A stretch of DNA of 64,000 nucleotides, from NCBI GenBank assembly GCA_945862505.1, contig CAMAYJ010000005.1, positions 1 through 64,000 on the forward strand, in the 5' to 3' direction. This document shows, in pieces, positions 1 to 64,000 of the stretch. The first letter of the stretch is position 1. Each line of letters begins with the position of its first letter. The translations under genes were made by a program, and so were the position numbers. The DNA comes from Bifidobacterium breve (lineage in GTDB: Bacteria > Actinomycetota > Acidimicrobiia > Acidimicrobiales > Acidimicrobilacustridaceae). The notes under the pieces are model-generated. The model was not told the origin of the DNA, ran no database searches, and saw nothing but the letters and a program-made list of their open reading frames with translations.

Positions 1-195
1 AAGGCCCCACAGTGCGCTGGTGTCATCCACACTGATTTCGAGCGTGGCTTCATCCGAGCTGAAGTCATTCACTGGGATGAATTGCTCGAGGTGGGAGCGT
101 GGTCCAAGGCCCGTGACGCTGGAATCCTGCGGGTTGAAGGCAAGGAGTATCAGCCTGCTGATGGTGACGTGATGGAGTTCCGCTTCAACGTCTGA
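1..195 (+). CDS. ychF: Redox-regulated ATPase YchF, C-terminal fragment (5' end outside window)
   Basis: Frame 1 reads [73 protein letters not shown] and DGDVMxFRFNV are typical of the YchF TGS domain. Confidence 0.93.
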
Positions 196-214
196 GGCTC
201 GTAGCATCGGCGCT

Positions 215-562
215 ATGTCGTCGAGCGAATCTTCGGGGAATTGGCTCGTCCTTGAAGGGCGCGTGCTTGCGACTCTTGAGATTGCGACAAACCGACGCGA
301 TCGTCGGCGCGGCTTACTTGGGCGCGACGGGGTTGAAGGAGCGATGCTCCTGCTATCGGCGAAAGCGGTACACACGTTTGGCATGAGATTCACGATCGAT
401 GTTGCCCATCTCGATGCGGATGGCACGGTTTTGCGACTTAGGACGATGAAGCCGAATCGTCTCGGCGCGTTCTTGCTGCGCTCGCGTTCGGTGATCGAAA
501 CCGAAGCCGAAGCATTTGCCCGTTGGGGCGTCGTTGAAGGCGACCGATTGGAGATTCGATGA
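215..562 (+). CDS. DUF192 domain protein
   Basis: 115 aa ORF with RRRGLLGRDG...AMLL...VHTFGMRFTIDVAHLD pattern of DUF192. Confidence 0.8.
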   Translation: MSSSESSGNWLVLEGRVLATLEIATNRRDRRRGLLGRDGVEGAMLLLSAKAVHTFGMRFTIDVAHLDADGTVLRLRTMKPNRLGAFLLRSRSVIETEAEAFARWGVVEGDRLEIR

Positions 563-1398
563 GTTCTTCAATGTCTGGTCGCTTGGTTCTCGTTGGAACA
601 CCCATAGGCAATCTTGGAGATATTTCGCCGAGGGCACTCGAGGCACTTGGACAGGCAGCAGTGGTCGCTTGCGAGGACACGCGCCGAACCGGTCGGTTGT
701 TGTCGCATTTCGGGATCGCGTCGCCGACCTACATCGTCGTGAACGAACACACCGAAGGCGACGCCGCAGAACGTCTACTCGGACATGTGCAGCGTGGCGA
801 CATCGTTGTTCTCGTGAGCGATGCCGGGATGCCAGGGGTTTCAGATCCTGGCGAATTTTTGGTCTCGAAAGCGATTGAAGCCGGCGTCACCGTCGAAGTC
901 GTTCCAGGTCCTTCGGCGGTACTTCATGCGCTAGTTGCGAGCGGTCTGACAACCTCGCGTTTCGTTTTCGAGGGTTTTCTCCCTCGTAAGGGACCCGGGC
1001 GGTCGCTGCGACTTCGGGAGGTTTCAGAAGAGCATCGAACGGTGGTCTTGTTCGAGGCCCCGCATCGGCTTGAAAAGACCCTCAATGATCTTGCCGATGT
1101 GTGCGGTGGCGAACGTCGCATTGTGCTTGCGCGTGAATTGACCAAACTCCATGAAGAAATTTGGCGTGGCTCGCTCGGTGCTGCGATCCAACGGTGCGCT
1201 GAAGTGGATCCGCGTGGAGAGTATGTACTGGTCCTCGAGGGCGCCCCGCCTGCAGCAGAAGCCACTGAGGAAGAGATTCGAGAAGCGGTGGAACTCGCGC
1301 TTAGCCGGGGCCTTTCGAAGAAAGACGCCGCCGCAGAAGTGGCGGAACTCTTTGCGGTTGCTCGTAACCGCGTGTACGAGATTGCTATCGCGCTCTGA
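559..1398 (+). CDS. rsmI: 16S rRNA (cytidine(1402)-2'-O)-methyltransferase
   Basis: LVLVGTPIGNLGDISPRALEAL...CEDTRRTGRLL...VSDAGMPGVSDPG; overlaps the upstream stop (ATGA). Confidence 0.95.
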   Translation: MSSSMSGRLVLVGTPIGNLGDISPRALEALGQAAVVACEDTRRTGRLLSHFGIASPTYIVVNEHTEGDAAERLLGHVQRGDIVVLVSDAGMPGVSDPGEFLVSKAIEAGVTVEVVPGPSAVLHALVASGLTTSRFVFEGFLPRKGPGRSLRLREVSEEHRTVVLFEAPHRLEKTLNDLADVCGGERRIVLARELTKLHEEIWRGSLGAAIQRCAEVDPRGEYVLVLEGAPPAAEATEEEIREAVELALSRGLSKKDAAAEVAELFAVARNRVYEIAIAL

Positions 1399-1418
1399 AG
1401 ATCAGAGCGCGATAGCAA
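1382..1418. terminator. Perfect 17-bp inverted repeat spanning the rsmI stop codon; candidate bidirectional terminator between convergent genes
   Basis: ttgctatcgcgctctga-aga-tcagagcgcgatagcaa; arms 1382-1398 and 1402-1418 are exact reverse complements. Confidence 0.8.
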
Positions 1419-1444
1419 CTAGCAGTGAATGATGCGTCAGTGAA

Positions 1445-2281
1445 TTACGCAGCTGGTCTGGCGTTCAGCATCGACAGCGCTGCGAACCCAACCATGTATG
1501 CACCGACATCGTTGTTCGGCGCGGCAACGGTTGACAGGCAGTCGGGCTGCTTCGACAAGAAGGAGGTGTCGGTTGTCGAGATCGGAACGACAACTTCTCC
1601 TCGGACTGCACCGGTTGCACAGGTCGGGATGTTGAGGTTGAACACCTGGGTCTTATCGATAGTTCCGTTTGCGATTGCGTCGCGGTTCTTTGTGAACCAG
1701 TCAATAACGACCTTGGCGGATTCGGTAAATGCAAACGGTCCTGCAAGCGCGCCGTTGCTTGTTGCCATCGCCGGAATTCCACGCTGCACGGCGGCGCGAG
1801 CGGCACCAACCGTTCCTGAAAGGTCAACAACGGGCCCAAGGTTGGCGCCGGCGTTGATTCCGGAGACAACAAAATCGGGGGTGAAATTGATGCCCTTCTG
1901 ATCAATCGCCCAGATCATGGAGTCGGCTGGTGTTCCAGCAACAGCCTTGACGGGGTAGCCGCCTTTGGTCTTGAGGTCGGTGGCGCTCAGCGTTCCGCCA
2001 GTGACAGTGCCGCCCTTACCGCTTTGCTGCGTGGCAGGAGCTACAACAGTGACCTCGACATTGGGCTGTGCGCGCAGTGCTTCGGTGATTGCGTTGAGGC
2101 CGTCTGAGTCGTAGCCGTCGTCGTTGGTCACAACGATTTTGAGGGTCTTCGGCGCTGCAGTGGTGGTGCTTGCATCGGAGTTCGTCGAGTCGGTACTGGA
2201 GTTGCCGCATGCGCCCAAGAGGAGCGCCGCAGCGACAACGACGGCACCGAGTACATGCTTCGGGGGGAAGTGACTCTTCAT
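1445..2281 (-). CDS. SurE-like 5'/3'-nucleotidase with lipoprotein signal peptide
   Basis: MKSHFPPKHVLGAVVVAAALLLGAC lipobox followed by SurE motifs IVVTNDDGYDSDGLNAI and SGINAGANLGPVVDLSGTVGAARAA; start trimmed from the ORF track. Confidence 0.85.
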   Translation of the reverse strand: MKSHFPPKHVLGAVVVAAALLLGACGNSSTDSTNSDASTTTAAPKTLKIVVTNDDGYDSDGLNAITEALRAQPNVEVTVVAPATQQSGKGGTVTGGTLSATDLKTKGGYPVKAVAGTPADSMIWAIDQKGINFTPDFVVSGINAGANLGPVVDLSGTVGAARAAVQRGIPAMATSNGALAGPFAFTESAKVVIDWFTKNRDAIANGTIDKTQVFNLNIPTCATGAVRGEVVVPISTTDTSFLSKQPDCLSTVAAPNNDVGAYMVGFAALSMLNARPAA

Positions 2282-2331
2282 GGTGTCCTTTTCTTGTCGG
2301 GTAGCCCACGGCACTTTAGGAGAAAGGAAGT

Positions 2332-3366
2332 TCATTCGAAAGCAGGAATAACCTCACGCCCGAACAGGCGAATCATCGCGGCGATGTCGTCAAAGGAGCC
2401 CAAAGATGCTTGGCCGGTGTCGGCGGGCAGACCGGCACCGAATGCCGTGTGCACGTGGTCGCACTGTGTGGTTGCTTCGTAGCCTCGGATTTGTCCGATC
2501 ACGCGTTCGGGGTCGCCCCAAAGCAAACGGTCGGCGGCGATGTCTTCGGCAGTGATGTTTTCCCCGGCATCGATGCGAGCGAAGAGTTCCTTCTCTTCTC
2601 TTTCCTCGGCAGATTCGCGCCAGTGGATCATCAGTCCGTCGACGTACACCGGCAGAACTTCGGTGCGAACTTGCTCGTCGCTTTCTCCGACCCACGCGTA
2701 GCGCCGGAGTATCCAGTCGGCAGGTTTATTGAGTGCGGCGCAAGCTGGCCGGTAGATGTCGAGACACCGGAGAGCGGCTGCGAGAGATTGCACCGGACCA
2801 CAGATCCATTCATCACCCAAACGCGCAGCTCGATCGACCGCGGCCGGGGCCACGCCCGCAACCCACAGCGGAGGACTGGGGGATTGAAGGGGCCGTGGAT
2901 GCACAGTGAGTTCGGGGAAAGAGTGAAAACGACCTTCGAACGAGGTGTTCTCGTTCTGCCAGACCAATCGCAGGATCGTGAGCGCTTCTTCCATCCGTGC
3001 GCCGCGTTCTTTGAAGTTTGAGTCGTGCACGTCGTATTCGAGTGGCCACCAGCCCATGCCGACGCCGAGGGTGACACGACCGCCTGAGATCTGGTCGATG
3101 GTGGCGACCTGTTCAGCAACGCGCACTGGGTTGTGGATTGGTAGTTGAAAGATTCCAGTGCCGACACGCACGGTTGAGGTTCGGGCAGCAACTGCAGCCA
3201 AGAACGTGAGCGGATCGCTCAAGTTGCCGGGCATGAAGTGGTGATGACCGATCGTGACGGTGTCGAAACCAGATTCCTCGGCAATGCGAGCGAGATCAAA
3301 GGTTTCGCGAAACGGATCAGGCGAAGAGAAATCTTTCAGGAGTGGAAGAGAGAGTGAAAACTTCAC
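2332..3366 (-). CDS. LLM class (F420/flavin-dependent) oxidoreductase
   Basis: VKFSLSLPLLKDFSSPDPFRETFDLARIAEESGFDTVTIGHHHF...LGVGMGWWPLEYDVH; GTG start overlaps the SDR stop. Confidence 0.87.
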   Translation of the reverse strand: MKFSLSLPLLKDFSSPDPFRETFDLARIAEESGFDTVTIGHHHFMPGNLSDPLTFLAAVAARTSTVRVGTGIFQLPIHNPVRVAEQVATIDQISGGRVTLGVGMGWWPLEYDVHDSNFKERGARMEEALTILRLVWQNENTSFEGRFHSFPELTVHPRPLQSPSPPLWVAGVAPAAVDRAARLGDEWICGPVQSLAAALRCLDIYRPACAALNKPADWILRRYAWVGESDEQVRTEVLPVYVDGLMIHWRESAEEREEKELFARIDAGENITAEDIAADRLLWGDPERVIGQIRGYEATTQCDHVHTAFGAGLPADTGQASLGSFDDIAAMIRLFGREVIPAFE

Positions 3367-4250
3367 AGCTCGAATGGTCCCTTGCCCATTTGGTCGCGAA
3401 CGGTGACGACCTCGGGTTGGGTAAGCGAACGTCGCTGCCAGTTCGCGCCATCGACGACAAGCGTGTGGCCACTGATGAACCGGGCATAGGGCGACGCGAG
3501 GAATGTTGCGGCCCATCCGAGTTCGCGTGGTCGACCAACGCGTAATGCGGGCTGACAGGCGTCTTTGTCATTGGTTCGTGCGAGGTTGCCTTTGATGTCA
3601 TCGGTCATGTCCTCGTGCGGCATCAGCCCGGGAACTAGCCCGTTGACCTGGATGCCGTACGGGCCCCACTCAACCGCAAGCGTTTCGACCATGTTCTTGA
3701 CGCCGGCTTTGGCGGCGGCGGAATGGGCGAACCCGGGGCCGCCTGTCCATGCATAAGTGGCACCGATATTGATGATGGAACCCGGCGTATTGGCATCGAT
3801 GTGACGACGGGCGAATTCGCGAGCGCAGAAGTACGTGCCGTTAAGTGTGATGTCTACGACAGTGCGCCACGCGTTTGCCGACATGTCTTCGGCGGGAACG
3901 GGAAAGTTGGCCGCGGCGTTGTTGATGAGAATGTCGGGGAGGCCAAACTTTGAAACCGCTGCATCGAATGCAGCCGCAATCGAATCAGGCTCGCGAATGT
4001 CGCACTGCACGGTGAGTACGGGGGCCCCAAGGGCAGTCATCGCTTCGTCGGCTTGTTCGAGGTGCTCAGGCTTGCGACTTGCCACGACGATGCTTGCGCC
4101 AAGTCGCGCGAATTCGGTGGCGGTGGCGCGTCCGAGACCAGTTCCGCCTCCTGTAATGAAAACAACTTTCCCGTCGTAGGTTCCGGCGGGGAGTGCTTGG
4201 GCGCCAAGTTCTGGTGCGTCAGGAAGTCCAATGGGTTCAGAGGTGGACAT
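3363..4250 (-). CDS. SDR family oxidoreductase (2,4-dienoyl-CoA reductase-like)
   Basis: VVFITGGGTGLGRATATEFARLGASIVVASR...NNAAANFPVPAEDMS; Rossmann TGGGTGLG. Confidence 0.87.
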   Translation of the reverse strand: MSTSEPIGLPDAPELGAQALPAGTYDGKVVFITGGGTGLGRATATEFARLGASIVVASRKPEHLEQADEAMTALGAPVLTVQCDIREPDSIAAAFDAAVSKFGLPDILINNAAANFPVPAEDMSANAWRTVVDITLNGTYFCAREFARRHIDANTPGSIINIGATYAWTGGPGFAHSAAAKAGVKNMVETLAVEWGPYGIQVNGLVPGLMPHEDMTDDIKGNLARTNDKDACQPALRVGRPRELGWAATFLASPYARFISGHTLVVDGANWQRRSLTQPEVVTVRDQMGKGPFEL

Positions 4251-4251
4251 G

Positions 4252-5031
4252 TCAGCTCCCGCGGTAGTTGGGTGTGCGATCTTCGGCGCGAGCAGCGCGG
4301 AATTCGGCGTAATCCTCGGACTTATTAAGGAAGGTTTGGTAGATCATTTCATCGGCCATCGAGGTCGTGATTTCGGGCTGAGCGAGATGTTGAATGACGC
4401 GACGGGCCAACTTGATCGTGACCGCAGGTGACGCGGCGATCTTCAGTGCCATCTCCATGGCGGTGTCGTCGAGTTCCTCGCGAGTCACGACGCGAGACAC
4501 GATGCCAAGAGCGAGCGCCTCTTGAGCGTTAAGCGACCGTCCGGTGAGCACCATGTCGCTTACGACGCCATGACCGCACATTTGAAAGAGACGGCCAACG
4601 CCGCCAGTGTCAGGGATGACACCGTGGCCTGCTTCGGGCAGCATGAATTTTGCATCTTCAGCAGCGATACGAATGTCGCAAAGAAGAGCTCGCTGGAAGG
4701 AACCACCGATGGCCCAACCTTGAATGGGGACAATGACGGGAGCATCGAGATCAAATAGCTGCTGGATACCCTTATGGCCGCGGGTCATCAATTCGTGATG
4801 TGTAAGCCCAGTGGTGTCGTTGCCGATGGAACCAACATCTCGACCTGACGACCACGAATGACCTTCGCCTCGCCAGACAACTGCTCGAACGGCAGGCGTG
4901 ACGCGAAGTTCGCCGAGGATGTCGAACAACTGCTTGTCCATGTCGTCAGAGAAGGCATTTCGCTTCTCTTGGTTGTCGTTGGTGATGACGGCGATTGGGC
5001 CATCGATCTCGAGTCGGACCTGTCCACTCAT
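4252..5031 (-). CDS. Enoyl-CoA hydratase/isomerase family protein
   Basis: MSGQVRLEIDGPIAVITNDNQEKRNAFSDDMDKQLF...IQGWAIGGSFQRALLCDIRIAAEDAKFMLPEAGHGVIPDTGG; start trimmed from the over-extended 595 aa ORF. Confidence 0.88.
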   Translation of the reverse strand: MSGQVRLEIDGPIAVITNDNQEKRNAFSDDMDKQLFDILGELRVTPAVRAVVWRGEGHSWSSGRDVGSIGNDTTGLTHHELMTRGHKGIQQLFDLDAPVIVPIQGWAIGGSFQRALLCDIRIAAEDAKFMLPEAGHGVIPDTGGVGRLFQMCGHGVVSDMVLTGRSLNAQEALALGIVSRVVTREELDDTAMEMALKIAASPAVTIKLARRVIQHLAQPEITTSMADEMIYQTFLNKSEDYAEFRAARAEDRTPNYRGS

Positions 5032-5145
5032 GGTTCCCCCTAGCAGCATGCGAGTCTTCGCAGTCTTGCCGACTCTGCCGATCCAGGCGAACAAGTCGAA
5101 ACCTTCGGCGGGGTGAGCCACACTTGAGCCAAACGAGGGGGAGCT

Positions 5146-6006
5146 ATGCGCTGGAAAATCGGTGACGTCACTGTCACGAAGGTTGTGGAACTTGAACAAG
5201 AGTTGCCCCTGAAGGGGTTGCTTCCTGCTGCGACCGAGGAGGCACTTGCACGGCACCTTTCTTGGCTCATGCCCCATTTCATTGATGACGAGGGGAACAC
5301 CGACCTCTCGATTCACGCGTTTGTGGTTGAAAGCGATGGGCTTCGAATCATCGTTGATACATGCGTAGGTGATCGAGACATGGCCGGACTCCCAGGCTTT
5401 ACTGGCGATCCCGCCTTTCTGAAGCGACTCGCCGCAGCAGGTTTTCCCGTTGAGTCGATCGACATCGTGTGTTGTACGCATCTCCATTTCGATCACGTCG
5501 GATGGAACACGCGACTTGAGGGCGGCAAGTGGGTGCCGACATTCCCCAATGCCCGCTATCTCTTCTGTCGAGCCGAATATGACGCGTGGATGGCCGAACC
5601 AGGTGGCTATGCCTGGAATCTTCCCGACACCGTTGCGCCCGTCGTCGAAGCGGGGCTTGTGGATCTCGTAGATGCTGATCATCGGGTCACTAGCGAAATC
5701 AGGTTTGTGCCGACCCACGGTCATTCGCCTGGGCATATGTCGGTCGTCATCGAATCGAATGGTGAGCGAGCGCTCATCACGGGCGACGCGACCCATCATC
5801 CGGTGCAATGGGCCGAACCGAACTGGGGAATGAGCGGAGATTGGGACGGTCCAATGGGCGCCGAGACTCGCCGCCGGATGCGCGATGAGCATGGCGATAC
5901 GGGCACGCTCATTCTTGGAACGCATTACGCCGCGCCGAGCGCTGGTCACATCGTTCGACGCGACGGACAATGGCAATTCGAAGCCAGTAGCGAAGAAGGC
6001 TTCTGA
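5146..6006 (+). CDS. MBL fold metallo-hydrolase
   Basis: CTHLHFDHVGWN, PTHGHSPGHMSVVI, ITGDATHHP metal-binding motifs. Confidence 0.88.
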   Translation: MRWKIGDVTVTKVVELEQELPLKGLLPAATEEALARHLSWLMPHFIDDEGNTDLSIHAFVVESDGLRIIVDTCVGDRDMAGLPGFTGDPAFLKRLAAAGFPVESIDIVCCTHLHFDHVGWNTRLEGGKWVPTFPNARYLFCRAEYDAWMAEPGGYAWNLPDTVAPVVEAGLVDLVDADHRVTSEIRFVPTHGHSPGHMSVVIESNGERALITGDATHHPVQWAEPNWGMSGDWDGPMGAETRRRMRDEHGDTGTLILGTHYAAPSAGHIVRRDGQWQFEASSEEGF

Positions 6007-6007
6007 A

Positions 6008-6763
6008 GTGGCGAGTGCGCTGTTCGATCTCACCGGCAAGGTCGCGCTAGTAACCGGAGCCAGTAAGGGCCTTGGGCGAGCGATGGCGTTGGGATTTGCC
6101 GATGCCGGGGCCGACGTTGTTGTTTCAAGCCGACGCGTCGACGCGTGTGAAGAAGTTGCGGAACAGATCAGGGCAAAAGGACGCCGAGCACTCGCAGTTG
6201 GGTGTCATGTGGCCGACTGGAGTCAGTGCGACGCTCTCATTGCTACAGCGGTCGCGGAGTTCGGCAAGATCGACATTCTGGTCAACAACGCGGGTATTGC
6301 TCCGGTTCCGCCATCGCTTGCCGGAGTTACCGAGGAACTGTTCGACAAAACGTTTGGGGTAAATGTCAAAGGTCCGTTGCGGCTGATGGCGATGGCTGCC
6401 GAGCACATGCCCGCTGGCGGATCGATCATCAACATCAGCACAAAAGCATCTCAACGACCTTCGCCGTTCACTGTTGTCTATGCCGGTTCCAAAGCTGCCC
6501 TTAATGCAATAACCCAGGCGACTGCTCAGGAGTTCGGGCCGCGCGGCATCAGAGTGAACGCGATTGTGTGCGGTCCGTTCATTACCGACAGTTTCAGCAA
6601 GGCGATTCCGACCCCTGAAGCGGCCGAACATCTCGCCAAGATGATCACCGTTGGTCATATCGGACAGCCCGAAGAGATTGTTGGAACTGCGCTGTTATTG
6701 GCATCTGATGCTTCGTCGTACATGACCGGCGCTCTTATCAATCTCGATGGTGGCGGTTCGTGA
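6008..6763 (+). CDS. SDR family oxidoreductase
   Basis: DLTGKVALVTGASKGLGRAMALGFADAGADVVVSSR...NNAGIAP...YAGSKAAL...YMTGALINLDGGGS; GTG start chosen just after the MBL stop. Confidence 0.88.
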   Translation: MASALFDLTGKVALVTGASKGLGRAMALGFADAGADVVVSSRRVDACEEVAEQIRAKGRRALAVGCHVADWSQCDALIATAVAEFGKIDILVNNAGIAPVPPSLAGVTEELFDKTFGVNVKGPLRLMAMAAEHMPAGGSIINISTKASQRPSPFTVVYAGSKAALNAITQATAQEFGPRGIRVNAIVCGPFITDSFSKAIPTPEAAEHLAKMITVGHIGQPEEIVGTALLLASDASSYMTGALINLDGGGS

Positions 6764-7743
6764 GCGAGGAACTTGTCAATGTTGAGCGCCTTGGCGTTTG
6801 GCTTGATGATCTTGGCCTTGAAGTCGGCCAACCGATAACAGTGGCGCCGCTCATGTCTGGTCGATCGAACGCGATGTTTACCGTTCACCGTGGTGGCTCT
6901 CGTTGGGTGCTTCGCCGACCCGCGCTCGTTGCCATTGAACGTGCAGACGAAGGAATGCGCCGCGAGTTTCGAATTCTGGATGCGCTGAATGGTTCGAACG
7001 TGCCTCATCCCGAGACCGTGGCGTTGTGTGACGACCGCGAGGTTCTCGGGTGCACGTTTTTCCTGATGCAGCAGGTTGATGGCATCAATCCTGCGCCACC
7101 GTTGCCTGAACCATTCCTTACGGAGGATCAGCCGAGCGTTGCGTTTGCGATGGTCGAAGCGCTTGCTGCGCTGCATGACTTCGATTGGAAATCAAACGGT
7201 TTGGCCGATTTTGGAAAGCCGGAGGGATTTCACGAACGTCAGGTTCAGCGTTGGACCTCACAATTGGCTTCCTATGGTGGACGCGAATTGTCACGACTCG
7301 AGAACATCACGACATTTCTCTCCGCCAACATCCCCGACACATACCAACCATCGCTCATGCACGGCGATTTTCATATGTTCAACGCTTTAATCGCAGCACA
7401 ACCGCCAGGCAGGGTGACAGCAATCCTCGATTGGGAAACGGCGACGATTGGGGATCCGTTGCTTGATCTCATCGGCTTCTGCGAGATATGGGGAAAGGCG
7501 ACCGCTGCGCCAGGTTGGCCCCGTCGGCAGGAACTCATCGCTCAGTACCAATCGCGCCGTTCGATTGAGATGCCCAGCGACCTCGCGTATTACGAGGTTC
7601 TCTACAACTTCCGCATGGCGGTGCTCTTGGAGGGGATCTACCAGCGCTCCTTGCATGACTCGACGCGGCCGAACCTCGAAGACGTTGGGGCAGGGGCGAT
7701 GGGATTTCTCAACCGAGCGCTTGAGGTGCTCGAGAGTCAGTAA
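6760..7743 (+). CDS. Phosphotransferase family protein (APH/choline kinase fold; ACAD10/LvaA-like subgroup)
   Basis: MSGRSNAMFTVHRGGSRWVLRRPA; Brenner/DFG-like LMHGDFHMFNALI...AILDWETATIGDPLLDL. Confidence 0.82.
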   Translation: MSEELVNVERLGVWLDDLGLEVGQPITVAPLMSGRSNAMFTVHRGGSRWVLRRPALVAIERADEGMRREFRILDALNGSNVPHPETVALCDDREVLGCTFFLMQQVDGINPAPPLPEPFLTEDQPSVAFAMVEALAALHDFDWKSNGLADFGKPEGFHERQVQRWTSQLASYGGRELSRLENITTFLSANIPDTYQPSLMHGDFHMFNALIAAQPPGRVTAILDWETATIGDPLLDLIGFCEIWGKATAAPGWPRRQELIAQYQSRRSIEMPSDLAYYEVLYNFRMAVLLEGIYQRSLHDSTRPNLEDVGAGAMGFLNRALEVLESQ

Positions 7744-7801
7744 TTCGAGGCATGTGATCGTGTGGTTCGTGTGAGCCAGTGAGCCTGCGTAGCCTTGCGG
7801 C

Positions 7802-9319
7802 GTGTCCGAGCCCTTCTACGTCACCACTCCCATCTATTACGTGAACGATGTGCCCCATATCGGGCACGCCTACACAACGGTGACAGCAGACGCGCTTGCT
7901 CGGTGGCATCGGTTGGCGGGAGATCCCACCTTCTTTTTGACCGGCACCGATGAACATGGCCTCAAGATCCAGCGCTCGGCCGACGCCAACGGAATCACAC
8001 CGCTCGAACAAGCTGACCAAACCAGCGCTCGGTTCAAGGAAGTTTGGGAACTGCTGAATATCAGCAACGATGATTTCATTCGCACCACCGAGCCACGGCA
8101 CATCACTTCGGTACAGAAGTTCATGCAGGCGATTTTCGATAATGGTTGGATCCGTAAAGGTTCTTACTCCGGCCACTACTGCGTTCCGTGCGAGGCCTAT
8201 TACAACGAAGCCGATCTGGTCGATGGCAATTGCCCGATTCACGGCCGTCCCGTTGAATGGCTTGAAGAGGACAACTGGTTCTTTGAACTTTCAAAGTTCG
8301 AACAGCCCCTTCTTGATTGGTACGCAGCGAATCCGGGATGTGTGCAACCTGAAGGAAAGCGTAACGAAGCGCTGGGAATCATTAAGCAAGGTCTCGAAGA
8401 CGTCTCTGTGTCGCGCACGTCAATTTCTTGGGGAGTCCCTGTTCCATGGGACGAAGGCCATGTTTTTTATGTCTGGTACGACGCTCTCATTAACTATGCG
8501 ACCGCAGTGGGCTACGGCGATGATCCCAAACGTTTTGCCGAATGGTGGCCACAGGTTCACCATCTACTTGGCAAAGATATCCTTCGATTTCACTGCGTGT
8601 ACTGGCCCGCCATGTGCCTTGCCGCTGGCATAGAACCGCCGAAGAAATTAGGGGTTCACGGGTTCTTGCTCGTCGGGGGCGAAAAAATGTCGAAGACCAG
8701 TCTCAACCAGATTTTCCCAGCTGATCTTGTTGCTGACTTTGGGGTCGACGGATTCCGCTACCACTTCCTGCGTGATAACCCGTTTGGTCCAGACGGAGAC
8801 TTCTCCTATGAATCGATGGTCACGCGTTACAACGCTGACCTCGCCAACAACCTCGGTAATTTGCTCTCGCGAGTTGCCACCGTTGTCGCCAAAAAATGTG
8901 AAGGAATCGGTCCTGCGCCTGCTGCAGATTCGCCGCTCGCGACAACTGCAGCGCAATCGTTGACTGACACGATCGCTGGTTGGAACAACATGACGCCGAG
9001 CATTGCGCTTGAAGCAACATGGCGTCTTGTCGGTGCGGCAAACGCGCATCTTGAAGCCAATGAACCTTGGAAGATGGAGTCGGGTTCTGCGGTTGATGCA
9101 GTCATGGGCGATGCACTCGAGGTACTGCGCATCGTTTCGATCTTGGCCACACCGGCAATGCCCGAGACATGTGGGCAGATATGGGAACGAATCGGATTGT
9201 CCGGCTCACCGGTCGATGCTGGCGTCGCCGGAGCGAAGTGGGGCGGGTATCCCGGTGGTCGTCCGGTCGTAAAGGGAGATGGCCTCTTCCCGCGCATGGC
9301 AAAGCCAGCGGTCGGTTGA
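7802..9319 (+). CDS. metG: Methionyl-tRNA synthetase
   Basis: FYVTTPIYYVNDVPHIGHAYTTVTADALARWHR (HIGH), GGEKMSKTSLN (KMSKS). Confidence 0.97.
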   Translation: MSEPFYVTTPIYYVNDVPHIGHAYTTVTADALARWHRLAGDPTFFLTGTDEHGLKIQRSADANGITPLEQADQTSARFKEVWELLNISNDDFIRTTEPRHITSVQKFMQAIFDNGWIRKGSYSGHYCVPCEAYYNEADLVDGNCPIHGRPVEWLEEDNWFFELSKFEQPLLDWYAANPGCVQPEGKRNEALGIIKQGLEDVSVSRTSISWGVPVPWDEGHVFYVWYDALINYATAVGYGDDPKRFAEWWPQVHHLLGKDILRFHCVYWPAMCLAAGIEPPKKLGVHGFLLVGGEKMSKTSLNQIFPADLVADFGVDGFRYHFLRDNPFGPDGDFSYESMVTRYNADLANNLGNLLSRVATVVAKKCEGIGPAPAADSPLATTAAQSLTDTIAGWNNMTPSIALEATWRLVGAANAHLEANEPWKMESGSAVDAVMGDALEVLRIVSILATPAMPETCGQIWERIGLSGSPVDAGVAGAKWGGYPGGRPVVKGDGLFPRMAKPAVG

Positions 9320-9329
9320 CGGAGTAACG

Positions 9330-10112
9330 ATGCGCTGGACAGATGATCACTGCCACCTCGGCGATGGGTCCGATAAGTGGCCGGAAGCCGCAGCGACGAT
9401 TGCCGATGCCCATGAAGCGGGTGTCATGCGAATGATCACGGTCGGTTGCGATCTCGCATCATCGAAACTCGCGGTCGAAGTTGCGAGTGCCTATGACGGA
9501 GTCTGGGCCACCGCCGGCGTGCATCCGCACGATGCATCGGGTGGCATCGATGGCATCGCCGAACTTCTCGCTGACCCGAAGGTGGTCGCTGTAGGGGAGT
9601 GCGGTCTTGACTACCACTACGACCATTCGCCGCGTGAGGTGCAACGAGCGGTTTTCGCAGACCAGATTGCGTTGGCGAAAAAACATGACCTGGCGTTAGT
9701 GGTGCACACGCGAGAGGCATGGGACGACACATTCGCGATGTTCGCAAGCGAAGGCGTACCCGATCGAACGGTGATCCACTGCTTCACCGGTGGTCCCGAG
9801 GAAGCGCAGAAGTGCCTCGATCTCGGGGCATGGCTTTCCTTTAGTGGCATCGTTACATTCCCTGGTGCGCCCGAAGTGCTTGAGGCAGCCACCCTTTGCC
9901 CCCTCGATCGACTCCTCGTGGAGACCGATTCGCCGTTTTTGGCCCCGGTTCCTCATCGTGGAAAACCGAATCGTCCCGCGCTCGTTCCCTTTGTGGGAAC
10001 GGCAATTGCCGATGCGAAGCACATTCCGACCGCAGATGTGGCAGATGTCACATGGAGAAATGCCGCGATGGTCTATCGGCTCCCCGAGCAGGGAGAACGC
10101 GATCTCCCATAG
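9330..10112 (+). CDS. tatD: TatD family hydrolase
   Basis: MRWTDDHCHLGD...VAVGECGLDYHYDHS...HTREAWDDT...LVETDSPFLAPVPHRGKPNRP. Confidence 0.93.
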   Translation: MRWTDDHCHLGDGSDKWPEAAATIADAHEAGVMRMITVGCDLASSKLAVEVASAYDGVWATAGVHPHDASGGIDGIAELLADPKVVAVGECGLDYHYDHSPREVQRAVFADQIALAKKHDLALVVHTREAWDDTFAMFASEGVPDRTVIHCFTGGPEEAQKCLDLGAWLSFSGIVTFPGAPEVLEAATLCPLDRLLVETDSPFLAPVPHRGKPNRPALVPFVGTAIADAKHIPTADVADVTWRNAAMVYRLPEQGERDLP

Positions 10113-10201
10113 AGGTGGGGCTGTTGTGGACAACTCGTCGCGACGTGCTGAACAGGGTTTACGCGCATCTGAACGGCGGGTGTCTCAGGCGCTCTGAATA
10201 G

Positions 10202-10912
10202 TTGCGGGTCCCGGACCACGCTCCTAAGTTCTTCAGACGGCTCCGGGCGGAGTTTGCACTGTGCGCAAGCGCAGGGCGCCCTTCGTTCTTCTCCAGGATC
10301 TATTGCTCGACGAAGGATGCAGCTCTGAACACCACCGTTCACCCGACGCAACGCCGACTGCTGATTGCACTCGTTGTCACGCTCGCGTGTTTGCCGCTCT
10401 TGATGCTTGATGTGATCCAAGGATCGGCCTCGAGTGGCGCGACTGAGCCATCGTCGTCGGACTCAAGTCTTGTGGTGTCTGCGGTGCCGTCGACCGAAGA
10501 CACAACAACCACGACGGTTGCCGTGACGATTCCGGCTGTCGTCGCTGCGCCCGTACCCTCGACGACCGCCGCGCCTGTCGCCAAAGTTGCCCCTCGGGCG
10601 GTTGCACCCACCACGACCGCCCCTCGTCCAGCGACCACAGTTGCGCCGGTGGTGCAGTCTGAAGCCGCATTTTTGGCGTGCGTGCGTCAACGTGAATCTC
10701 GCGGCAACTACAGCGCCTCCGATCCCAGCGGAACCTATTTGGGGGCCTATCAGATCTATCAAGGCGGTTGGGACTCCATGGCGAGCCGAATCGGACGACA
10801 CGACCTTGTCGGTGTCCCCCCGAATCAAGCTTCGCCAGCCGATCAGGACACCATCGCAGCGGCGCTGTATCGGGTCTCTGGTAGTGCTCCATGGGGCGGC
10901 ATCTGCGGGTGA
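10202..10912 (+). CDS. Secreted transglycosylase-like / Rpf-like protein
   Basis: N-terminal hydrophobic segment RRLLIALVVTLACLPLLML, Thr/Ala-rich linker, C-terminal FLACVRQRESRGNYSASDPSGTYLGAYQIYQGGWDSMA; sits between tatD and ksgA; start uncertain (TTG). Confidence 0.75.
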   Translation: MRVPDHAPKFFRRLRAEFALCASAGRPSFFSRIYCSTKDAALNTTVHPTQRRLLIALVVTLACLPLLMLDVIQGSASSGATEPSSSDSSLVVSAVPSTEDTTTTTVAVTIPAVVAAPVPSTTAAPVAKVAPRAVAPTTTAPRPATTVAPVVQSEAAFLACVRQRESRGNYSASDPSGTYLGAYQIYQGGWDSMASRIGRHDLVGVPPNQASPADQDTIAAALYRVSGSAPWGGICG

Positions 10913-10942
10913 CGACGACCGCGGAAGGTTCGCGGTGACCGT

Positions 10943-11764
10943 ATGACACTCACGCGTCGTGACATCACGGAACTACTCGAGCGCCACGGACTCGAACCAA
11001 GTCGCGCGCTCGGGCAGAATTTTCTCGCGGACCCAAACACGGTGCGCCGCATTGTGCGACTAGCTGAAATTACTTCGAGCACAAACGTTGTCGAAATTGG
11101 TCCAGGCGTTGGTTCACTTACAACTGAACTGGCGGCCACTGGCGCAAACGTTGTTGCGGTTGAACTCGATCGTCATTTGCTTCCTGTTCTTGCGGAAACA
11201 GTCGAGCCACTCGGAGTGCGCGTCGTGCACGGCGATGCGCTCGAACTTGATTGGGCCGAGGTCTTGCCAGCAGATCGCGTCTGGAATCTTGTTGCCAATC
11301 TTCCTTACAACGTTGCCACGACGATTGTTCTTGACCTGCTCGATGACGTTCCGCAGATCCAAACGATGCTTGTCATGGTTCAGCGCGAAGTTGGCGAGCG
11401 CCTCGCCGCTGGGGCTGGCGATGGCACCTACGGCATTCCTTCGGTGAAGTTGGCCCTCTGGGCGACGGCTTCCGTTGTGGCCAGAATTCCGGCCACGGTG
11501 TTTATTCCTCAACCGAGGGTTGAATCGGTAATGGTTCGGATCCAGCGCCGATCTGAACCCATCGTCAACGTCGATCACGATGCACTGATGGATCTTGTGC
11601 GTACTGCATTCGGTCAACGACGAAAGATGCTGCGTCGGTCGCTTTCGACCAAAGTCACACCCGAGCAGTTCGAGGCCGCAGGGATTGATCCCTCAGATCG
11701 CCCTGAGCGCCTCGACATCGTCCAGTGGGGCGCCTTAACCGCCTCGGTACACGCCGAGGCGTGA
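10943..11764 (+). CDS. rsmA: 16S rRNA (adenine(1518)-N6/adenine(1519)-N6)-dimethyltransferase
   Basis: LGQNFLADPNTVRRIV...VVEIGPGVGSLTTELA...NLPYNVATTIV. Confidence 0.96.
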   Translation: MTLTRRDITELLERHGLEPSRALGQNFLADPNTVRRIVRLAEITSSTNVVEIGPGVGSLTTELAATGANVVAVELDRHLLPVLAETVEPLGVRVVHGDALELDWAEVLPADRVWNLVANLPYNVATTIVLDLLDDVPQIQTMLVMVQREVGERLAAGAGDGTYGIPSVKLALWATASVVARIPATVFIPQPRVESVMVRIQRRSEPIVNVDHDALMDLVRTAFGQRRKMLRRSLSTKVTPEQFEAAGIDPSDRPERLDIVQWGALTASVHAEA

Positions 11765-11768
11765 TTCG

Positions 11769-12503
11769 ATGGGTGCCATGTCTGAGGGAATCTTGCGACT
11801 CTTTGCGCCAGCCAAGCTGACGACCTCGCTGCGAGTCGTCGGTAGGCGCAATGACGGTTTCCATCTCATTGATGCCGACATGGTGTCACTCGATTTTGGT
11901 GATTGGCTTTTTGTGACCGAAGCAGAATCTCCGGTCGTTGAATTTGTCGATTCGGAAGGAAACGAGCTGCACCTTGGCCCCGACAATCTGGTGTCGCGGG
12001 CGCTTCGGTACGTCGGTAGCGACGTGAGTGTTCGGATCGAGAAAGTTATTGCCGCTGGCGCTGGGCTTGGCGGGGGTTCCGCCGATGCCGCCGCGATTCT
12101 CCATTGGGCTGGCCACAGTGATCCGGTTGCTGCGGCATCGCTTGGGGCCGACGTCGCATTCTGTGTTGTCGGCGGGCACGCACGAGTCCAAGGCATCGGT
12201 GAACTGATCGAACAATTGCCCTTTGAAGAGCGGGTCTTCACACTGCTCACTCCGCCGGTGATGTGTTCAACACCGGCGGTCTATCGCGCATGGGACGATT
12301 TGGGCGGACCATCGGGAGATAACGGCAATGATCTCGAGCCTGCAGCGCTAGTTGTCGCTCCTGAATTGGCCCGGTGGCGCGATGAGCTCGGCGATGCCGC
12401 TGGAGTCCGGCCTCGTCTCGCCGGTTCAGGCTCGACCTGGTTCGTTGAAGGTGACTATCCCGGCGAGGGCCGAGTCGTGGCGCACACGAGCCCAGCTCGC
12501 TAG
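11769..12503 (+). CDS. ispE: 4-(cytidine 5'-diphospho)-2-C-methyl-D-erythritol kinase
   Basis: LRLFAPAKLTTSLRVVGRRNDGFHLIDADMVSLDFGD...AAGAGLGGGSADAAAILHW; start may be 11778. Confidence 0.92.
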   Translation: MGAMSEGILRLFAPAKLTTSLRVVGRRNDGFHLIDADMVSLDFGDWLFVTEAESPVVEFVDSEGNELHLGPDNLVSRALRYVGSDVSVRIEKVIAAGAGLGGGSADAAAILHWAGHSDPVAAASLGADVAFCVVGGHARVQGIGELIEQLPFEERVFTLLTPPVMCSTPAVYRAWDDLGGPSGDNGNDLEPAALVVAPELARWRDELGDAAGVRPRLAGSGSTWFVEGDYPGEGRVVAHTSPAR

Positions 12504-12555
12504 TTCATTCTCCGACCGAAGCGGAGATTCTTGACCGCTTGCGAGGTTCTGGAGA

Positions 12556-12639
12556 GTGGGCCCGTACGCGGACCCACCCGGCTCTCGGGCCGGGTGGAGT
12601 CAAAGAGAACTGTGGGCACAAAGGGCGTCAGGACGCCCG
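12556..12639. terminator. Cluster of GC-rich hairpins between convergent ispE and bS22; candidate terminators
   Basis: ccacccggc-tctcgg-gccgggtgg (12574-12597), gggcgtc-ag-gacgccc (12624-12639), near-palindrome gtgggcccgtacgcggacccac (12556-12577). Confidence 0.55.
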
Positions 12640-12642
12640 AGC

Positions 12643-12744
12643 TCACTTACCTGCAGCTCGACGCTGGAAGCGAGTTCGCTTCAGCATCTTCTTGTGCTTC
12701 TTCTTTCGCATGCGCTTGCGGCGCTTCTTAATAAGAGATCCCAT
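12643..12744 (-). CDS. 33-aa ribosomal protein bS22 / AURKAIP1-COX24 domain protein
   Basis: MGSLIKKRRKRMRKKKHKKMLKRTRFQRRAAGK, the highly basic actinobacterial bS22 type; in frame inside the longer ORF 12643..13008. Confidence 0.88.
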   Translation of the reverse strand: MGSLIKKRRKRMRKKKHKKMLKRTRFQRRAAGK

Positions 12745-12839
12745 GGCGGGGCGACTGTAGCGGCCCGAGGCTCTCTTGTGCGAAACGAACTCCTTGCGGC
12801 CGCCGATCGGGGAGATCGTGACCGGTGGAAGCGGAAAAG

Positions 12840-12911
12840 CTCGGGGGCAGGGACTCGAACCCCGAATGACTGGACCAAAACCAGCCGTGTTGCCAATTAC
12901 ACCACCCCCGA
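12840..12911 (-). tRNA. tRNA-Gln (anticodon TTG)
   Basis: Reverse complement TCGGGGGTGGTGTAATTGGCAACACGGCTGGTTTTGGTCCAGTCATTCGGGGTTCGAGTCCCTGCCCCCGAG folds as a cloverleaf with 7-bp acceptor TCGGGGG/CCCCCGA and loop TTTTGGT. Confidence 0.95.
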
Positions 12912-12958
12912 AAGGTGAGGCCCCGGAAGGCGAGGCAGACCGTACTAGAAAGATATGC

Positions 12959-14056
12959 ATGTCCCCGAGGCCGCTCTCTGCGATCGTGCTCGCCGCTGGC
13001 GAAGGCACTCGAATGCACTCTTCGCGTCCGAAACCCCTGCATTTATTGTGCGGAAGGGCGATGGTCCTCTATGTGCTCGATTCGCTCGCTGGATGCGAGG
13101 TTGGCCGGGCTGTTGTGGTCGTCGGTCACGGTGCCGAGCGTGTGACGAAGAAATTGCTCGACGAGGCTCCAAATGTCTCGCTTGAATTCGTGGAACAGGA
13201 AGTCCAACGCGGCACCGGTGACGCTGTTGGAGTTGCCCTAACGGCGTTCAGCCCTGAAGAACTCGATGACGTCGACGCCGACATCATCGTGCTCCCCGGC
13301 GATACGCCGCTCCTGCGTGCTGAAACCATCTCTGCGCTGCTTGCGACGCACCAGAGCACTGATGCTGCGTGCACGTTGCTCACCGCCCGAGTGACCGATC
13401 CCACTGGGTACGGACGCATCGTCCGTGGTCGAGATAACCGAGTCGATCGCGTCGTCGAACAATCTGATGCTTCAGAAGCGCAGTTGGCAATTACTGAGGT
13501 CAATACGTCGATTTATTGTTTTCGGGCCAGCGTCCTTGGTCCAGCATTGCGCCGAATCACCCCAGAGAACGCACAGGGTGAGTACTACCTCACCGATGTC
13601 ATCGAGGTGCTTGCTTCGGCGGGGTATCGCGTCTCCGCAGTTGTTGCCGAGGATGCTTTGGATACCACCGGAGTGAATGATCGTTTACAGCTGGCTGCGG
13701 CCGAAATGGAGCTGCGCCGCCGCACGAACGAGGCTTGGATGCGAAAGGGAGTCACGATGGTCGATCCCGGCCGCACTTATGTCGATACGACAGTCGAGCT
13801 CGCTGCTGATGTGACTTTGTTCCCTGACACGATCCTGCAGGGTTCGTGTGTGATCGGGGCCGGGACCGAACTCGGTCCAAACACCCGGTTGGTCGATTGC
13901 CGAGTTGGGGCTCGATCAGTCGTCGAAAATTCGGTTGGTCGGGGAGCCGAGATCGGCGACGATGTTCGCCTGGGTCCATTTGCAGTTCTCGAACCCGGAG
14001 CGATTGTTTCTGACGGCGCCCGGCCCGGACCGTTCTACACTTCACCAACAGAATGA
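12959..14056 (+). CDS. glmU: GlmU-type UDP-N-acetylglucosamine pyrophosphorylase, short form lacking the C-terminal acetyltransferase half
   Basis: IVLAAGEGTRMHSSRPKPLHLLCG, QRGTGDAVGVAL, VLPGDTPLL, GYGRIVR, GEYYLTDVIEVL, GVNDRLQLAAAEMELRRR; ends at VRLGPFAVLEPGAIVSDGARPGPFYTSPTE*. Confidence 0.88.
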   Translation: MSPRPLSAIVLAAGEGTRMHSSRPKPLHLLCGRAMVLYVLDSLAGCEVGRAVVVVGHGAERVTKKLLDEAPNVSLEFVEQEVQRGTGDAVGVALTAFSPEELDDVDADIIVLPGDTPLLRAETISALLATHQSTDAACTLLTARVTDPTGYGRIVRGRDNRVDRVVEQSDASEAQLAITEVNTSIYCFRASVLGPALRRITPENAQGEYYLTDVIEVLASAGYRVSAVVAEDALDTTGVNDRLQLAAAEMELRRRTNEAWMRKGVTMVDPGRTYVDTTVELAADVTLFPDTILQGSCVIGAGTELGPNTRLVDCRVGARSVVENSVGRGAEIGDDVRLGPFAVLEPGAIVSDGARPGPFYTSPTE

Positions 14057-14085
14057 CCAAACAACGCACCGGCGAAAGAAACCGA

Positions 14086-15066
14086 ATGGAACTCGTCACC
14101 AAAAAGCGGCTGCATATTGTCTCAGGTCGGGCCAATCTCCCGCTTGCCGAAGAAATTGCTGAACGCCTCGGTGTCGAATTAGGCGACGCGAATCTTGCAG
14201 AATTCGCTAACGGTGAACTTCATACGCGTTTCGGCGAATCGGTGCGCGGTACTGACGTGTTCATTATCCAATCGCATGTTGGCTCCGGAAAGATGACCGT
14301 TAACGACGCGATCATGGAACAGCTCATCATGGTCGATGCCGCCAAGCGAGCTTCAGCGAAACGAATCACTGCTGTCGCTCCGTTCTATGGCTATGCGCGT
14401 CAGGACCGAAAATCCGAAGGTCGCGAACCGATTACCGCGAAGTTGATCGCCAATATGTTCAAGGCAGCCGGAGCAAAGCGCCTTATCTCTGTCGATCTGC
14501 ACTCCGGCCAGATCCAGGGTTTCTTCGATGGACCTGTCGACCACCTCACCGCAATGCCGGTACTGGTCGATTACATGGCTGGTCTCGGCGATGACCTTGT
14601 GATCGTTTCTCCCGATGCTGGTCGCGTGAAAGTTGCTGAGCGTTATGCCAATCAACTTCATGCCGATCTGGCAATCGTTCATAAGCGTCGCGTCAAGGGA
14701 CAGAAGAACACCGTCGAAGCCCGTGACGTTGTCGGTGAAGTCGATGGGCGTATCTGCGTTCTTATCGACGACATGATCGATACCGGCGGAACGATCGTTG
14801 CTGCAGCTGAACAACTCAAGGCTCGCGGTGCGACCGAGATCTACGCGGCGTGCACACACGGCGTATTCAGCGGTCCCGCTATTCAGCGTTTGAACGACTC
14901 GTGCATTTCAAAGGTCGTTATGACCAACACCCTTCCGCTTCCGCCTGAAAAGCAGTCGGACAAAATCGAAGTGCTTTCGGTTGCCGGCATCATCGCCGAT
15001 GCGATCGACGCGGTGTTCGAAGACACTTCCGTCAGCGAAATTTTCGACGGTCATAACCAGAGCTGA
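14086..15066 (+). CDS. prs: Ribose-phosphate pyrophosphokinase
   Basis: RLHIVSGRANLPLAEEIAERLG...FANGELHTRFGESVRGTDVFIIQS...FYGYARQDRK...VLIDDMIDTGGTI; an upstream ATG at 14053 is also possible. Confidence 0.95.
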   Translation: MELVTKKRLHIVSGRANLPLAEEIAERLGVELGDANLAEFANGELHTRFGESVRGTDVFIIQSHVGSGKMTVNDAIMEQLIMVDAAKRASAKRITAVAPFYGYARQDRKSEGREPITAKLIANMFKAAGAKRLISVDLHSGQIQGFFDGPVDHLTAMPVLVDYMAGLGDDLVIVSPDAGRVKVAERYANQLHADLAIVHKRRVKGQKNTVEARDVVGEVDGRICVLIDDMIDTGGTIVAAAEQLKARGATEIYAACTHGVFSGPAIQRLNDSCISKVVMTNTLPLPPEKQSDKIEVLSVAGIIADAIDAVFEDTSVSEIFDGHNQS

Positions 15067-15087
15067 TTTCTGGTCGCGTCGAGAGAG

Positions 15088-15106
15088 CGGCGCGATCACC
15101 GCGCCG
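15088..15106. terminator. Short GC-rich hairpin downstream of prs
   Basis: cggcgcg-atcac-cgcgccg, perfect 7-bp stem. Confidence 0.4.
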
Positions 15107-15331
15107 TCACCGTTGCCTTGGCCAAGCCTGCGATTTCGTGGACCGCTGTCGGGGCGGGCAAAGGTATGAATGAGGGCGTCCGAGTCCGCCGCTGAGTAGC
15201 GAAGTCCCCCCAAGAACAGCCTCATGAAGAGCGAGTTCGCCTTCTCAGGGGCAGATCGGTAGGATTGCAACCCGTTTCACGAACGTCAGCCGACGGCGAG
15301 CACCAGCGCAGCCTCCAGGAGCCCCCAAATC

Positions 15332-15985
15332 ATGGCCATCACCCTCACCGCATCTATCGGACGTATCGCCGGTTCCCGTTCATCGACCCGTCTTCGCACC
15401 GACGGTCTCGTGCCTGCGGTCGTTTATGGCTTAGGCCGCGATGCAATCGCTGTCTCGGTGCCGTGGCCCGATCTGCGTCGTGCGCTCACGACCGAGGCTG
15501 GGCTTAACGCTCTCATCACCCTTGATGTCGATGGCCAGAAGGACCTTGCCATCATCAAGGATCTTCAGCGTCACCCGGTGCGTCGTAACGTGCTGCATAT
15601 AGATTTCCTGCGAGTCGACCCCGACGCTCCCGTTGCCGTTGAAGTTCCGCTCATCCTTGTTGGTGAAGCGAAACTTGTTGAGGCTCGTAAAGGCATCGTT
15701 GATCAGCCGCTCAAGACGCTCACCGTCAAGGCCAAGCCTGCTGACATTCCGAGCCAGATCGAAATCGACATCACGAACCTCGACATCGGTGTCGCCATCA
15801 CCGTTGAAACGCTCACGATGCCTGCCGGAGTCACCACTGACATCGACGACAGCATTCAACTCGTGCTTGGTCTCGCCACTCGATTCTCCGCTGAAGACGG
15901 CGCCGAAGCCGGCGAAGGTGACGAAGGCGGCGATGCCGCTGCAGCAGGCGAGTCGGCTGAAGCAGCCGAGGGCGACGCCGAGTAA
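15332..15985 (+). CDS. rplY: 50S ribosomal protein L25 (CTC/TL5 form)
   Basis: LRTDGLVPAVVYGLGRDAIAVSV...IKDLQRHPVRRNVLHIDFLRV; acidic Ala/Glu-rich C-terminal tail. Confidence 0.93.
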   Translation: MAITLTASIGRIAGSRSSTRLRTDGLVPAVVYGLGRDAIAVSVPWPDLRRALTTEAGLNALITLDVDGQKDLAIIKDLQRHPVRRNVLHIDFLRVDPDAPVAVEVPLILVGEAKLVEARKGIVDQPLKTLTVKAKPADIPSQIEIDITNLDIGVAITVETLTMPAGVTTDIDDSIQLVLGLATRFSAEDGAEAGEGDEGGDAAAAGESAEAAEGDAE

Positions 15986-16609
15986 GTGGCATTTGGCGGC
16001 AGGGGTGGCACTCGCCCCCGACGCGGCACGCCGGCTGACGTTCTCGTCGTCGGTTTAGGCAATCCCGGAAGCGAGTTCGATGGCACGCGCCACAACGTGG
16101 GCTTCGCTGTTATTGACCTGCTTGAGCGTCGCCACAACGGGCGGCTGAAATCGGGCAAGGAACGTGCCCTCGTAGACGAGGTACGAATCGGTGAGAAGCG
16201 CGTGGCTCTGGCCAAGCCGACAACGTTCATGAACCTTTCCGGCGAATCGGTATCTCCGCTGGTTCGTCGCTTTGGCATTGAAGATCAAACAGCCCTTGTC
16301 ATCGTCCACGATGAACTTGATCTTCCGACCGGAACGGTGCGTGTGAAGATTGGTGGGGGACTCGCTGGGCACAATGGCTTGCGGTCGATCAAAGCTCATC
16401 TTCACGATGACAGTTTCGTTCGTGTTCGAATCGGTGTGGGTAAGCCGCCGAACAAAGACGAAGGCGCCGATCACGTTCTGAAGCGTGTCGGAAAGGCCGA
16501 TCGCGAACTGCTCGATATTGCGATTGAAGTTGCCGCTGATGCAGTAGAACTCATCGTGAGCGATGGCGCCGATGCTGCGATGAATCGCGTGAACGCAAGA
16601 ACTGCCTAA
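15986..16609 (+). CDS. pth: Peptidyl-tRNA hydrolase
   Basis: VVGLGNPGSEFDGTRHNVGFAVIDLL...KPTTFMNLSGESV...VIVHDELDLPTGTVRVKIGGGLAGHNGLRSI; GTG start. Confidence 0.96.
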   Translation: MAFGGRGGTRPRRGTPADVLVVGLGNPGSEFDGTRHNVGFAVIDLLERRHNGRLKSGKERALVDEVRIGEKRVALAKPTTFMNLSGESVSPLVRRFGIEDQTALVIVHDELDLPTGTVRVKIGGGLAGHNGLRSIKAHLHDDSFVRVRIGVGKPPNKDEGADHVLKRVGKADRELLDIAIEVAADAVELIVSDGADAAMNRVNARTA

Positions 16610-16656
16610 GTCGGAGGTTGTGCTGACGAGGTTCTCGCCACTACGCCGAGGGCTGC

Positions 16657-17043
16657 TTAGAACGGCAGTGTGACTTGCCGCGGTAGCAGTTGGTACTCGG
16701 GGTTGAGAATCGTGAGCAGGCCATGGTGCTCACTCGCCATGCCGTCAACAACTAAATGTGTACCGAGTTTCACGCCGCCTAGCGTGCGCCGGCCCATGAA
16801 AACCACGGTGACCCCACCCGTGGAATCGGCAAGGGTGAGTTCAAGACTGGCGATCTGTTCCGCCCATGGCTGAATCCGAAGCGCCTTCACTCGGCCCGCA
16901 ACCTTGACGTGCTCGCGCCAGACAATGTCGCGGATCGGCATCACCCCAGCAAGGGAGCGATCACCGAGATCATCGAAAGCAGCGCGGGTCTCGGCGAGAC
17001 GTTCGGTCTCTATGCGCTTCGAGTTCCGTGTGAAAAGTGCCAT
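16657..17043 (-). CDS. OB-fold nucleic acid binding domain protein
   Basis: VKVAGRVKALRIQPWAEQIASLELTLADSTGGVTVVFMGRRTLGGVKLGTHLVVDG. Confidence 0.75.
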   Translation of the reverse strand: MALFTRNSKRIETERLAETRAAFDDLGDRSLAGVMPIRDIVWREHVKVAGRVKALRIQPWAEQIASLELTLADSTGGVTVVFMGRRTLGGVKLGTHLVVDGMASEHHGLLTILNPEYQLLPRQVTLPF

Positions 17044-17044
17044 C

Positions 17045-19069
17045 TCAGTTATGAATATCTGACGTGCCAGAGACCGCGCCGTGCTCAACCTTTTGGAGGT
17101 GCTGTCCCTTCGAGGTTTTGGTGAGGTGATACGGAACGAAAGTCACATTCGCGTGCGGGACATCACTAAGAGCCTTGGCAATGCCATCGGCGGTGTGATC
17201 GTGAAGTAAGCGATGCCAACGCGAACGGTATTCACGACGCGGGATCAGGATCGAAACTTCGGTATCTCCATCGGCGGCGAGTTCGTGGACGACCTCGAGC
17301 ACAGTGCGGTTAATTCGTCGGTCGGGACATTCGCGAATGTCGAGCGGGAGTTGTTTGAGTGCAAGGCGGCTCCACTCGGCGGCGAGTTCCGCTGCATGGG
17401 TTTCGTCGACCGCAATGTGAACTGCCCAAAGTCGATCTGGGTGGAGTGTGCGGGCGTATTGGATTGCACGAGCCGATGTGCGGTCGATTCTGTCGATGAG
17501 AACAACTACGGCGTGACGACGAAGAATTGAGGCGGTGGCGGCCAAAATTGCGTCACCCTCGAGTTCTGCCTTCTCCGCCTCGTACTGGTGGTTCAGACGA
17601 ACGACAACCCAGCAAAATATGGGGATGATGGCGATAATCACCCACGCGCCGTCAAAGAACTTGGCGGCACAGATGACGATCGTGACCACGCCTGTGGTCA
17701 GCGCGCCTGCTCCATTGATGGCTAGGCCAGTTTTCCAACCGGGTTCGCGGAGGCGAAGGTGGCGACGGGCCATTCCTGTCTGAGACAGCGTGAAACTTGT
17801 GAAGACGCCCACTGCGTAAAGCGGAATGAGTTTTGTGACGTCGGCGCCCAAGATGATGACCAGCGCCGCGGCGGCACCAGAAAGTGCAAGGACGCCGTTG
17901 GAGAAGACCAACCGATGGCCGCGCTTGGTGAGTTGGCGAGGAAGGAATGAATCTTCTGCCTGGAAATGAGCAAGACGGGGGAAATCGGCAAAGCCAGTGT
18001 TTGCGGCCAAGACCAGGATGAGCATTGTGGCGAACTGCGTAAAGACGAACATGGCCTGTCCGAGTCCGCTGCTCCCATAGACAGCGTCAGCAATCTGGGC
18101 GATAACAGTTTTGCCTGTCACCGGGATGGTTTCGAGTTGGGACGCAAGCCACGAAACGCCGAGGAACATGAAGGCGAGCATTGTTCCCATGACCATGAGG
18201 GTTGAACGGGCGTTCTTCCATGTTGGATCGCGGAATGCAGGTACGCCGTTCGAAACGGCCTCGATGCCGGTGAGCGCGGCGCCGCCTGAGGCGAACGCTC
18301 GAAGGATGAGGAACCAACCGATTGCGCCAACACCCTCGGCCTCGTGAATCTGAGTGGGGTCGAGTTGATCAAGCGGGATTGGGTCGAGACCGCCCCCGAT
18401 CGTGGCTTTGTAGATACCGAAGCAGATCATGATGAACATGGCAGCAACGAACGCGTAGGTAGGGACGGCGAATACCTTTCCCGATTCCTTCACGCCCCTG
18501 AGGTTGCCGATGGCGATAATGGCGATAAAAAACAGCGCGATCGGAACACGGTAGGGGTAGAGCTCCGAAAACACGGAGTACAGGGCAGCTGTTCCGGCAG
18601 AAACCGAAACGGCCACGACCAAGATGTAATCGAGCAGAAGCGAAACGCCTGCGACCTGAGCAGGGAGTACCCCGAGGTTGTCCTTCGTAACGATGTATGC
18701 GCCGCCGGCTGAGGGGTAGGCCTTAATGGTTTGGCGATAGCTGAACATCACGATGACAAGAACGACGACGACTGCAATTGTGATCGGCATGACCTTGCCG
18801 AAGGCGAGCATGCCAACGCCGCCGACAACGAGAAGTGTGTGAAGGATCTCTTCTGTTGCATACGCCGTAGAGGAAAGTGCATCCGATGCGAAAACGGCGA
18901 GAGCAGTTGGCTTGCCGAGGCGCTCGTGTTCAAGCTGATCGGTGTGAAGAGGTCGGCCGAGCAGTCGGTTCTTAAACCGGAAACTCCGACTTTCGGGGAT
19001 GGAGGTTCGAGTGGAAGGCGGCAGTGGTGAGGGTCCGGTCGAACTCTGACTCTTTGAGGGTGCAGTCAT
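17045..19069 (-). CDS. APC family permease with C-terminal cytoplasmic domain
   Basis: LALAVFASDALSSTAYATEEIL-type N-terminus, multiple TM segments, ~180 aa soluble C-terminus. Confidence 0.87.
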   Translation of the reverse strand: MTAPSKSQSSTGPSPLPPSTRTSIPESRSFRFKNRLLGRPLHTDQLEHERLGKPTALAVFASDALSSTAYATEEILHTLLVVGGVGMLAFGKVMPITIAVVVVLVIVMFSYRQTIKAYPSAGGAYIVTKDNLGVLPAQVAGVSLLLDYILVVAVSVSAGTAALYSVFSELYPYRVPIALFFIAIIAIGNLRGVKESGKVFAVPTYAFVAAMFIMICFGIYKATIGGGLDPIPLDQLDPTQIHEAEGVGAIGWFLILRAFASGGAALTGIEAVSNGVPAFRDPTWKNARSTLMVMGTMLAFMFLGVSWLASQLETIPVTGKTVIAQIADAVYGSSGLGQAMFVFTQFATMLILVLAANTGFADFPRLAHFQAEDSFLPRQLTKRGHRLVFSNGVLALSGAAAALVIILGADVTKLIPLYAVGVFTSFTLSQTGMARRHLRLREPGWKTGLAINGAGALTTGVVTIVICAAKFFDGAWVIIAIIPIFCWVVVRLNHQYEAEKAELEGDAILAATASILRRHAVVVLIDRIDRTSARAIQYARTLHPDRLWAVHIAVDETHAAELAAEWSRLALKQLPLDIRECPDRRINRTVLEVVHELAADGDTEVSILIPRREYRSRWHRLLHDHTADGIAKALSDVPHANVTFVPYHLTKTSKGQHLQKVEHGAVSGTSDIHN

Positions 19070-19254
19070 ACTCCGGCTAGTTGACACCCATCGGACCCCT
19101 CGGCGCAATCACCGATGTCCAGATTCTCATTGCGGAAACCTGAACGGTGTGTCCGGCGTCTCCCTAGGCGGAGAGTTCCGCACTCGATGGGTAGTCTCGT
19201 GCCCTCACCCCCGGCTCACTACGTGCCGGGCATACGCGCGTGTCCTGAGGTCCC

Positions 19255-22200
19255 ATGGCTCTGTCTGATCTGATCCCGATGCTGGCCGATGAGCCTGCGA
19301 TCATTTCGGTTCTTGGCCGCCGAGAGGGCTCAATCGTCATTCCTGAGCCCGCTCGTGCTCTCACGATTGCGTCGCTGGTGGATCGGGCCGATCGCCGGCC
19401 TGTGGTGGTTGCCGTGCCCACGACCGCAGAAGCCGAGCGTTTGGTACATGACCTCGCGGCCTTTCTCGGAACTGAGGAGGTCGAACTCTTCCCGGCTTGG
19501 GAGACATTGCCGTTCGAACGGGTGAGCCCAGCAATTGACACCATGGGTCGACGATCGCGGGTCTTGTGGCGTCTCCACGAGCCCGAGCGAGCCCCGGCGG
19601 TCATTGTTGCTCCCGTCCGGGCTCTTGTTCAGCGCCTAGGTCCTCATGTCGGCGAGATTGAACCCATCATCATCGGTGTGGGCGATGTCGCCGATCCCGC
19701 AGCGCTGATCGAACAACTCGTGCGATTCGGATATCGCCGAGAGGTGCAGGTTGAGCACCGCGGTGAAGTCGCAGTCCGAGGTTCGATTGTCGACATTTAT
19801 CCCAGCACCGCCGATGTTCCGGTGCGAATCGACCTTTGGGGAGACGAAGTCGATCGCCTCACTGAATTTTCTATTGCCGATCAACGGGCAACGGTATCGG
19901 TCGCTGAAGTGACGATTTTTCCGTGTCGAGAATTGCTGCCGACTGATGAAGTTCGTGAACGTGCGGCGGCGCTCGTGGGTACTCAGCCGTGGGGTCGTGA
20001 GCAATGGGAACGGTTATCGGAAGGCCAGATTTTTGATGGCATGGAGAGTTGGCTTCCATGGCTCGTTGACGACAACGCCGACGACCCAGACGTGCTTTTT
20101 GATCTGCTCCGAGATGATGCTCAGATCTTGTTGATCGAACCGCGTCGAATGCGCGACCGCGCTGGAGACATCCTCACCGAGGAACAAGATCTTGAAGCGT
20201 CGCTTTCGCGCACATGGGGTGCAGAAGGATCGTTTCCTCAATTGCATGTTCCGTTCGAGCGATTACTTGGCCGCACGAATGCGCCAATGTGGACGGTCCT
20301 CGACATACCTGATTCTCCGAATACTCCAGTTGTTGGAGCGTCGGGGTGGGATCCAGTAGTTGGCGACGGGACAGTCCTTGTTGATCAGTTGAGCGCGGCG
20401 CTCGCCGACGGCGCAACCGTGGTTGTTGCTGCAGATGGAAGCGGATCGGCAGACAGGCTCATCGCGTTACTCGGCGAACAAGGAGTGCACCTTTCCTTTG
20501 ACGAACGCGGCCGTGAAGACCTTTCATCGCCCGGTGGGCATGTTGTCGTCGCCCCGCTAGAACGAGGCGTTCGATTTCCTCATTTAGGGCTTGCACTCCT
20601 TGCCGAATCTGACATCACCGGTCGTCGCCGTGCGCACCGTCGGGCTCGTCCACGCAAAGCTGCGGCACAAGGCCATTTCGATGACCTCGCACCTGGCGAT
20701 TTTGTCGTGCATTACCAACATGGCGTTGGTCGCTACGGCGGAATGGTGAAACGAGCGATCGGTGGCGTTGAGCGCGACTATTTGCTTCTTGAATACCGAG
20801 GAGACGATCGCCTTTATGTTCCAAGCGATCAAGTTGATGCCGTGCGGCCCTTTACCGGAGGTGACTCGCCAAGTTTGAGTCGGCTCGGGGGCGGCGAATG
20901 GCAAAGGAATAAAGCTCGCGTTCGTGAAGCCGTGACGGGAATCGCGCAAGAACTCGTGGTGCTGTATCAAAAGCGGATTCACGCTCGGGGCCATGCCTTC
21001 GGTCTCGATACGCCATGGCAGCGTGAACTCGAAGAATCTTTTCCCTTCGAACCCACTCCAGATCAAAAGAAGGCGATTGACGAAGTCAAAGCCGACATGG
21101 AAGGGGAGTCCCCAATGGATCGCCTTGTGTGTGGCGATGTCGGATTCGGGAAGACCGAAGTCGCGATCCGCGCGGTCTTTAAGGCTGTGCAAGATGGCAA
21201 ACAGGCAGCAATCCTTGTGCCAACGACGCTTCTGGCCCAGCAACATCTGCAGACCTTTAGTGAACGATTCGCGGGCTATCCCGTACGCGTCGAAATGCTG
21301 AGTCGATTCCTTACGAATGCTCAGGCGAAAAAAGTTATTGCCGGTCTGGAATCAGGCGATGTCGATGTGGTGATCGGAACTCACCGTCTTCTCGGTGGCG
21401 ATCTCACTTTCAAAGACCTTGGACTGCTCGTGGTCGACGAAGAACAACGATTTGGCGTTTCCCACAAAGAAGCGATCAAGGGTCTGAAAGTGGGTGTTGA
21501 TGTGCTCACGCTTTCGGCTACTCCAATTCCGCGAACCCTGGAAATGAGCCTCACCGGTATTCGTGATCTCACATTATTGAATACGCCGCCGAGCGAGCGT
21601 CAACCGATCCTGACTTATGTTGGTGAATACGACGAACGCGCTGTCGCTGAATCAATCCGACGCGAACTGCTTCGCGAAGGCCAGGTCTTCTTCGTTCACA
21701 ATCGTGTTCAGGACATCGATCGTGTCGCAGCGCACCTTTCGGAGCTTGTCCCAGAAGCGCGTATTGCTGTTGCTCACGGACAGATGGATGAAGGCACTCT
21801 CGAAAAAGTTATGTTGGATTTTTGGGAAGGTGCATTCGATGTTCTTGTTTGTACGACCATCATCGAGTCGGGTATCGATATGCCCACGGTGAACACGTTG
21901 GTCGTTGATCGGGCCGATCTCTTGGGACTCGGCCAACTTCACCAGCTACGCGGTCGTGTCGGCCGTTCCGGTAGTCGCGCGTATGCCTATTTGTTCTTCC
22001 CTCCCGATCGTGTGCTTACCGAGCAAGCCTTCGAACGGCTTCGCACAATTGGTGAAGCGACGGAACTCGGGTCGGGTTTTCGAATTGCAATGCGAGATCT
22101 CGAGATTCGCGGTGCCGGCAACTTGCTCGGCACCGGCCAAAGTGGACACATCGCCGCAGTTGGTTACGACCTCTATTGCCAGATGGTCACTGAGGCAGTT

Positions 22201-22692
22201 GCCGAACTCAAGGGTGAATCGATTCCCGAGCCAGTGGAAATCAAACTTGAACTCCCGATCGACGCATCGCTTCCCGCCGATTACGTCGAGAGAGAAGATC
22301 TTCGGCTCGAGGCCTACCGGCGACTTGCCGGAGTCACATCTGGCGATGAAGTTGCCGATATCCGGGCCGAATGGGAAGACCGGTATGGGCCGGTACCAGC
22401 GGACGCCGATGCACTGCTTGCCGTGGCGACATTGCGCGCTGAATGTGTTCGTACTGGGGTGACCGATATAGCGGTCACAAAGGGTCCGGGGTTCGGCGGC
22501 CCGAAGTTCGTGGCTCGGATCTCACCCCTGTCGTTGCGGACATCGGCCACAATCAGGCTCGACCGGCTCTACAAGGGCTCGGTCTACAAGTCTGAATCGC
22601 AACACCTTCAACTTCATCTTGCGTCGGCTGGCTCGATTGTCGAGGACCTCGTCTCGGCGTTCCAGGACCTCGCCCCGCCCGATGAGGCATGA
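19255..22692 (+). CDS. mfd: Transcription-repair coupling factor
   Basis: 1145 aa; [23 protein letters not shown]-type helicase motifs, [51 protein letters not shown]. Confidence 0.98.
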
Positions 22693-23804
22693 CTGTCAAG
22701 CCATCGTCTGGCTCCGTTAGTGTGAGCAACCTTGTGAAGCCGACGCGCAATATCTCCATCGCCGCACTCCTGTTCGCGCTCGTGATCGCCTTGATTGGCT
22801 CGTCATGCTCAGCTGTCAACCCGACGGCGCTGACAGTGAACAAGTGGTCGTTATCTGACAGTGACTTTCAGTCTCAGATCGAAGCCTTCTCGAAGGTCTA
22901 CGAGAGTTCGGGCGGGGGAAGTTCTCTTCGCTCCGCCGATGGCAATTCATGGGCGACTTCCTACACCGCCGCATTTCTGAATGATCAACTCAGTCTCCAA
23001 TTGGCTCAACTCGGGGTCGACGAACGCGGTCTCACTGTGACTGATGCCGATCGTGCTGCCGCGAAGGAACTGTTGGAGGAGAACTTCACGAATGGCAGCG
23101 GAAGTTCGGTGTTCGGCGATCTTCCGGCCTCGTATCAAAACACCCTCATCGAGGGTGTCGCCGCGCAGAACGTTCTCAGCGCTGCTGTCATTGCTGACGC
23201 GCAGACCGACGATGGACTGCGAAAGTTGTATGAGTCAACGAAGGATCAGTATCAGGGCGACCTTGTTTGTTCGAGCCACATCCTCGTTCTTGCTGGCGCC
23301 GGTTCGGGCAACGCTGCTCCTACCGATGCGCAGTACGCGACGGCACTGGCCTCAATCACGGACATCAAGTCGCAACTCAGTGGAACCACGAATTTCGCAG
23401 CGCTTGCTGCAGCGAAGTCTCAGGACACTGGTTCGGCAACGGCAGGCGGAGCACTTCCATGCAGCCCAGTCGGAACATTTGTGACCGAATTCGACAATGC
23501 CACGTGGACTCAGCCGGTTGGTGTGGTTGGTGCGCCGGTGAAAACAAAGTTTGGCTATCACCTGATCTTGGTAACGGCTCGTGGCAAGTTGACATTTGAG
23601 CAACTCAAAGAGTCGATCAAAATAGCCGTGACCGATAATGCCGATGCAATTGTCAACGCTGAACTTGCGCGCATCGCCGCAAACGCGCAGATCTCGGTCA
23701 ACGGACGTTACGGACAGTTCGACACGGCGACGGCGAAGATCGTTGCTCCGTTGGGCGCAACGTCAACAACGACATCGACGATCGCCGGACTTCCACGGCA
23801 GTGA
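22689..23804 (+). CDS. Peptidylprolyl isomerase (PpiC/SurA-type) lipoprotein
   Basis: Signal peptide and lipobox LIGSSC; CSSHILVLAG...DTGSATAGGALPCSPVGTFVTEFDNATW...VKTKFGYHLILV. Confidence 0.86.
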   Translation: MTVKPSSGSVSVSNLVKPTRNISIAALLFALVIALIGSSCSAVNPTALTVNKWSLSDSDFQSQIEAFSKVYESSGGGSSLRSADGNSWATSYTAAFLNDQLSLQLAQLGVDERGLTVTDADRAAAKELLEENFTNGSGSSVFGDLPASYQNTLIEGVAAQNVLSAAVIADAQTDDGLRKLYESTKDQYQGDLVCSSHILVLAGAGSGNAAPTDAQYATALASITDIKSQLSGTTNFAALAAAKSQDTGSATAGGALPCSPVGTFVTEFDNATWTQPVGVVGAPVKTKFGYHLILVTARGKLTFEQLKESIKIAVTDNADAIVNAELARIAANAQISVNGRYGQFDTATAKIVAPLGATSTTTSTIAGLPRQ

Positions 23805-23814
23805 TCTGCCGACC

Positions 23815-25179
23815 ATGACCGCACGGGTCGTCATCATTGGACTTGGCCCTGGCGATGTTGAGTTCCTCACGGTTGGGACTCGACAAGCGATCGAAGAGAT
23901 TGCTGAACAGTTCGTTCGCACCCGTCGCCACCCTGCGGCCTCAATAATGGCGAACGCTCAATCGTTCGACGAGGTCTACGAAACCTCTTCAGATATTGAT
24001 GCGGTGTATCCAGAAATTGTCGAGCGACTGATCTCGGCCGCGAGCCGGACAGGCGAAGTCCTTTATGCCGTTCCGGGCTCGCCGATTGTTGCTGAGCGCA
24101 CCGTTGAACTCCTGCTTGCCGATCCGCGCTGTCAGGTCGAGATCATTCCGGCTCTGTCATTTCTTGATCTCACATGGGCACGCCTCGGCATCGATCCGGT
24201 TTCGGTAGGAGTTCGAATCATCGATGGTCATCGTTTCGCCATCGATGCCGCCGGCGAACGTGGCCCGCTCTTGGTTGCACAATGCGATTCTCCCGACGTG
24301 CTTTCCGACGTAAAACTGGCACTCGACGCGGGAATCGATTCGTGCCTTTCGGCAGACGCGACCATCACGGTGCTGCAGCGCCTCGGTCTTCCCGATGAAG
24401 TTGTTCAAGAGATTCCTTGGACGGACCTTGATCGCGTCACAGCGGACCACCTCACGTCGATCTACATACCCGAGTTGGCGTCGCCTGTTGCCCAGGAACT
24501 GATGCGGTTTAGTGAACTTGTCGCTGTGCTTCGTTCTGAGTGCCCTTGGGATCGTGAACAAACTCATGGTTCACTCCGGCGCCACCTACTCGAAGAGTCC
24601 TACGAAGTGCTTGAAGCCATCGACCATCTCGATGTCGAAGCAGGAACTGGCTATGAACACTTGGAGGAGGAACTTGGCGATCTCTTATTCCAAGTTCTCT
24701 TCCATAGTCAGTTGGCATCAGAGGTGGGCCAATTCACGATCGCTGATGTTGCCCTGAATGTGCACGACAAGTTGCGGTCGCGCCATCCGCACGTCTTTGG
24801 CGATGTCGAAGCCGAAGATGCTGACGCGGTGGTGCGGAACTGGGAACAAATCAAAAAGGTCGAGAAAGGTCGGGAAAGTGTTTTTGATGGCGTTCCTGAT
24901 GCAATCCCAGCGTTGCTTTACGCGCTAAAGATCCAGAAGAAGGCCGGTTCGCTCGCCGATCTCGACCAAAGCGCGTTGCCGGTGGCCCCGTCGCTTCAGG
25001 CGGCTATTGCAGGGTTTGGCGTGACGGCTGATGACCAAACCACCGGGTTATTGCTCTTCGCCATCGTCGACGAGGCCCGACGCGCTGGGATCGATCCCGA
25101 AACGGCCCTGCGCGCGACAGCCGTGAACTACCGCGATGCGGCTCGGAGTGCTGAACTAGACAGACGCGCTGGTCTCTGA
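23815..25179 (+). CDS. mazG: Nucleoside triphosphate pyrophosphohydrolase MazG with N-terminal tetrapyrrole methylase-like domain
   Basis: MTARVVIIGLGPGDVEFLTVGTRQAIEE...ECPWDREQTHGSLRRHLLEESYEVLEAID...LEEELGDLLFQVLFHSQLA. Confidence 0.93.
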   Translation: MTARVVIIGLGPGDVEFLTVGTRQAIEEIAEQFVRTRRHPAASIMANAQSFDEVYETSSDIDAVYPEIVERLISAASRTGEVLYAVPGSPIVAERTVELLLADPRCQVEIIPALSFLDLTWARLGIDPVSVGVRIIDGHRFAIDAAGERGPLLVAQCDSPDVLSDVKLALDAGIDSCLSADATITVLQRLGLPDEVVQEIPWTDLDRVTADHLTSIYIPELASPVAQELMRFSELVAVLRSECPWDREQTHGSLRRHLLEESYEVLEAIDHLDVEAGTGYEHLEEELGDLLFQVLFHSQLASEVGQFTIADVALNVHDKLRSRHPHVFGDVEAEDADAVVRNWEQIKKVEKGRESVFDGVPDAIPALLYALKIQKKAGSLADLDQSALPVAPSLQAAIAGFGVTADDQTTGLLLFAIVDEARRAGIDPETALRATAVNYRDAARSAELDRRAGL

Positions 25180-25233
25180 CCGTCCCCACGGCCCGCGCGC
25201 CGACGTGGAAAACTGCGGCTGATACCGCATTGA

Positions 25234-26535
<1,302 letters not shown>

Positions 26536-26537
26536 TC

Positions 26538-26987
26538 ATGTCTCGCTTGTTCCGACGAACTCGCGCGGATTCTGCCGCGCCGCGAAAGCGTTCCGACGCG
26601 CGCGCGAAAACGTCTGGGCCCAAGCACACGAAAGGGAAGCGATCGCTGATTCTGCGTTCCGGATGGGTCATCACCCCGGTAATTTTGGTGATCGTCACCG
26701 TCGTTGTTGTCGCGTTCTTGGCTCCTACTCGAACGCTTCTTGATCAGCACAGGACAGCCGCCGCGGCCGAGCAGCGCTTGGCCGACCTCGATCAGGCCAA
26801 TGCCGAAGCGCAGGCGCAGGCCGATGCGTTGCAGACCGATGCGGAAATTGAACGGCTGGCTCGGGAGCAATACGGCTATGCCAAAGCCGGTGAAGAGGTG
26901 TATCACCTGCTTCCCGAGGCCAGAGACCCGGTTCGAGTCCCTGATGCGTGGCCCTTCGAGGGTCTCGGATCCTCTCTCGTTCGCTGA
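26538..26987 (+). CDS. Septum formation initiator family protein (DivIC/FtsB-like)
   Basis: Single TM segment then coiled coil AAEQRLADLDQANAEAQAQADALQTDAEIERLAREQYGYAKAGEEVYHLLPE; directly after eno. Confidence 0.87.
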   Translation: MSRLFRRTRADSAAPRKRSDARAKTSGPKHTKGKRSLILRSGWVITPVILVIVTVVVVAFLAPTRTLLDQHRTAAAAEQRLADLDQANAEAQAQADALQTDAEIERLAREQYGYAKAGEEVYHLLPEARDPVRVPDAWPFEGLGSSLVR

Positions 26988-27055
26988 GAGGTTCCGCTCA
27001 AGCGTCAACTAACCTCAGGAGGCCGCACTGGCATCTTTGAGGGGGAGTGGACCAT

Positions 27056-29365
27056 ATGAGCGTGATGGGTACCCGTGTCCAGCGTCGTGAGGATCCGTTG
27101 TTCCTTACTGGCGGAGCTCGCTACACCGCTGATCTGAACGAGCCGCTGCTCGAGGGGGCGCTACATGCCCACTTCGTCCGCTCAACGATCGCTCACGCTC
27201 GTATCACCGAACTCGATGTTTCTGAAGCTCGTCAGGCTCCCGGGATCGTGGCCGTGTTCACGGCTGCCGATATTGCTGCAGCCGGAGATCTCGGACCAGC
27301 GCCGGCAGCCCTGCCTGGAATGGTGCCCGATATTCTCGCTCGCCCCTGGTTAGCCACCGGAGTTGTCCGCTTTGTTGGCGAAGCCATCGCCGTGATAGTC
27401 GCTGAAACCGCAGTTGCTGCCGAAGATGCCGCCGAACTCGTCATTGTCGATTTCGATCCACTCGACGTTGCTGTCGATCCAGTTTTTGCGGCGACCGATC
27501 AAGTGATCCTTCACCCCGAACACGGATCCAACATCGCATTAGAAGTTCCCTTTGGCTACACAGAAGAATTGTTTGATGGTTGTGAGGTTGTCGTCACGCG
27601 CGATCTCGTGAATCAACGTGTCGCAGTCGCGCCGCTCGAACCTCGCGGCCTCGCTGTGGTCTGGCACGAAGGCCGCGTCATTGTTTGGTCGTCAACGCAG
27701 GCTCCCCATTCGGTCAAGGGCAAGATCGCAGGAGTTTACGAACTGGAACCGGAACAGGTACATGTCATCGCTCCTGCCGTCGGTGGTGGGTTCGGCGCCA
27801 AGATCAATCTTCAGACCGATGAGATGTTGCTGCCATGGGTGGCGCGCACGGTCAACCGTCCCGTTCGCTGGGCTGAGTCACGCAGCGAGTCCATGGTCTC
27901 AATGCCGCACGGGCGTGGACAGGTACACAAGATCGAAATTGGCGGCTCCCGAGATGGGACCGTCGAGGCCTACCGGCTCACTGTGCTTCAAGATGTTGGC
28001 GCATACCCGGGTATGGGAACATTTCTTCCGTTTATGACGCGCACGATGGCGCCGGGCACGTACACAATCCCGAAAATCGAATGCAACGTGAAATCGGTGA
28101 TGACGAATACGACTCCGATCGAGGCCTATCGCGGAGCTGGACGTCCCGAAGCAACCGCAGCCATTGAGCGGGCCTTCGATCTGTTCGCTGCGGAAATCGG
28201 AATGGACCCGGTTGAGCTTCGTCGCCGCAACCTGATTGCCGCCGACCAATTCCCATACACAACGCCGACCGGCGCGGTTTATGACTGCGGCGACTATGCC
28301 GCTGCGCTCGACGTTGCGTTGGCCGAGGCTGACTATGAAGGATTACGCGCTGAACAGGCAGCGCGACGCGCTGCTGGCGATCCGATCCAACTCGGGATTG
28401 GCGTCGCCGTATACGTCGAAATCACTGCTGGTCCTGCAGGCAATCAAGGCGAATTCGCCAAGGTGGTCCTAAACAAGAAGGGTGGGCTCACTGTTTACAC
28501 AGGGTCGTCGTCACACGGGCAGGGCCACAACACTGCATGGGCGATGCTGGCTAGTGATCTCACCGGAATCGCAATGGAAAACATTGATGTCGTCGCTGGC
28601 GATACCGATCGTGTCGCTCAAGGCGGCGGAACGATGGGCTCGCGTTCACTGCAGCTTGGTGGTTCAGCAGTTTGGACAGCGACCGGACAAGTTGTCGACA
28701 AGGCACGAGCTGTTGCTGCCGAACTTCTCGAGGCGAATGTCGACGACATTGAACTCGATGTCGATCGCGGTGTTTTCCATGTTGCGGGGACGCCGTCTCT
28801 TTCCAAGACGTGGTCCGAAGTCGGTACTGCCGGAGACATTGTCGGACCGATCGGTGCCGGAGCGACGGGGCTTCCTATCGAGGCGGCTCTGACCTTCACC
28901 GCCGAGAATGCGACATTCCCATTCGGTGCGCATATCGCCGTGGTCGAGGTCGATACCGAAACCGGCAAAACCACGCTTCGTCGTATCGTCACGTGTGACG
29001 ATGCCGGCCGCATCCTCAACCCCTTGATCGTCGAAGGGCAGCGACACGGCGGAATTGCCCAAGGTGTTGGTCAAGCGCTTTTCGAGCACATGATCTACGA
29101 CGAGGACGGCAATCCTCAGACCTCGAACCTTGCCGACTACGCCTTCGGTTCGGCCGCAGAGTTCCCGAGTTTCGATCTCGTGCCGCTGGAAACTCCATCG
29201 CCTGTCAATCCCCTCGGAGCGAAGGGCATCGGCGAATCCGGAGCAATTGGTGGCACCCCTGCAGTGCAAAGCGCTGTCATCGATGCACTTTCACCCTTTG
29301 GAATTACTCATCTCGATATGCCCTACACCGCAGAGCGCGTGTGGCGGGCAGTCACTGGCCTTTGA
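27056..29365 (+). CDS. Xanthine dehydrogenase/aerobic CO dehydrogenase large-subunit family molybdopterin hydroxylase, form II (CoxL-like)
   Basis: GGGFGAKINLQTDE...; active-site motif AYRGAGRPEA (form II) rather than AYxCSFR (form I). Confidence 0.9.
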   Translation: MSVMGTRVQRREDPLFLTGGARYTADLNEPLLEGALHAHFVRSTIAHARITELDVSEARQAPGIVAVFTAADIAAAGDLGPAPAALPGMVPDILARPWLATGVVRFVGEAIAVIVAETAVAAEDAAELVIVDFDPLDVAVDPVFAATDQVILHPEHGSNIALEVPFGYTEELFDGCEVVVTRDLVNQRVAVAPLEPRGLAVVWHEGRVIVWSSTQAPHSVKGKIAGVYELEPEQVHVIAPAVGGGFGAKINLQTDEMLLPWVARTVNRPVRWAESRSESMVSMPHGRGQVHKIEIGGSRDGTVEAYRLTVLQDVGAYPGMGTFLPFMTRTMAPGTYTIPKIECNVKSVMTNTTPIEAYRGAGRPEATAAIERAFDLFAAEIGMDPVELRRRNLIAADQFPYTTPTGAVYDCGDYAAALDVALAEADYEGLRAEQAARRAAGDPIQLGIGVAVYVEITAGPAGNQGEFAKVVLNKKGGLTVYTGSSSHGQGHNTAWAMLASDLTGIAMENIDVVAGDTDRVAQGGGTMGSRSLQLGGSAVWTATGQVVDKARAVAAELLEANVDDIELDVDRGVFHVAGTPSLSKTWSEVGTAGDIVGPIGAGATGLPIEAALTFTAENATFPFGAHIAVVEVDTETGKTTLRRIVTCDDAGRILNPLIVEGQRHGGIAQGVGQALFEHMIYDEDGNPQTSNLADYAFGSAAEFPSFDLVPLETPSPVNPLGAKGIGESGAIGGTPAVQSAVIDALSPFGITHLDMPYTAERVWRAVTGL

Positions 29366-29381
29366 GTCAGACGATGACACG

Positions 29382-29528
29382 ATGACTCAGCCGATCAATC
29401 CGAAACCGCGCCAGGTTCCTGCAACCAAGCAGCGATGGCAGAGTTCTGCGAAGTGGACGCTGGTCGCCTCAGCCGGGGTGACAATCGGAATGTTCTTGGT
29501 GTTTTATGTCTTCTTCTTGAGGGCCTGA
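29382..29528 (+). CDS. 48-aa single-pass membrane protein within the molybdenum hydroxylase cluster
   Basis: MTQPINPKPRQVPATKQRWQSSAKWTLVASAGVTIGMFLVFYVFFLRA; fits tightly between coxL-like and pirin genes. Confidence 0.6.
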   Translation: MTQPINPKPRQVPATKQRWQSSAKWTLVASAGVTIGMFLVFYVFFLRA

Positions 29529-29535
29529 CCGATCG

Positions 29536-30240
29536 ATGACGATTGAGATTCGCAAAGCGGCCGATCGAGGCGAGACACAAATCGGCTGGCTCGATTCTCG
29601 TCACTGTTTCAGTTTCGGTTCCTATGTCGACCAGACAAACACCGGTCATGGGCTACTGGGTGTAAGTAACGATGATCGTGTCGCGCCTGCTACTGGGTTT
29701 GGCACTCACGGGCATAGCGATATGGAAATCATCACCTGGGTTTTGTCAGGTGAAGTTGAACATTCGGACACTCTTGGAAATCACGGAATCATTAGTCCCG
29801 GTCTTGCCCAACGCATGACCGCCGGTCGTGGGATTCGTCATTCCGAGCAGAATCCCAGCCCTGATGTCGAAGCCCATTTTGTGCAGATGTGGGTTCCACC
29901 CGACATCGTTGGTCTCGAACCTGGCTACGAGCAGCAGGATGTCACCGAGTTGCTAAACGCCGGTGGCCTTGTTGCGATCGCCGGCGGTACCGGAAGCGGA
30001 GCGGTGATTCATATCAATCAGCGCGACGCCGTGATGTCGGTCGGCCGGTTGAAGCCTGGCGAAACCGTTTCTCTTCCCGTCGCTGTGCATGTGCATGTCT
30101 TTGTGGCACTCGGTGCAGGTGAACTCAATGGCCACAACGCCCTCGAGCAGGGTGATGCGGTACGACTCACCGACGAAGCAGCACAGGCGATCACGGCCGG
30201 TCCCGAGGGCGCAGAACTCATTGTGTGGGCCACGGCCTAA
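29536..30240 (+). CDS. Pirin family protein
   Basis: FGSYVDQTNTGHGLLGVSNDDRVAPATGFGTHGHSDMEIITWVLSGEVEHSDTLGN, pirin cupin motifs. Confidence 0.92.
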   Translation: MTIEIRKAADRGETQIGWLDSRHCFSFGSYVDQTNTGHGLLGVSNDDRVAPATGFGTHGHSDMEIITWVLSGEVEHSDTLGNHGIISPGLAQRMTAGRGIRHSEQNPSPDVEAHFVQMWVPPDIVGLEPGYEQQDVTELLNAGGLVAIAGGTGSGAVIHINQRDAVMSVGRLKPGETVSLPVAVHVHVFVALGAGELNGHNALEQGDAVRLTDEAAQAITAGPEGAELIVWATA

Positions 30241-30284
30241 GCCGGCTTCGATCAGCGGAGCCACCCGCCGGTAGCCTCTCCACC

Positions 30285-31196
30285 GTGAGTTCCTCCCTCC
30301 CCACTTCCGTGTCGGAAGTCGTTGCCGGATTAGCCGAAAACGGTTACATGGCGGACGAAGGATTGGCGACTGCCATCTTTCTTGCGCTCTCGATGAAGCG
30401 ACCGCTGTTGTTGGAAGGCGAACCTGGAGTAGGCAAGACCGAAGTAGCGAAGACGCTTAGCGCCCTTACTGGTGGAGAGTTGATCCGGCTGCAGTGTTAT
30501 GAAGGTCTTGACGCCGCCCAGGCACTCTACGAATGGGATTACCCGCGACAGCTACTTCACCTTCGTGCCGCAGAAGCCGTTGGTACGATTGGTTCCGACT
30601 TTGCTGCCGTTGAAAGCGAGCTCTACAGCGAGCGCTTTCTCATCCGCCGACCGCTTCTCGACGCGATATCTGATCGGCATGAGGTTGCTCCGGTTCTTCT
30701 GATCGATGAACTCGATCGTGCCGATGATGAGTTTGAAGCGTTCCTTCTCGAAGTGCTGGCAGAGAACGCAGTAACCATTCCTGAACTCGGCACCTTTCGG
30801 GCCAAGGTTGCTCCGATTGTGATCATCACATCGAATCGAACCCGTGATGTCCACGATGCCTTGAAGCGACGCTGTCTCTATCATTGGGTGGAACATCCCG
30901 ACAGCGAGCGCGAGATCGCGATTGTTTGTTCGCGAGTGCCGGGAGCGAGTCAAGTTCTTGCTCGTCAGGTGGCGCTTCTTGTCGCCGAGTTGCGAACGAT
31001 TGGCTTGTTTAAGCCGCCAGGCGTGGCTGAAACCATTGATTGGGTGATGGCCCTTACCGCTCTCGGACATACCGAAATTGATGTCGCGTCTGTAGATGCA
31101 TCGCTTGGGGCAGTCGTGAAATATCGCGAAGATGCCGATCGAGTTCGAGCGCACGGAATTAGCGCGCTTGTTGATGCGGCTCAGCGAGAGGGCTGA
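30285..31196 (+). CDS. MoxR-family AAA+ ATPase (CoxD-like)
   Basis: LEGEPGVGKTEVAKTLS Walker A, LLIDELDRADDEFEAFLLEVL Walker B; GTG start. Confidence 0.88.
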   Translation: MSSSLPTSVSEVVAGLAENGYMADEGLATAIFLALSMKRPLLLEGEPGVGKTEVAKTLSALTGGELIRLQCYEGLDAAQALYEWDYPRQLLHLRAAEAVGTIGSDFAAVESELYSERFLIRRPLLDAISDRHEVAPVLLIDELDRADDEFEAFLLEVLAENAVTIPELGTFRAKVAPIVIITSNRTRDVHDALKRRCLYHWVEHPDSEREIAIVCSRVPGASQVLARQVALLVAELRTIGLFKPPGVAETIDWVMALTALGHTEIDVASVDASLGAVVKYREDADRVRAHGISALVDAAQREG

Positions 31197-31206
31197 ACGC
31201 AGTTTC

Positions 31207-32364
31207 ATGAATGACGAAGGCGTCATTGACCTCGTTGCGCTTCTGCGCACGGCAGGTCTCGCTGTCCCTGTGGGAAGTGTGATTTCTTTTATCGAAGCGG
31301 TCGAGCTTGTCGACAACGATTTGAGGTCGATGTACTGGGCGGGTCGAGCAACGCTGGCTCATTCACCTGTAGAGATCGAGTTGTACGACCTTGTTTTCCG
31401 TCATTGGATTCTGGGGACAGAGATTGCACTTTCACAGTCATCGATCACGAAAAGCGATCAATTCATCATCGCTGACGATGATGAACTCGATTCGGCGCAA
31501 AATGATTCTGCAGATGTGGAAACCGACGACATTGCAGTGTTGCGATTTAGTCGAACCGAGACTCTTCATTCCGCGGACTTCGCGTCGCTGAACGACGAGG
31601 AGCGTGCTGAAGCCGACCGGTTGATTGCAACGATGCGCATTTCAGCAGCTACGCGCGCCTCCCGTCGGCGGCGCCCGTCGCGTCGTTCCGATGGAACGCT
31701 CGACCTCCGCCGCACGATTCGCGAGTCACTGCGAACCGGGGGAGAACCTCTTCAACTCCGAACTTGGCAGCGCACACGGGTGCCGCGTCGGGTTGTGATC
31801 ATCGCTGATATCAGCGGATCAATGGCAAGTTACAGCCGTTCGTTGCTTCGCTACGCCCACGCGGCAGTCTCTGCCGGTGCCAAGGTTGAAGCGTTTGCCC
31901 TGGGCACCCGTCTCACTCGACTCACGCGTGAACTCTCCACGCGAGATCCAGACAAGGCCATTGAACGAGCAGCGGGCTCGGTGGAAGATTGGTCGGGCGG
32001 CACTCGTCTTGGAGAAGGCATTGGTCGTTTCAATGACGATTGGGGCACGAAGGGGATGGCTCGCGGTGCAATCGTCGTCATTCTTTCCGACGGCTGGGAC
32101 CGAGGAGACCCTGAACTCTTGGCCTCGGAAATGGAGCGCCTGTCGCGTGTCGCCCACAAAATCGTGTGGGTGAATCCGCTGAAAGCGACTGATGGGTATG
32201 CCCCACTCGCTCGCGGAATGGCTGCGGCACTGCCGTTTATCGACGAGTTCATCGAGGGCCATTCGCTCGACGCCCTTGACCGACTCTCGGCGGTCGTCTC
32301 TGGAGGCGGATCTCGCACCGTACGATCAATGGCGGTCCTGCAACGCTCGGAGGTGAACCGTTGA
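31207..32364 (+). CDS. VWA domain-containing protein (CoxE-like)
   Basis: RRVVIIADISGSMASYSRSLLRYAHA (MIDAS DxSxS), VVILSDGWDRGD; follows the MoxR-like gene. Confidence 0.88.
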   Translation: MNDEGVIDLVALLRTAGLAVPVGSVISFIEAVELVDNDLRSMYWAGRATLAHSPVEIELYDLVFRHWILGTEIALSQSSITKSDQFIIADDDELDSAQNDSADVETDDIAVLRFSRTETLHSADFASLNDEERAEADRLIATMRISAATRASRRRRPSRRSDGTLDLRRTIRESLRTGGEPLQLRTWQRTRVPRRVVIIADISGSMASYSRSLLRYAHAAVSAGAKVEAFALGTRLTRLTRELSTRDPDKAIERAAGSVEDWSGGTRLGEGIGRFNDDWGTKGMARGAIVVILSDGWDRGDPELLASEMERLSRVAHKIVWVNPLKATDGYAPLARGMAAALPFIDEFIEGHSLDALDRLSAVVSGGGSRTVRSMAVLQRSEVNR

Positions 32365-32675
32365 AAGAGATCATGGATGACATTGATCGCTGGCGTCGTT
32401 CCGGTCACAAGGTTGCGCTTGCGCGCGTTGTCGATATCGAAGGTTCCGGTCCTCGCTTGCCAGGGGCTTCGATGGCCGTTGCTGAGACCGGTGAGGTCGC
32501 TGGTTCGGTCTCTGGCGGATGCGTTGAAGGCGCTGTGGTCTCAGAAGCGCTCGACATCCTCTCGACGGGCGAGCGTCGGCTTGTCACCTTTGGCTACAGC
32601 GACGACGAGGCTTTTGCTGTTGGTCTCACCTGTGGCGGAACCATTCACCTGTTCATTGAACCGCTGGACTGGTGA
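32361..32675 (+). CDS. XdhC/CoxI family protein, N-terminal domain as a separate gene
   Basis: ALARVVDIEGSGPRLPGASMAVAETGEVAGSVSGGCVEGAVVSEA. Confidence 0.85.
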   Translation: MKEIMDDIDRWRRSGHKVALARVVDIEGSGPRLPGASMAVAETGEVAGSVSGGCVEGAVVSEALDILSTGERRLVTFGYSDDEAFAVGLTCGGTIHLFIEPLDW

Positions 32676-33469
32676 AAGCCATGCCGGACTCGATCTACGA
32701 ACTTTGGCGCGAAGCAGTCAATGATCACCGACCAGTTGCGTTGGCCACGATTATTGAGGGCGAAAATCTCGGCGCCAAACTGATCGTTGGCGACGGAATC
32801 GATTCGCAAGGAACACTCGGCGACCTCGATCTCGATCGCGTTGTTCTGCGCGACACAATCGGAGAACTTGCTGGTGGACGTTCGGGTATTCGCCATTACG
32901 GTCCGCATGGTGAAGCCCGTGAGGATGCGGTATCGATCTTCATCGAATCCTTTGCTCCGCCCCCGCATATGTTGATTTTTGGGGCTGTCGATTTCACCGG
33001 TGCACTGGTGAAAGTCGCGAAGGTCGTGGGGTATCGGGTCACGGTTTGCGATGCACGCGAGGTTTTTGCGACGAAACGACGGTTCCCGAATGCTGACGAA
33101 GTCGTCGTCGACTGGCCGCATCGTCATCTCGAAAAAGTCGGTGACCGACTCGGACAGCGCGATGCGGTATGCGTGCTCACCCACGACCACAAGTTTGATG
33201 TGCCGGCAATTCAAGCGGCCTTAGCAACCGATGTCGGTTACCTCGGCGCTATGGGAAGTCGCCGTACATGCGAGGAACGCCTTGAGCGCCTTGCCCAGGC
33301 CGGCGCCGACATGGAACAGGTTTCCGCTCGGCTTCATGCGCCCATTGGCCTCGATCTCGGCGGGCGAACTCCAGAAGAAACGGCGATCGCAATTTGCGCT
33401 GAAGTGATTGCGGCTCGTACCGGACGCGTGAGTTCTTCACTCAGCGATACGACTGGCTCAATTCACTAA
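32672..33469 (+). CDS. XdhC family protein with Rossmann domain
   Basis: PPHMLIFGAVDFTGALVKVAKVVGYRVTVCDAREVFAT...YLGAMGSRRTCEERLERL...APIGLDLGGRTPEETAIAICAEV; GTGA overlap. Confidence 0.88.
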   Translation: MKAMPDSIYELWREAVNDHRPVALATIIEGENLGAKLIVGDGIDSQGTLGDLDLDRVVLRDTIGELAGGRSGIRHYGPHGEAREDAVSIFIESFAPPPHMLIFGAVDFTGALVKVAKVVGYRVTVCDAREVFATKRRFPNADEVVVDWPHRHLEKVGDRLGQRDAVCVLTHDHKFDVPAIQAALATDVGYLGAMGSRRTCEERLERLAQAGADMEQVSARLHAPIGLDLGGRTPEETAIAICAEVIAARTGRVSSSLSDTTGSIH

Positions 33470-33498
33470 CCACGGTCACCGTGAGGCGGTCGATGGAG

Positions 33499-34326
33499 TT
33501 AGGAAAGACCAGATTCTTCGAGCGAACGGCGCACTAAGACGCGTGCGAGATGTTCGCGATACTCCGATGACGCATTGATGTCGCTTTGTGCTTCTGTGCC
33601 TTCATTGGCGAGGGCTGCAGCATCGGCGGCATTGGCGCCGGAGTTCACTGCGTTCATTACGGCCGAGGCCAGGAGGGGAGTCGATCCCATATTCACGAGT
33701 CCAACGCCGGTGGAGCCATTGGCACGAACAGTGGCAACGCCAACGATGGCCCAGTCCTGAGCGCGGCGATTGAACTTTTGGAATGACCAGCCTTGGGTGT
33801 CGAGCTTCGGGATGCGGATCTCGGTGAGAAGTTCATCGGGAGCAAGGGCGGATTCAAGGAAACCGGTGTAGAACTCGGACGCCGCTATTTCTCGGGTGCC
33901 ATTGGGGCCAGTCGCCACGATTGTGGCCCCCATGGCGAGCGCAACAGCGGGAAGATCCGAAGCGGGATCGGCGTGAGCCAACGAGCCGCCGATGGTTCCG
34001 CGATGGCGGACCTGAGGATCGCCGACATGACCTGCAGCGTGCGCAAGAAGCGGAGCCGCCGATGCCAGAAGCGAACTGGTTTCGAGGTCGCGATGGCGGG
34101 TGAGTGCACCGATGGCGATGTAGTCGCCAGCATCGTTGATGTAACGAAGGTCATCGAGGCGGCCGACATCGACCAGGACCGAAGGCGCTGCAAGACGAAG
34201 CTTCATGAGCGGAAGCAATGAATGACCGCCAGCGAGCAATTTGGCTTCATCGCCGTATTTGGTGAGAGCGCTCAGAGCAGCATCGACGGAATCGGCACGC
34301 ACGTATTCAAAGGCTGCAGGGATCAC
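33499..34326 (-). CDS. FAD-binding medium subunit of CO dehydrogenase/xanthine dehydrogenase family (CoxM-like)
   Basis: [30 protein letters not shown] and [29 protein letters not shown] motifs. Confidence 0.9.
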
Positions 34327-34796
34327 TTTGATGCCCCATTCGATTCAGCGGCGCACGCAAGTACCGACTTCACGATGTTGTGGTAACCGGTGCAGCGACA
34401 GAGATTTCCTTCGAGGCCGATGCGTACGTCGGTCTCGGAAGGGTTCGGGTTTTCGTCAAGAAGAGAGATCGCAGCCATCACCATGCCGGGAGTGCAGTAA
34501 CCGCATTGCAGGCCATGGTTCTCCTGGAAACAGCGCTGCATTGGATGGAGGATGTCGCCATTGGCGAGACCTTCGATGGTGGTGAGTTCGAGACCATCGG
34601 CTTGAGCGGCGAGCATGGTGCACGACTTGGCCGATTGGCCTTCGACGTGAATAGTGCACGCGCCACATGAGGACGTGTCGCATCCGATGTTGGTGCCCGT
34701 GAGGTTGAGTTCATCTCGAAGGAAATGCACAAGAAGTGTGCGTGGTTCGACGTCGCCACTGCGTTCGACGCCATTGACCGTCACCGTGATCTTCAT
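34323..34796 (-). CDS. [2Fe-2S] small subunit of CO dehydrogenase/xanthine dehydrogenase family (CoxS-like)
   Basis: [20 protein letters not shown] and [12 protein letters not shown]...[14 protein letters not shown]. Confidence 0.92.
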
Positions 34797-34901
34797 GTTC
34801 CCCCTCGGTGCGAACTCGCCGAATCTGCTTCGGCGAACGGATTAAACACTAGCCGAGGTCAGCGGAAGGCCCTGCTTGGAGAACGTCTGCTCGGTGGATG
34901 A

Positions 34902-35489
34902 TTGACTGTGGAGGTGAACCTCCCTCAGCCACAGATTGCTGTGGTCCTCGCTGCAGGATCCTCGACACGGTTCGTTGATGGGCCAAAGCAATTGGCGCAA
35001 TTGAATGGACAGCCCCTCGTAGCGATCGCGGTACAGGCTGCCCTCGATGCCGGGTGTTTCGCCTCGGTCGTTGTCGTGGCTGGTGCAGTGCCGTTGGAGG
35101 GGATCGTTCCTGAGGGAGTGGTGATTATCGACAACCCGCTCTGGGCCTCTGGGCAGGCCAGTTCATTGTTGGCGGGAATCGCTGCAGCACGAGACGCTGG
35201 GGCCCAAGCAGTGGTGGTTGGTCTGGCCGATCAGCCGTTTGTGGCGGCCGAGGCATGGCAGCTGGTTTCACGTATGGAAACCGAGTTACCCATCGTGGTG
35301 GCGACGTATGAAGGTCAGCGCGGAAATCCAGTCCGTCTTGGGGTGGAGGTCTGGGACGACCTTCCGAACGAAGGCGATGAGGGTGCGCGAGTGCTGTTGC
35401 GAGGGAGGCCCGAGCTCGTCGCCGCGGTAGCGTGCCCGGGCGACGCGTCGGACGTCGACACCGTGGAGGATCTCGAGCAATGGAACTGA
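34902..35489 (+). CDS. Molybdenum cofactor cytidylyltransferase-like NTP transferase (MocA/MobA family)
   Basis: IAVVLAAGSSTRFVDGPKQLAQLNGQPLV...VVGLADQPFVAAEAW...RGNPVRLG. Confidence 0.86.
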   Translation: MTVEVNLPQPQIAVVLAAGSSTRFVDGPKQLAQLNGQPLVAIAVQAALDAGCFASVVVVAGAVPLEGIVPEGVVIIDNPLWASGQASSLLAGIAAARDAGAQAVVVGLADQPFVAAEAWQLVSRMETELPIVVATYEGQRGNPVRLGVEVWDDLPNEGDEGARVLLRGRPELVAAVACPGDASDVDTVEDLEQWN

Positions 35490-36160
35490 TCAACACCTTC
35501 GATGTGAGTGTGCCAATTGAAATGGCGTGGAAGGTGCTGACCGACGTTGAGCGAATTGCGCCCTGCCTGCCCGGAGCGCAACTCCAGGAGATCGAAGGCA
35601 ATGAGTACCGGGGCATTGTCAAGGTCAAGGTGGGTCCGATCCAAGCGCAGTACAAAGGCAAGGCCATCTTCATCGAGCGCGATGACACCAACTTCAAAGC
35701 GGTTCTCGACGCGTCAGGTCGTGACACGCGCGGCCAGGGCAATGCCAGTGCCACAATCACCGCACAGCTCGAAGCTGCGGGCGACAAAACACACGTCACG
35801 GTAACCACCGATCTCACAGTGACCGGAAAGGTCGCTCAGTTTGGCCGCGGTGTTCTTGCCGACGTCAGTGCGAAGATACTCACTCAGTTCGTCGATAATC
35901 TCGAACAAACGGTTCTCGTCGACGACACGCTTACTCCCGCAACCGATGACACTGCAGAGGTTGCTCCTGCTGCAGCACCAGCTGCCTCTGCTGTTGCCGA
36001 GGAAGCACCAACAATTCGCAAGATCGATCAACCTGAACCGGAAGCAATCGATCTCTTACAGGCTGGTTCGCCGATCTTGAAGCGTGCTGTCCCCGTTCTT
36101 GGTGTCGCTATTGGTGCATTGATTGTGTACGGACTTGTGCGTCGACGCCGGCGGAAGTGA
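35480..36160 (+). CDS. SRPBCC / CoxG-family protein with C-terminal TM segment
   Basis: MELINTFDVSVPIEMAWKVLTDVERIAPCLPGAQLQEIEGNEYRGIVKVKVGPIQAQYKG. Confidence 0.88.
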   Translation: MELINTFDVSVPIEMAWKVLTDVERIAPCLPGAQLQEIEGNEYRGIVKVKVGPIQAQYKGKAIFIERDDTNFKAVLDASGRDTRGQGNASATITAQLEAAGDKTHVTVTTDLTVTGKVAQFGRGVLADVSAKILTQFVDNLEQTVLVDDTLTPATDDTAEVAPAAAPAASAVAEEAPTIRKIDQPEPEAIDLLQAGSPILKRAVPVLGVAIGALIVYGLVRRRRRK

Positions 36161-36645
36161 CCACGGTGGCTGACGAGCGAGCCCGGATTACCGAGCTGCT
36201 CGGACGAGCGCCGATGGGGGAGTTCGAAGTCGTTGTTCGCCGCAGTGATGGCGATCCCGCAGTGTTGCGGAACGAGCCACTTCTTCCCGATGGCACGCCT
36301 ATGCCGACGCTGTATTGGCTTTGTGATCCGGCGCTGCGGTCCGCAATCGGAACAATTGAATCTGACGGTGGAGTGCGCGAAGCCGAAGCCGCGCTTGGTC
36401 CTGAACTTATTGCTGCTGCGCATGCTGCGTATGCAGTTGAACGGGATCGGGAGATTCCGGCCGATCACAAGGGCCCTGCCCCCTATGGGGGAGTGGGCGG
36501 CACCCGTGAAGGGTTGAAGTGTCTTCACGCTCATTTCGCCTATTGGCTTGCCGGTGGCGATGACCCCGTTGGGCAATGGACAAACGATCGGCTTGTTGAG
36601 CGCGATCTTCTCCCCGCTGATGCGCCGAAACGAGTAATCCGATGA
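36157..36645 (+). CDS. DUF501 domain-containing protein
   Basis: PTLYWLCDPALRSAIGTIESDGGVREAEA...KCLHAHFAYWLAGGDDPVGQW; between a divIC-type locus and ppx as in other actinobacteria. Confidence 0.87.
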   Translation: MTTVADERARITELLGRAPMGEFEVVVRRSDGDPAVLRNEPLLPDGTPMPTLYWLCDPALRSAIGTIESDGGVREAEAALGPELIAAAHAAYAVERDREIPADHKGPAPYGGVGGTREGLKCLHAHFAYWLAGGDDPVGQWTNDRLVERDLLPADAPKRVIR

Positions 36646-37559
36646 CGCCACCAGTTGCCGCAATTGATTGTGGAACCAACTCAGTTCGCCTATTGGTTAC
36701 TTCTGATGGGCGAACCCAAATCGAACGATTGATGCGAATCACTCGCCTTGGTCAAGGTGTTGATGCCACTGGGCGGCTCAATGAAGCGGCGATCGAGCGC
36801 ACACTCGAAGTGTTGCGTGAGTATCGCGAAGTCATCGATCGTCACGGAGTAACAAAAATTCGCATGGCAGCGACCTCGGCATCTCGGGACGCCTCGAATC
36901 GTGATGAGTTCTTTGAGGCCGCATACGAAATTCTCGGTGTGATGCCTGAAGTGATTTCTGGCGACGAGGAAGGTCGTCTTTCGTTCCTGGGAGCGACTGC
37001 AGACCTTGACCCGGAACTCGGCCCGTTCTTGGTGTGTGACATCGGGGGCGGGTCCACCGAGTTTGTGTTCGGAACCACCGAAGCCGAATCGACAATTTCG
37101 GTGGACATGGGTTGCGTGCGGATCACCGAGGCGTGGTTTCACCATGATCCGCCCACGGCCGAAGAACTTTCGCAAGCAATTTCGGTCATCGAGATTTATC
37201 TCGACGACGTGCTGCGTGAGATCCCCAATCTGGGCGAGGCCCGCACATTCGTTGGGCTAGCGGGGACCGTGAGTAATACCGCGTCGGTAGAACTCGGCCT
37301 CGCCGAGTACGACCGCGAACAGATTCACCATTTCGTGCTCACCAAACCGGCCGTCGAAGACGTCTTCCGGACGCTTGCGACCGAATCAATCGCGGAGCGT
37401 AAAGAAAATCCGGGGCTGGAAGAGCAGCGCGCCGACGTAATCGTGGGTGGACTGTGTGTTCTCGTGGCGACGATGAGGCGACTTGGACTTTCCAATTGCC
37501 TCGTCTCTGAGTCGGACATCCTCGATGGATTGGCGATGTCGCTTCTGACCGAGTCGTAA
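36642..37559 (+). CDS. ppx: Ppx/GppA family exopolyphosphatase
   Basis: VAAIDCGTNSVRLLVTSDG...ATSASRDASNRDEF...FLVCDIGGGSTEFVFG. Confidence 0.92.
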   Translation: MTPPVAAIDCGTNSVRLLVTSDGRTQIERLMRITRLGQGVDATGRLNEAAIERTLEVLREYREVIDRHGVTKIRMAATSASRDASNRDEFFEAAYEILGVMPEVISGDEEGRLSFLGATADLDPELGPFLVCDIGGGSTEFVFGTTEAESTISVDMGCVRITEAWFHHDPPTAEELSQAISVIEIYLDDVLREIPNLGEARTFVGLAGTVSNTASVELGLAEYDREQIHHFVLTKPAVEDVFRTLATESIAERKENPGLEEQRADVIVGGLCVLVATMRRLGLSNCLVSESDILDGLAMSLLTES

Positions 37560-37629
37560 GCGGGTTGCTCGGGCCGAGACGGGCGCTGATCGAATCGCTC
37601 CAACCGACCGGTCGCTAGGATCGCCAGTT

Positions 37630-38220
37630 GTGACCACCCTCTTCGGACGACGAGTTTTACTTCGTCCTCTTTTAGCGACAGATTTCCCCGCATGGCGCGA
37701 AGTCCGACGTCGAAACAACGAGTGGCTGACCAAATGGGAGCCAACCCGACCGCAGGGTGCTCCTGATGTCATCGAGGACCGCGAGGCATTTTCAATTCGG
37801 TGCAGTTCCCGTCAACGTGAGCGTCAATTAGGTTCGGCCTACGGCTTTGGGATTTTTGTCGACGGAGAGTTCGCCGGTGAGATCAATTTGTCGTCGGTGC
37901 AGCGAGGTCCGTTCCAAAGCGGCAGCATTGGTTATTGGATCGATGAAGCAAAGGCGGGCTGTGGCTATACCCCCGAGGCCTTAGTGGTGTTGGCTCAGTA
38001 CTGCTTCGATGAACTTCGATTGCATCGAGTCGAGATCGCGATTGTTCCTCGAAATGACGCGAGCCTTCGAGTAGTTCAAAAACTTGACCTTCGAGACGAA
38101 GGCATTTCGAAGGGATTCCTAGAGATCGACGGGAACTGGGAAGATCACATTCGCTTTGGATTGACCTTTGAGGATTGGGTCGAACGTGGTCCAGACCTTT
38201 GCCACGCGTGGCTTACGTGA
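37630..38220 (+). CDS. GNAT family N-acetyltransferase (RimJ/RimL-like)
   Basis: FGRRVLLRPLLATDFPAWREVRRRN...GSIGYWIDEAKAGCGYTPEALVVLAQYCFDELRLHRVEIAIVPRNDASLRVVQKL. Confidence 0.9.
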   Translation: MTTLFGRRVLLRPLLATDFPAWREVRRRNNEWLTKWEPTRPQGAPDVIEDREAFSIRCSSRQRERQLGSAYGFGIFVDGEFAGEINLSSVQRGPFQSGSIGYWIDEAKAGCGYTPEALVVLAQYCFDELRLHRVEIAIVPRNDASLRVVQKLDLRDEGISKGFLEIDGNWEDHIRFGLTFEDWVERGPDLCHAWLT

Positions 38221-39548
38221 GGGACCTCACGCCGACGCATGGCCTTCCTAAGCGAGACGGCGCGTTTATTGCTTTCCGCTATCGCAACTTTCGATGGATG
38301 TGGTGTGCGTCGTTGCTCTCGAGCAGCGGCTCTTGGTTGCAGATGGTTGCTGTTCCCTATGTGATTTACACAATCACCGGCAGCGGGGCATGGCTTGGAT
38401 TTGCCGGCTTTCTTGGTTACGCGCCGATGGTCATTACCGGCCCATACGCCGGTTCAGTCGCCGATCGATTCGACCGCCGCAAGGTGTTAATCGTTGGCGG
38501 CGTCATCCAAGCGGCGATCACCTTTGTGCTCTGGTTCGCTTGGATCCAAGGGGTTCGAAATATTACGTTCTTCCTCGTCATACTCACGCTCGGTGCGTTT
38601 GCAGGCGGATTCACGGTGGCGTCGTGGCAGTCGTTTGTAACCGAACTCGTTCCTCGAGAGCACCTTCTTAATGCGGTCACACTGAATTCAACTCAGTTCA
38701 ACGCAGCACGTGCGTTTGGTCCTGCACTTGGCGGAATAGTGCTCGCAACGTTGGGAGTCAGTTGGTGTTTCTTTATCAACGCTGTGTCGTTCCTAGCGAT
38801 GGTCGCTGGATTGCTCGTGATCTCTGTGCCGCCACTTGTGCGTGCGGTAAAAGTTGGCAAGTCGCGTCCAATCGCCGAGATGCGGGACGCGATGCGCTAC
38901 GTGCGGACCGTGCCTGGCATCGTGACGTGTTTGATTGTGGTGTTTTCGCTTGGCATATTCGGCGGGCCGCTCTTTAACCTCCTAGTTGTTTTTGCCACTG
39001 ACGTTTATGACATCGGCGATGGCGCCTATGGTCTGTTGGCGGGCTGTCTTGGGGCGGGCGCAATCATCGTTGCTCCCATCGTCGCCGGCAGCGGGGGCCG
39101 AGCGTCGCGAAGCCGTGTGCTCACAGTTGCGATGCTTGCCTATGGCATAGCGCTTGTGGCGCTCGGAGCAGCGCCGATAGCGATTGTCGGTGCCGCAGCA
39201 CTTCTTGTTGCGGGCGCCGGCTATCTGGGTATCACCGCAAGTCTCAACACCACAGTGCAATTGCAGGTCAAAGAAGAAATGCGTGGCCGAACGATGGCGC
39301 TCTATCTCATGGTGCTTACCGTCGCGATTCCGCTTGGCGCTCTTATTCAGGGTTGGCTGGTTGACATCATTGGCGTGCAATGGACCGTCGCTGGAGCGGG
39401 AACGTTGTTTCTGGTTGTGTTTGTCATACTTCGTTTCGGATTGAATCGTTTGGGTACGATGGACTCGGTTGATCACGAATTCGATGCAGATGATGCGTTG
39501 CATATCGCCGAGGCCGAAGCATCGGAAGCGGCAATCGATCCGTTCTAA
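38217..39548 (+). CDS. MFS transporter
   Basis: FRYRNFRWMWCASLLSSSGSWLQMVAVPYVIYTITGSGAWLG...GSVADRFDRRKVLI, many TM segments; GTG start. Confidence 0.88.
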   Translation: MRDLTPTHGLPKRDGAFIAFRYRNFRWMWCASLLSSSGSWLQMVAVPYVIYTITGSGAWLGFAGFLGYAPMVITGPYAGSVADRFDRRKVLIVGGVIQAAITFVLWFAWIQGVRNITFFLVILTLGAFAGGFTVASWQSFVTELVPREHLLNAVTLNSTQFNAARAFGPALGGIVLATLGVSWCFFINAVSFLAMVAGLLVISVPPLVRAVKVGKSRPIAEMRDAMRYVRTVPGIVTCLIVVFSLGIFGGPLFNLLVVFATDVYDIGDGAYGLLAGCLGAGAIIVAPIVAGSGGRASRSRVLTVAMLAYGIALVALGAAPIAIVGAAALLVAGAGYLGITASLNTTVQLQVKEEMRGRTMALYLMVLTVAIPLGALIQGWLVDIIGVQWTVAGAGTLFLVVFVILRFGLNRLGTMDSVDHEFDADDALHIAEAEASEAAIDPF

Positions 39549-39563
39549 CGGATTTGGCGGCTA

Positions 39564-40529
39564 CTAGTCATCGTCGAATTGGTCCCTGCTGTCTGCATCG
39601 GCCTCGCCGAGAAACGCAAGACCGGGTTCGCACTCGGTGCGGATCGGACACCAACGGCAACCCCAGTTCGGACGAAAAACGGGTGCCCGTGTGCCGACGG
39701 CAAGTTCATGAAGCTTTCGGATTCCGTCGGTGGTGCGCGCGACCGCAGTGTGCAGGACGTCTTCAGTGATGGCCTCGGCGTGGGCTGTTCCAGCATCGAG
39801 GTAATAGGAGGCGGCGAGGCGAGGTGGCGTGCCGATGCGCATGGTTTCGAGCAGCGCGTAGAGGCGAAGGTCGTCGATATGCGTTGGCGACATCGAGCCG
39901 GTTTTGAAATCGATGATGACCTTGCCGGCAGTGAGTCCATCGGCACGGCCGAGTGTGAGATCTGATCGGCCGGAAATCACAATGCGGTGGTCGAGGAGTT
40001 CGAGGCGCATGCGAGCCTCGGTAATTGGAGACCATCCGACTTTGACCGGAGGGAAGCATTCAAGAAATGTGGCCACTCGCTCGTTGGCGAATGCTCGAAC
40101 CTCGGCTCGATCGGTTTCCGAACATGTGCTGAGCCAGTAGGAGATGGAGTCGTCAGATCGTTCGAGTCGGTCCATCGCCTCGTCAACGAGTTCGAGAGGT
40201 ATCGGACGCCGGCGTTGGTGCATGGAGAGTTCGATGGCTTTGTGCGCGATGGTTCCGCGTGCCAGGGGCGGACTCCACTCAAACGGTTTTTCCTTTTCGG
40301 CGAGGTAACGACGCTCGCAGCCATGGACCATGGCGAGGTCGTGTTTGTTAACAAACATGGGGGCATCGGGGCTGATCTCTGCGGCGAGGTCGGCCAAGGC
40401 ATCTTCAAGGTCGGCTCGAAGAGTTGCCTTGAGTGTGGGCGCGAACGATGGACGATCCTCAGCGGTTGCCCCGAGGAGATCGAGAACTTCCTGTTGGGCA
40501 GGATTGAGTGGCGTCTCATCAACAGTCAT
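39564..40529 (-). CDS. PD-(D/E)XK nuclease superfamily protein (RecB/Cas4-like, candidate Fe-S nuclease)
   Basis: GTIAHKAIELS, GKVIIDFKTGSM, one upstream Cys (HGCERRYL) plus C-terminal GCRWCPIRTEC. Confidence 0.78.
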   Translation of the reverse strand: MTVDETPLNPAQQEVLDLLGATAEDRPSFAPTLKATLRADLEDALADLAAEISPDAPMFVNKHDLAMVHGCERRYLAEKEKPFEWSPPLARGTIAHKAIELSMHQRRRPIPLELVDEAMDRLERSDDSISYWLSTCSETDRAEVRAFANERVATFLECFPPVKVGWSPITEARMRLELLDHRIVISGRSDLTLGRADGLTAGKVIIDFKTGSMSPTHIDDLRLYALLETMRIGTPPRLAASYYLDAGTAHAEAITEDVLHTAVARTTDGIRKLHELAVGTRAPVFRPNWGCRWCPIRTECEPGLAFLGEADADSRDQFDDD

Positions 40530-40599
40530 CGCGCTGAATGGTATGGACCGGCCCGCTCGTTGGTGGGGACTGTCACACCCGCTCGGCATAGTTGCGGCC

Positions 40600-41028
40600 A
40601 TGGAAGCTTCTTCGCTGCGCTTTGCAGCCGCCGCCCGAACCCTTGGCGAGGTGGCGCGCGCTGCGGGGCTCGTGGTGCCGAGCTTCCGCAGCCCGCCTCG
40701 CTTGGCTGGCGTCGATCGCACGATGAAGCGGCAGTCCGATTCCCTCGGGGTTAAGGCCGTGACCGTTGCGGTGCGAATCAAAGGGCGGCCCTGGGTGTCG
40801 GTGTTGGCCGACATGATCGACGGAGTCATTGTTGCGAACTCACTCTCTGGGCCCACCGCTGGCGCTGCCCGCACCGTCATGTGGGCAGCGGTCGAGGCCG
40901 ATGCCATGCGGGGCACAGCGCCCCACGAGGCCACCGGTGTGTCCAAGCGGCGCAACGGTGGCCGTTCTCAGAGTGCCGGGCGCCGCGGGCCTCAGCCGGC
41001 AGGTCAGCCACAGACGCGGGTGGCCTGA
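40600..41028 (+). CDS. Hypothetical protein
   Basis: MEASSLRFAAAARTLGEVARAAGLVVPSFRSPPRLAGVDRTMKR...VAVRIKGRPWVSVLADMIDGVIVANSL; coding-like composition, basic C-terminus. Confidence 0.6.
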   Translation: MEASSLRFAAAARTLGEVARAAGLVVPSFRSPPRLAGVDRTMKRQSDSLGVKAVTVAVRIKGRPWVSVLADMIDGVIVANSLSGPTAGAARTVMWAAVEADAMRGTAPHEATGVSKRRNGGRSQSAGRRGPQPAGQPQTRVA

Positions 41029-41079
41029 GTCGCGCCGCGTAGGGGCGGCTGCCGGGGCGGTACCGTTGCAGCAATTCCC

Positions 41080-41163
41080 GCCCGGATGGCGGAATTGGCA
41101 GACGCAGGGGGCTTAAACCCCCCGACTCGCAAGGGTTTACGGGTTCAAGTCCCGTTCCGGGCA
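41080..41163 (+). tRNA. tRNA-Leu (anticodon TAA)
   Basis: GCCCGGATGGCGGAATTGGCAGACGCAGGGGGCTTAAACCCCCCGACTCGCAAGGGTTTACGGGTTCAAGTCCCGTTCCGGGCA; class II with long variable arm, loop CTTAAAC. Confidence 0.96.
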
Positions 41164-41254
41164 CAAAAAACTTCTGAATTCATCGGTTCTTTGTTGATCG
41201 TGTCCTACGAGGGCATTGATCTGAGGGAGTTGAAAGTTGCTCGTTCGCAGATGC

Positions 41255-43411
41255 CTAGTTGATCAGCGGATCGCGGGGAAGCCCCAGGATGCGCTCGCCA
41301 ATCTGATTGCGCTTGATCTCTGAAGTTCCACCGGCGATCGCCAATGCGCGATGCATGAGTTGCAGTGTGCCGCCCATGAATCCTTCGTCTTCGAGGTAAA
41401 CGCCAGTTGCTCCGGCAAGTTCAAAGAGAATCGCAGCGGCTTCTTCTGCATTCTCCGACAGCAGAAGTTTCGTGACTGCACCCTCGGGCCCTGGTTCACC
41501 ACCGGCAACCGCTCGCTGCGCACTGCGCACATTGAGTGTTTCCGCTGCTTGTGATCGAGCAGTGGCTCGACCGATTCGACCAGCGCCACCCGAAAGTCGA
41601 GCGGGATTGGCGTCGAAAGGGGCGAGGAACGAAGCCGGTGGAATCACCATTGCGCCATCGCCGCTGCCGATGCTGACGCTTTCGTTGCCGAGCGTTCCGC
41701 GGGCAACTGTCCATCCACCATCAACTGGTCCGACAACGTCGTCATCAGGAACGAACACGTCGTTGAAGAACACCTCGTTAAATTCTGCGCCGCCGTTCAC
41801 CATGCGCAGTGGGCGAATCTCGACGCCTTCAGCGTGCATGTCGACAACCATGCACGTGATCCCTTGGTGCTTCGGGAGATCGGGATTTGTGCGCACAGTA
41901 ATGAGGCCGAATGCGGCGAGATGTGCACCAGTTGTCCAAACCTTCTGCCCGGTTACGAGCCATCCGCCATCGACGCGAGTTGCCTTTGTCTTTACACCCG
42001 CAGCATCGGAACCGGCATCTGGCTCACTGAACAGCTGACACCAGATGAGTTCCTGATTGAGGGCGGGCATGATCCAACGTTCCAACTGATCGTCGGTGGA
42101 GTGCTGCGTAAGGGTGAGGATGACCCAACCAGTGATTTGGTAACTCGGTCGCTTGAATCCCGCACGATTGAACTCCTCTTCAATCACGAGTTGTTCGATT
42201 GCACTTGCTGCACGACCCCACGGCTTGGGCCAATGAGGGACGGCGTAGCCAGAAGCGACGAGCGCCTGGACCTGCTTGGTTCCTTCAAGTTCCTTGACCG
42301 CTTCAATTGCTGAGCGGGCTTCAGATCGGAATGCTTCAGCTTCAGGGGGAAGTTCCACAGAGCGCACCAGCTTCACGCCCTTGCGGAGGAAGTTGGCGAT
42401 GTCGATGGCGGCTTGTTCGGCATCAATAAGCGCTTCGATCGCAAGCGCACGTCGCAAGTAAAGGTGGGCGTCGTGTTCCCATGTGAATCCGATGCCGCCG
42501 TGCACCTGAATATTGAGCTGTGCGTTCCGGTCACCGGCATGGGCTGCAGTTGCTGCGGCCATCGCTGCGGAATAGGAGAACTGTTCACCACCTGCGGCTG
42601 CAGCGCGAGCAGCATCCCAAACTTCAGCAGTGGCGATTTCTGTTTCAACCAGCATGTTGGCGCAGTGATGCTTTACTGCTTGGAACATGGCGATTGCTCG
42701 TCCGAACTGCTGACGTTCGCGTGCGTAATCGGCGGCCATGTCTGTCGTTGCACGAGCGACACCGGTTGCTTCAGCAGCAAGAACGAGCCGCGCGTAGTCG
42801 ACGAGTGCTTGTGCGCCACCATGAACGATGATCGCTTCTGCATCGTCGAAGGTGACTTGAGCGCTTCGGCGCGTGAGATCGAGATTCGCGAGGAGGCGAA
42901 CGTCGACACCCTTTGTTGTTGCGTCGACGATCGCAAGATCGCTGCCAACGGTAACGACGAGCAGATTCGCGAGAGCGCCGCTCAAGACCGATTTCACCGT
43001 GCCGGTCACTCGGCTGGATTTCGATGAAAGTGCGTCTCCGCAACCGATACCGGCAACAACTGAACCATCAGCAAGTCCCGGAAGAAGTTGGGCGGCGACC
43101 TCAGAGGGAGCAGCCGCAGAAATCGCCGCACTCGCGATCACAGTTGCGACGAACGGGCCTGGAGCGATTCCTGCGCCCATCTGTTCGACAACAACAATAA
43201 GCTCGGGCATCCCGAATCCGGAACCGCCGTTTTCTTCGGGAATGTGAAGACCGAGCCATCCGAGTTCAGCAAGGGCAGACCAGAACGGCGGCATGTTTTC
43301 GACTGAGGTTTCGAGGAGTTCCCGAGCCGCACCTCGTGAATTGTGTCGCTCGAGAAAGTCGGCGGTGACTTCGGAAAGCGTGCGGTGGTCTTCGGTAATG
43401 GCGATCGACAT
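41255..43411 (-). CDS. Tandem-fused acyl-CoA dehydrogenase (two ACAD modules, 718 aa)
   Basis: N-terminal module ends with QVHGGIGFTWEHDAHLYLRRA; C-terminal module has QLFSEPDAGSDAAGVKTKATRVDGGWLVTGQKVWTTGAH and GGTSEIKRNQIGERILGLPRDP. Confidence 0.87.
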   Translation of the reverse strand: MSIAITEDHRTLSEVTADFLERHNSRGAARELLETSVENMPPFWSALAELGWLGLHIPEENGGSGFGMPELIVVVEQMGAGIAPGPFVATVIASAAISAAAPSEVAAQLLPGLADGSVVAGIGCGDALSSKSSRVTGTVKSVLSGALANLLVVTVGSDLAIVDATTKGVDVRLLANLDLTRRSAQVTFDDAEAIIVHGGAQALVDYARLVLAAEATGVARATTDMAADYARERQQFGRAIAMFQAVKHHCANMLVETEIATAEVWDAARAAAAGGEQFSYSAAMAAATAAHAGDRNAQLNIQVHGGIGFTWEHDAHLYLRRALAIEALIDAEQAAIDIANFLRKGVKLVRSVELPPEAEAFRSEARSAIEAVKELEGTKQVQALVASGYAVPHWPKPWGRAASAIEQLVIEEEFNRAGFKRPSYQITGWVILTLTQHSTDDQLERWIMPALNQELIWCQLFSEPDAGSDAAGVKTKATRVDGGWLVTGQKVWTTGAHLAAFGLITVRTNPDLPKHQGITCMVVDMHAEGVEIRPLRMVNGGAEFNEVFFNDVFVPDDDVVGPVDGGWTVARGTLGNESVSIGSGDGAMVIPPASFLAPFDANPARLSGGAGRIGRATARSQAAETLNVRSAQRAVAGGEPGPEGAVTKLLLSENAEEAAAILFELAGATGVYLEDEGFMGGTLQLMHRALAIAGGTSEIKRNQIGERILGLPRDPLIN

Positions 43412-43502
43412 TGAGCTGCTCCAGAACGAGATACGGGTCCGCGGAAGCGTATCCACCGAATGAGTGGCGCACCTATGTGGAGCGACACACCAGAATGGCG
43501 TT

Positions 43503-44477
43503 ATGAAGACCGACGCAATCATCCATGGGGATCTGGCCAGCGCGGCCGCATCAATTCGACGGGCTGAGGACGCTGGATTCGACGGGGCAGTATCGGTCGA
43601 GATCTCCCATGACCCATTTCTGCCGCTCGCCATGGGGGCGGCATCAACCGAACGCATTGATCTCATTACCGGGATTGCAGTGGCATTCGCCAGAAACCCG
43701 ATGAACGTCGCGGTGCTAGCTAACGACATCAATCGGCTCTCGGGCGGACGCTTCATCGTTGGTTTGGGAAGTCAGATCAAGCCTCACATCACGAAACGAT
43801 TTTCAATGCCATGGTCGGATCCCGCTGCGCGCATGCGCGAATTTGTTCTCGCTATGCGTGCGATTTGGGAGTCTTGGGAGAAAGGAAGTCCACTGGAGTT
43901 TCGTGGTGAGTACTACAAGCACACGCTTATGACGCCAATGTTCAGCCAAGGTTCAAGCGAGGTCGGAAATCCACGCGTCTTCGTTGCCGCTGTAGGTCCG
44001 GCGATGACCGCTGTCGCTGGCGAAGTTGCCGACGGACTCATGGCCCACGGATTTACAACTCCGTCGTATCTACGCGATGTGACCATGACCAACCTTGTGA
44101 AAGGGCTCGCCCGATCGAATCGTTCGCGAAGTGACGTCGAGGTGACCATCCCAATCATGTCGGCCGTGGGTCGCGACGAAGCCGAGATCGCTCCTAAAAG
44201 GGCCGCAGTTCGTCAGCAACTCGCGTTTTATGGTTCGACGCCCGCCTATCGCGGCGTGCTCGAGCACCACGGGTGGGGCGACGTCGGTGATGAACTCAAT
44301 CGACTGTCGAAGCAGGGCGAATGGGTGGCGATGGCCGATCTGATTACCGACGAGATGCTTTGTGAATTTGCTGTGATTGGTGACCTCGAGTCGGCAAGTA
44401 CCGAGATCAAGCAGAAATTCGGGGGACTTGTAGATCGCGTCCAGATGGGTCTCAGCGATGAGCCCTTGAAGATCTGA
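43503..44477 (+). CDS. LLM class F420-dependent/flavin-dependent oxidoreductase
   Basis: ARNPMNVAVLANDINRLSGGRFIVGLGSQIKPHITKRFSMPWSDPAARMREFVLAMRAIW. Confidence 0.9.
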   Translation: MKTDAIIHGDLASAAASIRRAEDAGFDGAVSVEISHDPFLPLAMGAASTERIDLITGIAVAFARNPMNVAVLANDINRLSGGRFIVGLGSQIKPHITKRFSMPWSDPAARMREFVLAMRAIWESWEKGSPLEFRGEYYKHTLMTPMFSQGSSEVGNPRVFVAAVGPAMTAVAGEVADGLMAHGFTTPSYLRDVTMTNLVKGLARSNRSRSDVEVTIPIMSAVGRDEAEIAPKRAAVRQQLAFYGSTPAYRGVLEHHGWGDVGDELNRLSKQGEWVAMADLITDEMLCEFAVIGDLESASTEIKQKFGGLVDRVQMGLSDEPLKI

Positions 44478-44543
44478 TTCTTCGCTCCGCAGTACGCTCG
44501 TGGTGTAGGTGGCGACATCGTCACCGCTTTGTTGGGGGATCAA

Positions 44544-45662
44544 GTGAGCGATCGCAATAAATCCGCAGTCGAACAGTTCTTTGTCGCTGGACGCGAGGTC
44601 GACCGACTGTCGTTCATGACTGAAGACGTCGAGTGGTGGAACGGTCTTGGAAAGTTTCCCGCTGCACCTGGACAAACAGTGTTCCGTGGCAAAGAAGAAG
44701 TGGGCGCGCGGATTTTGGGACGAGCGCCCTCGCCGCCGCAACCAAACGGCCGCCGAATCGATCGCTATGACCTTTCGACGATCAGTTTCCATGACGTGCA
44801 CACGATCGCCGATGGGCCTTACGTCTTCCGTCAACACCTCTATAAAGCAACAACCATGGGTGGGAAGCCCTACGAAAACGTTTACGGATTCCTCTTTCGC
44901 TTCACCGATGACGGACTGATCGATCGCATTTGGGAACACTGGGGAACCTTGAACGCCTATGAAACCTTGTTTCAGGGGCCATTAGTTGTTCACGACCCTG
45001 ATGAAATTCTCATGACGACGCCATCGGTTCGGCAACGACTCGATCTTGAACGGTCTGTCGATCGCGATGTGATCAGTGAATGCATGGAAATCGCAGTTCA
45101 CGCGCCCAACGGATCAAACCAGCAGCCTTATCGATTCATATTTGTCGATGACGCCGAGACCAAAGCCAAACTCGCAGCGATCTATCGCTCTGCAATGGCC
45201 GATTTCATTGGTCGTCCTCGCACTGATGCTGCCGAAGATCGAGTTGATCGCACGTCTGAAGCGCAACAGCGCATCGCTCGAAGTGTTGCGTACCTCGCCG
45301 AGAATATTGAGAAGGTCCCGGTTCTTTGCGTTCCCATCGTCGCTGGTCGGACTGATGGAAATGGGTCTGGGGCCCATGCTGAACGAACTTCAACGTTTTG
45401 GCAGGCGGGCCGCTGGGGATCAGTGGTACCTGCTCTTTGGTCGTTCATGCTGGCGCTTCGATCGCGCGGACTCGGATCGGCGTGGACAACGTTGACGTTG
45501 ATCCGCGAGCGCGAAGTTGCCGAATTGTTGGGCATTCCCTACAACGAATGGATGCAGGTAGGTCTGTTTCCAATCGCGCACACAATTGGCACCGACTTCC
45601 GCGTCACCCCGCGTAAGCCGGCTGAAGAACTGACGAGATGGAATCAATTCCGGAGTTCTTGA
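44544..45662 (+). CDS. SnoaL/NTF2-like domain fused to nitroreductase family domain
   Basis: N-terminus SAVEQFFVAGREVDRLSFMTEDVEWWNGLG...FTDDGLIDRIWEHW (NTF2-like); C-terminus AVHAPNGSNQQPYRFIFVDD...ALRSRGLGSAWTTLTLIREREVAELLGIPYNE (nitroreductase). Confidence 0.82.
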   Translation: MSDRNKSAVEQFFVAGREVDRLSFMTEDVEWWNGLGKFPAAPGQTVFRGKEEVGARILGRAPSPPQPNGRRIDRYDLSTISFHDVHTIADGPYVFRQHLYKATTMGGKPYENVYGFLFRFTDDGLIDRIWEHWGTLNAYETLFQGPLVVHDPDEILMTTPSVRQRLDLERSVDRDVISECMEIAVHAPNGSNQQPYRFIFVDDAETKAKLAAIYRSAMADFIGRPRTDAAEDRVDRTSEAQQRIARSVAYLAENIEKVPVLCVPIVAGRTDGNGSGAHAERTSTFWQAGRWGSVVPALWSFMLALRSRGLGSAWTTLTLIREREVAELLGIPYNEWMQVGLFPIAHTIGTDFRVTPRKPAEELTRWNQFRSS

Positions 45663-45672
45663 TTCGGATCCC

Positions 45673-46578
45673 TTAGGTTTCTAGCGGGAGTAGCGCTTCA
45701 GCGAGGGCACTGAGCTCTGCGTCAGGATCAGCGTCTCCCACTAGGGGGATGATCACGAACTTCGACGCGCCGGCATCGATGAATTCTTTCAACAACGACG
45801 GGAGTGCATCTCGAGTTGGGATAACTGATCGGGGATCGAGTCCCGGACGGCGGCGTTCGATGAGATCAACAAATCGCTGGGGGAGTGGCCCATCCGAGTA
45901 TGAGATCAGAGCGCCGTAATGCTGCGGGTCCATCTTGCGACCGAATTCGCTTGCAGCGGCTTCAATCACGGGAATTGATTCGGCGATGTCGCTGGGTGAG
46001 CAGAACGAAGGCAACCAACCGTCACCAACGCGAGCAACGCGTCGGAGTTCGCTGGGGGCGATGCCTCCGAGCCAAACATCGAGTCGTGATTGTGTAGGCC
46101 GAGGTAACACCCGAACATCATCAATAGAGAAAAACTCTCCGTGGTGTGAAATGACTTCGCCAGTCCAACATGCGCGCATCAACGCGAGCGCTTCATCGTG
46201 ACGTCGACCGCGTTCACCACGTTCAACTCCAAATGCCCGTTGTTCTGGGGGGTCGACTGCTCCGAGGCCCACGGCGGGAAGAAAGCGTCCGCCGGAAAGC
46301 ACATCGAGGGTCGCCATTTCTTTCGCAAGGATGACCGGGTTGCGGCCGGGAAGAACCAATACCGAAGTGCCGAGTTTCATTCGTGTCGTGCGACCGGCGG
46401 CGATGGCGAGGGCAATCATCGGGTCAGGTGTTTCGGCTCCGATCCGTTCCGACATCCACAAAGAATCGAATCCCAGTGATTCACAGCGGTCGACAATTGA
46501 GGCGAAACGATCGGGAGTCGCTGCCCCAGACAGGGTTCCGAGGCCAATTCCGACGCGGACTTTGATGGCGCTGGTCAT
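45673..46578 (-). CDS. LLM class F420-dependent/flavin-dependent oxidoreductase
   Basis: VGIGLGTLSGAATPDRFASIVDRCESLGFDSLWMSERI...PGRNPVILAKEMATLDVLSGGRFLPAVGLG. Confidence 0.9.
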   Translation of the reverse strand: MTSAIKVRVGIGLGTLSGAATPDRFASIVDRCESLGFDSLWMSERIGAETPDPMIALAIAAGRTTRMKLGTSVLVLPGRNPVILAKEMATLDVLSGGRFLPAVGLGAVDPPEQRAFGVERGERGRRHDEALALMRACWTGEVISHHGEFFSIDDVRVLPRPTQSRLDVWLGGIAPSELRRVARVGDGWLPSFCSPSDIAESIPVIEAAASEFGRKMDPQHYGALISYSDGPLPQRFVDLIERRRPGLDPRSVIPTRDALPSLLKEFIDAGASKFVIIPLVGDADPDAELSALAEALLPLET

Positions 46579-46665
46579 GAGGCATCCTCGCACTTCATTG
46601 CACTTGTGCGCATCACTGCAGCAGCGATCGCTCTACCGGGGCGTGGCCGCGTACAGTCATAGACC

Positions 46666-48318
46666 TTGAACGCCCCCCGTTCCCCCTTTGGCCGTTTTGT
46701 GCGACTTGGCACACCTGTTGCTGTGGCCTTTGCCGTTTTGTCGTTGGCGGCTTGCTCAGACTCAAAAACAAGGCCAGCAGCGACGACCGAGTCGACTGCG
46801 TCAACTGTGGCAAACGCATCGGGGCCGATCGAAGGCGGAACGCTTGATATCGCGGTTGCGGCTGTTCCGGCGAAGTGGGCCCCAAATGGGGGGCAATGGA
46901 CCACCGATGAACTTCAAGCAGCGCGAGCGGTTTATGACCGACTCATGGTTCGTGATGAAAACGATCAACCCGTTCCTGAGCTTCTTGCCTCGGTGGTTCC
47001 GAATTCAAGTTTCACGGCTTGGACGCTAAGGATTCGTCCAGGAGTTTTATTCAGCGATGGAACGCCGCTCACAGCAGAGATCGTTGCCTTCAATTTGAAA
47101 GCCCAACAGGGTGATCGTTCGAATGCCGACCTACTCATGCCAATTTCTACGATCACGGTGACTGATCCACAAACTGTTTTGGTCACGATGTCGACGGCTT
47201 GGTCGACGTTTTCCGAGGTGCTTACGACGCGAATCGGAACTGTCGCGGCGCCAGTGACCCTTTTAGGCTTCGACCCACGCCCGATTGGCACTGGACCGTT
47301 TATCTGGTCAGGAGTTGACGAAGCGGGCGTAACGATCCTGGTGAAGAACCCCACGTATTGGAAAAAGGGTTTACCTCATCTCGATGCGGTTCGATTGGTT
47401 CCCATTGCGGATGCTGCAGATCGTGTGACTGCTGCAATTGATGGAAAGGTTGGCATGGTCGCAGTTGATGAGCCGCGACAACTCGTTCGTCTCGAGAGTG
47501 TGCAGAATCGAGAGTCCAAAATAACGATTCATGATGATCGCAACGCAGAACGCCCAAAGGTGAACATCGCGTTGGAGACGGGCAAAGCTCCATTCGATCG
47601 ATTGACTGCTCGCCGGGCAGTTGCGTATGCGACAGATCGGGCCGAGATTCTTTCGAAGGCGTTTGCCGGTCAGGGAACGATTGCTCGAGGAATGATGAGC
47701 GACACGTCACCGTGGTTTGTCGACCACACCGCTCCTACACGCGATGTAGATCGCGCAAAGAAGCAGGCGGAGGCGTATACGAAAGAGACTGGACTTCCGC
47801 TCACATTCCGCTTGTCAGTTTCTCCCGGCACGACGATGGAGCGCGTCGCATCGCTCTGGCGCGGACAACTTGAGCAAGCAGGGATCGATCTAACAATCGA
47901 TCTTGTAGAGCCGCCGGTGCTTTCCCTCGCCGCTGCAATCGGGGAGTTCCAAGCCATTTTGCAGGTGGGGTTCGACTCCCCTCATCCGGATTTCTACGAG
48001 CCGCTCTTCTACGGCATACCTGCGGAACAAACGGCGATCAGTGGCAATCCCACGCGATATATCAACCCACTGGTCACCAAAGCGTTTAGCGACGCCCGAT
48101 CGACTGCCGATGTGACTCGACAGGTCGATGATTACGGCACCATCCAAGAACAGATCGCAATCGATCTGCCCTACTTGTTTCTCGTACAGGTCCGTGAAGT
48201 GATAGTGACATCGCCGAAACTTCGTGGCGTCACCAGTTGGTCAACGGGCTCAGGTGCCGATGGTCTTGGTCAAGAGGACGCGACCGTGTCACTCGCTCAG
48301 TTGTGGTTCGCTCGCTGA
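46666..48318 (+). CDS. ABC transporter substrate-binding protein (family 5), lipoprotein
   Basis: VLSLAACSDSKTRPA lipobox; WTLRIRPGVLFSDGTPLTAEIVAFNLKAQQ...GTGPFIWSGVDEAGVTILVKNPTYWKKGLPHLDAVRLV; TTG start. Confidence 0.88.
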   Translation: MNAPRSPFGRFVRLGTPVAVAFAVLSLAACSDSKTRPAATTESTASTVANASGPIEGGTLDIAVAAVPAKWAPNGGQWTTDELQAARAVYDRLMVRDENDQPVPELLASVVPNSSFTAWTLRIRPGVLFSDGTPLTAEIVAFNLKAQQGDRSNADLLMPISTITVTDPQTVLVTMSTAWSTFSEVLTTRIGTVAAPVTLLGFDPRPIGTGPFIWSGVDEAGVTILVKNPTYWKKGLPHLDAVRLVPIADAADRVTAAIDGKVGMVAVDEPRQLVRLESVQNRESKITIHDDRNAERPKVNIALETGKAPFDRLTARRAVAYATDRAEILSKAFAGQGTIARGMMSDTSPWFVDHTAPTRDVDRAKKQAEAYTKETGLPLTFRLSVSPGTTMERVASLWRGQLEQAGIDLTIDLVEPPVLSLAAAIGEFQAILQVGFDSPHPDFYEPLFYGIPAEQTAISGNPTRYINPLVTKAFSDARSTADVTRQVDDYGTIQEQIAIDLPYLFLVQVREVIVTSPKLRGVTSWSTGSGADGLGQEDATVSLAQLWFAR

Positions 48319-48336
48319 ATACCTGTGAGATCGGAG

Positions 48337-48861
48337 TCAGATCGGCGTTCCGGCAAACGGTGACGGGTCAGCGCTGACGGGGATCTCGGGCACTGTCCAG
48401 TCCATGCGAGCCGAAAGGTTTACTGCGACCGTTGCCCACTCTTTTGGGTTCCATCCCTGCGCCGATGATTCAACCTGATGGGCCTGGTTGATGTGCACAA
48501 AGGCGGGGAGAGTCTCGAGGCCAAAGGCTTTGGCTGCAGTGCGGTCGGGATCGGCGAAGACCAAGATCTCTGAAGCGAGTGGTCCGACGAAGTCGCGGAC
48601 CTCAGATTCGGCCGCAGTTACGAGAAGCGCAATGCGAACGTCGGCCTCGGCATAATCACGAAGAATCCGAAGGGCAGTCTTCAGGATCCAGGAACTTTCG
48701 TTGGTGAAAGGGTCCAGAACCATGATCGCCAGATGGAAGTTCGTGGTCCATTCCGAGATCGGACGGCTTTCGCCAGTGAGGGGATTCAGTTCGACGGAAG
48801 CCTGCACATCGGTAGTCACAGCCTCAGAAGGTAGCGCGAGTAGGTTGGAGGTACCGCACAC
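48337..48861 (-). CDS. Hypothetical thioredoxin-like protein without CXXC
   Basis: LVFADPDRTAAKAFGLETLPAFVHINQ resembles the C-terminal half of a thioredoxin fold (cis-Pro-like LPAFVHI). Confidence 0.55.
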   Translation of the reverse strand: MCGTSNLLALPSEAVTTDVQASVELNPLTGESRPISEWTTNFHLAIMVLDPFTNESSWILKTALRILRDYAEADVRIALLVTAAESEVRDFVGPLASEILVFADPDRTAAKAFGLETLPAFVHINQAHQVESSAQGWNPKEWATVAVNLSARMDWTVPEIPVSADPSPFAGTPI

Positions 48862-48896
48862 GGGCGAAGAGTCCGAGAACTTCTTTAGGAGTAACC

Positions 48897-49352
48897 ATGT
48901 TCATCCCCGAAGCGCTTACTGGCACCGGCTACCACATCGTTCTTCTTATCCACGTTCTTGCTGTCATCGTGGGGTTTGCGCCGTTGTGGCTTACCCCCGT
49001 GATGATTCGTCTGACCGCAGCGGGCGATAAAGCTGCCGCTGACGGGCTCGAGGTCTCCATCCTCCGCTTTTCTCTCCCTGGCATCGGCATCGCTGGGATT
49101 CTGGGTTTCGGCCTCGCCGGGATGAGCGAGAAGTATTTCAAGATGTCGCAGGCGTGGTTGTCAATCGCTGCTGTGCTCTGGATCGTGCTGCTTGCGGTTC
49201 TGTTCTTTGTGGCTCGCCCGGCCATCAAGGCCTTCCGCGACGGCGACGTTGCCGCACGTGGCCGCATCATGATGGCAACGGGGATTGGTCACCTGATCCT
49301 TGTCGTCATGCTCTATCTCATGATCTTCAAGCCCGGACTCCCAAGCGCCTGA
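48897..49352 (+). CDS. Integral membrane protein, about four TM segments (DUF2269-like)
   Basis: YHIVLLIHVLAVIVGFAPLWLTPVMI...WLSIAAVLWIVLLAVLFFVARP; good SD aggag upstream. Confidence 0.6.
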   Translation: MFIPEALTGTGYHIVLLIHVLAVIVGFAPLWLTPVMIRLTAAGDKAAADGLEVSILRFSLPGIGIAGILGFGLAGMSEKYFKMSQAWLSIAAVLWIVLLAVLFFVARPAIKAFRDGDVAARGRIMMATGIGHLILVVMLYLMIFKPGLPSA

Positions 49353-49377
49353 AGCATCTCGGTAGGGTGCTGCTCTA

Positions 49378-50178
49378 ATGCACCCCGTTGAACGACTCCG
49401 CTATGTGGCAAGAGCCACGGGGTACCCCCAAAGCGTGATCGTTTCTGAAACGGCGCGAGCGCTTGCGAGTTATGCCAACGACCCTCAGGGTCTGGTTACC
49501 GCGTGTCGACGAATGGTGCAGCGTCAGCCTGGGTCTGCTCCATTGGTTTGGCTATGTGCTCGCGTCCTTTGCGCGGGCGATCCCTACGCCGAAATCCGTG
49601 CCGCCCTCGAAGAACTTGAAAATGATCGCACCTCGGTTGAATTAGCTCATTCGCTTCCCGATGACGCCACCATTGTTGTTCTTGGCTGGCCCGAACTGAT
49701 CGGAGCAGCGCTGCCCCGGCGGGGAGACGTTGAAGTGTTGGTTGTCGACGTTCACCAAGAAGGTGGCGGGCTCGTGATGCAGCTCGTCGATGCCGACGTG
49801 AATGCCCTCGATGTTCCCCTGGCCGGACTCGGAGCGGCGGTTGCCGATGCCGACCTCGTGTTACTCGAGGCGTCGGTGGTTGCACCGACCGAGTGGTTGG
49901 GAGTTTCCGGATCCTTGGCCGCTGCATCGGTTGCGAAAGCGAACGAGATACCGGTGTGGGCAGTGGCCGGTGTCGGGCGCTTCCTGCCTCAGCGAATGTG
50001 GGAGCCAGTCCGTGAACGAATTATCCCCGAGGAACCATGGGACGCCGACGACGAGGTTGTTCCGTTGTCGATGATCGACAAAATCGTTGGGCCAACTGGT
50101 CCGCTTGCGGTGGTTGATGCGTTGCGCCGCACCGATTGCCCTATCGCAACGGAATTGTTTAAAGGCGACGTCATCTAG
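49378..50178 (+). CDS. Hypothetical protein with eIF-2B alpha/beta/delta-like fold region
   Basis: VELAHSLPDDATIVVLG...VLVVDVHQEGGG...VADADLVLLEASVVAPTEWLGVSGSLAAASVAKANEIPVWAVAGVGRFLP. Confidence 0.65.
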   Translation: MHPVERLRYVARATGYPQSVIVSETARALASYANDPQGLVTACRRMVQRQPGSAPLVWLCARVLCAGDPYAEIRAALEELENDRTSVELAHSLPDDATIVVLGWPELIGAALPRRGDVEVLVVDVHQEGGGLVMQLVDADVNALDVPLAGLGAAVADADLVLLEASVVAPTEWLGVSGSLAAASVAKANEIPVWAVAGVGRFLPQRMWEPVRERIIPEEPWDADDEVVPLSMIDKIVGPTGPLAVVDALRRTDCPIATELFKGDVI

Positions 50179-50199
50179 GTCCCCGGTAGGGTTCGGGTT

Positions 50200-51405
50200 A
50201 TGAGCGCGCCGATCACTGACTCGTCGATCGTTGATCGCTACCTCGAACTTGGGTTGCGGATGGGCCGTCATATCGACGGCTTCGTCGACGCGTATTACGG
50301 CCCGTCCGCTATTGCCGATCGAGTTTCGGCTGAGCAGGTTTCTACGCCCGATTTTTTAGTTGCAAGCGCCGGCCAACTCGTTGTTGATCTCGATGCCGGA
50401 ATGGATGACAGCGTTCTCGATGCCTCGCGCCGGCGATGGTTGCGTGCTCAAGCGACAGGGATGCATACCTCGGCTCGCAAGATGGCGGGGGAGCAGATCG
50501 CCTACGTCGACGAAGTCGAGTGGTGCTACGGCGTACGCCCCACCTTTCGCGACGAGGAGCAGTTCGACGCGGCCCACGAGCGGCTTGATGCAGTGCTTCC
50601 TGGTTCGGGTCCGGTGCGTGAACGCATTATTGATTGGCGCGAAGCACAGGCGATACCAATCGATCGGCTCGACGCTGTTCTTCGTTCGATCGCAGAAGAT
50701 TTTCGTGAACGAACGCAACGACTCTTCGGTTTGCCTGATGGCGAGCACATTGCGTGGGAACTCGCATCGAATCAGCCCTGGTCAGGTTTCAACTATTACG
50801 AAGGGAACCTGCAAAGTCGGGTCGCCATCAATACCGACCTACCGGTATTGGCAACGAGCATTGGGCACTTAGTCGCGCACGAGGCCTATCCGGGTCACCA
50901 CACCGAACACTCGCGAAAAGAATCGGGTCTCGTGCGGTCACGAGGCTGGCAAGAGGAATCGATCTTCTGCGTCGGAACGCCCCAATGTCTAATCGCAGAA
51001 GGGTTGGCGGACCTCGCACTGGAAATCATCGCTGGGGAAGTTCCCGACCTTCTTGTCACCGAACATTTACGAAGCAACGGGATCAACTTTGATCCGGAAA
51101 TCGCACACGCGGTGCGAATAGCGAGTGAGTCAATGGACGCGGTGCGGGCGAATGCGGCGTGGTTGCTTCATGAAGACGGCGCTCCAGCCGATGATGCCGT
51201 TGCCTATATCGAACGATGGGGGCTCCTTCCTCATGCTCGCGCCGCAAAGGCGATCGAGTTTTTGACCTCGCCAACGTGGCGGGCATACATCTCGTGTTAT
51301 GTCGAAGGTCTGCCGCTTTGTCGAAACTGGGTCGCTGGTGATTCCGATCGCTTTGCCACTCTTTTATCCGAGCAAATAGTTCCGGCTGATTTGGTAAAAG
51401 CGTGA
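50200..51405 (+). CDS. DUF885 family putative metallopeptidase
   Basis: IGHLVAHEAYPGHHTEHSRKESGL (HEAYPGHH zinc-type motif). Confidence 0.82.
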   Translation: MSAPITDSSIVDRYLELGLRMGRHIDGFVDAYYGPSAIADRVSAEQVSTPDFLVASAGQLVVDLDAGMDDSVLDASRRRWLRAQATGMHTSARKMAGEQIAYVDEVEWCYGVRPTFRDEEQFDAAHERLDAVLPGSGPVRERIIDWREAQAIPIDRLDAVLRSIAEDFRERTQRLFGLPDGEHIAWELASNQPWSGFNYYEGNLQSRVAINTDLPVLATSIGHLVAHEAYPGHHTEHSRKESGLVRSRGWQEESIFCVGTPQCLIAEGLADLALEIIAGEVPDLLVTEHLRSNGINFDPEIAHAVRIASESMDAVRANAAWLLHEDGAPADDAVAYIERWGLLPHARAAKAIEFLTSPTWRAYISCYVEGLPLCRNWVAGDSDRFATLLSEQIVPADLVKA

Positions 51406-52802
51406 AACGCTCTGTCACCCTCCGCGGCGAATCATTTCATTTCACCGATCTTCGCGAACTCATGGGGTGTGCGAACGAGCCCAAAGCCGGCGATCGACTC
51501 GCAGGAATTGCCGCCAGTTCTGAACGCGAACGAGTAGCCGCAAAGATGGCTCTGGCTGAAGTCCCGCTCAGTGCATTTCTTGACGAACCGCTCCTCGAAG
51601 ATGACGTGACGGGCCTGATCATTGATTCCCTTGATCGGGAAGAGTTTGCAAACCTTCGATCGCTCACGGTGGGAGAGTTGCGAGAACTCGTACTTTCCTC
51701 CAATTTTGCCTCGGAGTGGCAACGAGGTCTGAAGGGTGCCCTGACGCCCGAAATCGTGGCGGCCACGGCTCGGATCATGAGTGCTCGCGATCTCATCTCT
51801 GCTGCAGCGCCGCTCCGGTCAGTGACTCGCTGTCGCAACACCATGGGTGAAGGCGGCGTGCTTGGAGTGAGGATTCAGCCCAATCACCCCACTGATGACA
51901 TAGCTGGCGTGGTGCTCTCTGCGCTCGACGGATTGATGTTCGGTTGTGGCGATGCGGTGATTGGTGTGAATCCGGCTGGTGACGCAATCGAGAATGTTGT
52001 CGCTCTCGAGCATGCATTGCAGGAACTCATCGGTGCCGTTGGTGCGCCCACGCAATCTTGTGTTCTCTCTCACTTCACCACTCAACTTGTCGCGCTTGAG
52101 CGCGGCGCGCCCGTGGACCTGCTCTTTCAAAGTATTGGTGGCACTGAAGCAACGAACGCAGGTTTCGGCGTGACGTTGCAAGGTCTGGCTGAAGGTCGAG
52201 AAGCAGTGCTGGCCTCGCATGCAACACGCGACGGTTTCATCGGCGACAACGTCATGTATTTCGAGACTGGCCAAGGCACCGCACTTTCCGTCGACGGCCA
52301 CGGTGGGGTCGACCAACTGACCTGTGAAGCACGGGCGTACGGGGTGGCGCGTGCGTTCGACCCATTCCTCGTGAATTCAGTCGTGGGCTTTATCGGTCCG
52401 GAGTATCTGGCCGATGCAACGGAAATCATTCGAGCGGGACTGGAAGACCACTTCATGGGCAAGTTGTTGGGACTGCCTATGGGAATCGACATTTGTTATA
52501 CGAACCACGTAGAGGCCAACCAAGACACCACCGACCAGTTGCTCGTTCTGCTTGCGACCGCTGGCTGCAACTTCGTGATGGGCGTTCCCGGCTCCGACGA
52601 TGTCATGCTCAATTATCAGTCCACGAGTTATCACGATGCTGCTGGCGTTCGCGAACTTGTTGGCGCAGGTCCGGCCCCTGAGTTCGCAGAGTGGCTCGAG
52701 CAAACAGGGATTTTTGTCGAAGGTCGGTTGGCGGAAGGTTCGGCGAACGGGCCTGAATCTCTGCAGGCGTTCGCTGAATCGATCAAGGAACTGGGTCGAT
52801 GA
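51402..52802 (+). CDS. eutB: Ethanolamine ammonia-lyase large subunit
   Basis: FHFTDLRELMGCANEPKAGDRLAGIAASSERERVAAKMALAEVPL...RCRNTMGEGGVLGVRIQPNHPTDD...GIDICYTNHVEANQDTTDQLLVLLATAGCNFVMGVPGSDDVMLNYQSTSYHD; GTG start. Confidence 0.96.
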   Translation: MKRSVTLRGESFHFTDLRELMGCANEPKAGDRLAGIAASSERERVAAKMALAEVPLSAFLDEPLLEDDVTGLIIDSLDREEFANLRSLTVGELRELVLSSNFASEWQRGLKGALTPEIVAATARIMSARDLISAAAPLRSVTRCRNTMGEGGVLGVRIQPNHPTDDIAGVVLSALDGLMFGCGDAVIGVNPAGDAIENVVALEHALQELIGAVGAPTQSCVLSHFTTQLVALERGAPVDLLFQSIGGTEATNAGFGVTLQGLAEGREAVLASHATRDGFIGDNVMYFETGQGTALSVDGHGGVDQLTCEARAYGVARAFDPFLVNSVVGFIGPEYLADATEIIRAGLEDHFMGKLLGLPMGIDICYTNHVEANQDTTDQLLVLLATAGCNFVMGVPGSDDVMLNYQSTSYHDAAGVRELVGAGPAPEFAEWLEQTGIFVEGRLAEGSANGPESLQAFAESIKELGR

Positions 52803-53587
52803 GCGCAGACCTGCCTGACACGCTTCGCGGCGCGGTCGACGTTGGCGGCGATGTTTCCAATGTGACACCTGCGCGGTTACTCATCGGGCGTGCCGGGACC
52901 GCCTATCGGACGTCAACACAATTGCAGTTACGTGCCGATCATGCGTTTGCGAAAGACGCGCTCAATGCGACGTTTTCTCTCTACGAATCACCAATGAAGG
53001 AACTCGCGGAACGCTTTGACCTGTTTGAAGTCAAGAGCGAAGCCGCAACACGTGAAGAATATTTGGCTCGTCCAGACAAAGGTCGTCGGTTAGGTGAAGG
53101 CGTGGTGGAAACTCTGCGCGAGAACTGTCCGTCTGGTGTCGATCTGCAGATCGTGATTGGCGACGGTCTCTCACCACTCGCAGTGCGGTCTCAAGTTCCA
53201 TCACTGCTCGGGCCGTTGCTAGACCATGCCGCAACTCGCGGGTGGTCGTTGGGGCGTGCGTTCGTTGTACGCAATTGTCGAGTCGGAGCGATCAACGACA
53301 TCGGCGATGCCCTCGATGCTCAGAATGTTGTGCTGCTCATTGGCGAGCGGCCAGGGCTGGCCTCGGCCGAGAGTCTGTCCGCCTACTTGGCTCATCGTCC
53401 CCGAACCGGCGATACCGATGCCCAACGAAACCTTGTTTCCAACATCCATCCGGGTGGGGTGACGGCCGAGGATGCTGTCTGGCGGATCCTCGGATTGGTT
53501 GATGCCTTCATGATTCAGGGGCGCAGCGGGTTCACGGTAAAAGAGCCGGCACGGCCTACGTCGTTATCAGAGGGCTCAGGCCGATAG
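52799..53587 (+). CDS. eutC: Ethanolamine ammonia-lyase small subunit
   Basis: ARLLIGRAGTAYRTSTQLQLRADHAFAKDAL...DLQIVIGDGLSPLAVRSQVPSLLGPL...IGERPGLASAESLSAYLAHRPRTGDTDAQRNLVSNIHPGG. Confidence 0.96.
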   Translation: MSADLPDTLRGAVDVGGDVSNVTPARLLIGRAGTAYRTSTQLQLRADHAFAKDALNATFSLYESPMKELAERFDLFEVKSEAATREEYLARPDKGRRLGEGVVETLRENCPSGVDLQIVIGDGLSPLAVRSQVPSLLGPLLDHAATRGWSLGRAFVVRNCRVGAINDIGDALDAQNVVLLIGERPGLASAESLSAYLAHRPRTGDTDAQRNLVSNIHPGGVTAEDAVWRILGLVDAFMIQGRSGFTVKEPARPTSLSEGSGR

Positions 53588-53596
53588 TTTCAAGGT

Positions 53597-54646
53597 ATGC
53601 GAAATCCCAAGGACTTCTTCCGCCCGCTTGCTGTGGGTGCCCCCGAACCGGTTCGCGAGATTCCGGTTAAGCCCGCCCGCATGATCCACTTCTTCCCACC
53701 TTCCAACGAGAAGATGGTGAGCAAGCTTCCCCAGATCGTCCCAACAGTCGACGTGTTGCTTGGCAATCTCGAGGACGGCGTTCCCGCTGCCGACAAAGAA
53801 GCGGCACGCGCTGGCCTTGTGCATGTGGGGAAGACCATTGATTTTGGCAAGACCCAGTTCTGGACTCGCGTGAACTCACTCGATTCGCCTTGGGGTCTCG
53901 ACGACATCGTTACCGCCGTTTCCGAGATCGGCGACAAGCTCGATGTCATCATGATTCCGAAGGTCGAAGGTCCAGAAGACATTCACTATGTCGATCGACT
54001 TCTGGCACAACTCGAGGCGAAAGCGAAACTCGAGCGGCCGATTCTCGTTCATGCGATTCTCGAAACCGCTCGTGGCGTTGCCAATGTCGAAGAGATCTGC
54101 GGAGCAAGCCCCCGTATGCAGGGTCTTTCACTTGGCCCCGCCGATCTCGCCGCAAATCGCCGCATGAAGACCACGCGTGTTGGCGGCGGTCATCCGGGGT
54201 ATTTGGTTCGCCAAGATCCGGTCGACGGAAATATCGAAGGCGATCGAACGATCTATCAGCAAGACCTCTGGCACTACACGCTTGCTCGCATGGTCGATGC
54301 GTGCGTTGCCAATGGGATCCTTCCGTTCTACGGACCGTTTGGCGATATCGCCGACGTCGTCGCGTGTGAAGATCAATTCCGTAATGCGTTCTTGCTGGGC
54401 TGCGTCGGCGCCTGGAGTCTTCACCCCGTGCAGATCGCTATCGCCAAGCGCGTCTTTAGTCCCGATCCAGCCGATATTGCCCATGCGCGTCGTGTCATCG
54501 AAGCAATGGGCGACGGAACCGGGGCCATCATGCTTGACGGAAAGATGGAAGACGATGCATCGGTCAAGCAGTGTCGGGTCATGGTGGAACTCGCGACTTC
54601 GCTGGCGGCCGATGACCCCGAACTCGCTGTTACTTACGGACTTTGA
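53597..54646 (+). CDS. mcl: HpcH/HpaI-family CoA lyase, MCL type (malyl-CoA/beta-methylmalyl-CoA lyase)
   Basis: [29 protein letters not shown]...[19 protein letters not shown]...[15 protein letters not shown]...[27 protein letters not shown]; resembles Chloroflexus MCL from memory. Confidence 0.82.
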
Positions 54647-54657
54647 GGATCGCGGAC

Positions 54658-55530
54658 ATGAGTGAAGCGCTGCGTCCTCGACGTTCTGTTCTCTATATGC
54701 CTGGGGCGAATGAACGCGCGCTGGAAAAAGCCAAAGGTATTCCTGCCGACGCGTTGATCCTCGACCTTGAAGACGCTGTGGCCCCTGACGCCAAGCCCGA
54801 GGCGCGAGCCCGAGTCTGTGCCGCTGCAGCGAGCGGCGAGTACGGCACCAAGGAAATAGCGATTCGTATCAACGGTATTGGCACGCAATGGCATGAGGAT
54901 GACATCGCTGCGGCAGCCGCTGCTGGTGCCGATGCAATCGTTGTGCCGAAGGTGAATTCCGCTGAAGACGTCGCGCAACTCGTCGCCGCATTCGAAGCTG
55001 CCGGTGCGCCCGCACACACCAAGTTATGGGCGATGCTCGAGACGCCCATTGCCGTCTTGAATGCGGAGTCAATTGCCACCGCTTCTGACCGACTCACTGT
55101 CCTCGTCATGGGTACGAATGATTTAGCCAAAGAGCTCTATGCCGAACACGTGCCCGGTCGGGCCCCTCTGCTCTTCGGCTTGCAGAAATGTCTGATGGCC
55201 GCTCGTTTGGCTGGGAAAGTCATCCTCGACGGCGTCTACAACGACATTAAAGACGATGAAGGTTTTCGGGCCGAATGTGTACAAGGCAAGCAATTCGGAT
55301 TCGACGGCCGGACTCTTATTCACCCGAGTCAGGTCGAACCTTGCAACGAGGTCTATGCGCCGTCAGCCGACGAGATCGAGCACTCACGCAAAGTAATCGC
55401 TGCATTCGATGAAGCCCAGGCCGAAGGACGCGGCGTGGTCACTGTCGATGGCCGAATGATCGAGAACCTGCACGTTGACAACGCTCAGAGAATTCTCGCT
55501 GTGGCCGACGCGATCGCTGCGCTCAGTTAA
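54658..55530 (+). CDS. CoA ester lyase, HpcH/HpaI (CitE-like) family
   Basis: RPRRSVLYMPGANERALEKAKGIPADALILDLEDAVAPDAKPEAR...ALIHPSQVEPCNEVYAPSADEIEHSRKVIAAFDEAQ-type sequence. Confidence 0.9.
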   Translation: MSEALRPRRSVLYMPGANERALEKAKGIPADALILDLEDAVAPDAKPEARARVCAAAASGEYGTKEIAIRINGIGTQWHEDDIAAAAAAGADAIVVPKVNSAEDVAQLVAAFEAAGAPAHTKLWAMLETPIAVLNAESIATASDRLTVLVMGTNDLAKELYAEHVPGRAPLLFGLQKCLMAARLAGKVILDGVYNDIKDDEGFRAECVQGKQFGFDGRTLIHPSQVEPCNEVYAPSADEIEHSRKVIAAFDEAQAEGRGVVTVDGRMIENLHVDNAQRILAVADAIAALS

Positions 55531-55541
55531 AGGGACTCTGG

Positions 55542-57146
55542 TTACTTCACCGCATCGAGCATGCGGCGAGCAATGACCTTCAGGCACAAGGTTTCGTCGG
55601 CCCCTTCGAAGATTGAAAGCACTCGTGCATCGACAAAGTAACGACTGACGTTGTATTCCTCGGCGTAACCAAAGCCACCATGGATCTGCATAGCTTCGCG
55701 AGATACCCATTCGGCGGCCTTGCAGACATAGGCCTTCACCATCGAGGCTTCAAGAATTCCTCCGTCATTGGCCATCAGCTTTGCGACCTCGTAGGAGAAC
55801 TGTCGCGCCGCCTGAGTCAGTACGACCATGCGTCCGAGCTTTGCTTGCGTCAATTGATACTCGGCAATGGGCTGACCAAACACAACACGGTCGAGAGCGT
55901 ATTGGTGAGCGTCTTCGTAAGCGGCCTGCATGACGCCGACGGCGCGGGCGGCAGTTTGCAAGCGACCGTTTTCGAAACCGGCCATTTGGTAATAAAAACC
56001 CTTACCGAGACCTTCATCGCCCCCAACTTGATTGGCATTGGAAACGAACCAGTTGTCGAACGCGATTTCGTAGGAGTGCATGCCGCGGTAACCGATGGTG
56101 TCGATTGCTCGACCTTCCATTTTTCCGCCACCAGGTGCGCCACCATCAACGCCAGCGTCCTGCACGAACGCGAAACCGTGGCCTTCGCCACGGGGCTTCG
56201 GCACCACAAACATTGTGAGTGCTTTGTGGGTGAGCGACTTGTCGGTGTTGGTCCGGGCCAGGAGCATGAGCGCATCGGCGCGCGCACCAAAGGTGCACCA
56301 GGTCTTGACGCCATTGATGAGCCAACCGCCTTCGGTCGGAGTGGCGGTGGCCTTAACGCCAGCAACGTCGGAGCCGTAATCGGGTTCAGTGACAGCAACT
56401 GCAGCCATGACCTCGGCCGATGCCAACTTCGGAAGCCATTCGCGTCGTTGTTCCTCGGTGCCACCGGCGAGAAGAGCGCGAGTAAGAATTTCTGGACGGG
56501 TAATAAGCGAGCCACCAGCGCCAAGCGAGACCTTGGCCAGTTCTTCGGTGGCTACGACCATTCCCATGTATTCACTTTCGCCGCCTTCGCTGTAACCGTC
56601 GTACTCGACTGGAACCGAGAGGCCGAAACCACCCAGTTCGGCCAGACCCTGAATGAGGTCTTCAGGGATATCTAAGTTTTCGCGATGGATGTGTTCGGCG
56701 ACGGGTGCGATCTTTTCGTTAGCGAATCGGCGGAACGTGTCCTGCACCATTTCGAAATCGCTCTCGAGGTGCCGAGGCCCGGGAGTGTCGGCCAGCGATG
56801 CAAGGAACTCTGGTGCACGGTAAGTGGCGACGAAGTCACGCGTGCTGTCGAGTACACCGGGAGCGATGTTCCACTCGGCCTCACGGCCGAACACTTTGGG
56901 AAGGAGTTCACCAATGGCATCGGCAACAAAGGCGCAGGCCAATTTCGCTTCAAGCTCGCCCTTGGTGCCGTACGCGAGCATCGCTCGTCCGGTCTCTACC
57001 GCCGACGCTGCATGTGCGATGTCATAGGCCACAACCTGGTTCGCGTCAGGACCTCCGTTGGCGGCGATGTGGCGAATGCCAGCGTCGACTACCCCGTGGG
57101 CGGTCTCGATGACGGAAGCGGCAGTGGTGAGGTCCGGAGCGGTCAT
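55542..57146 (-). CDS. Acyl-CoA dehydrogenase, candidate (2S)-methylsuccinyl-CoA dehydrogenase
   Basis: ~140-aa N-terminal extension, then VTEPDYGSDVAGVKATATPTEGGWLINGVKTWCTFGARADALMLLARTN...MEGRAIDTIGYRGMHSYEIAFDNWFV...GFYYQMAGFENGRLQTAARAVGVMQAAYEDA. Confidence 0.8.
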   Translation of the reverse strand: MTAPDLTTAASVIETAHGVVDAGIRHIAANGGPDANQVVAYDIAHAASAVETGRAMLAYGTKGELEAKLACAFVADAIGELLPKVFGREAEWNIAPGVLDSTRDFVATYRAPEFLASLADTPGPRHLESDFEMVQDTFRRFANEKIAPVAEHIHRENLDIPEDLIQGLAELGGFGLSVPVEYDGYSEGGESEYMGMVVATEELAKVSLGAGGSLITRPEILTRALLAGGTEEQRREWLPKLASAEVMAAVAVTEPDYGSDVAGVKATATPTEGGWLINGVKTWCTFGARADALMLLARTNTDKSLTHKALTMFVVPKPRGEGHGFAFVQDAGVDGGAPGGGKMEGRAIDTIGYRGMHSYEIAFDNWFVSNANQVGGDEGLGKGFYYQMAGFENGRLQTAARAVGVMQAAYEDAHQYALDRVVFGQPIAEYQLTQAKLGRMVVLTQAARQFSYEVAKLMANDGGILEASMVKAYVCKAAEWVSREAMQIHGGFGYAEEYNVSRYFVDARVLSIFEGADETLCLKVIARRMLDAVK

Positions 57147-57189
57147 AGATGGAGGTTACCGTCCGGTCACATCGGTGGTCCGATCGGAG

Positions 57190-57651
57190 TCAGGTGTTGG
57201 CTGCGAAGTCGGCCAGAATCGATTCCATCGTGACGTTAGAAACCACGTTGAGGTCTTCGTCGACGATCTCATAAAGCAGACCTGTCGGCGAGTGTGCGCC
57301 GAAGAACACCACTCCGCCGTTCTCGCCACCTCGCTCAAGGTGGGGCAGCGACTCTGCGCCGGTGAGAGCGTAGTCACCCGCCTTACGCATGCGATGGCCG
57401 CCAACGACCCCACCCTTGTCGATATCCCAAAGATGTTGTTCGCCCTCAAGCACGATCACCGTGGTTGTTGCAGTGTGGCGATGAATGGGGCAGTGGCCGC
57501 CATCGCCACTCCAGCGCACGACCATGTCGAGCGTTCCGGCGTCGAGGTCATGGCCCAAGATTGTGTAATCGTGATTGATCTTGTGGGGGCCACCTTCGAT
57601 TGAAACGCTGCGCCACTTGTAGCGAGAAGGATCAAACGTTCCGTTCAACAT
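57190..57651 (-). CDS. Cupin domain protein
   Basis: CPIHRHTATTTVIVLEGEQHLWDIDKGGVVGGHRMRKAGDYALT. Confidence 0.8.
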   Translation of the reverse strand: MLNGTFDPSRYKWRSVSIEGGPHKINHDYTILGHDLDAGTLDMVVRWSGDGGHCPIHRHTATTTVIVLEGEQHLWDIDKGGVVGGHRMRKAGDYALTGAESLPHLERGGENGGVVFFGAHSPTGLLYEIVDEDLNVVSNVTMESILADFAANT

Positions 57652-57655
57652 GGTG

Positions 57656-59452
57656 TCAACTCTCTCGTTGCTGGGTCGTTCCAGTGAGTGATCCATTATC
57701 GCGCCATTCGCGCAGGATGTCTCCGTATTCAGTGGGGGCGCCAAAGTACATGCCTGATTGACGTGATCGATCGTCAGGCATGCCTTCTTTGTTGTAGTAG
57801 CCGGGAGTGCAGTTGGCGGAGCTTTCGGCCGAGCCTTGGTTTCGGAGAACGATGGTTTCGACCCAAGCGGCTTCAGCCTCTTCGGTGGCTTCGATCGGGC
57901 CGAGTTGGTGAGTGAGTGCCTCGTTGATCAACCATGCCGAATGTGTTGCTTGGATCTCGATCAGATAGGGGAAGTTCACGGTGAATCCCGCCTGGGCGAT
58001 GGACTGCATGAAGAGATTGGGGAATCCGTTGAGAAGGAGTCCGTGATACGTGCGTACTCCGTCTTCCCAAGCTTCGCTGAGGCTCTCGCCAGTTCGCCCG
58101 TAAATCTCGAAACCGGTGCGGTGGGCATAGTCGGTTCCTACTTCGAATCCGGTGCTGTAGATCAAGCAGTCGAGTTCGTGTTCGATGCCGTTGACCACAA
58201 CTCCGGTTTCGGTGATTCGCTCAACACCTTTTCCATCGGTGTCGACGAGCCTGACGTTGTCTCGATTAAAGCTCTGCAGGTATTCGTCGTGAAAGCAAGG
58301 ACGTTTGCAGAATTGTCGGTACCAAGGTTTCAATGCTTCGGCGGTGGCTGCGTCGTCGACAAGTTCGTCAACTCGTGCCCGGACCTCTTCCATCTTGGTG
58401 AAATCCGCGATCTCCATTGTCTTCGCGAGTTCTTCAGGGCTGAGGCCTGAGGTGTTATTGAGACGCATGGCGAGGAGTTTCTTGGTGATGCTTGTCCACG
58501 CATCATCGACAAGGTCTTCTTCGACGATTCCTCCAGCGGTGAGGATCTGAAAGTTCTCTATCCGTTCTCGTTGCCATCCCGGTGTGAGCGAATCAACCCA
58601 AGTTGGGTCGGTTTCTCGATTGGCACGCACATCCACTGATGATGGCGTTCGTTGGAAAACAAAGAGTTCCTGTGAATCTCGACCGAGGTGGGGGATGCAT
58701 TGAACGGCGGTCGCACCGGTTCCGATGATGCCGACTCGTTTGTCAGTCAACCCTGAAAGGCCACCGTGAGAATCGCCACCGGTGTAGGCGAAATCCCACC
58801 GACTCGTGTGGAAGGTGTGTCCCTTGAACGATTCAATGCCGGGGATCCCAGGAAGTTTTGGTTTCTGAAGATGTCCGGTGGCGAGGGAAACGAACTTTGC
58901 TTTGAAACAGTCGCCACGGTTGGTGGTGATGACCCAGCGTTCACCGTCTTCATCCCATCGCATGTCCGAAATTTCTGTTTGAAACAGTGCATGGCGGTAG
59001 AGATCGAACTTCGTGGCGATTCGTTGGCAATGCTCGAAGATCTCGTCGCCTTTGCTGTATTTCTCTTTCGGCATGTAGCCGGTTTCTTCAAGTAATGGCA
59101 TGTAGATGTAGGACTCAACATCGCAAGCCACGCCCGGGTACCGATTCCAGTACCAGGTTCCGCCGACGTCAGCGGCTTTGTCGATGAGCCTGATCTTGTC
59201 TACGCCGAGTTCGCGAAGACGCGCTCCGGTGAGGAGTCCGCCAAACCCTGCGCCAACGAGCGCAACATCGACCTCGTCGAAGAGAGGATCGCGCTCAATG
59301 ATTTCTTCCGCCCATGGATCGCGCGCGTAACTCTCGAAACTTCCAGATGTCTCGAGGTATTGGTCAATGCCGTCGGCCCGGAGTCGGCGTTCGCGTTCGG
59401 CGCTATACCGAGCTCGTAGTTGATCGACGTCCAATGCTGAAGAATCGCTCAT
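57656..59452 (-). CDS. Flavin-containing Baeyer-Villiger-type monooxygenase
   Basis: VALVGAGFGGLLTGARLRELG (GxGxxG), GGTWYWNRYPGVACDVESYIY, BVMO fingerprint-like FKGHTFHTSRWD, VGIIGTGATAVQ. Confidence 0.9.
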   Translation of the reverse strand: MSDSSALDVDQLRARYSAERERRLRADGIDQYLETSGSFESYARDPWAEEIIERDPLFDEVDVALVGAGFGGLLTGARLRELGVDKIRLIDKAADVGGTWYWNRYPGVACDVESYIYMPLLEETGYMPKEKYSKGDEIFEHCQRIATKFDLYRHALFQTEISDMRWDEDGERWVITTNRGDCFKAKFVSLATGHLQKPKLPGIPGIESFKGHTFHTSRWDFAYTGGDSHGGLSGLTDKRVGIIGTGATAVQCIPHLGRDSQELFVFQRTPSSVDVRANRETDPTWVDSLTPGWQRERIENFQILTAGGIVEEDLVDDAWTSITKKLLAMRLNNTSGLSPEELAKTMEIADFTKMEEVRARVDELVDDAATAEALKPWYRQFCKRPCFHDEYLQSFNRDNVRLVDTDGKGVERITETGVVVNGIEHELDCLIYSTGFEVGTDYAHRTGFEIYGRTGESLSEAWEDGVRTYHGLLLNGFPNLFMQSIAQAGFTVNFPYLIEIQATHSAWLINEALTHQLGPIEATEEAEAAWVETIVLRNQGSAESSANCTPGYYNKEGMPDDRSRQSGMYFGAPTEYGDILREWRDNGSLTGTTQQRES

Positions 59453-59482
59453 GATCCACCCCCAAAGGGGAGGGTAGTGGAA

Positions 59483-61168
59483 TCAGTGTTTGATGGGTTG
59501 AAGAACTTTTCCGGGGTGAGCACCGGTCGAACCGCCATCGATCCAGGTTGGCACTCCGCCAGCGATGGTGGCGCGGAAACCCGCAGGAGCGCGAGTGAAG
59601 CGCCAAGTCCCGTGTGGAACGTCGTAGGCGCGTTCCTCGGCCCGAAGCTCAAGTTCTTCAAGACGAAACACCACAAGATCAGCGATCTTTCCTTGAGCAA
59701 TTACGCCGCGGTCGGTGAGACCAAAGAATTCGGCCGTGCGGCCAGTGAGGACATGGATCGCTTCTTCGATGCTGATGAGCCCAGCGTCACGGACGTAGTG
59801 GGTGAGTATGTAGAGATGTTCACCCGCGGCTGAGAAGAGTTGAAGGTGGGCGCCACTGTCGTTGATGTTGAACACCGTGTGCGGGTCACGAATGGCTCTC
59901 ACAACGTCGCGTTCGCTCAATCGTTCTGGGATACCCATCATCTGTGAGGCAAGACCATTGGCGACAACCCAATCGGCAAGCGCGTCGGAAACATGCAGTC
60001 CTGTCTGATCGGCGAGATCCTGCAACGAAATTCCGAGCGGACCGACCCCAGTTTCAGAGATCGTCAGAATCATCTCGTGAGGCCGATCGATTCTCGAAAG
60101 GCTTGACCGGGTTCGGTTATCCCAGTCGGTACGAGCCTTGTCGCGCCAAGTGGGGTCAGCCAATGTCGAAAGTTTCACATCGGTCGGACCGTTGATGACT
60201 TCGTTCCACGCAGGCACGCGTTGGAAGACGAGTGAACTCTCAAATCCGAAAAACGGCGCCAGCGGTTTGCAGTTGACCATTGGCCACATGTCGGCACCAT
60301 CAGCATTGAGTTGTTCGTGAAGTTCCCACCATTCCGCTTGACGATCTGCATCACGCTCGTTGAAAGGAATGCCGGTGTACTGAGCGCGCACACCGCTTTC
60401 GCTAACGAGGGCACCGAATCGTCTGGCATCGACAATCGATAACTCGGTGTCGTTGAAGCGAGTAATCATCTGGACCGTTGCCGGCTTATGGAGCGCAACG
60501 ACACGGAAGAGCGCAAGGTATTCCTCGTCTTTAGCGAAAAAGCCAGGAACGAGACGGAGGGAGCGGTCCTTGTCGAAGTGGTTGATGCTCAACCCGAGCG
60601 CACCTGCGGCGAGGCCTTCATCAAGGACTGCGCACATCTCAGCGATTTCCGCCGAGGTCGCGGAGCGGGTCCACGCGTCGGCGCCCATAACCCAGGTGCG
60701 CAACGCGAGGTGTCCGAGGTATCCGGCGACATGAACTGCAGTCGGTTGTGTACGAAGCGCATCCATGTATTCGGGCCATGACTGCCACGACCAAGGGATC
60801 TCTTGTTCAAACGCCTTCAGGGGAAGGTCTTCAAGGAAACACAGGAGGTCAACAATTTCGTCACGTTGTTCGCCTTTGAGGGGAGCAATCGAGTTTCCGC
60901 AGTTACCAAACACCATGGAGGTATTTCCGTATGCGGGCAGGGGATCGAGTTCGGGGTTCCACCACATCGCGCCATCGAGGTGGGTATGGGTGTCAATGAT
61001 CCCGGGGGCAACGAGACAATCCGTCGCATCGATGATCGTTTCGCCTCGAGATGTGAGGTTTTGCCCTACTTCGGTGATGACGCCGTCCTTGACTCGAACA
61101 TCAGCCGTAAAGGTCGGTGCGCCTGTGCCGTCGACGACTGTGCCGCCTGTGATCAGTAGATCGTTCAT
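59483..61168 (-). CDS. Amidohydrolase family protein (N-acyl-D-amino-acid deacylase-like)
   Basis: MNDLLITGGTVVDGTGAPTFTADVRVKDGVITEVG...VAPGIIDTHTHLDGAMWWNPELDPLPAYGNTSMVFGNCGNSIAP. Confidence 0.88.
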   Translation of the reverse strand: MNDLLITGGTVVDGTGAPTFTADVRVKDGVITEVGQNLTSRGETIIDATDCLVAPGIIDTHTHLDGAMWWNPELDPLPAYGNTSMVFGNCGNSIAPLKGEQRDEIVDLLCFLEDLPLKAFEQEIPWSWQSWPEYMDALRTQPTAVHVAGYLGHLALRTWVMGADAWTRSATSAEIAEMCAVLDEGLAAGALGLSINHFDKDRSLRLVPGFFAKDEEYLALFRVVALHKPATVQMITRFNDTELSIVDARRFGALVSESGVRAQYTGIPFNERDADRQAEWWELHEQLNADGADMWPMVNCKPLAPFFGFESSLVFQRVPAWNEVINGPTDVKLSTLADPTWRDKARTDWDNRTRSSLSRIDRPHEMILTISETGVGPLGISLQDLADQTGLHVSDALADWVVANGLASQMMGIPERLSERDVVRAIRDPHTVFNINDSGAHLQLFSAAGEHLYILTHYVRDAGLISIEEAIHVLTGRTAEFFGLTDRGVIAQGKIADLVVFRLEELELRAEERAYDVPHGTWRFTRAPAGFRATIAGGVPTWIDGGSTGAHPGKVLQPIKH

Positions 61169-61246
61169 GGTTCCCCCTGTGTCTGGGTCGAATCTACCTT
61201 CGGAAACTCCTAGGCTCATCCTTGACATCTGCAGAGGAGAGTTGTT

Positions 61247-61762
61247 GTGACTGTTCATGATCGTCCGTTCGGCCGCCACTTTGAAGACTTCGAGGTGGGC
61301 GACGTCTACCGCCATTGGCCAGGGAAGACCATTACCGAAGCCGACGACCACCTTTTCTGCATGATCACCATGAACCACCACCCAACGCATACCAATAATT
61401 GGTTCGCCGAGAATGAGTCGCCGATGGGTCAACCACTTGTTGTCGGCAACCTCGTGTATTCGCTTGTACTGGGCATGAGTGTCCCCGATGTAAGCGGCGC
61501 AGCGATCGCCAACCTCGAAGTGGAATCGCTCAAGCACGCCAAGCCGACATTTCATGGAGACACGATTTACGCCGTCACCAAGGTTCTGGCCAAGAAGGAA
61601 ACCTCCGACGGTAAGCGCGGCATTGTGACTGTAGAGAGCAAAGGGATTAACCAGCGGTCTGAAGAGGTATGCGAATTTCGTCGCCGCGTCATGGTGTGGA
61701 AGCGCGAGTTCGCTCCGCAGCGTGGACTTCCATACGACGAAGACGTTTTCACTGAAGACTGA
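61247..61762 (+). CDS. MaoC family dehydratase (mesaconyl-CoA hydratase-type candidate)
   Basis: GRHFEDFEVGDVYRHWPGKTITEADDHLFCMITMNHHPTHTNNWFA...; GTG start. Confidence 0.85.
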   Translation: MTVHDRPFGRHFEDFEVGDVYRHWPGKTITEADDHLFCMITMNHHPTHTNNWFAENESPMGQPLVVGNLVYSLVLGMSVPDVSGAAIANLEVESLKHAKPTFHGDTIYAVTKVLAKKETSDGKRGIVTVESKGINQRSEEVCEFRRRVMVWKREFAPQRGLPYDEDVFTED

Positions 61763-61765
61763 TCA

Positions 61766-62647
61766 ATGCTTGGTTCGCCTGACGTCGAGGCGGTGCTCGC
61801 GTGGTCGGCAGGTCGACGAGATGAATTGCCGTGGAGGCAGACTCGCGATCCATGGGCTGTGCTTGTCTCGGAATTGATGCTCCAGCAGACACAGGTTTCG
61901 CGGGTCATTCCTCGGTGGCATCAATTTCTTGAGCGGTTTCCCACCGTCACGGCTTGTGCGCGTGCTCCTATTGGTGATGTCGTCACCGAGTGGGCGGGGC
62001 TTGGCTACAACCGCCGAGCCGTCAACCTCCACAGAACTGCTGTTGCGGTGGTCGAGAATCACGGTGGAGTCATTCCGAATGAACTCGACGCGTTGCTAGT
62101 GCTGCCGGGGCTGGGCCCGTACACCGCTCGGGCGGTACTGGCGTTTGCCTATGAACAAGACGTCGCGGTTGTGGACACAAACGTTGGCCGTATCCTCGCT
62201 CGACAGCGAGGCGAGCGGCTTACTGCACGTGTCGCTCAGACCTTCGCCGACGATGTTGTGCCCGTTGGTATGGGGTGGTCGTGGAATCAGGGGTTGCTCG
62301 ATCTGGGGGCACTTGTCTGCATGAAGCGCTCTCCCAGCTGCGACGTATGTCCAACTGCATTGACGTGTTCGTGGTTTGTTGGGGGTTCTGTTGAGCCAGA
62401 TCCTGCGATTGGTTCGGCCGCAGTCAGCAAAGGCCAATCAAAATTTGTTGGGTCGTTTCGTGAAGGTCGCGCGCGATTGCTCGATGTCTTGAGGACTGGC
62501 GTCGAGGTTTCGCCCAAAGAGTTTCGAGCCGCGTGCGGTTGGAACGATCGGGATGGCGGCGATCTCGACGCAGTTCGTGCCGCCGATTCTTTGGTTCGGG
62601 ATGGGTTAGCGATTGAGCGTAAGTACGGCGCTCTCGCGTTGCCCTGA
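61766..62647 (+). CDS. mutY: A/G-specific adenine glycosylase
   Basis: LPWRQTRDPWAVLVSELMLQQTQVSRVIPRW...LPGLGPYTARAVLAFA...VVDTNVGRIL; Fe-S motif CMKRSPSCDVCPTALTC (Cx6Cx2Cx5C). Confidence 0.94.
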   Translation: MLGSPDVEAVLAWSAGRRDELPWRQTRDPWAVLVSELMLQQTQVSRVIPRWHQFLERFPTVTACARAPIGDVVTEWAGLGYNRRAVNLHRTAVAVVENHGGVIPNELDALLVLPGLGPYTARAVLAFAYEQDVAVVDTNVGRILARQRGERLTARVAQTFADDVVPVGMGWSWNQGLLDLGALVCMKRSPSCDVCPTALTCSWFVGGSVEPDPAIGSAAVSKGQSKFVGSFREGRARLLDVLRTGVEVSPKEFRAACGWNDRDGGDLDAVRAADSLVRDGLAIERKYGALALP

Positions 62648-62650
62648 CAA

Positions 62651-63523
62651 TCAGAACTGAATGAAATCCAAAACCAGACGATTGAATTCTTCGGGTTTCT
62701 CGACCTGAGTGAAGTGTCCGGCTCCTTCAAGAATCACCGATTGTGATCCTGCGCTGAGTTCGGCGGCAACGTTTTCTGCAAACTCAACACCAACACATCC
62801 GTCATTTCGTCCGTGGATGTAGAGCGTTGGTTGCGGGGGTGGCGAACCGAGCACGTCCTGAATGTCTTGGTACGCAGATGACACTGGTTCGGTGCCCCAA
62901 GTCGCGCGGTAGTAACCGAGTGCAGCCGCGAGATTTTCTCGACTTCCGATCGAAGCACGGATGTGGCCCATGTCGACAGTTGCATCGTGACCAGGTGACC
63001 AGTCAGCCCAGAGTCGGTCAATGAACTCAAGGTCGTTCGCTGACACGACGTAATCGGAGAGACCAACCTGAAAGAAAAACATGTACCACGAGCGCTTGAG
63101 TTGGTCGTAGGTAGTCATCGCGGTTGCCATCGAAGCGGCGGGGGGAACAGCAGCGGTGACAACGCGCCGCCAGCGTTCAGGCGCGTAGGCCGCGGCACCG
63201 TACGTTGCCAGCGCTCCCCAGTCGTGTCCGATGATGACGGCATCACTGTCACCGCCGAGCGCTTCATGAAGTGCGGTGGCATCACGAGCGAGCGTGGCTA
63301 CGTGGTACTGGCCGTCGGTGGGAATCGAGGTGGGCGCATAACCCCGCATAAAGGGGGCGACGGCTCGGAAGCCCGCATCGGCGAGGGCGGGAAGGAGGTA
63401 TCGCCATCCATAAGCGGTATCGGGAAACCCGTGGAGGCAAAGGGCAAGCGGCCCTGAATCGCCGGCGGTGAGGCAGCCGTAGGTGAGTTCGCTTGTTTCG
63501 ATGGTGGTGGCGTTGATCTCCAT
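62651..63523 (-). CDS. Alpha/beta hydrolase (epoxide hydrolase-like)
   Basis: LALCLHGFPDTAYGWRYLLPAL...VIIGHDWGALATYG...ILEGAGHFTQVEKPEEFN. Confidence 0.88.
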   Translation of the reverse strand: MEINATTIETSELTYGCLTAGDSGPLALCLHGFPDTAYGWRYLLPALADAGFRAVAPFMRGYAPTSIPTDGQYHVATLARDATALHEALGGDSDAVIIGHDWGALATYGAAAYAPERWRRVVTAAVPPAASMATAMTTYDQLKRSWYMFFFQVGLSDYVVSANDLEFIDRLWADWSPGHDATVDMGHIRASIGSRENLAAALGYYRATWGTEPVSSAYQDIQDVLGSPPPQPTLYIHGRNDGCVGVEFAENVAAELSAGSQSVILEGAGHFTQVEKPEEFNRLVLDFIQF

Positions 63524-63635
63524 TTACCGAAGGTAGCGAGAATCGGGGAGGTGTGAGACATGTCACTAACCCTTCACTTCGTTTGGCCCTTGTCCTAGCG
63601 TTCCCAGTTCGTTCTTGCAGGGGAGGAGGTGGGCA

Positions 63636-64000
63636 GTGGAAATCACGTTCTACGGAGTGAGAGGTTCAACGCCGTGCGCCGGCGAAAGCACTTCGCGTTA
63701 CGGCGGGAACACCGCGAGCATTGTTCTTCGCGAAGAGGATTTCGATCCGATCCTCCTCGATCTCGGCACTGGCGTGCGTTACTTCGGTGCAGACCAGAAA
63801 CCCGGAGAAGAACTGCACGCCCACGCGTTAGTTACTCATCTGCACTGGGATCATGTGCAAGGCCTTCCATTCTGTCAGCCTCTACTTCTTGCCGGATCAA
63901 CCCTCGATGTTTACGGGCCGTCTCACGATGGCGTTGGTTTTGCTGAGGCATTCGACGATTTGATGCGGCCGCCATTTTTCCCGGTGACCCGTCAGGATCT
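63636..64000 (+). CDS. MBL fold metallo-hydrolase (RNase Z/PhnP-like), N-terminal part, runs off the window
   Basis: VEITFYGVRGSTPCAGESTSRYGGNTASIVLREEDFDPILLDLGTGVRYFG...ALVTHLHWDHVQGLPF; SD ggggaggagg. Confidence 0.85.
   Translation, partial: MEITFYGVRGSTPCAGESTSRYGGNTASIVLREEDFDPILLDLGTGVRYFGADQKPGEELHAHALVTHLHWDHVQGLPFCQPLLLAGSTLDVYGPSHDGVGFAEAFDDLMRPPFFPVTRQD

Follow-up and report, generated by a model that had tools for sequence, protein, structure and literature searches.

A GlmU protein lacking the acetyltransferase active site in the order Acidimicrobiales

Results

The stretch of DNA analysed here (64,000 nucleotides, hereafter the window) carries the gene order rsmA-ispE-tRNA-Gln-glmU-prs-rplY-pth, in which the names other than glmU and prs were read from the translations and which is the conventional actinobacterial cluster (Table 1). 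The stop codon of glmU is followed after 29 bases by the prs start at 14086. An alternative prs ATG at 14053 overlaps the glmU stop; the start at 14086 is probably the real one, and that at 14053 improbable, because MELVTKK is conserved from 14086 onwards in relatives. When the C-terminal halves of full-length GlmU relatives were used as queries, no match was obtained downstream of glmU in the window. The claim of the earlier note that no remnant of the missing half lies before prs thus holds with either start. Between ispE and tRNA-Gln, the minus strand contains a short and very basic open reading frame (~12640-12750, KKRRKRMRKKKHKKMLKRTRFQRRAAGK) that resembles a small ribosome-associated protein.

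Table 1. Features of the glmU locus, in positions of the window
Feature	Position	Strand	Description	Basis or remark
glmU, truncated	12959..14056	+	Predicted N-acetylglucosamine-1-phosphate uridylyltransferase of 365 aa, acetyltransferase part missing	Sequence, profiles, alignment, model; ATG at 12959, TGA ending at 14056
Nucleotidyltransferase (uridylyltransferase) domain of glmU	12959..13720	+	Residues 1-~254	Catalytic residues intact
Retained N-terminal left-handed beta-helix coils of glmU	13754..14026	+	Residues ~266-356	AlphaFold2 model, weak Hexapep matches
prs	14086..15066	+	Ribose-phosphate pyrophosphokinase	Immediately 3' of glmU; probable start
ispE	11769..12503	+	Upstream neighbour	Locus marker also in genomes without glmU
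tRNA-Gln (TTG)	12839..12911	-		Between ispE and glmU

The 365-aa product matched best, among the NCBIfam models, that of bifunctional GlmU (NF010932). The match covered only model positions 5-355 of 488, and the scores fell below the curated cut-offs of both NF010932 (399.9 bits against 611) and TIGR01173 (349.8 against 366.85). The Pfam NTP_transferase match spanned residues 8-236, and matches in the PDB stopped at residue 348 of E. coli GlmU and at residue ~360 of the M. tuberculosis protein. In the alignment with E. coli K-12 GlmU, the window protein, whose last residues are GPFYTSPTE, stops where GNFVEMKKA begins, that is, at about E. coli residue 351 and just N-terminal of the acetyltransferase catalytic residues.

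To compare individual residues, we used an alignment of 93 sequences that included 76 truncated proteins, the window's among them, and 15 full-length relatives. G14, R18, K25, Q76, G81, T82, D105 and N227 (E. coli numbering) were invariant in all 76 truncated proteins, so that the uridylyltransferase domain of the window protein retains the G-rich loop, K25, D105 and N227. In contrast, H363, Y366, N377, N386 and K392 fell into gaps in 74-76 of these 76 proteins, the few letters found there belonging to aligned tails. K351 was replaced or lost among them, and R333 was replaced in nearly all, the window protein having a glutamate (E345) at this position. R333, K351, H363, Y366, N377 and K392 were all kept in each of the 15 full-length relatives. 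Because R333 is gone even within the part that is retained, no acetyltransferase site is left in the window protein. Together with its orthology to the uridylyltransferase half and its position before prs, these results agree with the earlier reading of the gene as a monofunctional GlmU carrying the uridylyltransferase motifs.

An AlphaFold2 model built from an alignment of 34 proteins of the window's clade (mean pLDDT 88) consisted of a nucleotidyltransferase domain, a long helix and short beta-helix coils, the last of these being modelled with pLDDT 90-98 at residues ~266-356. GlmU crystal structures ranked first in a Foldseek search, with a TM score of 0.88 to M. tuberculosis GlmU, and among them the model fits the 331-residue E. 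coli construct (1fxj/1fwy). The earlier statement that the acetyltransferase half is absent was therefore correct for the catalytic portion and has to be amended for the helix, which is partly retained.

One position next to the sugar site was less constant. N169 (E. coli numbering) varied in 16 of the 76 truncated proteins, which may point to a change of substrate of the truncated GlmU. The short protein could then uridylylate GlcN-1-P to UDP-GlcN, with N-acetylation taking place afterwards. We consider this route very unlikely, since the window protein retains the equivalent asparagine (N182) together with the sugar-site residues G140, E154, Y197, T199 and N227, and we know of no UDP-GlcN N-acetyltransferase that would serve such a route.

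We then looked at the spread of the short form. Of 248 order genomes, 235 gave a match in a GlmU search, and in most cases the matching protein had the same extent. In 30 of these GlmUs, read through to the stop codon, the end lies at the same motif or a few residues from it; in most of these 30, the prs start (MELV or similar) lies directly behind the glmU stop. The terminal motif GPFY is conserved among the truncated proteins. In the class-wide search, the best order genome reached an E value of 1.5e-127, against ~1e-142 to 1e-186 for the intact copies of sister lineages, whose matches span model positions 5-465. The 80 closest named relatives come from Microthrixaceae, Ilumatobacteraceae, Iamiaceae and other Acidimicrobiales; five have a full-length GlmU, and the other 75 have proteins of 356-390 aa. 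Among these relatives are the isolate Aquihabitans sp. G128, which has a complete genome and a truncated GlmU, and strain IMCC26207. Two relatives are closest to the window protein, and of these one, with 97% identity, carries the label Candidatus Microthrix sp. In two members of the window's own genus (L007 and L009), GlmU ends a few residues earlier, at ARLARS or ARLGAS, and without GPFY, as if the retained tail were still eroding there.

Because the assembly of the window genome is a 115-contig draft (estimated completeness 99.55%), an assembly error or a sequencing frameshift had to be considered. This explanation was rejected, since GPFY is conserved and the same end recurs across many genera whose genomes were assembled independently, as well as in an isolate with a complete genome. 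The other observation that could have spoken against a lineage trait, a full-length GlmU at the same locus in close relatives, was made only in sister lineages; within the window's own genus, family and order, every GlmU that was followed to its stop codon is truncated. The sister lineages of the same class encode a GlmU of 460-483 aa at the same glmU-prs locus and keep every catalytic residue. In these full-length relatives prs follows directly behind the longer gene, the acetyltransferase part filling the gap. In a tree of the shared part, 35 truncated proteins formed one clade (support 97/99) beside the full-length sister sequences, and the truncation mapped as one change, a result that held in 94% of the bootstrap trees. 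Since the truncated proteins form a single clade, the comparison of sequences indicates a single early loss of the domain: the truncation is old and inherited, and goes back to near the base of Acidimicrobiales.

In some lineages reduction has gone further. In one family of the same class (f67), the genera g212, g232, g239, g240 and g243 matched only to model position ~250, and the three proteins that were read (L351, L352 and L353) end after ~245 aa and contain the nucleotidyltransferase domain only; two of these genes are followed by prs. Judged from these sequences, this is a second and deeper loss in which the whole beta-helix is gone. In addition, several members of the order (in f7, f18, f20, f27, f35 and f36), otherwise near-complete genomes among them, gave no GlmU match in the class-wide search, and the ispE-prs interval contained no glmU where it was read (prs loci L239-L261). 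In these genomes both GlmU activities must therefore come from elsewhere. GlmS was kept in the glmU-less genomes that were checked (G034 and G186). Such genomes would fit a lineage that imports GlcNAc or muropeptides and can dispense with acetylation de novo, as has been proposed for other bacteria lacking GlmU (PMC7725333). This explanation is quite improbable, because GlmS and GlmM are retained in the window genome, GlmS also persists in glmU-less relatives, and isolates have the same truncation.

The amino-sugar pathway of the window genome was examined for an enzyme that could take over the acetylation. A canonical bacterial-type GlmM, scoring above its cut-off, is encoded on contig C15, and the GlmS gene adjoins it (L049:9632-13105). 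GlmU is present in one copy only. Neither a second GlmU nor a GlmU-like stand-alone acetyltransferase was found in this genome, and the UAP1-type pyrophosphorylase (PF01704) was absent from it and from 40 of the 41 genomes searched, which rejects a UAP1-type replacement. These searches bear out the view of the earlier note that another enzyme or route is needed. Because the genome is a draft, the gene of a replacement enzyme could lie in a gap, which the order-wide pattern makes unlikely.

The GlmS of this genome is itself unusual. It comprises 1157 aa instead of ~610, being longer by ~190 residues close to the N-terminus and by ~320 C-terminal residues to which no Pfam family matched, and it scores below the GlmS cut-off. 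The long form is widespread in the class regardless of the length of GlmU. As a carrier of the lost activity it was rejected, for the long form co-occurs with full-length GlmU (f71, f72, f75 and f79), and a truncated GlmU is found beside a short GlmS (f23 and f33).

Twelve GNAT genes were found in the window genome, none of them recognised as Gna1. One (G000:C10:42438-42920) has orthologues sharing at least ~47% identity in 84 of the 96 order genomes sampled, genomes of 1.4-1.7 Mb and glmU-less ones among them. In eukaryotes, Gna1 and AGM1 carry out acetylation-first steps. By this precedent, and given the conservation of the gene, a GNAT could acetylate GlcN-6-P, after which GlmM would make GlcNAc-1-P and the short GlmU would make UDP-GlcNAc. 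Such a eukaryote-like order of steps is possible but doubtful. The protein is of the phosphinothricin/arsinothricin acetyltransferase type, the GlmM of the genome is a canonical bacterial one, and the same GNAT occurs in sister lineages with a full-length, intact GlmU and was not found in g157 (G318, G366 and G470) and a few other order members; the GlmU of G318, which was read, is truncated. From this distribution the gene appears to predate the truncation, and its presence beside intact GlmU, together with the lack of a match in some truncated lineages, makes it a weak candidate at best. Relaxed acetyltransferase sites in those sister lineages that carry the GNAT would have hinted at redundancy; this idea was dismissed, the catalytic residues being intact there. 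Three loci (L061, L063 and L064, on C7 and C6) encode GNAT-like paralogues that have diverged from one another, have an extended N-terminal part and gave weak PF00583 matches only; the two that were compared with GNAT regions of other genomes, L061 and L064, had no match there.

The hexapeptide proteins of the window genome comprise DapD, a gamma carbonic anhydrase, a WbbJ/WcaF-like transferase and two short-helix nucleotidyltransferases. A hexapeptide (LbH) transferase could act in trans as the GlcN-1-P acetyltransferase. The 238-aa WbbJ/WcaF-like protein (G000:C24:4688-5404) matched the missing GlmU half better than any other locus of this genome that was checked (E 7e-6), and it has a relative at 41% in G076, a genome without any glmU. 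The match, however, consists of generic hexapeptide repeats and leaves the GlmU catalytic segment uncovered, and NCBIfam places the protein nearest sugar O-acetyltransferases, so that this role is unlikely. No GlmU-C-like catalytic segment was seen on another protein among the loci checked; at those of the window genome, the C-terminal halves of full-length relatives matched generic hexapeptide repeats only. A relocated GlmU acetyltransferase domain was likewise rejected, as none was found in the window genome and the hexapeptide matches read in other genomes resemble other sugar acetyltransferase types. All in all, none of the GNATs, the hexapeptide transferase and the 1157-aa GlmS is convincing as the acetylating enzyme.

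Discussion

The explanation that best accounts for these results, to which we assign a probability of about 0.85, is that the gene at 12959-14056 encodes a monofunctional GlcNAc-1-phosphate uridylyltransferase, that one ancestral deletion near the base of Acidimicrobiales removed the acetyltransferase part of GlmU, and that acetylation is performed by a separate, non-GlmU enzyme. The intact active-site residues suggest that uridylyltransferase activity is preserved, and the trimer is probably still held by the beta-helix coils that remain. GlmS and GlmM would still supply glucosamine-1-phosphate, and for that reason we infer that another enzyme adds the acetyl group, either on GlcN-1-P or earlier on GlcN-6-P. 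This enzyme is probably non-orthologous to GlmU.

Compared with the bifunctional GlmU of E. coli and M. tuberculosis (TIGR01173/NF010932), the window gene is orthologous, has the uridylyltransferase residues and the matching fold, and precedes prs as in the sister lineages, but its product lacks everything past E. coli residue ~351 and with it the acetyltransferase active site. Its extent is nearly that of the 331-residue E. coli construct that was solved with UDP-GlcNAc (PDB 1fwy and 1fxj); that construct was made in the laboratory, whereas the short form described here is natural and conserved across an order. The ST0452 protein of Sulfolobus tokodaii (PDB 2ggo and 5z09) is likewise a sugar-1-phosphate nucleotidyltransferase with a beta-helix, but it is described as dual-function and shares ~20% identity in the fold match. 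The eukaryotic GNA1-AGM1-UAP1 route also places acetylation and uridylylation on separate proteins; in the window genome, in contrast, the UAP1 family is absent, the uridylyltransferase is derived from GlmU, and no Gna1 was recognised among the GNATs. Precedents for an absent acetyltransferase half or an absent GlmU are Chlorobaculum limnaeum, whose GlmU has no C-terminal domain, and Chlamydia, which has no GlmU (PMC7725333), although these are single mentions from other phyla. Truncated or missing GlmU has thus been mentioned before, and it is the replacement enzyme that would be new. In our literature searches, no description of a truncated GlmU in Acidimicrobiales was found.

The analysis extends the earlier note in that the truncation is an order-wide trait, glmU has disappeared altogether from several members, and GlmU was shortened a second time in another family of the class. 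We would give even odds that Acidimicrobiales use an undescribed, non-orthologous N-acetyltransferase that allowed first the acetyltransferase half of GlmU and then, in several lineages, the entire protein to be lost; the order may thus have another complete route to UDP-GlcNAc. The two independent losses in the class provide a basis for searching for the replacement enzyme, and annotating the 365-aa genes as bifunctional GlmU conceals the gap in the pathway. Acetylation of GlcN-1-P by GlmU is generally regarded as an essential step in bacteria that make peptidoglycan, and it serves as a drug target. That a large order with cultured, free-living members lost the acetyltransferase site once and kept the rest of the protein points to an undescribed enzyme for an essential step.
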